45,183 bases of DNA from Candidatus Gemmiger stercoravium (GTDB taxonomy: Bacteria; Bacillota; Clostridia; Oscillospirales; Ruminococcaceae): positions 1 to 45,183 of the forward strand of contig DWWE01000084.1 of NCBI GenBank assembly GCA_019119835.1, written 5' to 3'. Positions 1-45,183 of the stretch are shown here, in pieces (the stretch's first letter is position 1; the number at the start of each line of letters is the position of its first letter). The translations under genes and the position numbers were made by a program. The notes below the pieces were generated by a model that was not told where the DNA came from, did no database searches, and saw only the letters and a list, made by a program, of their open reading frames with translations.

Positions 1-226
1 CTTCCTCGCGGGGCCGCACAATGGCAGGGACAATCACGCCATACTCTTTGACGCTCTGGATTGTCTCCCGCATTTCCTCATCGTCCCGCACCTGAAAAGG
101 ATGGTCCGGGAATGGGTGAAGGTCGGTCAGCGGCAGGCGGACCACCACTTCTTCCTGGGGTGGCTGCTGGGTAGGCGGGGCGGTTTTCTTTCGTCCCCTG
201 GCAGGTGACGCGGGCTTGTCGCTCAA
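1..226 (-). CDS. ParB-like N-terminal domain protein (partial, runs off the left edge)
   Basis: About 75 residues are visible, beginning at a TTG (226-224) with a GGAGG ribosome site at 236-240, nine bases upstream. A low-complexity Lys/Pro/Gln-rich head (residues 1-30) leads into a ParB-type nuclease/sulfiredoxin-like start: a strand with LPLTDLHPFPDHPFQVRDD, then a helix ending in EYGVIVPAIVRPREE. This is the pattern of ParB/Spo0J-family proteins carried by integrative conjugative elements and plasmids in Firmicutes. The CTPase and HTH regions lie beyond the window. An intrinsic terminator sits just upstream of the gene on the same strand. The gene probably belongs to a mobile element extending to the left (inference). 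ParB-like identity is well supported; a partitioning role is not shown. Confidence 0.8.
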   Translation of the reverse strand, partial: MSDKPASPARGRKKTAPPTQQPPQEEVVVRLPLTDLHPFPDHPFQVRDDEEMRETIQSVKEYGVIVPAIVRPREE

Positions 227-249
227 TGCTTCTCACCTCCATTGAGACG

Positions 250-279
250 CAAAAAGGAGGCCCAGCCCGGAACCTCCTT
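250..279 (-). terminator. Intrinsic terminator upstream of the ParB-like gene
   Basis: On the minus strand, AAGGAGG (279-273) pairs with CCTCCTT (260-254) around a 12-nt loop and runs into TTTTT (255-251). It ends about ten bases before the ParB-like ribosome site, so it either ends an upstream transcript or attenuates the ParB-like gene. Confidence 0.55.
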
Positions 280-769
280 CGCATCTGATTTTGGGCATAG
301 AAAAACGGACATCAGCAGAAACACTAATGTCCGTCAATCCATCGGCTCACAAGAGCCGCTATATTCAGTTGTCCGGCTTCACACAGGGGAAGGCTCCGGC
401 GGAGCCTGGCACACATCACGACAGTTCTCTTTGCCACTTCATTCTCTTGTCGTTCCCTGTATTTTGCCCTTAATTTTTCCCTCACGAGCGTCCGTGAGGC
501 CATAAAAATGCGGTAATGTTCGATAACAGCCTATAACGCCTTTGCATGGATAAATTGGCGTATTTTCAAGGGTTTCCGGGGGTTTAATAACACCCGATAA
601 CGCCTCTCGGAAGGTGGTGAAATTTCAAGGGGCTAATTATTTTTCATCAAAATTCATGAAGGCGTAAAGCTATAGGATCTTCAAAGATAAACAGAGCTGC
701 CTGTTTATCTTGATTGTATTCCCGGTGTGTCTAAGCCACAACAGGTGATAGGGTTGAAAGGAATTCGCA
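280..769. other. Gene-free stretch with hairpins and short repeats, possible edge of an integrated element
   Basis: No convincing gene is seen. Contents: an exact 8-bp inverted repeat, ACGGACAT (305-312) with ATGTCCGT (327-334); a GGCTCC-GGC-GGAGCC hairpin near 392-407; a CTCACG/CGTGAG hairpin at 481-497; the octamer ATAACGCC at 533-540 and again near 597-604 close to related GATAACA/GATAACG strings. From about 600 to 760 the DNA is clearly more AT-rich than the chromosome. Short repeats and AT-rich DNA fit an element end or regulatory region, but no attachment-site core could be defined. Confidence 0.35.
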
Positions 770-1315
770 ATGGCTGCTTCTTTTCGGGGTGTTCAATGGG
801 TTGTGCCGACCGACCTGGGGATAAGCCAGCTGTACCTGAATGGATCTAAGCTGAAAAATATCCAAAAATGGTTCGACCCAAACAACATGAATTTGTGTGC
901 GCCTCTTCCTGTCCATGACTTCGGAGATGGCCGGCTGACATTGACAGATGGCCATAGCCGGGCTTTTCTGGCATACCGGCATAAAACGAGGGTGCCGATC
1001 ATTTATGATGAGGACGACATCGTAACAGGTGACGAAGGACAATTGCTCTATAAAAATAGTATTGCTTGGTGCCGACGCTTGAATCTTCAGACGGTTGCCG
1101 ACCTTGAAAACCGCATTGTTGACGATTCCAGCTATCAATTTCTTTGGGTGGACCGCTGCAAGCTGGCCTACAATTTGCTGACCCGGACCAATGATGATGA
1201 GAGAGCCGGCATACAGCGGCGGTGTCCGGATTGGTTTTTGTATGGCGCGAATGAAGAACTGACGATCTGTTATTTTGAGAAACCGAACGGGGAAACGGTT
1301 GAGGTCGATTTATAG
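770..1315 (+). CDS. Conserved hypothetical protein with a ParB/sulfiredoxin-like motif
   Basis: 181 residues. The ATG is preceded by GAAAGGA at 755-761. The segment LPVHDFGDGRLTLTDGHSRA (residues 46-65), followed by a helix and VPIIYDEDDIV, resembles the core of the ParB nuclease-like fold, where a DGHxR motif sits at the start of a helix; this is pattern recognition only. No HTH, transmembrane segment or signal peptide is seen. The C-terminal half is charged and ends without a recognisable domain. Similar proteins in Firmicutes genomes are usually annotated as hypothetical, sometimes wrongly as acetyltransferases. It lies between an element-like AT-rich region and tRNA genes and could be the last cargo gene of that element. 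Function unknown. Confidence 0.75.
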   Translation: MAASFRGVQWVVPTDLGISQLYLNGSKLKNIQKWFDPNNMNLCAPLPVHDFGDGRLTLTDGHSRAFLAYRHKTRVPIIYDEDDIVTGDEGQLLYKNSIAWCRRLNLQTVADLENRIVDDSSYQFLWVDRCKLAYNLLTRTNDDERAGIQRRCPDWFLYGANEELTICYFEKPNGETVEVDL

Positions 1316-1425
1316 GATGCCTGCGGGTTTAGCTCAAGGACCGATTCAGAAGAAAAAATGGAATAGACGCCGTCTTTATGGAACTGGGCCTGTGACCTCG
1401 AATGTTTTGAGATAAGCGGGATAAA

Positions 1426-1459
1426 ACAAAAAAGTGCATCGCCAAACTTGGCGATGCAC
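1426..1459 (-). terminator. Intrinsic terminator of the tRNA-Gln/tRNA-Pro transcript
   Basis: Perfect 11-bp stem GTGCATCGCCA/TGGCGATGCAC (1434-1444 and 1449-1459) with a 4-nt loop, followed on the minus strand by TTTTTTG. It starts about nine bases past the tRNA-Pro CCA end. Confidence 0.9.
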
Positions 1460-1467
1460 GAAAGGGA

Positions 1468-1543
1468 TGGTCGGAGTGACGGGATTCGAACCCACGGCCT
1501 CTTGGTCCCGAACCAAGCGCGCTACCATCTGCGCTACACCCCG
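1468..1543 (-). tRNA. tRNA-Pro (anticodon CGG)
   Basis: 76 nt with a genome-encoded CCA (1468-1470). The acceptor stem CGGGGTG/CACTCCG closes with one G-U pair. The anticodon arm CTTGG-TTCGGGA-CCAAG gives anticodon CGG, decoding CCG. The T-arm has GTTCGAATC. Second gene of a minus-strand tRNA-Gln/tRNA-Pro unit. Its 3' end faces the element-like region on the left, making it a possible integration target, but the downstream terminator is intact. Confidence 0.95.
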
Positions 1544-1579
1544 ATAAAAAACCCGCAGCATGTTGCTGCTGCGGTAAAC

Positions 1580-1653
1580 TGGTTGGGGATGAGAGGATCG
1601 AACTCCCACGGGCGGAGTCAGAGTCCGCTGCACTACCATTATGCGAATCCCCA
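1580..1653 (-). tRNA. tRNA-Gln (anticodon CTG)
   Basis: 74 nt including CCA (1580-1582). Acceptor stem TGGGGAT/ATCCCCA. The anticodon arm GCGGA-CTCTGAC-TCCGC gives anticodon CTG, decoding CAG. The T-loop reads GTTCGATCC. First gene of the minus-strand unit, 48 nt downstream of a consensus promoter and 36 nt before tRNA-Pro. Confidence 0.95.
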
Positions 1654-1700
1654 GCAGGGTTTTGTGAGTTGGCCGGTTTGGCTGCCCTCAACGTTTATTT

Positions 1701-1729
1701 ATTATAGCGGCTGGACCGGCATTTGTCAA
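1701..1729 (-). promoter_or_regulatory. Consensus sigma-A promoter for the tRNA unit
   Basis: Minus strand TTGACA (1729-1724), 17-bp spacer, TATAAT (1706-1701): a perfect match to both hexamers, 48 nt upstream of tRNA-Gln. Confidence 0.93.
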
Positions 1730-1864
1730 CACTTTTTTTGAAAAAATCCGGCTTCTTTTTTCCCGGTTCCCGCGGTCTGCGGCGACGGTCTCGGAAAAGT
1801 ACGCGGGTACGAAAATCCTATCTGCCGCGGTGGGGATGCGGAGACATAAATTCCCGCATTTCCA

Positions 1865-1899
1865 TTGACAAACCCGTGAGCAAGGGGTACTCTTACAAT
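1865..1899 (+). promoter_or_regulatory. Possible promoter for the phosphofructokinase gene
   Basis: TTGACA (1865-1870) is perfect. With a 17-bp spacer the -10 would be TACTCT (1888-1893, poor); a better hexamer, TACAAT (1894-1899), lies at 23 bp, too far for a standard promoter. A promoter is likely here but its -10 is uncertain. Confidence 0.45.
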
Positions 1900-1961
1900 A
1901 GAATGTCGGTGCGGCAGCGGCTGCGACGGGCTGCACAGGCAAAAGACAGGAGGGTTACACA

Positions 1962-3038
1962 ATGAAAATACGTGTTGGTATCCTTACTTCCGGCGGGGAT
2001 TGCCCGGGTCTGAACGCTACCATCCGCGGCGTTGCCAAGGCCTTGTATCATCGGATGGGGGACAAGGTAGAGATCATCGGCATCATGAACGGGTATGACG
2101 GCCTGATCCACGGCAACTACCGGATGATGGACCCGTCGGAGTTTTCCGGCATCCTGACCGTGGGCGGCACGATCCTTGGAACCAAGCGGACTCCGTTCAA
2201 GATGATGCGGGTGGTCGGTGAGGACAAGATCGATAAAGTGGCCGCGATGAAAAAGACCTACAAGGAGGCCAAGCTGGACTGCCTGCTGTGTCTGGGCGGC
2301 AACGGCACCCACAAGACGGCCAACCTGCTCAGTCAGGAGGGGCTGAATGTCATCGGTCTGCCGAAAACCATCGACAACGATATCTTCGGCACCGATGTGA
2401 CCTTCGGCTTCCACACGGCGGTGGACATTGCCACCGAGGTGATCGACCGCATCCACACCACGGCCGGCAGCCACAGCCGTGTCATGTGCATCGAGATCAT
2501 GGGCAACAAGGCCGGTTGGCTGACGTTGTATTCCGGCATTGCCGGCGGCGCGGACATCATCCTGATCCCCGAGCATCCCTATGATATTGAAAAGGTCGCG
2601 GACGCGGTGGAGCGCCGCGCCAAAGCCGGCAAGAACTTCTCCATCCTGGCAGTGGCCGAGGGGGCGCTGTCGGTGGAGGAAGCCAAGATGAAGCGCAAGG
2701 AATGGACCGCAAAGCGGGCCGAGTCCGGCTACACCACCGCAACCAACCGCATCGCCAAGCAGGTGGAAGCCATGACCGGCGCCGAGACCCGGATCTGCGT
2801 GCCGGGGCACATGCAGCGCGGTGGTTCGCCGTCGGCCTACGACCGTGTTTTGGCCACCCAGTTCGGCGCGTATGCGGCCGGCCTGGTGGCGGACGAACAC
2901 TATGGTGTGACCGTCGCCATGGTCAGCCGCAATGTGACCGCAAACCCGTTGATTGACATTGCCGGCAAGACCCGCAATGTGCCGGACGACTGCGCCATGC
3001 TGAACGTGGCCCGCTCTATGGGGATCAGCCTGGGCTGA
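1962..3038 (+). CDS. pfkA: 6-phosphofructokinase (PfkA family)
   Basis: 358 residues, cytoplasmic. Phosphorylates fructose 6-phosphate to fructose 1,6-bisphosphate, the committed glycolytic step. Visible motifs: N-terminal GGDCPGLNA (11-19); the phosphoryl-donor loop GGNGT (112-116); the catalytic stretch PKTIDND (134-140) with catalytic Asp138; MGNKAGWL and PGHMQRGG for the sugar phosphate. The pair Gly115/Lys135 is what ATP-using group III enzymes show; PPi enzymes have Asp and Lys, classic PfkA has Gly and Gly. The usual Asp of GGDG is Asn here, as I recall from clostridial relatives. AGGAGG ribosome site at 1950-1955. Monocistronic, closed by a strong terminator. ATP as donor is the likelier reading but not proven. 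Confidence 0.95.
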   Translation: MKIRVGILTSGGDCPGLNATIRGVAKALYHRMGDKVEIIGIMNGYDGLIHGNYRMMDPSEFSGILTVGGTILGTKRTPFKMMRVVGEDKIDKVAAMKKTYKEAKLDCLLCLGGNGTHKTANLLSQEGLNVIGLPKTIDNDIFGTDVTFGFHTAVDIATEVIDRIHTTAGSHSRVMCIEIMGNKAGWLTLYSGIAGGADIILIPEHPYDIEKVADAVERRAKAGKNFSILAVAEGALSVEEAKMKRKEWTAKRAESGYTTATNRIAKQVEAMTGAETRICVPGHMQRGGSPSAYDRVLATQFGAYAAGLVADEHYGVTVAMVSRNVTANPLIDIAGKTRNVPDDCAMLNVARSMGISLG

Positions 3039-3072
3039 GCGCCAGACAACAAACAGGAACCCAACGGCAACC

Positions 3073-3118
3073 GAGGCCGGGGGAAAGCACAATGCTTTCC
3101 CCCGGCCTCCTCTTGTTT
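3073..3118 (+). terminator. Strong intrinsic terminator after pfkA
   Basis: 17-bp stem (3073-3089 with 3093-3109), 3-nt loop, then CTCTTGTTT. It lies 35 nt past the pfkA stop. Confidence 0.9.
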
Positions 3119-3160
3119 CGGGAAGGACAAAAATGGTGTAAGAAAAGTTTTTTGGCGGGC

Positions 3161-3209
3161 TTGACAGGGATAAGTTTATGTGGTATGGTTAGTTACAGAA
3201 GTAATGAAC
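3161..3209 (+). promoter_or_regulatory. Promoter and likely GntR operator of the first GntR/ABC operon
   Basis: TTGACA (3161-3166), 17-bp spacer, TATGGT (3184-3189). Overlapping the -10 and start region is an inverted repeat, GTTAGTTAC (3188-3196), AGAA, GTAATGAAC (3201-3209), with 7 of 9 arm positions complementary. Its position suggests autorepression by the GntR protein encoded next (inference). Confidence 0.7.
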
Positions 3210-3256
3210 CAAATAACCAAAGAGGCGGGCTTTCCCGCCGCAAAGGAGGCGATGCC

Positions 3257-3637
3257 GTGAAAGGAGTGCTCAATGACCAGAGCCTGATCTACCAACAGAT
3301 CGCGCAGATGCTGGAGGATGGCATCCTCCGGGGGGAATACCCCGATGAGACCGCGGTGCCAAGCACCAACGAACTGGCACGGGCGTTCAACATCAATCCG
3401 GCCACAGCGGCCAAAGGGGTGAACCGCCTGGTGGAAGATGGTCTTTTGTACAAGCGCCGCGGCGTGGGTATGTTCGTGGCGCCGGGGGCGTCCGAAGCGC
3501 TGCGGCAGAAGCGGCAAAAACTGTTTGCCAAAGACAGGGTCCGCGACCTGGTGCGGGAGGCCAAACGCCTGAAAATCGACCGGGAGGAACTGCTGCAGCT
3601 TGTGGCGGACGAAGCCGATAAGGAGGAACTGAAATGA
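3257..3637 (+). CDS. GntR-family transcriptional regulator, YtrA subfamily
   Basis: 126 residues. The GTG at 3257 is chosen because AAAGGAGG (3242-3249) lies seven bases upstream; longer readings upstream have no ribosome site and overlap the promoter. The N-terminal winged helix (about residues 8-75) contains the GntR pattern LARAFNINPATAAKGVNRLV and a wing around RRGVGMFV. The C-terminal extension is a short helical segment, typical of YtrA repressors rather than large ligand-binding GntR types. Its stop overlaps the start of the ABC ATPase by 4 nt (ATGA), so the two are translationally coupled. YtrA relatives repress their own ABC operon, often until cell-wall-active compounds are present. 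Confidence 0.93.
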   Translation: MKGVLNDQSLIYQQIAQMLEDGILRGEYPDETAVPSTNELARAFNINPATAAKGVNRLVEDGLLYKRRGVGMFVAPGASEALRQKRQKLFAKDRVRDLVREAKRLKIDREELLQLVADEADKEELK

Positions 3638-4539
3638 CCGACCAAATGAGCCGGGGCCATACCCTGTGCGCCCGGAAACTGAACAAGAGCTACGGCAAGC
3701 AGCCGGTGCTTCACAACCTGGACCTTGAGATCGAACCGGGGCATATCTACGGTCTGATTGGCCGCAACGGCGCCGGCAAGACCACACTGCTGAGCATACT
3801 GACAGGGCAGAACACCAAAAATTCCGGTGAGGTGAGCTATGGCGGACAACCGGTGTGGGACAATCCCCGCGCCCTGGGCGACATTTGCTTTACGCGGGAG
3901 CTCAGCCCTTCCAGCGAGGTGGCGGCCTTGAAGGCGGAGGACTATCTGATGGCCGCCAGGCTGTTCTGCCCGCGGTGGGACGCCGACTATGCGGATACCC
4001 TGATCCGGAAGTTTGACATTGATGTCAAGAAAAGGCTGAACCGGATGAGCAAAGGGCAGATGAGCGCGGTGACCATCGTGGCGGCGCTGGCCTCCCGCGC
4101 ACCGCTGACCTTTTTGGACGAACCTGCCGCCGGCCTGGATGTGGTGATGCGGGAACGTTTCTACCGGCTCCTGCTGGACGACTACGCGCAGACCGGCCGC
4201 ACCTTTGTCATCTCCACCCACATCATTGAGGAAGCCGCCGGCGTGTTTGAACGTGTGATTGTGCTGGACGAAGGCCGTGTGATTGCCGACGCCCTGACCG
4301 AAGACCTGGTCGGAGAGTTCCGGTATGTATCCGGCAGCGCGGCGGCGGTGGACGAAGCCCTGGCGGCGGGACCGGCGCCGCTGCAGACCCAGACGGTCGG
4401 CAGCCACAAGATCGCGGCGGTGCGGGGAGATGACGCGCTGTTTGACCGCCTGGCGGCCAACGAGGCGCTGACGGTGGAGGGGATGAACCTCCAGAATGTG
4501 TTCGTGGCCCTGTGCGGCCATGGCGATGAGGAGGGGTAA
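3634..4539 (+). CDS. ABC transporter ATP-binding protein (YtrB-like)
   Basis: 301 residues. One nucleotide-binding domain (about 12-225) with Walker A GRNGAGKTT, a degenerate signature MSKGQMS in place of LSGGQ, Walker B LTFLDEPAAGLD and switch His in STHIIEE. The remaining 75 residues form a C-terminal extension with no recognised fold. The divergent signature is common in ATPases paired with YtrA regulators. Coupled upstream to the GntR gene (4-nt overlap) and followed after 3 nt by two membrane protein genes, which together would make an exporter. Substrate not predictable. Confidence 0.93.
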   Translation: MTDQMSRGHTLCARKLNKSYGKQPVLHNLDLEIEPGHIYGLIGRNGAGKTTLLSILTGQNTKNSGEVSYGGQPVWDNPRALGDICFTRELSPSSEVAALKAEDYLMAARLFCPRWDADYADTLIRKFDIDVKKRLNRMSKGQMSAVTIVAALASRAPLTFLDEPAAGLDVVMRERFYRLLLDDYAQTGRTFVISTHIIEEAAGVFERVIVLDEGRVIADALTEDLVGEFRYVSGSAAAVDEALAAGPAPLQTQTVGSHKIAAVRGDDALFDRLAANEALTVEGMNLQNVFVALCGHGDEEG

Positions 4540-4542
4540 GCC

Positions 4543-5193
4543 GTGCTGAAGATGTTGGTTCTCTACAGCCAGGCCCTGCTGGGATCTTTGCTCACCATGG
4601 TGGTGTATATGCTGGTCCTCGTTGCCGGTGTCCGGCTGACAGACATTGGTCTGTTCGAGACGTATATCTATGCCACGCCCATACTGGCGTTGGCGCTGCC
4701 TTCGATGTTCGGCGGCGGCACCGTGACCAACCTGGCGCTGGGGTTCGGCGCATCCCGCCGGCTGTGTTATTGGTCCCTGCAGCTGGCTTCGCTGCTGATG
4801 ATCGGGATTTGTCTGGCTGTGACCTGGCTGACCTTTCATCTGTCCGCAGGCTGGATGACACACCGCGCCTCGGTGAGCTGGACGTGGGGCGGGACCGCGC
4901 TGTTGTTCTGCGCCTGTGAGTTTGCGCTGCAGTCCAGCATCCTTACCTGCACGATGGAAAAGGGCTGGCGCCGCTCCCTGACGGTGTTCGCAGGGTGGGG
5001 GCCGAGCTTCCTGCTTGTGATGGCGGTGGAAGTCTGCCTGCTGCTGGATGACGAACCTTTGTTTGATGTGCTGCGCCCGCTCAACATCCTGAACCCGATC
5101 TGGATGACAGTCGGCGGTATCTTTCTGGCAGGCGCCCTGGTGCTGGCCATCATAGCCCGTGTGCGATTCAACAAACTGGTGGTGAGACAATGA
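4543..5193 (+). CDS. Membrane protein, probable ABC transporter permease (first of two)
   Basis: 216 residues with about six hydrophobic segments and no recognised signature. The GTG start at 4543 has GAGGAGGGG immediately upstream; an ATG three codons later is an alternative. It overlaps the next membrane gene by 4 nt. The position between an ABC ATPase and a second membrane protein suggests it forms the membrane part of the exporter (inference from context). Confidence 0.8.
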   Translation: MLKMLVLYSQALLGSLLTMVVYMLVLVAGVRLTDIGLFETYIYATPILALALPSMFGGGTVTNLALGFGASRRLCYWSLQLASLLMIGICLAVTWLTFHLSAGWMTHRASVSWTWGGTALLFCACEFALQSSILTCTMEKGWRRSLTVFAGWGPSFLLVMAVEVCLLLDDEPLFDVLRPLNILNPIWMTVGGIFLAGALVLAIIARVRFNKLVVRQ

Positions 5194-5879
5194 AACACGA
5201 ACATCTTGAGGAGGCGGGCGGCCTGAGCTTCGGGGCGTTTTTTGCCCGCTGGATGCGCTTCCGCCGTGAGGATATGCTGGCCATGCTCAGCTTTCCGGTG
5301 GGGTTCTGGCTGCTCCTGCTGGCGGTCGTCCTGATCGCCGGCGCTGTGGAAGGCACGGCGGACCCGGAGGCGCTGGGCATCCCGGTCGCCCTGGCATTGG
5401 TGGGCGGCGTGTTTGCCGGGTTTATTGTCGGCGTCGGCAGCGCCGGCGTCTGCTTTACGCTGGCAATCTGCTGGGGCCAGCCCCGGCGGTACGGCGTGGC
5501 CGCGCTGTGGCTGAGCGGTATCCTGTACGGTGCCCTCAATCTGCTGCTGGCGGCGGTCCTGCAGGGAGCGGTGCGGCTGTTTGCGCCGGGGTCGCTCGAC
5601 CTGCTTGGGCGTCTGCCGCTGGTGCTCTGGCTGGCGCTGCTCATCGGGCCCACCGCGGCGTCGGTGGTGGTCAAAGCGGTGCTTCGCCGTTTCGGCCCCA
5701 AGGCGGGGGGCTGGCTGTATCTGGTTTTCATGATTTTCTGCATCGGCATCCCCAATCTGGACAACGTGCGGGGAATGGACCTGCGCCCGGCTTTGTTCGC
5801 TGTTCTGGCGGTGGGGCTGGTTGCAGCGGGGGCGGTCGGCAGCCGGTGGCTGCTGCGCACACCGGTGGGCAACGACTGA
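5190..5879 (+). CDS. Membrane protein, probable ABC transporter permease (second of two)
   Basis: 229 residues. A cytoplasmic head of about 40 residues (MKHEHLEEAGGLSFG...) precedes roughly six membrane segments rich in Ala, Gly, Leu and Val. It starts inside the stop of the preceding gene (ATGA at 5190). Last gene of the GntR-regulated operon; the valS T-box promoter begins five bases after its stop. No sequence family recognised; role assigned from operon context only. Confidence 0.78.
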   Translation: MKHEHLEEAGGLSFGAFFARWMRFRREDMLAMLSFPVGFWLLLLAVVLIAGAVEGTADPEALGIPVALALVGGVFAGFIVGVGSAGVCFTLAICWGQPRRYGVAALWLSGILYGALNLLLAAVLQGAVRLFAPGSLDLLGRLPLVLWLALLIGPTAASVVVKAVLRRFGPKAGGWLYLVFMIFCIGIPNLDNVRGMDLRPALFAVLAVGLVAAGAVGSRWLLRTPVGND

Positions 5880-5883
5880 CCCC

Positions 5884-5912
5884 TTGACAACCCCGGAAAA
5901 CTGCATTAGACT
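5884..5912 (+). promoter_or_regulatory. Promoter of the valS T-box transcript
   Basis: TTGACA (5884-5889), 17-bp spacer, TAGACT (5907-5912). Confidence 0.8.
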
Positions 5913-5917
5913 AGAGA

Positions 5918-6192
5918 CAACCAAATGCGATGCGGGGGAGTTCCGCGGGCCAGCAGCCTTTTATAGAAAGTCGGGGAGTGTGGAAACCCGGCAAAGGCCG
6001 CCCGCAGTTGTCGCCCCCAAGCAGGTGCGGTGAACCGGCAGGGCCGTATTAGCCGCATCCGTCCCGCCCACGTTATCGGGCGTTCAAGGGGCGCTGTTTC
6101 CGGCAAAAGGCCGGCGCGGCGCAATTTGGGTGGTACCGCGGTTGTGTTTCACGGCCGTCCCATGAGGCATTCTCACGGGGCGGTCGTTTTTT
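5918..6192 (+). promoter_or_regulatory. T-box riboswitch (valine) controlling valS
   Basis: The T-box sequence itself (6123-6140, AATTTGGGTGGTACCGCG) matches the consensus exactly. Stem I contains the AGAAAG-type motif near 5966 and an apical region around 5977. A GUC valine codon at 6010-6012 sits in the expected specifier loop, on the 3' side of stem I just before CCCCC (6014-6018), which pairs with GGGGG (5934-5938). An intrinsic terminator follows (6151-6192: stem CGGCCGTCCC/GGGGCGGTCG, then TTTTTT). Uncharged tRNA-Val should stabilise the antiterminator and switch valS on. Confidence 0.93.
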
Positions 6193-6222
6193 ATTCGCCC
6201 CAACACACAAGGAGGCTGCAGT

Positions 6223-8928
6223 ATGGCAAAAGAACTCGCCAAACAGTATGACCCCAAAGGCACCGAGGACAGGATCTACCAAACCTGGTGCGACAAGGGG
6301 TATTTCCACACACAGATCGACCGCAGCAAGCGTCCGTTCACCATCGTGATGCCGCCGCCCAACGTCACGGGCCAGCTGCACATGGGCCATGCCATGGACG
6401 AGACTTGGCAGGACATCCTGATCCGTTACAAGCGGATGAAAGGGTTTGCGGCGCTGTGGGTGCCCGGCACCGACCATGCGTCCATTGCCACCGAGGCCAA
6501 GGTCGTCGCCCAGATGAAGGAAGAAGGGCTGACCAAGGAGATGCTGGGCCGGGAGGGGTTCCTGGAACGCGCCTGGGCCTGGAAAAACACCTACGGCAAC
6601 CGGATCGTCAGCCAGCTGAAAAAGCTGGGCTGCTCCTGCGACTGGCAGCGGGAGCGTTTCACCATGGACGAGGGCTGCTCCGAAGCGGTGCTGGAAGTCT
6701 TTGTCAACCTTTACAACCAGGGGCTGATCTACCGGGGCAACCGGATGGTCAACTGGTGCCCCCACTGCAACACCTCCATCTCGGACGCCGAGGTGGAGTA
6801 TGAGGAAAAGGCCGGGCATTTCTGGCACCTGCTCTACCCGGTCAAGGAGACCGGCGAGATGCTGGAACTGGCCACCACCCGCCCCGAAACCATGCTGGGC
6901 GATACGGCTGTGGCCATCAATACCGACGACCCCCGCTATACGCACCTGCATGGCTGCCATGTGATCCTGCCGCTGCTGAACAAGGAGATCCCCATTGTCT
7001 GCGACGAGCATGCCGATATGGAGAAGGGCACAGGCGTTGTCAAGATCACCCCGGCCCATGACCCCAACGACTTTGAGGTGGGCAAGCGCCACAACCTGCC
7101 GATGGTGCGGGTGTTGACCTATGACGGCCGCATGACCGGTGCGTCGGACAAGGCGGCTTACGAGGAACTGAAGGCGGCTGGCCGGGCTGCTGCCGATGAA
7201 CCGGAGGTGCTGGACTGCGGCAAGTATGCCGGCATGACCGCGATGGAGGCCCGCAAGGCCATTCTGGCCGACCTGGAAGCCGGCGGATTCCTGAAACAGA
7301 CGGAGGACCTCACCCATGAGGTGGGCACCTGCTACCGCTGCCACACCGTCATCGAGCCGATGGTCTCCAAACAGTGGTTCGTCAAGATGGACCCGCTGGC
7401 CGGCCCGGCCATCGAGAGCGTGGAGAAGGGCGAGATCAAGTTTGTGCCGGAGCGCTTCACCAAGAACTACATCAACTGGATGAAGGGCAGCCGGGACTGG
7501 TGCATCAGCCGGCAGCTGTGGTGGGGCCACCGCATCCCGGCCTGGTACTGCGCCGACTGCGGCGAGACCATCGTGGCCAAAACGGCGCCCGCGGCCTGCC
7601 CGCACTGCGGCGGCACCCATCTTGACCAGGACCCGGACACGCTGGATACCTGGTTCTCCAGCGCTCTGTGGCCTTTCTCCACCCTGGGCTGGCCCAAACA
7701 GACCGAGGACCTGGACTTCTTCTATCCCACCAATGCGCTGGTCACCGGTTACGACATCATCGGCTTCTGGGTGTCCCGCATGATCTTCTCCGGCCTGGCC
7801 TACACCGGCAAGGCCCCGTTCGATACCGTGCTCATCCACGGCCTTGTGCGGGACAGCCAGGGCCGCAAGATGTCCAAGAGCCTGGGCAACGGCATCGACC
7901 CGCTGGAAGTCATCGACAGCTTTGGCGCCGACGCGCTGCGCATGACGCTGGTGGTGGGCTCCACCGCCGGCAACGACACCCGCTACAGCGAGGAGAAGGT
8001 GACGGCCAGCCGCAATTTCGCCAACAAGCTGTGGAACGCCGCCCGCTTTGTGCTGATGAACCTGCCGGAAGACTTTGCCCCGGGTATGCCGGATGAAGCG
8101 CGGCTGGATATGAGCGACAAGTGGGTACTGTCCGAGCTGGCCGCCGTGGCCGGCGAGGTGACCGGCAACCTGGAAAAGTATGAGCTGGGCCTGGCCGCCG
8201 ACAAGGTTGAAAAGTTCATCTGGGAGGTCTACTGCGACTGGTATATCGAGATCTGCAAATCCCGGCTGAACTCCGGCGACGAGCAGCAGGCCGATACCGC
8301 CCGCAAAGTGCTGGTCTATGTGCTGGACCGGGCGCTGCGGATGCTGCACCCCTTCATGCCCTTCATCACTGAGGAGATCTACCAGGCGCTGCCGGGCAGT
8401 GCTGAGACCATCATGACCCAGTCCTGGCCGGAGGCCGAAACCCTGCCCACCTGGCCGGAGGAGAGCGCGGACTTTGAAACGCTGATGGATTACATCAAGG
8501 CGGTGCGCGCCTCCCGCAGCGAGATGAACGTGCCGCCCTCCAAAAAGACCAGCATGATCATCGAGACCAGCGCCCCGGCGGCTTTCCGGAAAGGCAGCGT
8601 CTACCTGGCAAGGTTTGCCTTTGCCACCGATGTGACCCTGACCGAAAAGTATGAGGGCGACACCGCCGGCATGGTGACGGTGGTGACCCCGGCGGCCCGC
8701 GGCTTTATCCCGATGATGGAACTGATCGACCGGGAGAAGGAACTGGCCCGCCTGAACAAAGAACTGGCCAAGGCGGAAAAGGAGATCGCCATGTTCCAGA
8801 AACAGCTGGACAACCCCCGGTTTGTGGAAAAGGCGCCCGCCGCCCTGGTGGCCGAGACCCGCAGCAAGCTGACCGCCGCCCAGGACAAGCAGAAGAACGT
8901 GCTGCAGTCCATTCAGGCGCTGGGATGA
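6223..8928 (+). CDS. valS: Valine--tRNA ligase
   Basis: 901 residues, close to the usual ValS length. Class I synthetase: the HIGH-type motif is PPPNVTGQLHMGHAMD (about residues 43-58) and the KMSKS motif appears as KMSKSLGN (about 549-556). The CP1 editing domain lies between them (TTRPETMLGDTAV), Zn-type cysteine pairs occur around CADCGE/CPHCGG, the anticodon-binding domain follows, and a C-terminal coiled coil of alternating Lys/Glu/Leu (about 830-900) is the characteristic ValS tail. AAGGAGG lies eight bases before the ATG. Regulated by the T-box directly upstream; followed by a terminator. Confidence 0.98.
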   Translation: MAKELAKQYDPKGTEDRIYQTWCDKGYFHTQIDRSKRPFTIVMPPPNVTGQLHMGHAMDETWQDILIRYKRMKGFAALWVPGTDHASIATEAKVVAQMKEEGLTKEMLGREGFLERAWAWKNTYGNRIVSQLKKLGCSCDWQRERFTMDEGCSEAVLEVFVNLYNQGLIYRGNRMVNWCPHCNTSISDAEVEYEEKAGHFWHLLYPVKETGEMLELATTRPETMLGDTAVAINTDDPRYTHLHGCHVILPLLNKEIPIVCDEHADMEKGTGVVKITPAHDPNDFEVGKRHNLPMVRVLTYDGRMTGASDKAAYEELKAAGRAAADEPEVLDCGKYAGMTAMEARKAILADLEAGGFLKQTEDLTHEVGTCYRCHTVIEPMVSKQWFVKMDPLAGPAIESVEKGEIKFVPERFTKNYINWMKGSRDWCISRQLWWGHRIPAWYCADCGETIVAKTAPAACPHCGGTHLDQDPDTLDTWFSSALWPFSTLGWPKQTEDLDFFYPTNALVTGYDIIGFWVSRMIFSGLAYTGKAPFDTVLIHGLVRDSQGRKMSKSLGNGIDPLEVIDSFGADALRMTLVVGSTAGNDTRYSEEKVTASRNFANKLWNAARFVLMNLPEDFAPGMPDEARLDMSDKWVLSELAAVAGEVTGNLEKYELGLAADKVEKFIWEVYCDWYIEICKSRLNSGDEQQADTARKVLVYVLDRALRMLHPFMPFITEEIYQALPGSAETIMTQSWPEAETLPTWPEESADFETLMDYIKAVRASRSEMNVPPSKKTSMIIETSAPAAFRKGSVYLARFAFATDVTLTEKYEGDTAGMVTVVTPAARGFIPMMELIDREKELARLNKELAKAEKEIAMFQKQLDNPRFVEKAPAALVAETRSKLTAAQDKQKNVLQSIQALG

Positions 8929-8978
8929 CCTGCCGCCGCAGCGGCAATCGATTTCTAAGAAATCGTAAATAAAATACA

Positions 8979-9022
8979 GGAAGGGCCCTGCGCCACAACA
9001 GCGCAGGGCCCTTCCTTATTTA
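8979..9022. terminator. Bidirectional intrinsic terminator between valS and the zinc ribbon gene
   Basis: Perfect 15-bp stem (8979-8993 with 9001-9015), 7-nt loop, T-rich on the plus side (TTATTTATT) and A-rich before it (giving TATTTTATTT on the minus strand). Serves convergent genes. Confidence 0.9.
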
Positions 9023-9040
9023 TTCGGTTTGCCGGGCGAT

Positions 9041-9253
9041 TCAGTTGCCCATAAGGAAATCCAGCACATCCCAGCCATCGCCGCCGGTCTCGCGGTACAG
9101 TTCGGTATAGCCGCACTGACAGCAGCTGATGGTCACGAACTTTTTGTTCTGCACATCAAAGATCTTGGCAAAGTTGCCGCCGGTGGCCTGCAGGCGGTCG
9201 GCTTCATACCGCTCGCAGCCGCACTTGGGGCAGACGTATTGACGTTGTTCCAT
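9041..9253 (-). CDS. Small zinc ribbon protein (DUF2082-like)
   Basis: 70 residues. Two CxxC pairs, CPKC (8-11) and CCQC (44-47), frame a four-Cys zinc ribbon, with CQCGYTELY typical of the small nucleic-acid-binding zinc ribbon family (DUF2082/zinc_ribbon_13). AAAGGAG lies seven bases before the ATG, and only 19 nt separate it from the preceding permease, so it is probably the last gene of the GntR-ABC operon. Biochemical role unknown; its link to the transporter may be incidental. Confidence 0.85.
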   Translation of the reverse strand: MEQRQYVCPKCGCERYEADRLQATGGNFAKIFDVQNKKFVTISCCQCGYTELYRETGGDGWDVLDFLMGN

Positions 9254-9272
9254 TGTTTTCTCCTTTCATGGA

Positions 9273-10112
9273 TCAAGCCAGATTCAGTTTTCTGGTGATG
9301 AAATAGTGGGTCGTTACCCATAGAATAGCATCTGCGGCCCCAAAAAGCAAGACGGGGACGGTCAGCAGCCCGCCGAGCAGCCCATGTGCGGCGGCGGTCT
9401 GTTCCGATGTCAGGGCGCCGCTGATCAGGGCGATGTCACCGTTTTGCACAGTGGAATAGGCGCCCACGGCAACAAAGATGACCGCTATCATCATAAGGAC
9501 CTGCAGCACAAAGATCAGGAAGAAATAGGTGAGAATGCTGGCCGCCAGCCGGTGCTGGGGCCACTGGGCGCCGATGGCCATGCACAGGTACAGGAACAGA
9601 TAGGCCGTGGCAAGGTACAGCAGCCAGATCAGCAGCGCATACCCGTTCCAGAGCAGGTCCGCGAGGTCGTCAAAGGCAAGGAACTGGAAGTTCGCGACCG
9701 TGATCAGCGAGCCGGATTGGATGGAGCTGAAACTGAGCACCGCCCCGCAGACCGCAAAGACCGCGACGGCGAGGGTGGTGGTCAGGCAGGCGCAGAGGAG
9801 CCGTGCGCTGATGTGTTTCCAGGCTGGCATCGGCAGGCTGAACATCAGGTAGCCCTGGTCGCCCAGCAGCTTGTAAAACCGCTGAATCCCCAGGACCACG
9901 CTGGCGATGATGCTGGCCAGGGCGGCAAAGATAAAAAGGATGGCGGCGAAGGTATAGATGATCAGATAGGGCAGAGATTCCCCCAGGGCGGGGAGTTGGG
10001 CGGACAGGATCCCCAGGCCGCCGATCAGCAGCGACAACAGCAGCGTGCCGCACCAGACCGGCACAAGGATCCGGCAGACAGAGAAAAATTCAAACTTAAA
10101 CAGCTTTTTCAT
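9273..10112 (-). CDS. ABC transporter permease
   Basis: 279 residues with about six membrane segments. The N-terminal MKKLFKFEFFSVCRILVPVW resembles the start of many ABC-2 type permeases that pair with GntR-regulated ATPases. GGAGG lies six bases before the ATG. It is 26 nt downstream of the ATPase gene. Together they would form an exporter; substrate unknown. Confidence 0.87.
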   Translation of the reverse strand: MKKLFKFEFFSVCRILVPVWCGTLLLSLLIGGLGILSAQLPALGESLPYLIIYTFAAILFIFAALASIIASVVLGIQRFYKLLGDQGYLMFSLPMPAWKHISARLLCACLTTTLAVAVFAVCGAVLSFSSIQSGSLITVANFQFLAFDDLADLLWNGYALLIWLLYLATAYLFLYLCMAIGAQWPQHRLAASILTYFFLIFVLQVLMMIAVIFVAVGAYSTVQNGDIALISGALTSEQTAAAHGLLGGLLTVPVLLFGAADAILWVTTHYFITRKLNLA

Positions 10113-10138
10113 AGTGTTCCTCCGATTCCTGATGGCAG

Positions 10139-10837
10139 TCAGCAGCGGAAGGTGTCCCGGAAAAATTCATCCAGACTCTGTCCGCGCTCTTCCCGCAGTT
10201 CGTCCACGCCGCTTTGCAGCAAAAGCCGCCCTTCTTTCAGGACCAGCACCTCGTCCAGCACCTTTTCAATGTCGTCGATCAGGTGGGTGGAGATCACCAC
10301 CGCGGCGTCCTCGCTGTAATTGCGCAGGATGGTGTTCATGATATACTCCCGCGCAGCCGGGTCCACGCCGCCCAGCGGTTCGTCCAGCAGGTAAAGTTTG
10401 GCCTGGCGGCTCATGGTCAGGCAGAGCTGCATTTTTTCCTGGGTCCCTTTGCTCATCGCACCGATGCGCTGTAAAGGCTCCAGCTTGAGGTCGGCAAGCA
10501 TTGCGTTGGCCTTGGCCTTGTCAAAGTCGGCAAAAAAGTCGCTGTACAGGGCCACCGCGTCGCAGACCCGGAACTCCACCGGCAAGGCCATGCGGTCGGG
10601 CAGATAGGCGGTGACCGACTTGGTGGCGATGCCCGGGGTTTCCCCCAGGATCAGAACATCCCCGGCCGTGGGGCGCAGCAGCCCGGCCGAGATCTTCAGC
10701 AGGGTGGTCTTGCCGCTGCCGTTGGGGCCCAGCAGCCCCACCAGCCGCCCGGCCTGTACCGTAAAATTCACATCCAGCAGGGCATCCTTGACCCCATACC
10801 GCTTGCTCAGCCCAAGGGCTTGATACAGTTTCGTCAT
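10139..10837 (-). CDS. ABC transporter ATP-binding protein
   Basis: 232 residues, one nucleotide-binding domain: Walker A GPNGSGKTT, degenerate signature MSKGTQEKM, Walker B LYLLDEPLGGVD, switch His in STHLIDD. Start codon overlaps the stop of the upstream GntR gene by 4 nt (ATGA), indicating translational coupling. Same architecture as the 3257-5879 operon but clearly a different protein, so the window holds two independent YtrA/ABC modules. Confidence 0.94.
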   Translation of the reverse strand: MTKLYQALGLSKRYGVKDALLDVNFTVQAGRLVGLLGPNGSGKTTLLKISAGLLRPTAGDVLILGETPGIATKSVTAYLPDRMALPVEFRVCDAVALYSDFFADFDKAKANAMLADLKLEPLQRIGAMSKGTQEKMQLCLTMSRQAKLYLLDEPLGGVDPAAREYIMNTILRNYSEDAAVVISTHLIDDIEKVLDEVLVLKEGRLLLQSGVDELREERGQSLDEFFRDTFRC

Positions 10838-11208
10838 TGGGAATCCTCCTCTTGTACAATCTGCTGCAACAGGGCCTGCACCTGTTCGGCGTCCAGGCCC
10901 AGGGTCTGCATCTGGCGCCAGAATGTTTTGGCCAGCGCCCGGGCCTGCCCGCTGCGCAGTTCTTCCAGCAGCCGGGTGTCGGTGGTCACGGTGCGGCCGG
11001 CGGTGCGCTGGGTCTGTATCAGGCCGCGGCCCTCCAGGTCCTGCAGCGCCCGCTGCATCGTGTTGGGATTGACGCCGGCTTCGGCCGCCAGCTCCCGCAC
11101 AGGCGGCACCCGGGCCCCGGCCGGCAGTGCGCCGGCCACAATGGCGGCCTGCAGCTGTTCGATCAGCTGCAGATACACCGGGCGCCCGGCCGAAATGTTC
11201 CAGTCCAC
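10834..11208 (-). CDS. GntR-family transcriptional regulator, YtrA subfamily
   Basis: 124 residues. Winged helix in the first 75 residues (IYLQLIEQLQ-type start, then AGVNPNTMQRALQDLEGRGLI, and the wing RTAGRTV), followed by a short helical C-terminus. First gene of the leftward operon and coupled to the ABC ATPase. Its promoter carries a perfect 15-bp inverted repeat over the -10, a textbook site for an autorepressor dimer. The effector is not visible; relatives respond to cell-envelope stress. Confidence 0.94.
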   Translation of the reverse strand: MDWNISAGRPVYLQLIEQLQAAIVAGALPAGARVPPVRELAAEAGVNPNTMQRALQDLEGRGLIQTQRTAGRTVTTDTRLLEELRSGQARALAKTFWRQMQTLGLDAEQVQALLQQIVQEEDSQ

Positions 11209-11223
11209 TGGATCGCCTCCTAT

Positions 11224-11279
11224 TGTATTATTGTATTAGCTGCTTAATACAATAATACACGTCTTCCGACAAATGTCAA
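11224..11279 (-). promoter_or_regulatory. Promoter and perfect palindromic operator of the second GntR/ABC operon
   Basis: Minus-strand TTGACA (11279-11274), 16-bp spacer, TATTAT (11257-11252). A perfect 15-bp inverted repeat, TGTATTATTGTATTA (11224-11238), GCTGCT, and its complement (11245-11259), covers the -10 and the start region. Each arm contains two TGTATTA/TATTA units. Confidence 0.85.
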
Positions 11280-11285
11280 CCCCCT

Positions 11286-11313
11286 TTGCAAAATTTTCCT
11301 TTTGCGGTATCAT
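11286..11313 (+). promoter_or_regulatory. Promoter of the response regulator gene
   Basis: TTGCAA (11286-11291), 16-bp spacer, TATCAT (11308-11313), 36 nt before the chosen ATG. Back to back with the GntR promoter; the two -35 regions nearly touch. Confidence 0.6.
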
Positions 11314-11349
11314 GGGAGCAGGTCGCTTTTATTTGATAAGGAGGCATGT

Positions 11350-12036
11350 ATGCCGCGCATTCTGCTGATTGAAGACGATACCGACATCAACAACGCCGTC
11401 TGTGAGTATCTGACCCGGCAGGGATGCCGCTGCCGGCAGGCTTTTTCGGGCACCGAAGGGCTGCTGTACTGGCGGCAGGAAGGGGCCGACCTGCTGGTGG
11501 TGGATCTGATGCTGCCCGGGCTGAACGGGCAGGCGCTGCTGGCCGAGGTGCGCCGTACCGCCGCGGTGCCGGTCATTGTGCTGTCGGCCAGGACCGCCGT
11601 GCAGGACCGGGTGGAACTGCTCCGGCTGGGGGCGGACGATTACCTGACCAAACCTTTTTCGCTGGAGGAGCTCTGGCTGCGCATCGGGGTGCAGCTGCGG
11701 CACGCCGGGGCGGCCCGGCCGGCGGGGGAGGACACGGCGCCGACGATCCGGTATAAGGATTGGGAGATCGACCCGGAAAAGCGCAGCCTGGTCGCCGCCG
11801 GGCAGCCGGTGGAACTGACCCTCCATGAATTTGAGATCGTGGCGCTGCTGGCATCCCGCCCCCAAAAGGTGTTCACCCGTCAGGAAATCTTTGAGCAGGT
11901 GTGGAACCAGACCTATTTTGTGGAGGACAAGACCATCAATGTCCACATCTCCAACATCCGCGCCAAACTGCGCCCCACCGGCACCGACGGATACATCCGG
12001 ACGGTTTGGGGCATCGGTTTCAAGTGCGAAGGGTGA
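11350..12036 (+). CDS. OmpR-family response regulator
   Basis: 228 residues. The ATG at 11350 is preferred over an upstream in-frame ATG at 11302 because AAGGAGG lies just before it and the receiver domain begins MPRILLIEDD. Receiver (1-115): acidic pair Glu8-Asp9/Asp10, phosphoacceptor Asp52 (VVDLMLPG), Ser79, Lys101 (DYLTKPF). The C-terminal winged helix (about 130-225) ends with the typical VHISNIRAKLR and IRTVWGIGFKCEG. Likely partner of the kinase at 13958-14863, with the ABC transporter genes between them. Confidence 0.96.
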   Translation: MPRILLIEDDTDINNAVCEYLTRQGCRCRQAFSGTEGLLYWRQEGADLLVVDLMLPGLNGQALLAEVRRTAAVPVIVLSARTAVQDRVELLRLGADDYLTKPFSLEELWLRIGVQLRHAGAARPAGEDTAPTIRYKDWEIDPEKRSLVAAGQPVELTLHEFEIVALLASRPQKVFTRQEIFEQVWNQTYFVEDKTINVHISNIRAKLRPTGTDGYIRTVWGIGFKCEG

Positions 12037-12052
12037 AAGCGCGGCAAACTTT

Positions 12053-12073
12053 ACCTTTTCTTAAACCTTTCTT
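12053..12073 (+). promoter_or_regulatory. Candidate response-regulator binding site (tandem repeat)
   Basis: ACCTTTTCTT (12053-12062) and ACCTTTCTT (12065-12073), twelve bases apart start to start, in the 165-nt gap between the regulator and the ABC genes. OmpR-family regulators bind tandem sites; assignment to this regulator is inference. A CGGCGCC/GGCGCCG hairpin (12160-12178) follows just before the ribosome site. Confidence 0.35.
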
Positions 12074-12201
12074 GGCGTTTGTTTGACCCGCCTTTTGTAA
12101 GATAAAGCCGTGGCCGGAACAAATGCGCAGGGAAACACCCTGCACCGGCTTCGTAAGGGCGGCGCCTGCCGGGCGCCGACGAGAAAAGGAGGGTGACAAG
12201 T

Positions 12202-13116
12202 ATGCAAATGGCTGTACATACCGCCGGGCTGTGCAAACGGTACCGGGGCAGGGCGGCCGTGGACCACCTGGACATGCAGGTGGGGAAAGGTGAAATTTAC
12301 GGATTTATCGGCCAGAACGGCGCCGGCAAATCCACCACCTTCAAGCTGTTGGCCGGGCTGGCCCGCCCCACGGCCGGGCAGATCGAACTGTTCGGCCGCC
12401 CGCTGACCGATCCCACGGTCCGGCGGCGGCTGGGGGTGCTGGTGGAGGACGCCGGGGTCTACCCGGGGCTGTCTGCCCGGGAAAACTGTATGCTCAAGGC
12501 GATGGCGCTCGGGCTGGACAACGAATCGAAGGCGGTGGAGCGGACCTTGGGCGAAGTGGGCCTGGCCGGCGCGGGCAGCAAGGCGTGCAAGCGGTTTTCC
12601 ATGGGGCAGCGGCGGCGGCTGGGGTTGGCCCTGGCGCTGCTGGGCAACCCCGACCTGCTCCTGCTGGACGAGCCGACCAACGGACTGGACCCGGAAGGCA
12701 TCCGGGATGTCCGCCGTCTGCTTCTGCAGCTGCAGGCGGAACGGGGCGTGACCATCGTGGTCAGCAGCCATCTGTTGGGGGAACTGGAAAAGATCGCCAC
12801 TTCCTATGGGATCATCCGCAACGGGCGGATGGTGCAGCAGATCACCGCCGCCGAGCTGGAGGCCCGCTGCCGCGACTATATCACGCTGCAGACGCAGGAC
12901 CCCCATCGGGCAGCGGCCGTCCTGGAAGAAAAACTCGGGCTTTCCGGGTACGAAGTGCTGCCGGAAGGGGTTCTGCACCTGTATGATCCGGTGGAATCCA
13001 GCGCCGTGGTGGCGGCGCTGAGCGAGAACGGGGTGCCGGTGGGGAGCATCGGCACCCACCGCCAGGAACTGGAAGACTACTTTGTGAAGCTGATGGGGGT
13101 GGGGGAGCATGTTTGA
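12202..13116 (+). CDS. ABC transporter ATP-binding protein (peptide-antibiotic immunity type)
   Basis: 304 residues. ATG at 12202 chosen over a GTG nine bases earlier because the latter lies inside the AAAGGAGGG ribosome site. Walker A GQNGAGKSTT, signature FSMGQRRRLG, Walker B LLLDEPTNGLDPEG and switch His in SSHLLGE match the CcmA/lantibiotic-protection class. A C-terminal extension of about 80 residues follows. Overlaps the permease by 8 nt. Gene order regulator-ATPase-permease-kinase is that of lantibiotic or cationic-peptide immunity operons in clostridia (Cpr-like); the actual substrate is not shown. Confidence 0.93.
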   Translation: MQMAVHTAGLCKRYRGRAAVDHLDMQVGKGEIYGFIGQNGAGKSTTFKLLAGLARPTAGQIELFGRPLTDPTVRRRLGVLVEDAGVYPGLSARENCMLKAMALGLDNESKAVERTLGEVGLAGAGSKACKRFSMGQRRRLGLALALLGNPDLLLLDEPTNGLDPEGIRDVRRLLLQLQAERGVTIVVSSHLLGELEKIATSYGIIRNGRMVQQITAAELEARCRDYITLQTQDPHRAAAVLEEKLGLSGYEVLPEGVLHLYDPVESSAVVAALSENGVPVGSIGTHRQELEDYFVKLMGVGEHV

Positions 13117-13918
13117 ACTGTTTCGGATGGACCTGCGCCGGATGTGGAAGGAGCGATTCCTGACCATCCTGCCGCTGTCGCTCATTGCCGTGCTGGGGGT
13201 CAGCTATGCGCTGATGAGCCTGGTGTCCGACCCCTTCATGCTGGATGCCATGGCGGCGCAGGGGGCGGATGTGGTGGCGCAGGATTTTGAGGAAGCCCTG
13301 CAGATCCGACAATACTCGGTGCTGCAATACCTGCACGCCATGCTGGCCAACGGCGGTATGTGGCTGATGGTGGTCGGCTGCGGTACGGGGGTGTTCTGCG
13401 CCGGAGATTATACCCGCGGTGCGGTCAAAAACATCTTCCCGATCTTCAGCCGCCGGTGGTCCTATGTGGCAGCCCGGGCCTTCTCGCTGCTGGCGATGGT
13501 GCTGGAACTGGCGGTCGCCGGGTTCGGGTTTGCGGTGGTCTTGAAGCCCTTTTCCATCTTTCCCACCTGGGGCGGGACCTGGCTGGACTGGCTGCAGCTG
13601 TTTGGAACGACGACCTTGCTGGGATGGGCGTTTGCGCTGTGCATGTTCTTTTTCACCACGCTGGTGCGCAGCGAAGGCTGGATGGCGGTGGTTGCCCTTC
13701 TGCTGGCAGTGGGCTTTCCGGCCACGGTGATCAGCGGGGTGGCCGGTCTGCTGCGCCTGCCCCCGCTGGGAGAGTACACACTGTTTGCCTGCAGCCAGCG
13801 GCTGACGATGACCTTTCAGCCCGAGGTCTACGTTCCGATCATCCTGACCTGCCTGGGCTGGGGTGCGGCTTACCTGTTGCTGAACACATGGCTGCTGGAA
13901 CACCGTGACGCTGCGTAA
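13109..13918 (+). CDS. ABC-2 type permease
   Basis: 269 residues, about six membrane segments. A short cytoplasmic head (MFELFRMDLRRMWKERF) leads to the first segment, then an extracytoplasmic loop of about 60 residues (VSDPFMLDAMAAQGADV...), then further segments, resembling the EG-type permeases of lantibiotic immunity exporters. Only one permease gene is present, so a homodimer is expected. Starts inside the end of the ATPase gene. Substrate unknown. Confidence 0.88.
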   Translation: MFELFRMDLRRMWKERFLTILPLSLIAVLGVSYALMSLVSDPFMLDAMAAQGADVVAQDFEEALQIRQYSVLQYLHAMLANGGMWLMVVGCGTGVFCAGDYTRGAVKNIFPIFSRRWSYVAARAFSLLAMVLELAVAGFGFAVVLKPFSIFPTWGGTWLDWLQLFGTTTLLGWAFALCMFFFTTLVRSEGWMAVVALLLAVGFPATVISGVAGLLRLPPLGEYTLFACSQRLTMTFQPEVYVPIILTCLGWGAAYLLLNTWLLEHRDAA

Positions 13919-13957
13919 ACCGGCTGCGCGGGCCGGCAGGGAGGAGGGGACGGGACC

Positions 13958-14863
13958 ATGGTGTATATCCTGGTTTTGATTTTGGCTGCGGCGGTACTGG
14001 TGCTGGCGGCGCTGCTTGTTCGGCTGCTGCGCCAGCTGAACACCTGGGCCGACCTTCTCGAAGGCACCGGGGCGGATTCCAATCTGCGTCTGCCGGCGGC
14101 GCTGCGGCTGCGCCCGGTATTGCGCAGCTGCCGCGCCATCAACGGCCGGCTGGATCAGGCCCAGCAGCGCGCCTTGCAGGCACGCCGCAGCGGGGAGGAA
14201 CTGCAGTCCGCCATGGCAGCCGTCAGCCACGACATCCGCACCCCGCTGGCGGCGGCCGGCGGCTATCTGGAGCTGATGCGCCAGGAACCGGACCCGGAAA
14301 AGCGGAAAAAATATCTCGACATCATCACAAGACGTCTGCAGGACCTGGAAATGCTTTTGGACCAGTTGTTTTTGTATACGCGGCTCAATGCGGGCGAGGC
14401 GGCAAGGGTGCGCCCCGTTCCGGTTCAGCTTTGGCCGGTGCTGTGTGACGCGCTGACCGCGCTGTACCCGCAGCTGGAGCAAGCGCATATCGAACCGCAG
14501 ATCGACTTCCCGGACCGGGAGATCTGGGTGCAGGCGGACCGGGAAGCCCTGGCGCGGGTGCTGCGGAACCTGATCCTCAACGCGGTGCAGCATGGCAGCG
14601 GCGGGCTGGTGATCCGCCAGCGGGAAAGCAGCCTGACCATCGAAAACCGGGTGGCAGATCCGGCCGCACTGGATTTGTCCCATCTGTTTGACCGTTTCTG
14701 GCGGGCGGACCATGCCCGCGGCCGGGGCGGTGCGGGGCTTGGCCTGGCCATTGTGCAGCAGCTGACCCTGGCCCAGGGCGGCCGGGTGGAAGCGCAGCTG
14801 ATGGGCGCCACACTGTGCCTGACGCTGACGCTGCAGCCCGCCGCGTCCGCCGCGCAGGGGTGA
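13958..14863 (+). CDS. Sensor histidine kinase with a single N-terminal membrane segment
   Basis: 301 residues. One hydrophobic helix (about 3-25) and no extracellular domain. A linker to about residue 85 is followed by the H-box SHDIRTPL with phosphorylated His91, then an ATPase domain with N-box NLILNAVQHG, a FDRFWRADHA F-box and G-box GAGLGLAIV. Lacking a sensing domain, it probably detects its signal through the co-encoded ABC transporter or inside the membrane, as Bce-like and other intramembrane kinases do; those usually have two segments. GGAGGGG lies before the ATG. Partner of the regulator at 11350. Confidence 0.94.
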   Translation: MVYILVLILAAAVLVLAALLVRLLRQLNTWADLLEGTGADSNLRLPAALRLRPVLRSCRAINGRLDQAQQRALQARRSGEELQSAMAAVSHDIRTPLAAAGGYLELMRQEPDPEKRKKYLDIITRRLQDLEMLLDQLFLYTRLNAGEAARVRPVPVQLWPVLCDALTALYPQLEQAHIEPQIDFPDREIWVQADREALARVLRNLILNAVQHGSGGLVIRQRESSLTIENRVADPAALDLSHLFDRFWRADHARGRGGAGLGLAIVQQLTLAQGGRVEAQLMGATLCLTLTLQPAASAAQG

Positions 14864-14888
14864 ATCCGATTTCGGTAAAGGCAGGAAG

Positions 14889-14925
14889 CGGCTGCCCTGG
14901 CAACGGGGCAGCCGTTGTGTTTTTT
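14889..14925 (+). terminator. Intrinsic terminator of the regulator-ABC-kinase operon
   Basis: 9-bp stem CGGCTGCCC/GGGCAGCCG (14889-14897 and 14906-14914), then TTGTGTTTTTT. Confidence 0.88.
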
Positions 14926-14961
14926 GTCTGCGATTTTCTTGTCAAAAAAAGCAAAAAGATG

Positions 14962-14989
14962 TTGACAGTGGTTTACAAGCTTGTATAAT
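14962..14989 (+). promoter_or_regulatory. Promoter of the potABCD operon
   Basis: TTGACA (14962-14967), 16-bp spacer, TATAAT (14984-14989): both hexamers are perfect. Confidence 0.9.
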
Positions 14990-14996
14990 GATTTTT

Positions 14997-15176
14997 GTGT
15001 GTTGCATCTATTGAACACAAAAAACAAGCGTTGTATGTGCTGCTGCAGCCGCGCCGGCCCTGCCGGCGACAGTGTAACAAACCTTTTGCGGGGCCGCATA
15101 ATTGGCGCTGACCGACTGCCGGGCGGCTTGGAGGCCGACGGCAGAGGCATATTTCCGCAAAGGGGGATGCAGTCGT
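14997..15176 (+). promoter_or_regulatory. Long structured 5' leader of potA
   Basis: About 180 nt lie between the predicted start and the potA ATG, with no ORF of note. The last part can fold so that CCTTTTGCGG (15082-15091) pairs with CCGCAAAGGG (15155-15164), ten consecutive pairs with one G-U, which buries the potA ribosome site AAGGGGG. A CTGCCG/CGGCAG hairpin lies inside the enclosed loop, and GCCGGC/GCCGGC (15053-15058 with 15062-15067) forms another hairpin upstream. Translational control is an inference. Confidence 0.5.
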
Positions 15177-16223
15177 ATGAATGAATCGCTGATCGTATCG
15201 CTGAAAGACATTGTCGTTGACTTTGATGGGGAACGGGTCCTGAACGGCCTGTCACTGGATATCCACGACAAGGAGTTCGTCACCTTCCTGGGGCCTTCCG
15301 GCTGCGGGAAGACAACGACCCTTCGTGTGATCGCCGGGTTTATCACCCCGCAGTCCGGCAATGTCTTTTTTGATGGCAAGGACATCACCTCTCTGCCGCC
15401 TTATAAACGGCAGGTCAACACCGTGTTCCAGAAATATGCGCTTTTCCCGCACCTGAATGTGTTCGAAAACGTGGCGTTTGGACTGCGGCTGAAAAAAATG
15501 CCGGAAACGCAGCTTCGGCCCAAGGTGCTGGAAATGCTGGAGACGGTGGGCCTGAAGGGGTTTGAGCGCCGCGGCATCAACCAGCTTTCCGGCGGCCAGC
15601 AGCAGCGGGTCGCCATTGCCCGAAGTCTTGTCAACTCGCCCCGGGTGCTTTTGCTGGACGAGCCCCTGGGGGCGTTGGACCTGAAGCTGCGCAAGGAGAT
15701 GCAGCTGGAACTCAAGCGCCTGCAGCGGGAAATGAACATCACCTTTGTCTATGTGACCCACGACCAGGAGGAAGCCCTGACCATGTCGGACACGGTTGTG
15801 GTCATGAACAAGGGCAACATCCAGCAGATCGGCAGCCCGGAGGATATCTACAACGAACCCCAGAACGCCTTTGTGGCCAACTTCATCGGGGATTCGAACA
15901 TTCTGGACGGCATCATGATCAAGGACTTCCTGGTCAGTTTCTGCGGACACGACTTCACCTGCGTGGACCGCGGGTTCCAGACCAATGAGCCGGTGCAGGT
16001 CGTGGTCCGCCCCGAGGACGTGGTCATCGTTCCGCCGTCGGCCGGTATGCTCACCGGCCTTGTGCGGGAGGTGATCTTCAAGGGCGTCCACTTTGAGATG
16101 CATGTGGATGTGGAGGGGAAGGAATGGCTGATCCATTCCACCCAGGCCAGCCAGCCCGGCGAGATGATCGGAATGAACATCGGCCCGGACGAGATCCACA
16201 TAATGTCGCGGGAAGGGGTGTGA
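15177..16223 (+). CDS. potA: Spermidine/putrescine ABC transporter ATP-binding protein
   Basis: 348 residues. ATG 15177 is preceded by AAAGGGGG and gives the normal PotA N-terminus; an upstream in-frame TTG has no ribosome site. ATPase domain: Walker [11 protein letters not shown]-loop [10 protein letters not shown], signature [13 protein letters not shown], Walker [13 protein letters not shown], switch His VTHDQEEA. The C-terminal TOBE/OB domain begins about residue 240 and contains VVRPEDVVI. First gene of a complete potABCD operon energising polyamine import; 4 nt separate it from potB. Confidence 0.95.
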
Positions 16224-16227
16224 GCAG

Positions 16228-17049
16228 ATGCTTCGTTCCAAGGCTTCCCGCTGGGCCGCTGCGCCGTATCTGGTGTGGATGGTCATTTTTATCGTGGTCC
16301 CGCTTTTTATCGTGATCGGCTACGCCCTGACCGACGCCCAGGGCGCCTTTACGCTGGACAACCTGGCCACCATCGGCCGGTACTCCTCGGTGTTTGCCCG
16401 CAGCCTGCTTCTGGCGGCCGAGGCCACCGTCATCTGCCTGGTGCTCGCCTTCCCGGTGGGGTATTTCCTGTCCCGCCTGCGGGCCAACAAGCAGCACATC
16501 ATGCTGATGCTGGTCATGCTGCCCATGTGGATGAACTTTCTTTTGCGCACCTATGCCTGGATGACGCTGCTGGAAAAGAACGGTCTGATCAACCGCTTCC
16601 TCGGCCTGTTCGGCATAGGCCCGCTGAATATGATCAACACGGCCGGCGCGGTGGTGCTGGGGATGGTGTACAACTACCTGCCCTACATGATCCTGCCGCT
16701 GTACACGGCCATGACCAAGATCGACGATTCCATCATCGAGGCGGCGCAGGACCTGGGCTGCAACACCTTCCGCATCCTGCTCCGGGTGCTGATCCCGCTG
16801 TCCGGCCCCGGCATAGCCACCGGCATCACGATGGTTTTTGTGCCGGCGGTCTCGACCTTTATCATCAGCCGGATGCTGGGCGGCGGCTCCAACCTGCTGA
16901 TCGGTGATCTGATCGAGCTGCAGTTCCTTGGCAATTCTTACAATCTCAACCTGGGCTCGGCCATGAGTCTGGCGCTGATGGTGATTGTCCTGCTCTGCAT
17001 GAGCTTTACTTCCAGTTTTGACGAAGAGGAAATGGAGGGCGTGATGTAA
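16228..17049 (+). CDS. potB: Spermidine/putrescine ABC transporter permease
   Basis: 273 residues, six predicted membrane segments. The binding-protein-dependent EAA loop is visible as EAAQDLGCNTFRILLRVLIP (about residues 171-190), the contact site for PotA. WMNFLLRTYAW and NYLPYMILPLYTAM are typical of PotB. Last base of its TAA is the first base of the potC ATG, so translation is coupled. Confidence 0.95.
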   Translation: MLRSKASRWAAAPYLVWMVIFIVVPLFIVIGYALTDAQGAFTLDNLATIGRYSSVFARSLLLAAEATVICLVLAFPVGYFLSRLRANKQHIMLMLVMLPMWMNFLLRTYAWMTLLEKNGLINRFLGLFGIGPLNMINTAGAVVLGMVYNYLPYMILPLYTAMTKIDDSIIEAAQDLGCNTFRILLRVLIPLSGPGIATGITMVFVPAVSTFIISRMLGGGSNLLIGDLIELQFLGNSYNLNLGSAMSLALMVIVLLCMSFTSSFDEEEMEGVM

Positions 17050-17891
17050 TGAAAACACAGCATAAACGCCTGCTCCAGCGCACCTACATCGTGCTGATCT
17101 TCGGATTCATGTACCTGCCCATCGCCGTGCTCATCGCCTACAGCTTCAACGAAAGCAAAAGCCGCGCCGTCTTTACCGGCTTCACGCTGAGCTGGTACAA
17201 GAGCCTGTTCCAGAACGAGATGATCCTTTCCTCTCTGGGGCTTTCGGTGGTGCTGGCGCTGGTCTCCTCGGTGCTGGCCACCATCCTCGGGACCCTCGCC
17301 ACCATCGGCATCTATTCCATGTCCCGGCGTACGCAGCTCATCATCAACAACATCAGCTACGTTCCGGTGGTCAACCCCGAGATCATCACCGGCGTATCTC
17401 TCATGCTGCTGTTTGTTCTGATGCAGCGCACCGGTCTCGGCGGGGAAGGGGGTATCTTCGGCTGGTTCACGCTGCTGATCGCCCACATCACCTTCAATGT
17501 GCCCTATGTGATCTTCAATGTTTCGCCAAAACTGCGCCAGCTGGATCCGAGCCTGTACAATGCGGCCCAGGATCTGGGTTGTACCCCCCGGCAGGCGTTC
17601 TTCAAGGTGATCCTGCCCCAGCTGACCCCGGCCATTCTGTCGGCCTTTCTGATCTGCCTGACCTATTCCATCGATGATTTCATGATCTCCTACTTCAACT
17701 GCGGCACCATGCAGACGCTGCCCATCGCCATCTACAGCATGACCCGCAAAAAGGTCAGCCCGGAGATCAACGCGCTGTCCACCATCATGTTCCTTGTGAT
17801 CCTAAGCATCATCCTGGTATCCAACGCGCTGGACAGCCGGACCTACCGCAAAAACCAGGCGGCGATCCGCCAGGGGAGGGTTCAGGCATGA
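17049..17891 (+). CDS. potC: Spermidine/putrescine ABC transporter permease
   Basis: 280 residues, six predicted membrane segments. N-terminal FGFMYLPIAVLIAYSFNESK is the usual PotC beginning, and the EAA-like loop NAAQDLGCTPRQAFFKVILP (about 174-193) contacts the ATPase. Partner of PotB in the membrane channel. Overlaps potD by 4 nt (ATGA). Confidence 0.95.
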   Translation: MKTQHKRLLQRTYIVLIFGFMYLPIAVLIAYSFNESKSRAVFTGFTLSWYKSLFQNEMILSSLGLSVVLALVSSVLATILGTLATIGIYSMSRRTQLIINNISYVPVVNPEIITGVSLMLLFVLMQRTGLGGEGGIFGWFTLLIAHITFNVPYVIFNVSPKLRQLDPSLYNAAQDLGCTPRQAFFKVILPQLTPAILSAFLICLTYSIDDFMISYFNCGTMQTLPIAIYSMTRKKVSPEINALSTIMFLVILSIILVSNALDSRTYRKNQAAIRQGRVQA

Positions 17892-19144
17892 GGAGACAGA
17901 ACATGAAGTGGAAACGCCGGGCACTGGCCGCTCTGGGGGCTACGGTGCTGGCGGTCTGCGGGGCGCTGCCGGCGGCCGCGGCTGACGACATCATCCTGAA
18001 CGAAGACCTTTCAGTTTCCGGGGATTACGACTGGACCCGCTTTGCGGGGGAAAACATCACCCTCAACGTATACAATTGGGGGCTGTACATCTCGGACGGT
18101 TCGGACGAAAGCGTGGACGTTCTCTCCGCCTTCGAGGAGCTGACCGGCATCCAGGTGAACTACACGACCTTTGACTCCAACGAAAGCCTGTACGCCAAGA
18201 TGAAATCCGGCGGCGCCAGCTATGACGTGATCTTCCCATCGGACTATATGGTGGGAAAGATGATCGAGGAAGGAATGCTGGCCCCGCTGGATTACAGCAA
18301 CATCCCCAACCTGGCGGCGATCGGGCCGGAGTATCTGGGCTGGGACTTTGACCCGGACAACACCTACAGCGTTCCTTATACATGGGGGACCACCGGGCTG
18401 ATTTACAACACGACGCTGGTGGACGAGGCGCCCACCAGCTGGTCGGCGCTGTGGGACATGCAGTATGCCAACAACGTCCTGATGTTCAACAACTCCCGGG
18501 ACGCTTATGCCATCGCAGCCAAAAAGCTGGGGCTGTCCCTCAATCCTTCCAGCGTGGAGGAGGTGGACCGGGTCATGCAGGAATTGCAGGGCCAGAAGTC
18601 GGTGGTACAGGCCTATGTCATGGATGAGATCTTTGACAAGATGGAGGGCGGGGAAGCGGCCCTGGCCCCCTACTATGCCGGGGATGCACTGACCATGATC
18701 GCCGACAACCCGGACCTTGCCTTTGTCCATCCGGAGGAGGGGGTCAACTTCTTTGTGGACAGCATGTGCATTCCGGCCACCAGCAAGAACAAGGAAGCGG
18801 CCGAAATGTTCATCAACTATATGTGCGAGACCTCGGTCGGGTATGCCAACTGCGATTATATCGGCTATTCCACCCCCATCACGGCGGTGTGGGAACTGTT
18901 GGATGACGATTTGAAATACAGCCCCATCGCCTACCCGGGGGAGGAAGTTATGAGCAAGGCGGAGGTGTTCACCACCCTGCCGGACGAGATCAACGCCGAG
19001 CTGGACGCCCAGTGGAGCGAGATGAAAAGCTATGACGAGAGCGGCGGCAGTTGGATGGTGGTGATCTTCCTGGTGGGGGCGGTCCTGCTGTCCGGCTTCA
19101 ACATCTGGCGCAAGGTGCGCCGGAAGATGCGCGACACCTACTGA
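17888..19144 (+). CDS. potD: Spermidine/putrescine-binding protein with a C-terminal membrane anchor
   Basis: 418 residues. Signal peptide (about 1-32) with an AAA-type cleavage site; the only Cys there (LAVC) is not a good lipobox because the preceding residue is Val. The mature part is a periplasmic-binding-protein fold: NVYNWGLYISDGS, FDSNESLYAKMKSG, DVIFPSDYMV, PYTWGTTGLIYN, all PotD hallmarks. Unlike the usual soluble or lipid-anchored PotD, the protein ends in a hydrophobic helix (about 393-408, WMVVIFLVGAVLLSGFNIW) followed by a basic tail RKVRRKMRDTY, so it should stay tethered to the outer face of the membrane. Fourth gene of the operon. Confidence 0.94.
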   Translation: MRRQNMKWKRRALAALGATVLAVCGALPAAAADDIILNEDLSVSGDYDWTRFAGENITLNVYNWGLYISDGSDESVDVLSAFEELTGIQVNYTTFDSNESLYAKMKSGGASYDVIFPSDYMVGKMIEEGMLAPLDYSNIPNLAAIGPEYLGWDFDPDNTYSVPYTWGTTGLIYNTTLVDEAPTSWSALWDMQYANNVLMFNNSRDAYAIAAKKLGLSLNPSSVEEVDRVMQELQGQKSVVQAYVMDEIFDKMEGGEAALAPYYAGDALTMIADNPDLAFVHPEEGVNFFVDSMCIPATSKNKEAAEMFINYMCETSVGYANCDYIGYSTPITAVWELLDDDLKYSPIAYPGEEVMSKAEVFTTLPDEINAELDAQWSEMKSYDESGGSWMVVIFLVGAVLLSGFNIWRKVRRKMRDTY

Positions 19145-19165
19145 GACGGCCGGCGGCAGATCTGC

Positions 19166-19195
19166 TTGGCATGGCGGCGGATTTTGTGCTATAAT
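19166..19195 (+). promoter_or_regulatory. Promoter of the acyl-ACP thioesterase gene
   Basis: TTGGCA (19166-19171), 18-bp spacer, TATAAT (19190-19195). Confidence 0.7.
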
Positions 19196-19231
19196 AACTG
19201 AAATTTTGATAGACCGGAGGGGAACAGACGA

Positions 19232-19984
19232 ATGCTGCCTACCGAATATGCCGAAGCCTTTCAGGTATACCGCCATGACGGCGATTGCTTCGGCTTTGTG
19301 CAGCCGGCCACGGTGCTGCGGTACGCCCAGCAGATTGCCGGGGAGCACGCCATTGCGCTGGGGCTGACCGATGCGCTGTATGCGAAGACCCACACTGCCT
19401 ATGTGCTGGTAAAGCAGGCGATCCACTTTGACCGCATGCCGCATGTGGACGAGCATCTTCAGCTGATCACCAAGCCGGAGGCGCTCAAGCGCGCCGTAAA
19501 CAAGCGGATCACTCAGGTGCTGGACGCCGCAGGCCGGCAGACGGCACTGGTGGACAGCCGCTGGGTCCTGATCGACACCGACCGCCGCGCCATCCTGCGC
19601 AAACATCCGGAGGAATTTGCCACCGCCCATTGGGCGGCGGAGGTCCCCCAGGAACTGCCGATGAAGATGCAGAAGGTCCCGCTGGAGGACTGCCGCCAGG
19701 TAGGGTTGTATACGGCCACCTACAGCCAATGCGACATGAACGGCCACATGAACAACGCGCGCTATGTGGATGTGATCTGCGACGCCCTACAGCCGGAGGT
19801 GCTGGCCAGGAACTTTGTGCAGGATCTGGTGATCTACTATCATAAGGAGGTCCCGCGGGGCGGGGCCTTCACGCTCTGCTGCGCCGCCCCGGAAGAGAAC
19901 CGCTGGTATTTCGCCGGGCTGCAGGAAGGCAAATGCTGCTTTGAAGCGGAGATGCGGCTCTGCCCCAAAAACGAGATGATGTGA
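19232..19984 (+). CDS. Acyl-[acyl-carrier-protein] thioesterase
   Basis: 250 residues, two tandem hotdog domains as in FatA/FatB-type bacterial thioesterases. The second domain holds the catalytic signature DMNGHMNNARYVD (168-180), with Asp168, Asn170 and His172 in the conserved DxNxHxNN arrangement. It hydrolyses acyl-ACP to free fatty acid and ACP; chain-length preference cannot be read. No signal peptide; cytoplasmic. Own promoter, GGAGGGG ribosome site, and shared terminator with the convergent HAAS gene, so it is monocistronic. Confidence 0.92.
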   Translation: MLPTEYAEAFQVYRHDGDCFGFVQPATVLRYAQQIAGEHAIALGLTDALYAKTHTAYVLVKQAIHFDRMPHVDEHLQLITKPEALKRAVNKRITQVLDAAGRQTALVDSRWVLIDTDRRAILRKHPEEFATAHWAAEVPQELPMKMQKVPLEDCRQVGLYTATYSQCDMNGHMNNARYVDVICDALQPEVLARNFVQDLVIYYHKEVPRGGAFTLCCAAPEENRWYFAGLQEGKCCFEAEMRLCPKNEMM

Positions 19985-20054
19985 AAACAGAGCGGACACT
20001 CCCGGGATAAGGCAGGGCCTTTTCAGGCCCCGCTTGCCGGAAGCGTACCCACCC

Positions 20055-20094
20055 AAAACAAAATGGTCGGCATTTTTGCCGACCATTTTGTTTT
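20055..20094. terminator. Bidirectional intrinsic terminator
   Basis: Perfect 18-bp stem (20055-20072 with 20077-20094) closing on TTTT; the stem ends are A-runs and T-runs, so it works both ways. Shared by the thioesterase gene and the convergent DUF4097 gene. Confidence 0.95.
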
Positions 20095-20122
20095 TGAGAA
20101 CCAGCCCGATCCAAGGACGAAC

Positions 20123-21313
20123 TTACCCCGGAAAGCTCAGATCGATCTGACCGGCGGCGCATTCCACGTCGATCTCCACTGCGCCGGTGCCCTGGCGAAG
20201 CTGCTGGGCCAGGGAGGAATAGCTCGTGCCGTCATAGGTCAGGCTGCCGGCCAACACCTCCGCCTGCAGGGTGTAATCGCTGGCGGTGCCGGTCAGGGAC
20301 GCCGTGATCTCGCCGGCGTTGGAGGAAACTTCCAGTTCCCGGCCGGGCTGCACCCGGGCTGCTTCGATCCGGCCGGCGTTGGTCTCCAGGCTCACCTCAT
20401 CCGCCTGGCAGGCGGCCGCATAGATGTTCCCGGCGTTGGTCTCCAGGCTGATGCTGCGGGCCGAGATCTCACCGGCCTGCACATCGCCGGCATTCAGGCT
20501 GATCTCCAGTTCATCCAGCGTCATGTCAGGCAGGTCCAGGTCTGCCGAGCTCAGCGAGACATCCAGATCCTGCAATACGCCGGTGTCCGGTATGGTCAGG
20601 GTGGCGGTGAACAGGTGGCCCTGCTGGTTGCCCTGGGGGCCCAGCTGAACATTCAGGCCGCCGTCATCCGCCCGGGTCCGCAGAATGCTCTGGTCAAGGC
20701 CGTTCACCTGCAGGGTGAATTCGGTGGCGGCAGGGTCCAGCACTAGGGCCAGATCTCCGTTGTTCACCTTCAGGTCCAGCTTGCGCAGATTGCTCCCGAG
20801 GCTGGTCTGCCAGTTGTCGGCGGTGCCGGTGACGGCGCCGGTCTCCCCGGTGGAAGAAGAGCTGCCGCTCTGGGCTGCCGGGTCCGCAGGGGCGGTGGGC
20901 TGAGGAAGAACGATCGAGGAGCCGCTGCCGACCACCTCTGTGCTGGCGGTGGTGGAGCGGGCGAACACTAGGCCGCCCAACGCTGCGAGCAGGCCGAACA
21001 GCACCACCAGGCCGACCACCACGCCGAGAACGACCCACAAGGCCGTCGGGATGCGGCCGTGCCGGGGCGCTGCCGCGGCCGGCTGGGCCGTGTAGGCAGG
21101 GGCACCGGATTCGGGCGGCACGGCGTCCGATCCTTCCAGAATCTTGCGGGCGGCTTCCTCCGGCGTGCCCAGCTCCCGGATGGCCTCGGCCTCCTTCTCG
21201 GGGCCGGCCGAGACGAAGTATTCTTCATAGTAGTTCATTGCATCGCGGCGTTCCTGCTCCGGCAGCGAGGAAAGCAGCTGTTCCAGTTTTGCCAGGTATT
21301 CGTACTTAGTCAT
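20123..21313 (-). CDS. HAAS-domain plus DUF4097 beta-repeat membrane protein
   Basis: 396 residues. The ATG at 21313 overlaps the padR stop (ATGA) and gives the standard HAAS start MTKYEYLAKLEQLLSSLPEQ. Order: HAAS/DUF1700 helical domain (1-60), a Pro/Ala-rich linker, one membrane helix (about 88-118), a Ser/Thr-rich spacer, then an extracytoplasmic DUF4097 domain (about 175-396) of repeating beta strands with recurrent units such as SLETNAGNI, SLETNAGRI and SSNAGEI. PadR-HAAS-DUF4097 operons are widespread in Firmicutes; the DUF4097 part is called a putative adhesin, but the molecular role is unknown. Confidence 0.92.
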   Translation of the reverse strand: MTKYEYLAKLEQLLSSLPEQERRDAMNYYEEYFVSAGPEKEAEAIRELGTPEEAARKILEGSDAVPPESGAPAYTAQPAAAAPRHGRIPTALWVVLGVVVGLVVLFGLLAALGGLVFARSTTASTEVVGSGSSIVLPQPTAPADPAAQSGSSSSTGETGAVTGTADNWQTSLGSNLRKLDLKVNNGDLALVLDPAATEFTLQVNGLDQSILRTRADDGGLNVQLGPQGNQQGHLFTATLTIPDTGVLQDLDVSLSSADLDLPDMTLDELEISLNAGDVQAGEISARSISLETNAGNIYAAACQADEVSLETNAGRIEAARVQPGRELEVSSNAGEITASLTGTASDYTLQAEVLAGSLTYDGTSYSSLAQQLRQGTGAVEIDVECAAGQIDLSFPG

Positions 21314-21630
21314 GATGGCTCCCCCCAAAACAGATGGTCTATTTTTTGACTGTACTCTTTCCAGTCGGCCCGGTAGCGGTCCAGCTGCTCCAGACCCTTG
21401 GATGTCGTTTGGTAGTAGCGGCGGTTGCGGCCGTTGATGGTCTCATCATACACTGTCAGGCATTGGTCTTTCTGCAGACGGCGCAGGACCGGGTACAAAG
21501 CGGACTCGGACAGATCCAATACCTCTTTGATCTGCTGTGTGATCCGGTACCCGTAGGTGCCTTGTTCCTCTCTGGAAACCACGGCCAGTACGACAGCGTC
21601 CAGCAACGCCGCACTGGATGTAAAGGTCAT
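21310..21630 (-). CDS. PadR-family transcriptional regulator
   Basis: 106 residues, close to the minimal PadR length (subfamily 2). Winged helix with the PadR signatures TYGYRITQQI, LSESALYPVLRRLQKD and RRYYQTTSKG, then a short dimerisation helix. AAGGAGG lies five bases upstream of the ATG. Coupled by 4 nt to the HAAS/DUF4097 gene, which it very probably regulates together with itself through the palindrome at 21664-21684. Confidence 0.95.
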   Translation of the reverse strand: MTFTSSAALLDAVVLAVVSREEQGTYGYRITQQIKEVLDLSESALYPVLRRLQKDQCLTVYDETINGRNRRYYQTTSKGLEQLDRYRADWKEYSQKIDHLFWGEPS

Positions 21631-21663
21631 GTGGGCCTCCTTTCTGAACTGTTTCTTCTTATC

Positions 21664-21696
21664 ATATTATATAGCATATAATATACTGAATTGCAA
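21664..21696 (-). promoter_or_regulatory. Promoter and palindromic operator of the PadR operon
   Basis: Perfect inverted repeat ATATTATAT-AGC-ATATAATAT (21664-21684). On the minus strand it contains TATAAT (21671-21666); the best -35 is TTGCAA (21696-21691) at 19 bp, somewhat long. A palindrome on the -10 is a natural site for PadR autorepression. Confidence 0.65.
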
Positions 21697-21955
21697 TACA
21701 TTCAGCAAAATAAATCGAAAAGTTTCTGTGAACAAAACCGGCAGGGGATCATAAGTCTTGGCGGGGCCGGCTGACAAAAACATCCCCCCCGACACCGCGG
21801 CTGCCTGGCAGAGCGCAAAGGCTGCCGGCGTTCTCTCGGTTTGTCGGAGGGAAAAATGAATGAAGGAACGACGATATGATCGGGCACGGTGACAAATCGG
21901 GGCTTGGCCCGCGCCGGCTGCGGCATTCCTTGCGGCGGACGGCGCTGCAAGGCCC

Positions 21956-22044
21956 GAAAACGCGGAAATCCCCGCCTGAGGGAAGGCGGGGATTTCCAGA
22001 AAGGAGGAGAAGAACACATGAAAAAGTTGGTTTATCTTGCTTGC
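21956..22044 (-). ncRNA. Candidate small RNA with a CU-rich anti-Shine-Dalgarno stretch
   Basis: A near-consensus minus-strand promoter (22079-22051) would start transcription near 22044. The transcript runs through CTCCTCCTTTCT (22008-21997 region), complementary to AAAGGAGG ribosome sites, and ends at a strong hairpin of 13 pairs (21997-21985 with 21976-21964, loop TTCCCTCA) followed by GCGTTTTC, a weak T-run. No ORF on that strand. Length about 90 nt. Unsupported by homology; the short T-tail is the weak point. Confidence 0.4.
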
Positions 22045-22092
22045 AAGCTTATTATACACCCGGCCCAGGGCGGCGTCAATAGAAAATTGTAA
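22018..22092 (+). CDS. Possible 24-residue ORF with a strong ribosome site
   Basis: ATG at 22018 is ten bases after AAAGGAGG (22001-22008) and encodes MKKLVYLACKLIIHPAQGGV plus four residues. A 13-bp hairpin sits just upstream of the ribosome site, but no plus-strand promoter is visible. The same DNA reads as a small RNA on the opposite strand, where the ribosome site becomes a CU-rich motif, so this ORF may be coincidence. Confidence 0.2.
   Translation: MKKLVYLACKLIIHPAQGGVNRKL
22051..22079 (-). promoter_or_regulatory. Promoter for the candidate small RNA
   Basis: Minus-strand TTGACG (22079-22074), 17-bp spacer, TATAAT (22056-22051). No protein gene lies downstream on this strand until the padR operon, whose own promoter is separate. 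Confidence 0.6.
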
Positions 22093-22200
22093 AAATATTG
22101 TAACTATTTTTTACCCTTTTGTCATGATTCCCCGATGAGAAATCCCCGGCCTGCCACCCTGTGTCAAAGGCGCGGACCGGGGAAGGAAACGGGTGAACAG

Positions 22201-22866
22201 TCATTTCATCCGCTTGGTGTAGACCAGGTAGGAATAGACAAAGCTCCACAGCAGCCCGCCCAGCAGGAATACCAGGATCAGCACAAAGGTCAGCATTTCT
22301 CCCAGCAGGCCGGCCAGAAGGCTGAGCACCAGCAGGCTGACCCCCATCACAATGAAGGTGATGCCGCCCATGCGCTGGGTCCGGTTCCAGGTGTGTTCGT
22401 CGGCCAGTGCCCAGGGGGTACGCACGCCGAACATATAGTTCTGCCGGATGCGGGGCATGTAGTTGCCCAGAATGATGAAGAGGATCCCGATTCCGCCGCC
22501 GACCAGAACGCTGACGAATCCGCCCTGCTGCGGCAGAATGCCGAATACCGACAGTTCCACCAGCCAGGTAAAGGCGCAGAAAAACAGGGTCAGCCCCAGC
22601 ACAAAACAGCGCCAGACCCCGCTCTGGCCATAGTTTTTGCCTTTGGGGTCGATGGAGGGGAGGAAGCGGAACAAAACCAGCATGGCGGGCGGCAGCAATG
22701 CCAGAAGCAGTGCGCTCCATTTGGGACCGAAGTCATCCACCACCCCGGCAAAGTTCCAGTGTACCGGTACCTGCTCGGGCAGGAAAGGGTAGCAGACCAG
22801 GTGACCGGCAAAGTTGAGGGCGCAAACCGCCCCCAGGATCCAATACAGCTTATTCGAGGTCTTCAT
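22201..22866 (-). CDS. sdpI: SdpI-family membrane immunity/signalling protein
   Basis: 221 residues with about six membrane segments. N-terminal DUF1648-like part (VCYPFLPEQVPVHWNFAGVVDDFGPKW, about 22-48), then the SdpI domain with NYMFGVRTPWALADEHTWNRTQR (about 154-176), the family hallmark. ATG 22866 is chosen because GGGGGA lies eight bases upstream; an ATG two codons earlier is too close. Starts inside the sdpR gene, so the two are coupled. In Bacillus subtilis SdpI protects against the SdpC killing peptide and sequesters SdpR; no sdpABC toxin genes are present here. Confidence 0.92.
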   Translation of the reverse strand: MKTSNKLYWILGAVCALNFAGHLVCYPFLPEQVPVHWNFAGVVDDFGPKWSALLLALLPPAMLVLFRFLPSIDPKGKNYGQSGVWRCFVLGLTLFFCAFTWLVELSVFGILPQQGGFVSVLVGGGIGILFIILGNYMPRIRQNYMFGVRTPWALADEHTWNRTQRMGGITFIVMGVSLLVLSLLAGLLGEMLTFVLILVFLLGGLLWSFVYSYLVYTKRMK

Positions 22867-23137
22867 GATCATCTTCCCCCTTGACAAAGCCGAAATCATA
22901 AAACCACTTCATCAGCTCCTGAAAAACGGTCAGGTTCAGGCAGTAGACGATGTTTTGCCCGCGGCGTTCGTCCGTGACAAGGCCGGCCGCCTTGAGCGTG
23001 TTCAGGTGGTGGCTGACCGAAGGCTTCGCCATGTTGAAATGCGCGGCGATCTCGCCGGCTGTCATCTCGCCGCCGGACAGCAGCTCCAGGATGTGCCGCC
23101 TGGTCGGATCGGACAGCGCCTTGAAAGCGTCCCCCAT
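22850..23137 (-). CDS. sdpR: ArsR-family autorepressor, SdpR-like
   Basis: 95 residues. ArsR winged helix: FKALSDPTRRHILELLSGGEM, then recognition helix AKPSVSHHLNTLKAAGLV and wing RRGQNIVYCLN. It lacks the Cys pair of metal-sensing ArsR proteins, and the C-terminal part (FQELMKWFYDF) matches SdpR. GGAGG is eight bases before the ATG. Its gene overlaps sdpI, and an inverted repeat TTAGA-N6-TCTAA lies just downstream of the promoter, supporting autorepression of the sdpRI pair. Confidence 0.93.
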   Translation of the reverse strand: MGDAFKALSDPTRRHILELLSGGEMTAGEIAAHFNMAKPSVSHHLNTLKAAGLVTDERRGQNIVYCLNLTVFQELMKWFYDFGFVKGEDDHEDLE

Positions 23138-23172
23138 CCGGCTCGCCTCCTTTGCTTGATTGGGATGAGAAT

Positions 23173-23231
23173 GTTAGACAAATCTCTAATTGTTCTGGCT
23201 TCACTATAGCACGGCCCTGCCGGTTTGTCAA
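23173..23231 (-). promoter_or_regulatory. Promoter and SdpR operator
   Basis: Minus-strand TTGACA (23231-23226), 17-bp spacer, TATAGT (23208-23203). Immediately downstream is the palindrome around TTAGA (23174-23178) and TCTAA (23185-23189), extended to 7 of 8 positions per arm, well placed to block early transcription. Confidence 0.8.
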
Positions 23232-23237
23232 GAAACA

Positions 23238-23270
23238 GCAAAAGAGCCTGCCGCTATCGGGCAGGCTCTT
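23238..23270 (-). terminator. Intrinsic terminator of the trigger-factor-like gene
   Basis: Minus-strand stem AAGAGCCTGCC/GGCAGGCTCTT (23270-23260 and 23252-23242) followed by TTTTGC. It starts about 40 nt past the stop codon and ends just before the sdpR promoter. Confidence 0.85.
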
Positions 23271-23309
23271 GGCGGGGTGTGCGGAAGCCGAATCCGGGAA
23301 TCCGGCCGA

Positions 23310-24485
23310 TCAGGCGTTGGCGACCTCGATCAGATGCTGCATCACCAGGTTGTTCAGGATGCTCATTTTCAGGTAGGTCTCGCCGTACTGAGCGGTGTAG
23401 CTGCTGGTGTCGTTGGTGCCGAACTGTCCCATAAACTCGCTGTTCATGGTATCGGTGTCGCAGACGATGCCGTAGGTCTCCGCAAGAGCCTGAATGATCA
23501 GGGTCTGATGGGCGGCGCTCTCCACATAACCGTGGATGCTCTCCAGGTAGGCGGCGGCGTTTTCAAACCCGCTGGCAGCCACAAAATCATCCAGCGTGGC
23601 GCCGCTCATCTGGCTGTACAGGAAGGGGGTCAGCAGGTAGTAGTCTTCAAAATACTTCACCAGCGACTCGGGCAGTTCCTCCGCAACGGTCAGCTGCTCA
23701 TTCAGCTGGCTGTAGATCTCGTTGGACTGCTGGTCAAACAGAAGAATGCCTTCCACATAGCTTTTCAGGGTGTCCACACTGGTCAGGCCCAGCTCCTGGT
23801 TCAGGTTTTCCTGCACCCAGGCGTCGGTCAGCTCAGGCAGTTGGGTCTCCTGGATGGAGTTGAGGGTGGTGGTGAACACCGCCTCCTTGCCAGCCAGGTC
23901 GGGGTTGTTCTCGTAGGGGTCCGGGAAGGTGACCACCACGTCGAAGGTTTCGCCGGGGGTATGGCCCACGATCTGATCTTCAAACCCGTCGATAAACCGT
24001 CCGCTGCCCAGCGTCAGGTCGTACCCCTGCGCTGTGCCGCCGTCAAAGGCGACGCCGTCGATGCTGCCGGCATAGTCGATGTTGACCGTGTCGCCGGTGG
24101 CAGCCGCCCGGTCGGTGACCTCCACCGTCTCCTCAAAAGAAGCGAGGATGTTGTCGTTGATGTAGGTGTCCACGTCTTCGGCCGCGACGGTGTTGGCTTC
24201 CTCCGAAAGGGTCAGTTTCAGGTCGGCCGGCACGGTCACATAGTCGGTGGCGGTCACGCCAGCCACATAGCCGTTCTCATCAAAGATCGAGCTGTAGTCG
24301 AAGTCGCTCAGGTAGGCATAGGGGTCCGCAGTCTCAGCCGTGGCGGTCTCTGTCGTGGCAGGGGCGCTCTCCGCCGTCTGGGAAGAGGCGGTGCTCTCGG
24401 TCTTGGCGCCGCAGCCGGCCAGACCCAGCGCCAGGCAGGCGGCCAGGGAACCGGCTGCTGTGCGGGCGAAAACAGTACGTTTCAT
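23310..24485 (-). CDS. Lipoprotein related to trigger factor (FKBP-type peptidyl-prolyl isomerase)
   Basis: 391 residues. The ATG at 24485 starts a lipoprotein signal peptide with lipobox LAGC (22-25); Cys25 would be lipidated. A Ser/Thr/Ala-rich linker (about 30-55) follows. The middle part resembles an FKBP-type isomerase: TGDTVNIDYAGSIDGVAFDGGTA, GSGRFIDGFEDQIVGHTPGE and VVVTFPDPY (about 130-205). The C-terminal half is helical and resembles the trigger factor substrate cradle (LPELTDAWVQENL, ELPESLVKYFEDYY). Trigger factor is normally a ribosome-bound cytosolic chaperone; this version lacks the ribosome-binding FRK domain and should act outside the membrane, like PrsA, in folding secreted proteins (inference). 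Confidence 0.9.
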   Translation of the reverse strand: MKRTVFARTAAGSLAACLALGLAGCGAKTESTASSQTAESAPATTETATAETADPYAYLSDFDYSSIFDENGYVAGVTATDYVTVPADLKLTLSEEANTVAAEDVDTYINDNILASFEETVEVTDRAAATGDTVNIDYAGSIDGVAFDGGTAQGYDLTLGSGRFIDGFEDQIVGHTPGETFDVVVTFPDPYENNPDLAGKEAVFTTTLNSIQETQLPELTDAWVQENLNQELGLTSVDTLKSYVEGILLFDQQSNEIYSQLNEQLTVAEELPESLVKYFEDYYLLTPFLYSQMSGATLDDFVAASGFENAAAYLESIHGYVESAAHQTLIIQALAETYGIVCDTDTMNSEFMGQFGTNDTSSYTAQYGETYLKMSILNNLVMQHLIEVANA

Positions 24486-24522
24486 GTGTTGAACCATCCT
24501 TTATTCAAAGTGATACTTGTCT

Positions 24523-24551
24523 ATTATACATCATTTTTTCTAAAAGTACAG
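24523..24551 (-). promoter_or_regulatory. Probable promoter of the lipoprotein gene
   Basis: Minus-strand TATAAT (24528-24523) is perfect; the corresponding -35 near 24545-24551 (CTGTAC or TGTACT) is poor. About 38 nt before the ATG. Confidence 0.45.
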
Positions 24552-24567
24552 ACGCAGGCCCGAAAAT

Positions 24568-24595
24568 TTGCAAAAAGATAAAAAGATGGTATACT
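24568..24595 (+). promoter_or_regulatory. Promoter of the DUF896 gene
   Basis: TTGCAA (24568-24573), 16-bp spacer, TATACT (24590-24595), about 50 nt before the ATG. Confidence 0.6.
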
Positions 24596-24646
24596 GGGGC
24601 ATAGACATTCGGCGGCGGATTCTGCCGCCACAGACAGGAGCAAGGT

Positions 24647-24871
24647 ATGCAGAAAGAAAAGATCGACCGCATCAACGAACTGGCCCGCAAGGCCAAGACG
24701 ACCGGGCTGACGGAAGAGGAAACGGCGGAACGCGCCGAGCTGCGCAAGGAATACCTGGCGGCAGTACGCCTGTCGCTGCAGACGCAGCTGGAACATACCA
24801 TCGTGCAGGAGCCGGACGGCACCCGGCATCCGCTGCTCAAAAAGACCGGGGCACAGCGCAAACCCTCCTAA
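24647..24871 (+). CDS. DUF896 family protein (YnzC-like)
   Basis: 74 residues. The N-terminal two-helix unit EKIDRINELARKAKTTGLTEEETAERAELRKEYL (about 4-37) is the DUF896 signature. The rest (LSLQTQLEHTIVQEPDGTRHPLL) is the usual tail. AGGAGCAAGG precedes the ATG. B. subtilis YnzC is a small SOS-linked protein of unknown activity; no LexA box was seen here. Own promoter; purA follows with a separate promoter. Confidence 0.9.
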   Translation: MQKEKIDRINELARKAKTTGLTEEETAERAELRKEYLAAVRLSLQTQLEHTIVQEPDGTRHPLLKKTGAQRKPS

Positions 24872-24945
24872 GGCCGTCTTGACAGGGCGGGCCCCGGGCG
24901 GCAAACCGCCGGCCTTTGGCACGGCATGAAAACCGGCCGGCCGCA

Positions 24946-24974
24946 TTGCAATTCTGCGCGGTGTCTGGTATAAT
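24946..24974 (+). promoter_or_regulatory. Promoter of purA
   Basis: TTGCAA (24946-24951), 17-bp spacer, TATAAT (24969-24974). The 5' leader is about 105 nt; no purine riboswitch or PurR box was recognised in it. Confidence 0.7.
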
Positions 24975-25086
24975 AAATAGCGACGGCGTATCCCGGTTTG
25001 AATAAATCGGCTGTTGTTCGTATTGTATGGGCGGCGACCGGGCGGAAAAGGCTGTAAATTTGTACCAGAAGCGAGGTTTACAAAAA

Positions 25087-26379
25087 ATGCTTACTGCGAT
25101 CACCGGTATCAACTGGGGCGATGAAGGCAAGGGCCGCATGGTGGACCTGCTGAGCCAGGACTATGACATCGTGGCCCGGTACCAGGGCGGCGACAACGCC
25201 GGTCACACGGTCAAAAACGAGCGTGGCAAGTTTATCCTGAACCTGATCCCGTCCGGTATCCTTCGTCCCGACGTCGTCTGTGTGATGGGCGGCGGAATGG
25301 TCATCGATCCGGAACATCTGGAAAAGGAGATCGCCTCCTTGCGGGAGAAGGGAATCGAGATCACCCCGGCCAACCTGAAGATCTCGGACCGCGCCACCAT
25401 CACGATGCCTTTCCATGTGGAGCAGGACGGCCTGGAAGAAGCCCGTCTGTCCAAGACGGGGGCTCAGTTCGGCTCGACCAAGCGCGGCATCGCCTATACC
25501 TACGGCGACAAATTCATGAAAAAAACCCTGCGCATGGGGGACCTTGTCCACATGGACGCCGGGGTCCGCAAGCGGCTGGAAACCATTGTGGAGTCGAAAA
25601 ACCTGACCATGGTCAATATTTACGACCAGAAGCCGGTCAGCGTGGAGGAAATGTGGAGCTGGTGCGAGCATTTCTCTGCCCTGTTCAAGGAGTATATCTG
25701 CGATGTGGGCGACTATCTGGCCAAGGCGGACGACGCGGGCAAAAAGATCATGTTCGAAGCCCAGCTGGGCGCCCTGCGGGATATTGACTACGGGATCTAT
25801 CCCTATACCTCCAGCTCCAACACCATCAGCGCCTATGCGCCGATCGGCGCCGGCATCCCCGGCCGCAAGCTGGATCTGTCCATCGGAATCATGAAGGCAT
25901 ACTCCTCCTGTGTGGGGGAGGGCCCCTTCACGGCTGAACTGGCCATGACCGAAGAGGAAAAGGACGTCCTGCGGGAACATGGCCATGAGTACGGCGCCGC
26001 CACCGGCCGGCCCCGCCGCGTGGGCCCCTTCGATGTGGTGGCCAGCCGCTACGGCGTGCAGTGCCAGGGCTGTGACGAACTGGCGCTGACCCTGCTGGAT
26101 GTGCTGGACTACATGCAGACCATCCCGGTGGTGGAAGCCTACCGTCTGGCAGACGGTTCGACCACCGACCGGTTCCCCGCCGGCAAGACGCTGGATGACG
26201 CGCAGCCCGTCCTCAAGCAGATGAAGGGCTGGCACTGCGACATCAGCGGTGTGCGCCGCTATGAGGACCTGCCTGCGGAGACCCGCGCCTATGTGGAGTA
26301 TCTGGAACAGGCGGTGGGATGCCGCATCAAGTACATCTCGGTCGGTCCCGAGCGGGATGCCTGCATCGTGCGGGACTAA
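25087..26379 (+). CDS. purA: Adenylosuccinate synthetase
   Basis: 430 residues, the usual PurA length. Condenses IMP with aspartate using GTP, first committed step to AMP. The ATG at 25087 starts MLTAITGINWGDEGKGRMVD; an in-frame extension upstream has no homology and no better ribosome site (a weak GAGG lies 16 bases upstream). Visible: catalytic Asp12 in WGDEGKG, NAGHTV (about 39-44), SGIL and VGVRRYEDLP near the GTP site. The P-loop reads GDEGKGR, with Arg17 where most enzymes have Lys. Own promoter; terminator downstream. Confidence 0.96.
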   Translation: MLTAITGINWGDEGKGRMVDLLSQDYDIVARYQGGDNAGHTVKNERGKFILNLIPSGILRPDVVCVMGGGMVIDPEHLEKEIASLREKGIEITPANLKISDRATITMPFHVEQDGLEEARLSKTGAQFGSTKRGIAYTYGDKFMKKTLRMGDLVHMDAGVRKRLETIVESKNLTMVNIYDQKPVSVEEMWSWCEHFSALFKEYICDVGDYLAKADDAGKKIMFEAQLGALRDIDYGIYPYTSSSNTISAYAPIGAGIPGRKLDLSIGIMKAYSSCVGEGPFTAELAMTEEEKDVLREHGHEYGAATGRPRRVGPFDVVASRYGVQCQGCDELALTLLDVLDYMQTIPVVEAYRLADGSTTDRFPAGKTLDDAQPVLKQMKGWHCDISGVRRYEDLPAETRAYVEYLEQAVGCRIKYISVGPERDACIVRD

Positions 26380-26400
26380 AACACTGACAAATTGAAGGAA

Positions 26401-26436
26401 AGCAGCGGTCCTCCTGTGCGTGGTCCGCTGCTTTTT
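26401..26436 (+). terminator. Intrinsic terminator after purA
   Basis: Stem AGCAGCGG/CCGCTGCT (26401-26408 and 26425-26432) with a 16-nt loop that can pair further, then TTTTT. It sits only 17 nt before the cation efflux start, so the downstream operon may partly depend on readthrough. Confidence 0.8.
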
Positions 26437-26452
26437 GAAAGAGGGAACTTTC

Positions 26453-27676
26453 TTGAGCCATTGGTTGATCCGCATTTTTATCAAGGACGCCGAAAACACC
26501 GGCGACGCCCGGGTGCGCAACGCCTACGCCAACCTGGCGTGCGTGACCGGCATTCTGTGCAACGTGCTGCTGTTTGCGGGCAAGTTTGCGGTCGGCACGC
26601 TGTTTGGCAGCGTGGCCATTGCGGCGGATGCCATGAACAACCTGTCAGACGCCAGCTCCAACATTGTCAGCCTGGTGGGGTTTCGGCTGGGGGCGCGGCC
26701 GGCCGATGAAAAGCACCCCTTCGGCCATGCCCGTTATGAGTATCTGGCCGGGCTGGTGGTCTCTGTCATGATCCTGGTCATCGGCATCGAACTGCTGAAA
26801 GAGAGCGTGACCAAGGTGCTGCACCCGACGCCGGTCGCTTTCGGCTGGCTGTCGGCGGCGGTCCTGGTCGCCTCCATCCTCATCAAGCTGTGGATGAGCC
26901 TGTTCAACAAAAAGATCGGTACGCTGATTGATTCGGAAACGCTGCTGGCAACGGCGGCGGACGCCCGCAACGATGTGATCTCCACGGCGGCGGTGCTGGT
27001 GGCGTCGCTGGCTGTGGTGGCAACCGGCTTCACCCGGCTGGACGGTCTGGCCGGTGTGGCGGTGGCCGCCTTTATCCTGTACAGCGGCGTGGGCCTTGTA
27101 CGGGATACCCTGGACCCGATTTTGGGTGCGGCCCCTGACCCGGAACTTATCGAGCGGCTTGAACGCAAGGTCATGACCTATCCGAACGTACTGGGCATCC
27201 ACGACCTGATGCTGCACGACTACGGCCCCGGCAACCGTCTGGTCAGCTTCCATGTGGAGATGCCCGCCGGTGCGGATGTCCTGCAGAGCCACGACACCAT
27301 CGACACCATTGAAAAGGATCTGCTGCGGGAGGAAGGTCTGATCGCCACCATCCACTATGACCCGGTGGTCACCGATGACGCCCATGTCAACGAACTGCGC
27401 AGTTTCCTTACCGAGACGGCGGCAAGGCTGGAACCGGATGCGGCGGTCCATGACCTGCGCATCGTGCCGGGGACCAGCCACACCAACGTCGTGTTCGACT
27501 GTGCGGTCCCGCCGGATTATCTGATCGGGAAAAACCAGCGGGCCGGTCGCCTGGCAAACGCCCTGCGGGAAGCCGTGCGGGAAAAATGGCCGGATCATTT
27601 CTGTGTGATCCGGATGGAATCCAACTACGGCGCCGCAAAACTCAAAGAAGCGTCTGATTTGCAGACACGGGGATGA
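26453..27676 (+). CDS. Cation diffusion facilitator, probable manganese exporter
   Basis: 407 residues. A TTG start at 26453 is preferred (GAGGG seven bases upstream, product MSHWLIRIFI...); a GTG at 26420 lies inside the terminator. Six membrane segments (about 28-200), then a cytoplasmic dimerisation domain (about 205-290) and an extra C-terminal domain of about 110 residues. Metal-site residues: Asn62/Asp66 in NNLSD and Asp170/Asp174 in DARND, an ND-DD arrangement that in characterised CDF proteins marks Mn2+ transporters, against the Asp/His sites of Zn2+ types. First gene before malic enzyme, 38 nt apart. Metal assignment is inference from the motif. Confidence 0.9.
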   Translation: MSHWLIRIFIKDAENTGDARVRNAYANLACVTGILCNVLLFAGKFAVGTLFGSVAIAADAMNNLSDASSNIVSLVGFRLGARPADEKHPFGHARYEYLAGLVVSVMILVIGIELLKESVTKVLHPTPVAFGWLSAAVLVASILIKLWMSLFNKKIGTLIDSETLLATAADARNDVISTAAVLVASLAVVATGFTRLDGLAGVAVAAFILYSGVGLVRDTLDPILGAAPDPELIERLERKVMTYPNVLGIHDLMLHDYGPGNRLVSFHVEMPAGADVLQSHDTIDTIEKDLLREEGLIATIHYDPVVTDDAHVNELRSFLTETAARLEPDAAVHDLRIVPGTSHTNVVFDCAVPPDYLIGKNQRAGRLANALREAVREKWPDHFCVIRMESNYGAAKLKEASDLQTRG

Positions 27677-27714
27677 GACCCCTTCACACAGTGAATAAAG
27701 AAAGGATGTGCCCC

Positions 27715-28890
27715 ATGGACTACAATGCCGCAGCCCTTGCCATGCACGAAAAATACCACGGCAAACTTGCCGTAGAAAGCCTGTTTTCGGTCAAGGACCG
27801 GGACGCGCTCTCCACGGCCTACACCCCCGGTGTGGCCGAACCCTGCCGCCAGATCGCCAAAAACCCCGAAGATGTCTATCGCTATACCCTCAAAAGCCGC
27901 ACCGTCGCGGTGGTCACCAACGGCACTGCCGTGCTGGGGCTCGGCAACATCGGCCCCGAAGCCGGCTTGCCGGTCATGGAGGGCAAGTGCGTTCTGTTCA
28001 AGGAGTTCGGCGGCGTGGATGCGTTCCCCATCTGTCTGAACGCCACCACCAAGGAGGAGGTGGTGGCGGCGGTCAAGGCGATCGCCCCCACTTTCGGCGG
28101 CATCAACCTGGAAGACATCCGCAGCCCCGAATGTTTTGAGATCGAAGCTGAACTGGAACGGGATCTGGATATTCCGGTATTCCATGACGACCAGCATGGC
28201 ACCGCCATCATCGTGCTGGCCGGCGTACTCAATGCCCTCAAGGTCGTCGGCAAGGACATCCGCAGGATCCGGGTGGTGCAGAACGGCCCGGGGGCGGCGG
28301 GCACCGCCATCATCAAGATGCTGCGGACCGCAGGGGTGGAGGACATCGTCGCCGTGGACGAACACGGGATTCTGTACCCCGGGCGCCCGGCTGGACTGGC
28401 CGGACACAAGGCGTCGCTGGCCCAGACCACCAACCCGCGCCATCTGACCGGCGGCCTGGCAGAGGCTGTCAAGGGGGCGGACCTGTTTATCGGCACCTCG
28501 GTGGGCGGCGCCCTGACCGCGGAGATGGCGGCGTCCATGGCGCCGGACGCCATCGTGTTTGCCATGGCGAACCCCAACCCGGAGATCCTGCCGGAAGACG
28601 CCAAGGCCGCCGGCGTCCGGGTGGTGGGGACCGGGCGCAGCGACTTCCCCAACCAGATCAACAACGTGCTGGCTTTTCCCGGCATCTTCAAGGGGGCGCT
28701 GGCGGTCCGGGCGCGGGACATCAACGATCAGATGAAGCTGGCGGCAGCCAGTGCGCTGGCGGGACTGATCCCGGACGAGGAGCTCAACGAGGAAAACATT
28801 CTGCCCAAAGCCTTTGACCCGCGCGTGGCGCAGGCTGTGGCCGACGCGGTGGCGAAAGCGGCCCGGGAAAGCGGCGTGGCCCGCCTATGA
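27715..28890 (+). CDS. Malic enzyme (malate dehydrogenase, oxaloacetate-decarboxylating)
   Basis: 391 residues, short bacterial form. Converts malate to pyruvate and CO2 with reduction of NAD(P). AAAGGA lies before ATG 27715. Visible: SLFSVKDRDALSTAYTPGVAEPC near the N-terminus; GLGNIGPEAGLPVMEGKCVLFKEF with the catalytic Lys region; DDQHGTAIIVLAG at the metal site; the Rossmann stretch VVQNGPGAAGTAIIKML (GxGxxG variant GPGAAG); FAMANPNPEI and NQINNVLAFPGIFKGAL. Overlaps the fumarase alpha gene by 4 nt, so fumarate-malate-pyruvate conversion is encoded in one unit. Coenzyme preference not determinable by eye. Confidence 0.95.
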   Translation: MDYNAAALAMHEKYHGKLAVESLFSVKDRDALSTAYTPGVAEPCRQIAKNPEDVYRYTLKSRTVAVVTNGTAVLGLGNIGPEAGLPVMEGKCVLFKEFGGVDAFPICLNATTKEEVVAAVKAIAPTFGGINLEDIRSPECFEIEAELERDLDIPVFHDDQHGTAIIVLAGVLNALKVVGKDIRRIRVVQNGPGAAGTAIIKMLRTAGVEDIVAVDEHGILYPGRPAGLAGHKASLAQTTNPRHLTGGLAEAVKGADLFIGTSVGGALTAEMAASMAPDAIVFAMANPNPEILPEDAKAAGVRVVGTGRSDFPNQINNVLAFPGIFKGALAVRARDINDQMKLAAASALAGLIPDEELNEENILPKAFDPRVAQAVADAVAKAARESGVARL

Positions 28891-29732
28891 AGATCCGGGA
28901 ACTGAAAGGCGAAGCCATCACCGAAGCGGTCCGGCAGCTCTGCCTGCAGGCGAACCGGACACTTCCGGCCGATGTCAAGGCGGCGATGGACCAGGCGATC
29001 CGCGCCGAGCCCTGGCCGCTGGCGCGCCAGACCCTCGGCCTGTTGGAAGAAAACCTCGGCGCCGCGGCACAGAAGGAACTGCCGATCTGCCAGGATACCG
29101 GCATGGCCTGCGTGTTCATTGAATTGGGGCAGGATGTGCATGTGGACGGCGACCTGACCGCAGCGGTGGACGAGGGGGTCCGTCGGGGCTACACCGAGGG
29201 ATATTTGCGCAAAAGCATCACTGGCGACCCGCTGCAGCGCAAGAATACCGAAGACAACACGCCGGCTTTTCTGACGCTGCATCTGGTTCCGGGGGACCGC
29301 TGCCGGATCACGGTGGCGCCCAAAGGGGCCGGCAGTGAGAACATGAGCCGGCTGGGGATGCTGAAACCGGCCGACGGGGTGCAGGGCGTGCGGGATTTCG
29401 TGCTGGAAACAGTGCGGCTGGCCGGGTCCAATCCCTGCCCGCCCATCGTGCTGGGCGTCGGCGTCGGCGGCAGTTTCGACCACTGTGCTGCCCTGGCCAA
29501 GCGGGCTCTGCTGCGGCCGCTGGATACCCCCAATCCCGACCCCTATTATGCGGCGCTGGAAAAGGAGCTGCTGCAGGCTGTCAATGCCCTGGGGATCGGC
29601 CCGCAGGGATTTGGCGGGGCCACCACCTGCCTGGGCGTCTCGATCGAACAGGCGCCCACCCATGTGGCCTGCCTGCCGGTGGCCGTCAACATCAGCTGCC
29701 ATGTGACCCGTCGGGCCAGTGTGGTCCTGTGA
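28887..29732 (+). CDS. Class I fumarate hydratase, alpha subunit
   Basis: 281 residues: the N-terminal half of an oxygen-sensitive [4Fe-4S] fumarase, found as a separate subunit in clostridia and archaea. The three cluster cysteines are Cys68 (PICQDTG), Cys184 (SNPCPP) and Cys248 (ATTCLG). Also typical: DNTPAFL, APKGAGSENMS and GVGVGGSFD. L(+)-tartrate dehydratase alpha is homologous and cannot be excluded, but the neighbouring malic enzyme favours fumarase. Starts within the malic enzyme stop (ATGA). The beta subunit gene is not adjacent: a 213-nt gene lies between. Confidence 0.94.
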   Translation: MKIRELKGEAITEAVRQLCLQANRTLPADVKAAMDQAIRAEPWPLARQTLGLLEENLGAAAQKELPICQDTGMACVFIELGQDVHVDGDLTAAVDEGVRRGYTEGYLRKSITGDPLQRKNTEDNTPAFLTLHLVPGDRCRITVAPKGAGSENMSRLGMLKPADGVQGVRDFVLETVRLAGSNPCPPIVLGVGVGGSFDHCAALAKRALLRPLDTPNPDPYYAALEKELLQAVNALGIGPQGFGGATTCLGVSIEQAPTHVACLPVAVNISCHVTRRASVVL

Positions 29733-29774
29733 GCCGCCGGAATCACCCATCAAGAGGAGAAGGAAGAATCGACA

Positions 29775-29987
29775 ATGTCTGCCAAGCGTTCCCGTATTGA
29801 TATTTCCCTGGAGGGCGTCGGCAAGGGGACAGCCCGGCGCCCCGCTTCGATCGATGTCCCGCTGGACGGCCGGCGACCGGCTTCCCACGGCGCGGTGCTG
29901 ATGGACCCGCAGTTGGAGCGGATGGTCAACCAGCATCACGAGGAGATCAAGGAACTGCACCGCCGGGCGCGGCAGGGAGGGAAATGA
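29775..29987 (+). CDS. Small basic hypothetical protein encoded between the fumarase subunits
   Basis: 70 residues, not recognised. AGGAGAAGG lies about nine bases before the ATG. The first half is rich in Arg, Lys, Gly and Pro (MSAKRSRIDISLEGVGKGTA...) and probably unstructured; the second half (about 45-68, LERMVNQHHEEIKELHRRAR) is a strongly amphipathic, charged helix. No Cys, signal peptide or membrane segment. Its stop overlaps the start of the beta subunit (ATGA), so it is translationally coupled to fumarase. Coding is supported by the ribosome site, the tight overlap and high-GC third positions. A subunit-assembly or regulatory partner of fumarase is possible but speculative. Confidence 0.75.
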   Translation: MSAKRSRIDISLEGVGKGTARRPASIDVPLDGRRPASHGAVLMDPQLERMVNQHHEEIKELHRRARQGGK

Positions 29988-30562
29988 AGATGCAATATCA
30001 TCTGACCACACCGCTGTCAAAACAGGATCTGGCCCCCCTGCGGGCCGGCGATACCGTGTTGCTTTCGGGGGTGGTGTACACTGCCCGGGACGCAGCCCAC
30101 GGCCGTATGGCGGAACTGCTGGATGCCGGCAAGCCGCTGCCGTTTGACCTGAAGGGGGCGGCAATCTACTATGTGGGCCCCACCCCGGAACGCCCCGGGC
30201 AGGTCATAGGCGCCGCCGGACCGACAACGGCCGGCCGGATGGACCGGTATACCCCCCGGCTGCTGGACCTGGGGCTTGCCTGCATGATCGGCAAGGGAAA
30301 GCGCAGTGCCCAGGTCAAGGAATCGGTGGTCAAAAACGGCGCGGTGTATCTGGCGGCGCTGGGGGGCGCCGGTGCGCTGATGGCTGCCAGCATCCAAAGC
30401 TGTGAGATCATTGCCTGGCCGGACCTCGGCTGTGAGGCGGTCCGTCGTCTGGTCGTGCGGGATATGCCGCTGACCGTGCTGCTGGACGCGCAGGGCGGGG
30501 ACCTGTATGAGAGCGGGCCGGCCGCCTATCTGCAAAGCATGGAAAGGGAGGATGGGGCATGA
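29984..30562 (+). CDS. Class I fumarate hydratase, beta subunit
   Basis: 192 residues, matching the C-terminal half of class I fumarase and tartrate dehydratase beta. Visible: LRAGDTVLLSGVVYTARDAAHGRM near the N-terminus, YYVGPTPERPGQVIGAAGPTTAGRMD, IGKGKRS and KNGAVYLAALGGAGAL, the characteristic substrate-binding segments. An ATG one codon further in (29990) is a possible alternative start. Coupled upstream to the small unknown gene and downstream to the sortase gene, each by an ATGA overlap. Confidence 0.94.
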   Translation: MKMQYHLTTPLSKQDLAPLRAGDTVLLSGVVYTARDAAHGRMAELLDAGKPLPFDLKGAAIYYVGPTPERPGQVIGAAGPTTAGRMDRYTPRLLDLGLACMIGKGKRSAQVKESVVKNGAVYLAALGGAGALMAASIQSCEIIAWPDLGCEAVRRLVVRDMPLTVLLDAQGGDLYESGPAAYLQSMEREDGA

Positions 30563-31365
30563 GCCAAGTCCGGAAGCGGGCCGTCAAACGGGTGATGATC
30601 TGCCTGGTCGTGCTGCTGGCGGTGTGCGCCGGCGCGGGCATCTTCATCAAGATGCGGGCGGACCAGAAGGAGCAGCAGCGCCTGGCCCAGCAAGCCGCCG
30701 AACAGGCGGCTGCGGCGGAGGCTGCCCGCCAGCAGGCCGAGGCTGAGGCGGCGGCCAAGGCGGCAGCTGAGGAAGAAAAGGCCCGCCAGCAGGCCGAGGA
30801 GGCCGAACAGCGCCGGGCCGAAGCCGAACAGGCGGCTGCCGAGGCGAAGGATGGCATTGAATACGGGGACTGCATCGGCACCGTATGGGTGGAGGGCACC
30901 GAGGTGAATTGCGACCTGTACTGGGGCGATACCACGTCCATCTTCCGGGCGGGTGCCGGGTGCAGCGCCGACAATGGCTGCGTGATGCCCGGCGAAAACG
31001 GCACGGTGTTTGTGGGGGCGCATACCGACACCTACTTCAACAAACTGTTTGACGCCGAGGTGGGCGCCCTGATCCATCTGGATACGATCTATGGGGATTT
31101 CGTCTACCAGATCACCGATTTTGAGGTGATCGGCGATACCGAGGTGGACAAGTGCCGCTGGGGCGCCACCGAGCCGAGCTGCATCCTGTACACCTGCTAC
31201 CCCCAGGGGATCCAGACCCCGACCCGCTACCGGTATCTGGCGTATGCCGATCCGGTGGAGACCGATGAAAACGGCGTGGTCCCGTCCAGTCTGCCGGGGA
31301 TGGAAGAGACCGGGGAGGAAGCCACAGCCGAGGCGACGCCCGCCCCCGAAGAACCGGCCGCCTGA
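30559..31365 (+). CDS. Class D sortase-like transpeptidase with an N-terminal coiled coil
   Basis: 268 residues. One membrane helix (about 12-31, uncleaved anchor), then an Ala/Glu/Gln-rich coiled coil (about 34-97), then a sortase barrel (about 100-232). Catalytic residues: His155 (VGAHTDT), Cys213 (LYTCYP), Arg223 or Arg225 (TRYRYL). The tail (235-268) is acidic and Pro/Thr-rich. Sortases join secreted proteins to the cell wall or polymerise pilins; no LPxTG-type substrate is encoded in the window. Unusually, the gene is translationally coupled to fumarase beta (4-nt overlap) and is the last gene of that operon. Confidence 0.9.
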   Translation: MSQVRKRAVKRVMICLVVLLAVCAGAGIFIKMRADQKEQQRLAQQAAEQAAAAEAARQQAEAEAAAKAAAEEEKARQQAEEAEQRRAEAEQAAAEAKDGIEYGDCIGTVWVEGTEVNCDLYWGDTTSIFRAGAGCSADNGCVMPGENGTVFVGAHTDTYFNKLFDAEVGALIHLDTIYGDFVYQITDFEVIGDTEVDKCRWGATEPSCILYTCYPQGIQTPTRYRYLAYADPVETDENGVVPSSLPGMEETGEEATAEATPAPEEPAA

Positions 31366-31372
31366 CGCGGAT

Positions 31373-31401
31373 TTGACAAAATGACAGGAACTTGGTACAC
31401 T
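31373..31401 (+). promoter_or_regulatory. Promoter of tRNA-Leu
   Basis: TTGACA (31373-31378), 17-bp spacer, TACACT (31396-31401), 12 nt before the mature tRNA 5' end. Confidence 0.85.
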
Positions 31402-31413
31402 AATATCCGTTAT

Positions 31414-31497
31414 GCGGATATGGCGGAACTGGCAGACGCGCTGGTTTTAGGGTCCAGTGTCCAAGACGTGCAGGTTCGAGTCCTGTTATCCGCACCA
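31414..31497 (+). tRNA. tRNA-Leu (anticodon TAG)
   Basis: 84 nt including the encoded CCA (31495-31497). Acceptor stem GCGGATA/TATCCGC, a long variable arm as expected for leucine, T-loop GTTCGAGTC. The anticodon loop TTTAGGG gives UAG, reading CUA and other CUN codons. The last pair of the anticodon stem (31-39) would be a U-U mismatch. Confidence 0.93.
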
Positions 31498-31501
31498 AAT
31501 C

Positions 31502-31546
31502 AAAAATCCGAACCCTCCGCCGTCCGGTGATGGGTTCGGATTTTTC
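31502..31546. terminator. Intrinsic terminator after tRNA-Leu
   Basis: 14-bp stem AAAAATCCGAACCC/GGGTTCGGATTTTT (31502-31515 and 31532-31545), 16-nt loop. The A-rich 5' side makes it usable by the convergent methyltransferase transcript too. Confidence 0.9.
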
Positions 31547-31617
31547 TTTGTCAGCCGGGGCGGCCGGTCCTGTAAGGGGGGCGCCGCCGGACCGACGGGA
31601 GCGCGGACAGGGAAGGG

Positions 31618-32280
31618 TCACTTGACCGCACGAAGGGTGTGGGTCGGGCCCCAGCGCCGCAGCTGCTCCACCCGGGAGAAGCCGGCGTCCCTCAGGCAGT
31701 CGGTCTCGTGTTCCACCGTGAGCGGGGTGTCGAAGTGGTAAAAGGCGCCGTCCGTGAGCCCCTGCTCGGCCTTCAGGCGGAGCAGTTCCTCCCTGCATCG
31801 GCGTTCCTCCGCATCGGACAGGGCAAAATAATCGGTGAGGATGAAAAATCCCCCCGGCTTCAGGGCGTTCCATAGTTTTTTGTAAAGCGGCAGTTTCTCG
31901 GCTGCGGTGAAATGGTGCAGCGACTCCACCGAGACCGCTGCCTCATACGCTTCGCTTCCGAAGGGCAGATCGAAATAGGAACCCAGCATCAGCGCGATCT
32001 TTTTGTCGGGAAATTTCTCTTTCAGCCGGCGGAGCATCCCGGGCGCCATGTCGATGCCGGTGACCTGTGCCGACGGGTTGACGGCAAAATACCGTTCCAG
32101 CTCCAGCCCCGTACCGCAGCCCAGATCCAGCACGGCGCACCCGGGGCGGGGCGGGAGACACTCGGCCGTGAACTGCAGAAAATCCCGGGCGGAATCAATG
32201 CAGTTCAGCTGGTGTTCATCGTACATGTCCAGCCGGCTGTCAAAAAAGTCCTCCATCTTTTCAAGCATGGTTTCACTCAT
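31618..32280 (-). CDS. SAM-dependent methyltransferase (class I)
   Basis: 220 residues. Rossmann-type fold with motif I VLDLGCGTGLELERYF (about 49-64), acidic loop GIDMAP (74-79), and ALKPGGFFILTDYF (about 137-150), as in the UbiE/Methyltransf_11-25 group. The substrate is not predictable; small-molecule methylation is likelier than nucleic acid. The ATG overlaps the stop of the glycosylase gene by 4 nt on the minus strand, so it is the second gene of a two-gene operon. Confidence 0.9.
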   Translation of the reverse strand: MSETMLEKMEDFFDSRLDMYDEHQLNCIDSARDFLQFTAECLPPRPGCAVLDLGCGTGLELERYFAVNPSAQVTGIDMAPGMLRRLKEKFPDKKIALMLGSYFDLPFGSEAYEAAVSVESLHHFTAAEKLPLYKKLWNALKPGGFFILTDYFALSDAEERRCREELLRLKAEQGLTDGAFYHFDTPLTVEHETDCLRDAGFSRVEQLRRWGPTHTLRAVK

Positions 32281-32888
32281 GGCGTTTGCCTTCCTTCTTG
32301 TGTTTGTGGTATGGGGGCCTCTTGCCCCCGGTGCAAAAAGCAGCCCGTTTCGTGGGAGTGGATGACCCCGACTGCCTGCAGATAGGCATAGAGGATCACG
32401 GTGCCCGCAAACTTCATCCCGCGGCGTTTCAGGTCCCGGGATATGGCGTCGGACAGCGGCGAGCGGTCCCGCCCGGTCTCGATGATCACCTGTCCGTCGG
32501 TCCAGTGCCAGAGATACCGGTCAAAGCTGCCCCACTCTTTCTGAATGGCGAGAAAGATCGCCGCATTATTGACTGCCGCTTCGATCTTTCTGCGGTTGCG
32601 GATGATGCCCGGGTCGCCCTGCAGGGCGGCCATTTTGTCCGCCCCGTACAGGCTCACCGCCCGGGGATCGAAATCATCAAAGGCGCGGGCGAATGACTCC
32701 CGCTTGTTCAGTACACACTCCCAGGAGAGGCCGGCCTGAAAAGATTCCAGAAGCAGCATCTCGAACAGCTTGCGGTCGTCGTGGACCGGGACGCCCCACT
32801 CTTCATCATGGTACCGGATGTACCGCTCATTGGCAGGGTTGGCCCAGGCGCACCGGGGCTTGCCGTCCTTCCAGCGGGTCGTCTGCAT
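32277..32888 (-). CDS. tag: DNA-3-methyladenine glycosylase I
   Basis: 203 residues. ATG 32888 has AAAGGAGAG eight bases upstream; the ORF extends further but without family similarity. Tag signatures: RCAWANPANERYIRYHDEEWGVP at the N-terminus (zinc-binding Cys13 and a His), LFEMLLLESFQAGLSW, NAAIFLAIQKEWGSF, and the C-terminal HSHETGCF carrying the other zinc His and Cys. Excises alkylated adenine from DNA in base excision repair. Followed by the methyltransferase gene. Confidence 0.95.
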   Translation of the reverse strand: MQTTRWKDGKPRCAWANPANERYIRYHDEEWGVPVHDDRKLFEMLLLESFQAGLSWECVLNKRESFARAFDDFDPRAVSLYGADKMAALQGDPGIIRNRRKIEAAVNNAAIFLAIQKEWGSFDRYLWHWTDGQVIIETGRDRSPLSDAISRDLKRRGMKFAGTVILYAYLQAVGVIHSHETGCFLHRGQEAPIPQTQEGRQTP

Positions 32889-32980
32889 AAGAGCTCTCCT
32901 TTCGGGCAATCGGATCTTCCTGCGTCCTGTCGGGGCCTTGCTCGCCTGCAGGCGGCCAGGCTGAGGCAAGAGGCGGCCGG

Positions 32981-33065
32981 TTGCACACGGGAAACGGCTG
33001 TGCTACACTGAAAATACCGGCGGCAGGCTGCTTCCCATTATACAGAAAACCACAAAAAGGAGCAA
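32981..33065. promoter_or_regulatory. Two promoter-like signals upstream of tag
   Basis: Minus strand: TATAAT (33042-33037) with a weak -35 TTGCTC (33065-33060) at 17 bp, suitable for tag. Plus strand: TTGCAC (32981-32986), 17-bp spacer, TACACT (33004-33009), pointing to the Crp/Fnr gene 330 nt away. The two overlap, so transcription from one could hinder the other. Nothing else is seen in the 448-nt gap apart from the promoter at 33126. Confidence 0.45.
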
Positions 33066-33125
33066 GGGGACAGCGGTGCCGTCAGGCAAAGAAACAGGAA
33101 AATATCAGCAAAAAATATGAATTTT

Positions 33126-33157
33126 ACTTGACAAGTATCCTTTCTATCTGTCATGAT
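33126..33157 (+). promoter_or_regulatory. Promoter of the Crp/Fnr gene with an 11-bp palindrome at the -35
   Basis: TTGACA (33128-33133) with CATGAT (33152-33157) at 18 bp. The -35 is embedded in ACTTG-A-CAAGT (33126-33136), a perfect 5-1-5 palindrome found again at 33984-33994. The 180-nt leader up to the gene has no recognised structure. Confidence 0.55.
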
Positions 33158-33336
33158 AGTAAAGAATCCAAGGAAAGGGTATCACAAAAAAGAAATTCCT
33201 GTTGCAGACTGAAAGTTGCGGTGATGCGCCTGAACAGACGGAATGTGCCATGCCTTTGGAGACACAAAACACGGTCCGGCACGATAACCCCGCCCGGCAG
33301 GCGGGGGCGCCGGCGGAGGAAGGAGACCATGTTGTC

Positions 33337-33918
33337 ATGCAACCGATCGAACTTTTTAGAGACTGCTACCAGATCCATGAAGAAAAAACACTGCATCGCC
33401 TGTGTGAACTGGCGGAGGTGCGGCGGCTGAAAAAAGGCGAGATCTTCCTTTACTTTGGCGAGGTGCAGACCCACATCGCCCTGCAGACCAACGGCATCCT
33501 GCGCGGCTATTACACAGACGTGGACGGGACGGACCACACAGACTGCTTCAGCTTCCGGTGCGGCAACGCGGCCATGCCGCCCTGCGGGCTGACAGAACCT
33601 TCCCCCATCAACCTGATGGCCCTGACCCCCTGCGAACTTGTGACCCTGCCGCTGCCCGAAACGCTGGAGCTGATCCGGCAGTCTCCGGAACTGTTCCAGG
33701 TCTATTCCAAGCTGCTCACCGAGGCGCTGCGGCTGCACAACGGCATCAAAAACGCCCTGTGCAATTATACGGCCAAACAAAAATACGAGTGGTTCCTGCA
33801 GGAGTATCCCGGGCTGATCTTTGATGTGAACAACCGCTATATCGCCAGTTTCCTGCACATGACGCCGGAAACCCTGAGCCGCCTGCGCACCGCTACGCGC
33901 AAACGGATCGAGGGCTGA
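33337..33918 (+). CDS. Crp/Fnr-family transcriptional regulator
   Basis: 193 residues from ATG 33337 (GGAGGAAGGAG centred about 15 bases upstream). A longer in-frame start at 33202 would add a low-complexity stretch with no family match. The cNMP-binding-like beta barrel (about 20-110) shows RRLKKGEIFLYFGE and HIALQTNGILRGYYTD; the phosphate-binding signature of true cAMP receptors (RxS) is absent. C-terminal helix-turn-helix NNRYIASFLHMTPETLSRLR (about 166-185). No Fnr-type N-terminal cysteine cluster. It lies directly upstream of the polyamine operon and may regulate it (inference). Confidence 0.9.
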   Translation: MQPIELFRDCYQIHEEKTLHRLCELAEVRRLKKGEIFLYFGEVQTHIALQTNGILRGYYTDVDGTDHTDCFSFRCGNAAMPPCGLTEPSPINLMALTPCELVTLPLPETLELIRQSPELFQVYSKLLTEALRLHNGIKNALCNYTAKQKYEWFLQEYPGLIFDVNNRYIASFLHMTPETLSRLRTATRKRIEG

Positions 33919-33983
33919 AAACGGCCGGACCCGGGCGCCGGACGCTGCGGCCGCCCGCAAATGATTCGTGTTTTTTCGGGAAG

Positions 33984-34013
33984 ACTTGACAAGTGAAAAA
34001 GCTATGATAGAAT
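33984..34013 (+). promoter_or_regulatory. Promoter of the polyamine-operon leader RNA
   Basis: TTGACA (33986-33991), 16-bp spacer, TAGAAT (34008-34013). The -35 is embedded in the palindrome ACTTGACAAGT (33984-33994), identical to the one at the Crp/Fnr promoter. Confidence 0.7.
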
Positions 34014-34072
34014 AAAACTGCAAGCCGGCTGCAGGCCGGCTGCTCAGAAAACATATCTGGCCAGGCGGCGGG

Positions 34073-34129
34073 ATGATCCGCCGTCTCAAGCTCATCGGAC
34101 AGGGCTGGCCGCTGCCGCGTGTGATGTAA
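34073..34129 (+). CDS. Possible 18-residue leader peptide in the speA leader
   Basis: ATG 34073 to TAA 34129 encodes MIRRLKLIGQGWPLPRVM, with arginines at 3, 4 and 16. The only ribosome-site-like string is AGGCGG, four bases upstream, and the start lies in a small hairpin; the stop lies in the next hairpin. An arginine-containing leader peptide ahead of arginine decarboxylase recalls the SpeFL/OrgP mechanism of enteric bacteria, but this is speculation. Confidence 0.25.
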   Translation: MIRRLKLIGQGWPLPRVM

Positions 34130-34339
34130 AGCATCACAACATTATTGAACGGGACATCGTGCCCGGAAATTTTATAAGTTGGTCACTTTATAACCCGTGC
34201 GGATGCACACCACTTGTGAAACGTCAATAAGCGTAGCAGAGCAGCAGGGCCAAGTATAGTTTGCTGAATAACGCTTCTTAAAGTACGGACATGATAACCC
34301 CGAGCAGGGCCGGCCCCTGCGGGCAGGGGCGTCATACAC

Positions 34340-34376
34340 AGGCAGTGTGCAAAAAATCGGCACACTGCCTTTTGTT
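34340..34376 (+). terminator. Intrinsic terminator/attenuator just upstream of speA
   Basis: Perfect 11-bp stem AGGCAGTGTGC/GCACACTGCCT (34340-34350 and 34360-34370), 9-nt A-rich loop, then TTTGTT. It ends 31 nt before the speA start. Confidence 0.85.
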
Positions 34377-34407
34377 ATGCAGTTGTGCGGGAAGTGGGGA
34401 GTTTACT

Positions 34408-35862
34408 TTGGATATGCAACGACAAAAGAAGGCGCCGATCTATGAAGCGCTGGAAAAGTTCCGCCGGCAGCGGGTGGTGCCCTTTGATGTGCCGGGCCAC
34501 AAGCGCGGGCGGGGAAACCCCGAACTGGTGGAACTGCTGGGGGAAAAGTGCGTCGGTATCGATGTGAACTCGATGAAACCGCTGGACAACCTCTGCCACC
34601 CGGTCTCGGTCATCAAGGAAGCGGAGGACCTGGCCGCCGACGCCTTCGGCGCGGCCCACGCCTTCCTGATGGTGGGGGGCACCACAAGCAGCGTGCAGGG
34701 CATGATCCTGACGGCCTGCAAGCCGGGGGACAAGATCATCCTGCCCCGCAACGTACACAAAAGCGCCATCAATGCCATGGTGCTGTGCGGCGCCCGCCCG
34801 GTTTATATCGACCCGAAGGTGGACCGGGAACTGGGCATCCCCCTGGGGATGGAGGTGGCCGACGTGCGCCGGGCGATCGAAGAAAACCCGGACGCCGTGG
34901 CGGTGTTCATCAACAACCCCACCTATTACGGCATCTGTTCCGACCTGCGCAGCCTGGTACAGCTGGCCCATGAACACAATATGCTGGCCCTGGTGGATGA
35001 AGCCCACGGCACCCACCTGTATTTCGGCCCGCATCTGCCCTGCAGCGGCATGGCGGCCGGGGCCGACATGGCCGCCGTCTCGATGCACAAATCCGGCGGC
35101 AGCCTGACCCAGAGCTCGCTGCTGCTCTGCGGCCCCCGGGTCAACGCGGGGTATGTGGGCAACATCATCAACCTGACCCAGACGACCAGCGCCTCCTACC
35201 TGCTGATGGCCAGTTTGGATATCAGCCGCCGCAATCTGGCCATGCGGGGGGACCAGAGCTTTGCCCGCGTGGTGGAGATGGCCGAGTACGCCCGGCGCGA
35301 GATCAACCTGATCGGCGGTTATTACGCTTATGGGTCGGAGCTCATCAACGGCGGCAGCATCTTTGATTTCGATGTCACCAAGCTGGCCGTCAACACCCGC
35401 GGCATCGGGCTGACCGGCATCGAGGTGTACGATCTGCTGCGCGACGAATATGACATCCAGGTGGAGTTCGGGGACCTGTCCAACATGCTCGCCTACATCT
35501 CCATCGGGGACCGCATCCAGGACATCGAGCGGCTGGTGGGGGCGCTGGCGGACATCCGCCGCCTGTATGCCCGGCCCAAAAGCGATCTGTTCACAGCCGA
35601 GTACATCACCCCCCAGGTGGTGGCCACACCGCAGCAGGCTTTCTACTCTGACAAGGAGAAACTGCCGCTGCGCCAGACGGCCGGCCGCATCTGCAGCGAA
35701 TTCGTGATGTGCTATCCGCCGGGCATCCCCATCCTGGCCCCCGGCGAGGTCATCACCCAGGAGATCATTGACTACATCGAGTTCGCCAAGGCCAAGGGGT
35801 GCTCGATGCAGGGCCCGGAAAGCCCGGATATTTCGGAACTGAATGTACTCAAGGAGGAATGA
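34408..35862 (+). CDS. speA: Arginine decarboxylase (fold type I, short form)
   Basis: 484 residues, matching the short Firmicute Orn/Lys/Arg decarboxylase class (B. subtilis SpeA about 490). Start is TTG 34408 (GGGGAG six bases upstream) or ATG 34414 (twelve bases); the difference is two residues. PLP enzyme: Lys228 in SMHKSGGSLTQ binds PLP, DEAHG (197-201) holds its ring, and PGHKRGRG (29-36) is the family N-terminal signature. Arginine rather than lysine or ornithine as substrate is inferred from aguA and aguB in the same operon: arginine to agmatine is the step they need. Expression probably requires readthrough of the terminator upstream. The next gene begins 3 nt after the stop. Confidence 0.93.
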   Translation: MDMQRQKKAPIYEALEKFRRQRVVPFDVPGHKRGRGNPELVELLGEKCVGIDVNSMKPLDNLCHPVSVIKEAEDLAADAFGAAHAFLMVGGTTSSVQGMILTACKPGDKIILPRNVHKSAINAMVLCGARPVYIDPKVDRELGIPLGMEVADVRRAIEENPDAVAVFINNPTYYGICSDLRSLVQLAHEHNMLALVDEAHGTHLYFGPHLPCSGMAAGADMAAVSMHKSGGSLTQSSLLLCGPRVNAGYVGNIINLTQTTSASYLLMASLDISRRNLAMRGDQSFARVVEMAEYARREINLIGGYYAYGSELINGGSIFDFDVTKLAVNTRGIGLTGIEVYDLLRDEYDIQVEFGDLSNMLAYISIGDRIQDIERLVGALADIRRLYARPKSDLFTAEYITPQVVATPQQAFYSDKEKLPLRQTAGRICSEFVMCYPPGIPILAPGEVITQEIIDYIEFAKAKGCSMQGPESPDISELNVLKEE

Positions 35863-35865
35863 GCC

Positions 35866-36732
35866 GTGCAGGAGATGGATTACTGGTTCGGCGAGCTGCA
35901 TACCGCCAACGTCAAGACCTGCATCCGGGTCGAACGGCAGCTGTACAGCGGCACCAGCGAGTTCCAGCGGATCGATGTCTTCGATTCGCCGGAATTCGGC
36001 CGCTTTTTGGCCTCCAACGGCAGCGTGATCTTTTCGGAGAAGGATGAATTCACCTACGACGAGATGATCGTCCATGTGCCGATGGCCGTCCACCCGGATG
36101 TGAAACGGGTGCTGGTGATCGGCGGCGGCGACGGCGGGGTGGCCCGGGAACTGTCCCATTACCACGAGATCGAAGTCATTGACATCGTGGAGCCGGACAA
36201 AATGTTCGTGGATGTCTGCCGCAAGTTTTTCCCTGACAATTCCTGCGGGCTGGATGATATAAGGGTCCGCATCTATTATGAGGACGGCCTGCGCTTTCTG
36301 CGCGGCAAAGAGGACGAGTACGACCTGATCATCAACGACTGCACCGACCCCCTGGGCCACGCTGCCGGCCTGTTCACCAAGGAGTTTTACGGCAGCTGCT
36401 ACAAGGCGCTGCACGACGACGGCATCATGGTCTACCAGCACGGCAGCCCCTTTTTTGATGAGGATGAGGAGACCTGCCGCGCCATGCACAAGCGGGCCTA
36501 CCGCTCTTTCCCCATCAGCCGGGTGTATCAGGCCCACATCCCCACCTGCCCGGCCGGCTACTGGCTGTTCGGCTTCGCCAGCAAAAAGTATCACCCCCTG
36601 AAGGATTTTGACCCCAAGCGCTGGAACAAACGGGGGATCAAGACCTGGTACTATACCACCCACCTCCATCGCGGTGCCTTCATGCTGCCCCGCTATGTGG
36701 AGGATCTCTTGCAGGAGGAAGAAGAATCCTGA
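35866..36732 (+). CDS. speE: Spermidine synthase-like aminopropyltransferase
   Basis: 288 residues. GTG 35866 is ten bases after AGGAGG, which lies inside the end of speA. N-terminal beta-sheet domain (1-60), then a Rossmann domain with GGGDGG (86-91) and acidic Glu109 (VEPD) for the nucleoside. Catalytic Asp158 is kept in IINDCTDP. Two motif positions differ from usual SpeE: YDEM (64-67) for YHEM, and DPLGHA for DPxGPA. Spermidine synthases need decarboxylated SAM, and no speD is in the window. It may use another amine acceptor such as agmatine, or work with a distant speD (inference). Confidence 0.9.
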   Translation: MQEMDYWFGELHTANVKTCIRVERQLYSGTSEFQRIDVFDSPEFGRFLASNGSVIFSEKDEFTYDEMIVHVPMAVHPDVKRVLVIGGGDGGVARELSHYHEIEVIDIVEPDKMFVDVCRKFFPDNSCGLDDIRVRIYYEDGLRFLRGKEDEYDLIINDCTDPLGHAAGLFTKEFYGSCYKALHDDGIMVYQHGSPFFDEDEETCRAMHKRAYRSFPISRVYQAHIPTCPAGYWLFGFASKKYHPLKDFDPKRWNKRGIKTWYYTTHLHRGAFMLPRYVEDLLQEEEES

Positions 36733-36781
36733 AACCCGCTGTCCGTTCTTTACCCGCCCGATTTTGAAAGGAGTATGACGT

Positions 36782-38044
36782 ATGAGCAAAATGTTGGTCA
36801 TCGGCTGCGGCGGCGTCGCCTCGGTCGCCATCCAGAAATGCTGCCAGAACCATGAAACCTTTACCGAACTCTGCATTGCCAGCCGCACCGTCTCGAAATG
36901 CGACGCCCTCAAAGCCAAGCTGGAAGGGCAGGGCACCCCGGTCAAGATCACCACGGCCACTGTCAACGCCGACGATGTGGAGGACATCAAGCGGGTGATC
37001 ACCGCCTTCCAGCCGGATCTGGTGCTGAATGTGGCGCTGCCCTACCAGGACCTGACCATCATGGACGCCTGCCTGGCCTGCGGCGTCGATTATGTGGATA
37101 CCGCCAACTATGAGCCGGAAAACACCGACGACCCCGCCTGGCGCGCCGCCTACGAAAAGCGCTGCAAGGAGGAAGGCTTCACCGCCTACTTTGACTACAG
37201 CTGGCAGTGGGCCTATGCCAAACGGTTTGAGGAAGCGGGTCTGACCGCGATCCTCGGTTCCGGCTTTGACCCGGGCGTGACCAGCGTCTTCACCGCCTAT
37301 GCGCTGAAGCACTATTTTGACGAGATCCACACCATTGACATCCTGGACTGCAACGGCGGCGACCACGGGTATCCGTTTGCCACCAACTTCAACCCCGAGA
37401 TCAACCTGCGGGAAGTTTCGGCCAACGGCAGCTACTGGGAGAACGGCCACTGGGTGGAGACCAAGCCCATGGAGATCAAGCGGGAGTACGACTTCCCCCA
37501 GGTGGGCAAAAAGGATATGTACCTGCTGCACCATGAGGAGATCGAGAGCCTGGCCAAAAACGTGCCCGGCGTGCGCCGCATCCGTTTCTTCATGACCTTC
37601 GGCCAGAGCTACCTGACCCACATGAAGTGCCTGGAAAATGTGGGGATGCTCTCCACCAGCCCCATCAACTTTGAAGGGCATGAGATCGTCCCGATCCAGT
37701 TCCTGAAGGCGCTGCTGCCCGACCCGGCCTCTCTGGGCCCACGCACCGTCGGCAAGACCAACATCGGCTGCATCTTCCAGGGCGTCAAGGATGGGAAGGA
37801 GCGCACCATCTACATCTACAATGTCTGCGACCACCAGGCCTGCTACCGGGAACTGGGGAGCCAGGCCATCAGCTATACCACCGGCGTCCCGGCTATGATC
37901 GGCGCGGCGCTGGTGGCGAACGGCACCTGGCGCAAACCCGGCGTATTCAACCTGGAACAGATGGATCCGGACCCCTTCATGGAGATGCTGAACCGCTACG
38001 GTCTGCCCTGGGTGGTGGATGAAGCCCCCGCCACGGTGGAATGA
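36782..38044 (+). CDS. Carboxynorspermidine/carboxyspermidine dehydrogenase (saccharopine dehydrogenase family)
   Basis: 420 residues. AAAGGAG lies eight bases before the ATG. N-terminal Rossmann fold MLVIGCGGVASVAIQKC (4-20, GxGGVxxxA), then DYVDTANYEPENT and LGSGFDPGVTSVFTAYA, and a C-terminal substrate domain with HPY-less YPFATNFNPEINLREVSANG. This family joins putrescine (or agmatine in the CAPADH variants) to aspartate semialdehyde with NADPH, giving the carboxylated polyamine that NspC decarboxylates. Overlaps nspC by 4 nt, in line with consecutive steps. True saccharopine dehydrogenase is much less likely next to nspC. Confidence 0.94.
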   Translation: MSKMLVIGCGGVASVAIQKCCQNHETFTELCIASRTVSKCDALKAKLEGQGTPVKITTATVNADDVEDIKRVITAFQPDLVLNVALPYQDLTIMDACLACGVDYVDTANYEPENTDDPAWRAAYEKRCKEEGFTAYFDYSWQWAYAKRFEEAGLTAILGSGFDPGVTSVFTAYALKHYFDEIHTIDILDCNGGDHGYPFATNFNPEINLREVSANGSYWENGHWVETKPMEIKREYDFPQVGKKDMYLLHHEEIESLAKNVPGVRRIRFFMTFGQSYLTHMKCLENVGMLSTSPINFEGHEIVPIQFLKALLPDPASLGPRTVGKTNIGCIFQGVKDGKERTIYIYNVCDHQACYRELGSQAISYTTGVPAMIGAALVANGTWRKPGVFNLEQMDPDPFMEMLNRYGLPWVVDEAPATVE

Positions 38045-39189
38045 TGGACCGGCAGTACAGCACCGAACCCCGGCTGCAGACGCCGGTCTATGTGGTGGAC
38101 GAACAGGCCCTGCGCCGGAACCTGGAGGTCCTGGCCGGGGTGCAGCAGCGCACGGGGTGCCACATCCTTCTGGCGCAAAAAGCCTTTTCGCTGTTCTATG
38201 CCTACCCGATGATCGGCCGGTATCTGGCCGGCACCACCGCCAGCGGTCTGTTTGAGGCCCGCCTGGCCCATGAAACCATGCCGGGGCGGGAGAACCATGT
38301 GTTCAGCCCTGCCTATACCTCGGCGGAAATGGCTGAACTGGTGGAGATCTGCGACCATATCAGCTTCAACAGCCTGGCGCAGCTGGAAGCCCACCGCCCG
38401 CTGTGGCAGAACAGTCGGGCCAGCGTGGGGCTGCGGGTCAACCCGGAGCATTCCACCCAGCAGGGCCATGCCATCTATGACCCCTGCGCCCCCGGCAGCC
38501 GGCTGGGCATCCGGCGAAAGGACCTGCCCGAACAGCTGCCCGACGGGGTGGAAGGACTGCATTTCCATACCCTGTGCGAGCAGGACGCCGCCCCGCTGGT
38601 GGAGACGTTTGCGGCCTTTGAAGCTGCGTTCGGTCAGTATCTGCCCGGGCTGCGCTGGCTGAACCTGGGCGGTGGGCACCATATCACCCGCCCGGGATAC
38701 GACCTGGCGGCGCTGGAACGGCTGATCCGCTCCATCAGGGAAAAGTATGGGGTGGAGGTCTATCTGGAGCCGGGCGAGGCCATCGCCCTCAACGCCGGAA
38801 CCCTCATCACCACCGTGCTGGATGTGGTGGAAAGCGACATGCCGATCCTGATTCTGGATGCCTCCGCGGCCTGCCACATGCCCGACGTGCTGGAAATGCC
38901 CTACCGTCCGCCGCTTTTGGGGGCGGGGGACCCCGGCGAAAAGCCGGTGACCTGCCGGCTGGCATCCCGCACCTGTCTGGCTGGGGATGTGATCGGCGAG
39001 TACAGTTTTGATCGGCAGCCCCGGGTCGGTGATCGACTGGTGTTTGCCGACATGGCCATCTATACAATGGTCAAGAACAATACCTTCAATGGAATGCCGC
39101 TGCCGGACATCGCCTGGCGCGGGGAGGATGGCCGCTGTGCCGTGATCCGCCATTTCGGGTATGAAGACTTCAAGAATCGTTTGTCCTGA
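38041..39189 (+). CDS. nspC: Carboxynorspermidine/carboxyspermidine decarboxylase
   Basis: 382 residues. Fold type III (alanine-racemase-like) PLP decarboxylase: Lys47 in LLAQKAF binds [12 protein letters not shown] and [14 protein letters not shown] form the phosphate-binding region; [11 protein letters not shown] and [13 protein letters not shown] (with the C-terminal catalytic Cys) are NspC marks. Decarboxylates carboxyspermidine to spermidine (or the agmatine-derived equivalent). Start is ATG 38041, overlapping the previous stop, or ATG 38044 directly after; they differ by one residue. Confidence 0.95.
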
Positions 39190-39206
39190 AACAGGGGAGG
39201 GTTACC

Positions 39207-40349
39207 ATGTCGTTGCCGCCGAGAGACTGGCAGGGGTTTTCGATGCCGGCCGAGTATGCCCCGCACCGGGCCACTCTGATGATCTGGCCGGTGCGGCCGG
39301 GCAGCTGGGGGAAGGACCCCCGCCCGGCCCAGCGGGCCTTTGTGCGGGTGTTTGAGGCCATTACCCGGAGCGAGGATCTGTACCTGCTGGCTGCCCCGGA
39401 TCAGGCCGAACAGGCCCGGGCGGCCACCGCCGGCCTGCCCCGTGTGACAGTGCTGGAAATTGAGAGCGACGACGCCTGGGCCCGGGATGTGGGCCCGACC
39501 TTTGTCAAAAATGACGCCGGGGAACTGCGGGGCATCAGCTGGACCTTCAACGCCTGGGGCGGGCTGGTGGACGGACTGTATGCCGACTGGGAGAAGGACG
39601 ATGCGGTGGCGGCGGCTTTCTGCCGTGCGCTGGGGGTATCCTGCGCCGATGCGTCGCCCTTTGTTCTGGAAGGCGGCAGCATCCACAGCGACGGTGAGGG
39701 GACGCTGCTCGTGACCGAGAGCTGCCTGCTCTCGGCCGGGCGGAATCCCCGGATGCGCCGTGAGGAGATCGAGAAGACCCTCTGCGCCTGGCTTGGCGCG
39801 GAAAAGGTGCTCTGGCTGCCCCGCGGGATCTACCAGGACGAGACCAACGAACATGTGGACAATGTCTGCGCCTTTGTGGCGCCCGCCACCGTGGTGCTTG
39901 CCTGGACCGACAACCAGGCCGACCCGCAGTATGCGCTGTCCCGGCAGGATTTGGAATATCTGCAAAGCGTCACCGACGCCCGGGGGCGGCCGCTGCACAT
40001 CCACAAACTGCCGATCCCCGACCATCCGATCCTCTGCGATGATGCGGACTGCGCGGCGTACTCGTTTGCGCCCGGTGAGGCGGTGCGGACCCCCGGGGAG
40101 CGGTTGGCAGCCAGCTATGTGAACTTCTACTTTACCAACAAGGCGGTGCTGGTCCCGCAGTTTGGTGGGGACAACGCCGCCAGCGACGCCCGGGCCTGCC
40201 GGATCCTGGCTGAACTCTGCCCGGACCGTCAGGTCATCGGGCTGCCGGCCCGGGAGATCCTGCAGGGTGGGGGAAACATCCACTGCATCACCCAGCAGAT
40301 CCCCGGCCAGGGCGTGTCGGACCATTCAGACCTGCAGGAAAACGGCTGA
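39207..40349 (+). CDS. aguA: Agmatine deiminase
   Basis: 380 residues, usual length. Hydrolyses agmatine to N-carbamoylputrescine and ammonia. Pentein fold with the agmatine-type start [22 protein letters not shown] (13-34), [12 protein letters not shown] (88-99), [13 protein letters not shown] (154-166), His216 in NEHVDN and nucleophile Cys360 in GGGNIHC. AGGGGAGGG precedes the ATG; 17 nt after nspC. Supplies the aguB substrate. Confidence 0.96.
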
Positions 40350-40391
40350 AAAGCAGCGGATAGAAGGCGCGAGCCCGCAGGAATACGTTGT

Positions 40392-40430
40392 GCCCGCCGC
40401 GCTTTCGCAGCGCGGCGGACGGGGCTTTTT
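40392..40430 (+). terminator. Hairpin between aguA and aguB, possible partial terminator
   Basis: GCCCGCCGCGC (40392-40402) with GCGCGGCGG (40410-40418), then ACGGGGC and TTTTT. The T-run is seven bases off the stem unless the GGGGC also pairs, so it could reduce rather than stop transcription into aguB. Confidence 0.45.
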
Positions 40431-40502
40431 AGCCGGATCAGACAGCGCCGTTTTTCAGATGCACCCCAGGGGGCAAAGACCGAAACCAGGAGGTTGATCG
40501 TA

Positions 40503-41381
40503 ATGTCCAAAGTCATTGTGGCTGCGGTCCAGATGGATTGCCAGACCGACCCGGCCCTGAACCTGAACCACGCCGAGGAACTGGTGCGTCGGGCGGCGGA
40601 CGCCGGGGCGCAGATCGTTTTGCTGCCTGAATTGTTTGAGCGGCCTTACTTTTGCCAGGAACGCCGCTACGATTACTATACCTATGCGCAGCCGGTGCAG
40701 CAGAATCCGGCGGTGCAGCGGTTTCAGCAGGTCTGCAGGGAACTGCAGCTGGTCATGCCGATCAGCTTCTATGAGGCGGACGGCAACTGCCTGTATAACA
40801 GCGTCGCCATGATTGACGCCGACGGCAGCCTGCTGGGTGTCTACCGCAAGACCCACATCCCGGACGATCACTACTACCAGGAAAAATTCTATTTTGCCCC
40901 CGGCAACACCGGCTTCCGCGTTTTTGAAACCCGCTATGCCCGGGTGGGCGTCGGCATCTGCTGGGACCAGTGGTTCCCCGAAACGGCGCGCTGCCTGGCC
41001 TTAGGCGGCGCAGACCTGATCCTGTACCCCACCGCGATCGGCAGCGAACCGATTCTGGAGGTGGACAGCGTCGGGCACTGGCAGCGCACGATGCAGGGCC
41101 ATGCGGCGGCCAACGTGCTTCCGGTGGTCGCCGCCAACCGGTATGGGGTGGAGACCGTGACGCCCTGTGCCGAAAACGGCGGGCAGCAGAGCGCTTTGTG
41201 TTTTTACGGGTCCAGCTTCCTGACCGATGAGACCGGCGCGGTGCTGACCCAGGCGGACCGCACCGGCGACGCGGTGATCACCGCCGCCTACGACTTTGCG
41301 GCCATCCGCCAGGCCAGGCTGGAATGGGGCCTGTTCAGGGACCGCCGGCCGGGCTGCTACGGCGCGATCTGCGGGCGCTGA
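40503..41381 (+). CDS. aguB: N-carbamoylputrescine amidohydrolase
   Basis: 292 residues. ATG 40503 is eight bases after AGGAGG. Nitrilase-family triad: Glu43 (LPELFERPYF), Lys116 (YRKTHIP), Cys153 (GICWDQWFPE), with the AguB-specific DDHYYQEKFYF and WDQWFPE. Converts N-carbamoylputrescine to putrescine, CO2 and ammonia, supplying putrescine for spermidine synthesis. Last gene of the operon, closed by a strong terminator. Confidence 0.96.
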   Translation: MSKVIVAAVQMDCQTDPALNLNHAEELVRRAADAGAQIVLLPELFERPYFCQERRYDYYTYAQPVQQNPAVQRFQQVCRELQLVMPISFYEADGNCLYNSVAMIDADGSLLGVYRKTHIPDDHYYQEKFYFAPGNTGFRVFETRYARVGVGICWDQWFPETARCLALGGADLILYPTAIGSEPILEVDSVGHWQRTMQGHAAANVLPVVAANRYGVETVTPCAENGGQQSALCFYGSSFLTDETGAVLTQADRTGDAVITAAYDFAAIRQARLEWGLFRDRRPGCYGAICGR

Positions 41382-41398
41382 CCCTTACTGATACCAGC

Positions 41399-41444
41399 AA
41401 ACCACCCCGGGAAAAGGGCAGCGCCTTTTCCCGGGGTGGTTTTG
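41399..41444. terminator. Bidirectional intrinsic terminator after aguB
   Basis: About 18-bp stem from AACCACCCCGGG (41400 on) to CCCGGGGTGGTT (to 41441), small loop GCAGCG, T-run TTTT on the plus side and A's on the other. Shared with the convergent cupin gene. Confidence 0.9.
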
Positions 41445-41464
41445 TCGGGGCAGAGGGGGAAGGA

Positions 41465-41809
41465 TCAGACGAAATCCTCCCGCATCGGGGTAAAGATGTC
41501 CAGAAGAATGCCCGCCTCCAGGCAGACGCAGCCGTGGCGGATGCCGTCCTGCTTCAGCAGCGTGTCGCCGGGGCCCACATCCCGGGTCTCCTCCCCGATG
41601 GTGAAGCGGAAACGGCCGGACACCACATAGGTGATCTGGGTGTGCGGGTGGCTGTGCAGCGCCCCCACGGCGCCGGTCTCAAAGGTGTTTTCCACACACA
41701 TGACATCCTTGCTGTAGGCCAGCACCCGGCGCACGACCCCTTCGCCGCCGGCTTCCGGAACGGTCTCGCTGTGCGGGACCCAGATCTGATCTTGATGCTG
41801 CTTGTTCAT
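41465..41809 (-). CDS. Cupin-domain protein
   Basis: 114 residues from ATG 41809, nine bases after AGGAGG; the longer reading upstream lacks a ribosome site. Single cupin barrel: motif 1 HSHPHTQITYVVSGRFRFTIG (metal-binding His pair and Gln/Glu position) and motif 2 VGPGDTLLKQDGIRHGCVCL. Small stand-alone cupins of this kind have diverse or unknown roles, including sugar isomerisation and pectin degradation; no specific function can be assigned. Own promoter; divergent from the PfkB kinase gene. Confidence 0.88.
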   Translation of the reverse strand: MNKQHQDQIWVPHSETVPEAGGEGVVRRVLAYSKDVMCVENTFETGAVGALHSHPHTQITYVVSGRFRFTIGEETRDVGPGDTLLKQDGIRHGCVCLEAGILLDIFTPMREDFV

Positions 41810-41894
41810 TGAAGTATACCTCCTGTCGGATTCCATGCCGGGGACCGGCGCTTTGGCAGCGCCGCGGGCCCGGCTTGCGAAAAATGACACCTTC

Positions 41895-41923
41895 ATTGTA
41901 CATCATCCGCCCGGCCTTCGCAA
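41895..41923 (-). promoter_or_regulatory. Promoter of the cupin gene
   Basis: Minus-strand TTGCGA (41923-41918), 17-bp spacer, TACAAT (41900-41895), about 85 nt before the ATG. Confidence 0.55.
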
Positions 41924-41932
41924 GCATTCGCT

Positions 41933-41961
41933 TTGCCAGCGGGCGGCAACTGTAGTATAAT
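41933..41961 (+). promoter_or_regulatory. Promoter of the PfkB kinase gene
   Basis: TTGCCA (41933-41938), 17-bp spacer, TATAAT (41956-41961), about 60 nt before the ATG. Confidence 0.75.
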
Positions 41962-42023
41962 ACCAAAAGGCACGACAGAGCCGCGCGATCAAGACTGCGG
42001 ATTGGCAGGGGAGAGGAACAGCC

Positions 42024-42968
42024 ATGATTTATACTGTGACAATGAACCCGGCGCTGGACAAGACCATCACCGTGCCGGATCTGAGCATCGACCGGGTGAA
42101 CCGGGCGGCCGCGGTCCGCCAGGACCCCGGGGGCAAGGGCATCAATGTGGCCAAAGTGCTGACCAAGCTGGGGGTCCCCTGCCTGGCGGTGGGCTTCACC
42201 GGCGGCCCGGCCGGCCAGGCGGTGCAACAGATGCTCCGCCTGCAGCGGGTACCCTTCGAATTTTTGGAGGTGGCAGGGTCCACACGGACCAACCTGAAAA
42301 TCGTGGACCCGGTCCGCCATACCAACACCGACATCAACGAACCCGGTTTTGCGGTTACCCCCGCCTTGCTGGAAGAACTGCTGCAGCAGTTGCTGCGCCG
42401 CCTGCAGCCGGGGGATCTGGTGGTGCTGGCCGGCAGTCTGCCCCAGGGCGCCCCCGCGGACACCTACGGGGCCTGGGTGCGCCGCTGCCGGGAAGCCGGT
42501 GCCAAGGTTTTTCTGGATGCCGATGGGGAACCGCTGCGCCGGGCGCTGGCGGCCGGGCCCTACCTGGTCAAGCCCAATGCTGCCGAGCTGGAGCGGGTGG
42601 CCGGCCGGGCACTGCCCACCGAGGCGGACCGCATCGGTGCAGCCCGGGCGCTGTTTGCCCAAGGGGTGCAGAAGGTGGTCGTCTCGCTGGGGAGCGAAGG
42701 GGCGCTGTATCTGACGCCGAAGGAAATCTGGCGGGCCCGGGCGGTGCCGGTGCCGGTAGGCAGCACCGTCGGCGCCGGGGACAGCATGGTGGCGGCGCTG
42801 GCGGCGGCGGAACAGTGCGGCGCCGGGTTGGAGCAGGCCATCCGCCTGTCCATGGCGGCCGGTGCCGCCAACGTAATGTCCAGCGGGACCCAGGCGGCCG
42901 AAAAGGAACAGATCGAATCACTGATGCCCCGGGTCAAACCGGAGAGAGTCGGGGCGGAAAACCTATAA
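42024..42968 (+). CDS. PfkB-family sugar-phosphate kinase (probable 1-phosphofructokinase)
   Basis: 314 residues. Starts MIYTVTMNPALDKTI, the 1-phosphofructokinase/tagatose-6-phosphate kinase start. GGKGINVAKVLTKLG (36-50) is PfkB motif 1; VLAGSLPQGAP precedes the active site; STVGAGDSMVAAL (motif 2) holds the catalytic Asp. Likely reaction: fructose 1-phosphate plus ATP to fructose 1,6-bisphosphate. LacC-type tagatose-6-phosphate kinase is the main alternative; no PTS gene is adjacent to settle it. GGGGAGAGG precedes the ATG; an Imm-5-like gene follows 16 nt after. Confidence 0.92.
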   Translation: MIYTVTMNPALDKTITVPDLSIDRVNRAAAVRQDPGGKGINVAKVLTKLGVPCLAVGFTGGPAGQAVQQMLRLQRVPFEFLEVAGSTRTNLKIVDPVRHTNTDINEPGFAVTPALLEELLQQLLRRLQPGDLVVLAGSLPQGAPADTYGAWVRRCREAGAKVFLDADGEPLRRALAAGPYLVKPNAAELERVAGRALPTEADRIGAARALFAQGVQKVVVSLGSEGALYLTPKEIWRARAVPVPVGSTVGAGDSMVAALAAAEQCGAGLEQAIRLSMAAGAANVMSSGTQAAEKEQIESLMPRVKPERVGAENL

Positions 42969-42984
42969 AAAGGGGGAGCTTTTC

Positions 42985-43509
42985 ATGCCGAAACTTCGCA
43001 AGATGCTGGGCCGTGCGGACATGCCCGTCTGCCTGGCACTGATGCGTCTGTTGGATACCCAGAGCCGCAGAACGGTGGCCGGCTGGGCCATCCGCATCAC
43101 ATCCGAAGTCTGTCTGCCGGTCTACGAAGCGCACAGCCCCGAGGGACCGGATCTGCGCGCCGATGTGCAGGACTGTGCCCGCTGCGCGGCGGAAGGCGGC
43201 CGCCCGGCCGCTGTCAAACCGCAGCTGCGGGCCCTGGCACAGATTGCCCGGGCGGAGAAGGACCCGGTGGCCCAGGCGGCGGCCAGGGCCATTGCCACGG
43301 CCTGCGCGGCGCTGCAGACGCCTACCGGCGCCCTGGGGTGCCTGTTCTATGCGGCGGCCGCCGAGACGTATCATACGCTGGGCACTTCGCAGCCGGCAGC
43401 TGTGTACGACCAGGCGGCGGAAAAGTTTTTCGAGCGGGCGCTGGCCGACCTGCAGGACCATGCCGTGCCCGACGAACCCGACCCGATCCGGGTAAACTGG
43501 AACTGTTGA
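42985..43509 (+). CDS. Putative immunity protein (Imm-5-like helical domain)
   Basis: 174 residues, all-helical, cytoplasmic. Visible pattern: KLRKMLGRADMPVCLALMRLLDTQS, a Trp helix (VAGWAIRITSEVCLPVYE), then alternating Ala-rich helices (AARAIATACAALQTPTGALGCLFYAAAAETYHTLG) that recall the Imm-5-like family named from polymorphic-toxin neighbourhoods. AAAGGGGGAG lies before the ATG. No toxin gene is nearby; it sits between a sugar kinase and ligA, and many members of this family are found alone. An actual immunity role is not supported here. Confidence 0.75.
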   Translation: MPKLRKMLGRADMPVCLALMRLLDTQSRRTVAGWAIRITSEVCLPVYEAHSPEGPDLRADVQDCARCAAEGGRPAAVKPQLRALAQIARAEKDPVAQAAARAIATACAALQTPTGALGCLFYAAAAETYHTLGTSQPAAVYDQAAEKFFERALADLQDHAVPDEPDPIRVNWNC

Positions 43510-43513
43510 GGGC

Positions 43514-45183
<1,670 letters not shown>

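Follow-up and report, generated by a model that had tools for sequence, protein, structure and literature searches.

Polyamine-sensing riboswitches have long been sought, and in Salmonella the speF gene is controlled by ribosome-mediated attenuation through a leader peptide. A spermidine riboswitch, a variant of SAM-I situated before ldcC, speB and speE, is described in a report whose authors expect further polyamine-sensing classes (Salvail et al. 2023, PMC10853860). In pneumococcus, an RNA named SN20 (TIGR4 869478-869791, listed as 318 nt) lies between SP0915 on the minus strand and SP0916 on the plus strand, and the paper in which it is listed suggested that it is an FMN switch (PMC2887815). 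SP_0916 is said to encode an arginine decarboxylase (PMC10887117), and the pneumococcal polyamine genes are found downstream of cadA (PMC6727871). F59, SN20 and srn235 are one pneumococcal locus (PMC3395615; tables in PMC12323649 and PMC4387999). The connection of this locus with the Rfam family RF02440 (SpF59_sRNA, 54 nt) rests on the Rfam name SpF59 and on the published tables; the second label of the family, "ldcC RNA", suggests that someone had linked the RNA to a decarboxylase gene. In the openly accessible literature, no description of the element reported below as a regulator of polyamine genes was found, and an earlier description is possible.

The leader and its operon in Gemmiger

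The stretch of DNA analysed here, referred to as the window, comprises 45,183 nt of contig DWWE01000084.1 from Candidatus Gemmiger stercoravium. It contains a six-gene polyamine operon on the plus strand. The first gene (34408-35862) encodes a speA-like Orn/Lys/Arg decarboxylase, whose best NCBIfam match was LdcC with 78.7 bits, under the cut-off of that model. It is followed by speE, encoding polyamine aminopropyltransferase (35866-36732; NF002010, 353 bits, above cut-off), a carboxynorspermidine synthase/dehydrogenase homologue (36782-38044; NF043000, 414 bits, below the cut-off of 800), nspC, encoding carboxynorspermidine decarboxylase (38041-39189; TIGR01047, 451 bits, above cut-off), aguA for agmatine deiminase (39207-40349) and aguB for N-carbamoylputrescine amidase (40506-41381). 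Within 35866-41381, speE is thus accompanied by the carboxynorspermidine synthase homologue and nspC, and speD is absent.

A promoter of the form TTGACA-16-TAGAAT is located at 33986-34013 on the plus strand; it agrees with the consensus at 11 of 12 positions, and a similar site was seen by eye at the same place in the relatives L003 and L010. The promoter scan gave no second promoter-like site on the plus strand of 33500-34700, in agreement with the initial annotation, which had placed the promoter here and none between the terminator and speA. For the leader that would start from this promoter (34019-34376, about 358 nt), a minimum free energy of -144.7 kcal/mol was computed, with a z-score of -4.98 against dinucleotide shuffles, none of 100 being as low. 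A structured leader before speA had been proposed from the outset, and this z-score and the covariation among relatives (see below) bear it out.

The leader ends in an intrinsic terminator at 34340-34376 on the plus strand, consisting of a stem (34341-34350/34360-34369), extended by the pair 34340-34370, and a T-rich tail, TTTTGTT. The hairpin (34340-34370) has a computed energy of -19.5 kcal/mol and a loop of 9; it was omitted by the automated terminator scan, in which the maximum loop was 8. From the terminator end to the speA start, as assigned in the earlier reading, there are 31 nt, and it was confirmed that the terminator lies directly 5' of speA, so that expression would require readthrough. 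The speA frame is open upstream as far as an ATG at 34291, inside the leader and across the terminator; hence, automatic annotation may place the start of the gene too early.

The RNA family and its fold

A covariance model, R1, was trained on an alignment of 29 relatives (A1) from which the clade of the window was left out entirely; seven of the 36 training candidates (L142, L088, L122, L068, L099, L164 and L102) had been dropped because their 5' ends were poorly trimmed or their 5' domains had diverged. R1 finds a conserved structured element, comprising a candidate aptamer and a switching strand, at 34057-34276 on the plus strand of the window, with 70.8 bits, an E-value of 7e-20 and all 200 model positions (1-200) covered. 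At E up to 0.001 this is the single match in the genome of the organism. A second match in the window, at 8595-8729 on the minus strand with 15.8 bits, was taken as chance.

At gathering scores, Rfam yielded three tRNAs only in the whole window. When the threshold was relaxed to E up to 10 for 33900-34450, nothing came near the gathering score of any family; low-scoring matches in the leader (uxuA, nhaA-II and others) were attributed to chance. At the same threshold the leader gave no match to the speF family and none to the general SAM models, which were also without a match, at E up to 1 and 0.5, in 22 element-bearing loci. The gathering cut-off of RF02440 (37.2 bits) was not reached by the window; this family was also without a match elsewhere in the organism's own genome and in the four close kin that were scanned (L003, L005, L010 and L012). 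Outside the clade of the window, 10 of 11 loci have an RF02440 match in the 5' part of the leader, and in a second set of element-bearing loci five of seven are matched, the scores of the relatives ranging overall from 38 to 73 bits. Three loci (L016, L021 and L023) score with RF02440 as well as with R1, the first two being training sequences of R1. On this comparison of sequences, the window element is judged homologous to the RNAs that match RF02440. The initial annotation had recognised no known family in the RNA; the cmscan search supports this for the window leader itself, but it has to be corrected for the relatives, which carry the RF02440 domain.

The element is widespread. In a DNA search of 61 genomes, including the organism's own, the leader was matched in 34, and the distant matches fell on query positions 188-257, which correspond to 34167-34236 of the window. 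RF02440 matches were found in 43 of 197 genomes of the window's order and in 7 of 199 in a phylum sample; with R1, the figures were 52 of 197 for the order and 19 of 299 in the phylum sample, one of the latter being likely chance (L205, set aside since no polyamine gene was found beside it). Genome contigs were also scanned with a core pattern, which captures well conserved cores only, and at least 120 stretches were obtained; among the matches listed are Bacillus, Paenibacillus, Heyndrickxia, Lachnospiraceae, Oscillospiraceae, Acidaminococcus, Phascolarctobacterium, Faecalibacterium and Gemmiger. Weak members that keep mainly the 3' part are found before speD-speA in four loci (L200, L201, L202 and L203, around position 1501-1740 in each case, on the strand of the element), and in L201 and L203 a promoter-like sequence takes the place of the 5' half.

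A MAFFT alignment that took in all 115 dereplicated elements had too many gaps for RNAalifold, and a filtered set of 80 was better; the secondary structure was then drawn by hand. It opens with a long-range closing helix, P0, whose 5' strand (34045-34056) pairs with a partner at about 34254-34266; the duplex has -9.0 kcal/mol in the window, in a register that was set by hand and is approximate. Next comes an accessory domain (34059-34117) of P1, P2 and P3 with a pseudoknot (34096-34102/34112-34117), the part that RF02440 models in relatives; the window pairs of this domain were assigned by hand, with P3 two positions off the model alignment. The hairpin P4 (34120-34126/34132-34138) leads to the core (34142-34230), which is made up of P5 (34142-34148/34224-34230), P6 (34150-34153/34162-34165), P7 (34170-34179/34212-34221), P8 (34181-34183/34193-34195) and P9 (34197-34200/34205-34208), and the core is followed by P10 (34231-34234/34271-34274). 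The P1-P3/pseudoknot domain is missing in 20 of the 115 dereplicated elements, as judged by eye among 27 that failed a pattern test. The shared core is therefore P4-P9 and not the catalogued piece.

Covariation among relatives was a check set beforehand, and it was found. In A1, the hand-drawn structure of 66 pairs has 92.4% standard pairs, with changes on both sides in 23 of the pairs, compared with 12.8 in shuffled controls (sd 2.0) and 7-19 when the structure was slid along the alignment, a control that favours the hand-drawn structure because this was drawn on one A1 sequence; the cells with such changes numbered 93, compared with 38.5 after shuffling. A larger alignment, A3, holds 90 of the 115 dereplicated loci aligned to R1, a procedure that leans towards the structure; here, both sides change in 35 of 61 pairs (shuffled 21.7, slid 10-16) and in 428 cells (shuffled 126). 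Most of the covariation lies in six helices, P1, P2, P4, P6, P9 and P10, with few such cells in P3 and P11. All six modelled pairs of P4 change on both sides among the 90 sequences, as do all four pairs of P10 (9 cells), in which 97.4% of cells are paired. The pairing of P9 amounts to only 76% among the 90 sequences; its outer pair, paired in 31% of the 29 and 37% of the 90, was discarded as unsupported. P5, P7, P8 and the pseudoknot are nearly invariant in sequence, so that covariation neither supports nor opposes them.

The alignment of the 5' flank was too poor for a count by columns, and P0 hence rests on permutation tests of pairing. Among 73 elements, the 5' flank pairs with the strand preceding the 3' arm of P10 at -15.1 kcal/mol when matched and at -12.8 when mismatched, and none of 5000 permutations was as good; an ungapped run of at least 8 was found in 49 of 96 loci and in 26.5% of mismatched pairs. 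P11, which is included in R1, is doubtful because P0 uses part of its 3' strand; four of its five pairs change on both sides among the 90 sequences, in one sequence each, and none among the 29. Near the 3' end of the element, a GACUCU motif in several relatives (L104, L106 and L130, the last from Heyndrickxia coagulans) can pair with AGAGU of P10 or with GAGUC of the 5' flank, in the outer part of P0; possibly, this alternative constitutes a second switch.

Leaders with a terminator and an antiterminator are frequently controlled by a protein or a tRNA instead of a small molecule. For the present family such control is quite unlikely, in view of a large fold with invariant internal strands, an occurrence from Bacillus to Lachnospiraceae, and the lack, in the stretches scanned, of an Rfam match to any T-box or protein-leader family. 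A leader peptide acting through the ribosome, in the manner of Salmonella speF, was also considered. The window leader, like any sequence, contains short open frames. Frames with a preceding Shine-Dalgarno sequence and 5 or more codons were counted inside the element, between about 105 nt upstream and 110 nt downstream of the core start; no more than 5 of 110 elements have one, and in three of these its position is roughly the same. On the count for this range the explanation was rejected, its probability being close to nil.

The proposed switching strand and the genes downstream

The 3' strands of P7 and P9 are complementary to the 5' arm of the terminator, and the two pairings are, by computation, mutually exclusive. 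The switching strand GCACACCACUUGUG (34205-34218, plus strand) is predicted to pair either within P9 and P7 or with an antiterminator partner at 34337-34350 that overlaps the terminator 5' arm. It had been noticed initially that GCACAC at 34205-34210 repeats the 3' arm of the terminator and may form an antiterminator; the observation holds, and the possible pairing is even longer, with 12 of the 14 positions of 34205-34218 paired with 34337-34350 and the additional pair 34204-34351, at a total of -19.5 kcal/mol. With the window folded up to 34350, the core fold (-120.0 kcal/mol) and the antiterminator (-119.4 kcal/mol) are nearly equal; at full length, the core fold with the terminator is lower than the antiterminator by 8.5 kcal/mol. 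The unconstrained fold of the leader (-144.7 kcal/mol) lies below both of these, the proposed core fold with terminator being at -135.9 kcal/mol; the pseudoknot is not counted in any of these energies.

A terminator was found in 154 of 165 loci of the family, at a median of about 57 nt before the gene. As regards the other 11, the sequence ends in five (L087, L088, L110, L124 and L151), the scan was negative in another five (L081, L085, L113, L138 and L170), and in L115 the scanned stretch, cut by the assigned gene start, was 58 nt only and shows a terminator-like hairpin by eye. In 106 dereplicated loci, the switching strand pairs with the arm of its own terminator at -13.4 kcal/mol, with those of other loci at -11.2 and with shuffled arms at -7.05; none of 5000 permutations was as low, but related loci are not independent, and such permutation counts overstate significance and are not probabilities. 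The advantage of the own arm is also seen within the groups of loci that precede speA (61 loci), speD (25) and potA (5), and it is lacking in the carboxynorspermidine synthase group (14 loci), with -10.41 for own arms compared with -10.21 for mismatches within the group. According to these computed folds, the leader possesses what is expected of the expression platform of a riboswitch, namely two mutually exclusive pairings.

The genes that follow the element belong to polyamine metabolism. The set of 165 loci was not dereplicated, and some records occur in it more than once. In 158 of these loci the start of a polyamine gene lies 125-575 nt (median 282) after the core: speA in 83, carboxynorspermidine synthase in 37, speD in 31, potA in six, and a P-II gene followed by potA in one; the available sequence of the other seven ends 71-377 nt past the core. 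After dereplication, this applies to 110 of 115 loci (speA 62, speD 26, carboxynorspermidine synthase 16, potA 5, P-II 1), with too little DNA in five. The protein queries for these genes were picked after some of the loci had been inspected. An unrelated open frame of 60-68 amino acids lies between the core and the gene in 5 of the 158 loci. NCBIfam models applied to representatives identified speD, carboxynorspermidine synthase (below cut-off) together with nspC, and potA together with homologues of potB, potC and potD, this potABCD-type composition having been checked in one potA operon. Of the loci from the DNA search, 29 of 30 have a speA homologue downstream on the same strand, that of L016 being about 1 kb away. 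A link of the leader with polyamines, as had been proposed, is probable, and the leader is a diverged member of a large, widespread and conserved family of cis-regulatory RNAs of polyamine genes.

In the reverse direction, when the order's 30 best speA loci were examined, 26 had the element; in the other four (L243-L246) none was found by eye either. Among 41 genomes of the order with a speA match above 680 bits, 29 are among the R1 matches (in G110 on another contig) and 12 are not, so that speA often does without the element. Three of the loci lacking it (L243, L244 and L246), which are related, have another short leader, at about 1300-1500 on the strand of the gene, in which they share a TATATTCTGGTGTAGTATACTC stretch. 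In L115, the element (near 1999-2172, minus strand) precedes a gene for a P-II type nitrogen regulator, which is followed by potA; a link of nitrogen status with polyamine import is a possible meaning of this arrangement.

Rfam types RF02440 as "Gene; sRNA", and insertions in srn235/SN20 gave a value of 0.05 for pneumococcal lung fitness by Tn-seq (PMC3395615), both of which would fit a terminated RNA acting mainly in trans. This is nevertheless very improbable, since every one of the 158 loci with sufficient sequence has the element upstream of a polyamine gene and on its strand, and the switching strand matches the local terminator; the insertions, we infer, could also be polar on the operon.

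Proposed polyamine sensing and the described systems

The best candidate ligand is spermidine, because speA, speD/speE, carboxynorspermidine synthase/nspC and potABCD all have it in common, as product or as cargo. Riboswitches are generally recognised by a conserved, covarying structured domain and by downstream genes of one metabolic theme, both of which are present here. The reading favoured below builds on what was computed: the family with its helices, the genes that it precedes, and two exclusive pairings, of which the second follows the terminator of its own locus. On this basis, we consider it likely, at a probability of roughly 70%, that the leader acts as an OFF riboswitch that attenuates transcription in response to a polyamine, with spermidine the likeliest, direct binding, ligand and sign being what we infer from the above. 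When polyamine is plentiful, the core fold P5-P9 would be stabilised and the strand 34205-34221 held in P9 and P7, whereupon the terminator (34340-34376) would form and transcription would stop before speA. When polyamine is scarce, 34205-34218 would pair with 34337-34350 and block the terminator, and the six-gene operon would be transcribed.

A riboswitch of the same anatomy could instead respond to a precursor or signal that is not a polyamine, such as arginine, lysine, agmatine, SAM or decarboxylated SAM. The substrate of SpeA is arginine or lysine and that of SpeD is SAM, and sequence alone cannot identify a ligand; on the other hand, no single precursor is common to the speD, carboxynorspermidine synthase and potABCD-type contexts, as spermidine is, which makes a precursor ligand fairly unlikely. 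Arginine, which the initial annotation had named beside polyamines as the signal, is the less likely of the two because the same RNA precedes speD, carboxynorspermidine synthase and polyamine importer genes.

The pneumococcal data of one study bear on the OFF polyamine riboswitch in both directions. When polyamine uptake was blocked by AMXT 1501, SPD0809, 0811, 0813, 0814 and 0815 rose 1.4-1.9 fold in RNA-seq and three of these genes rose 2.4-3.3 fold in qRT-PCR (PMC10887117), which by analogy would count for such a switch. DFMO lowered the putrescine and spermidine biosynthesis genes (PMC10887117), and this would, by the same analogy, count against it.

It seems somewhat probable that the family constitutes a structurally new, widespread class of polyamine riboswitch and the main spermidine sensor of many Bacillota, controlling synthesis (speA, speD, carboxynorspermidine synthase) as well as uptake (potABCD), which was overlooked because the catalogued part was limited to an accessory domain of 54 nt, listed as a small RNA. 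The RF02440 model differs from the family of the window in that its 54 nt span the P1-P3/pseudoknot domain only and it is typed as an sRNA gene and not as a cis-regulator. The position of SN20 directly upstream of SP0916 (PMC2887815) is that expected of a terminated leader like the window element; if the proposed reading is true, this pneumococcal "small RNA" is the terminated leader of a polyamine operon.

RNA leaders before polyamine genes also include the speF and odc1 motifs of Gram-negative bacteria and the potE motif of Veillonella (PMC11477304, PMC8632094); these belong to other lineages or genes than the window family, and odc1 includes an upstream open frame. That a polyamine- or arginine-responsive attenuator would be new, as was first supposed, no longer stands as such, since a polyamine riboswitch was already published in 2023 (PMC10853860). 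Like the element proposed here, the spermidine-binding SAM-I variant is a transcriptional OFF switch with a terminator and an antiterminator; it has a four-stem fold and is rare, with 13 representatives aligned, whereas the fold of the window family is larger and different (PMC10853860). The present element precedes genes of both polyamine synthesis and import and offers a compact template on which binding can be tested. In print, the validated class that was found for bacteria is this rare variant (PMC10853860), and the family of the window looks much commoner.
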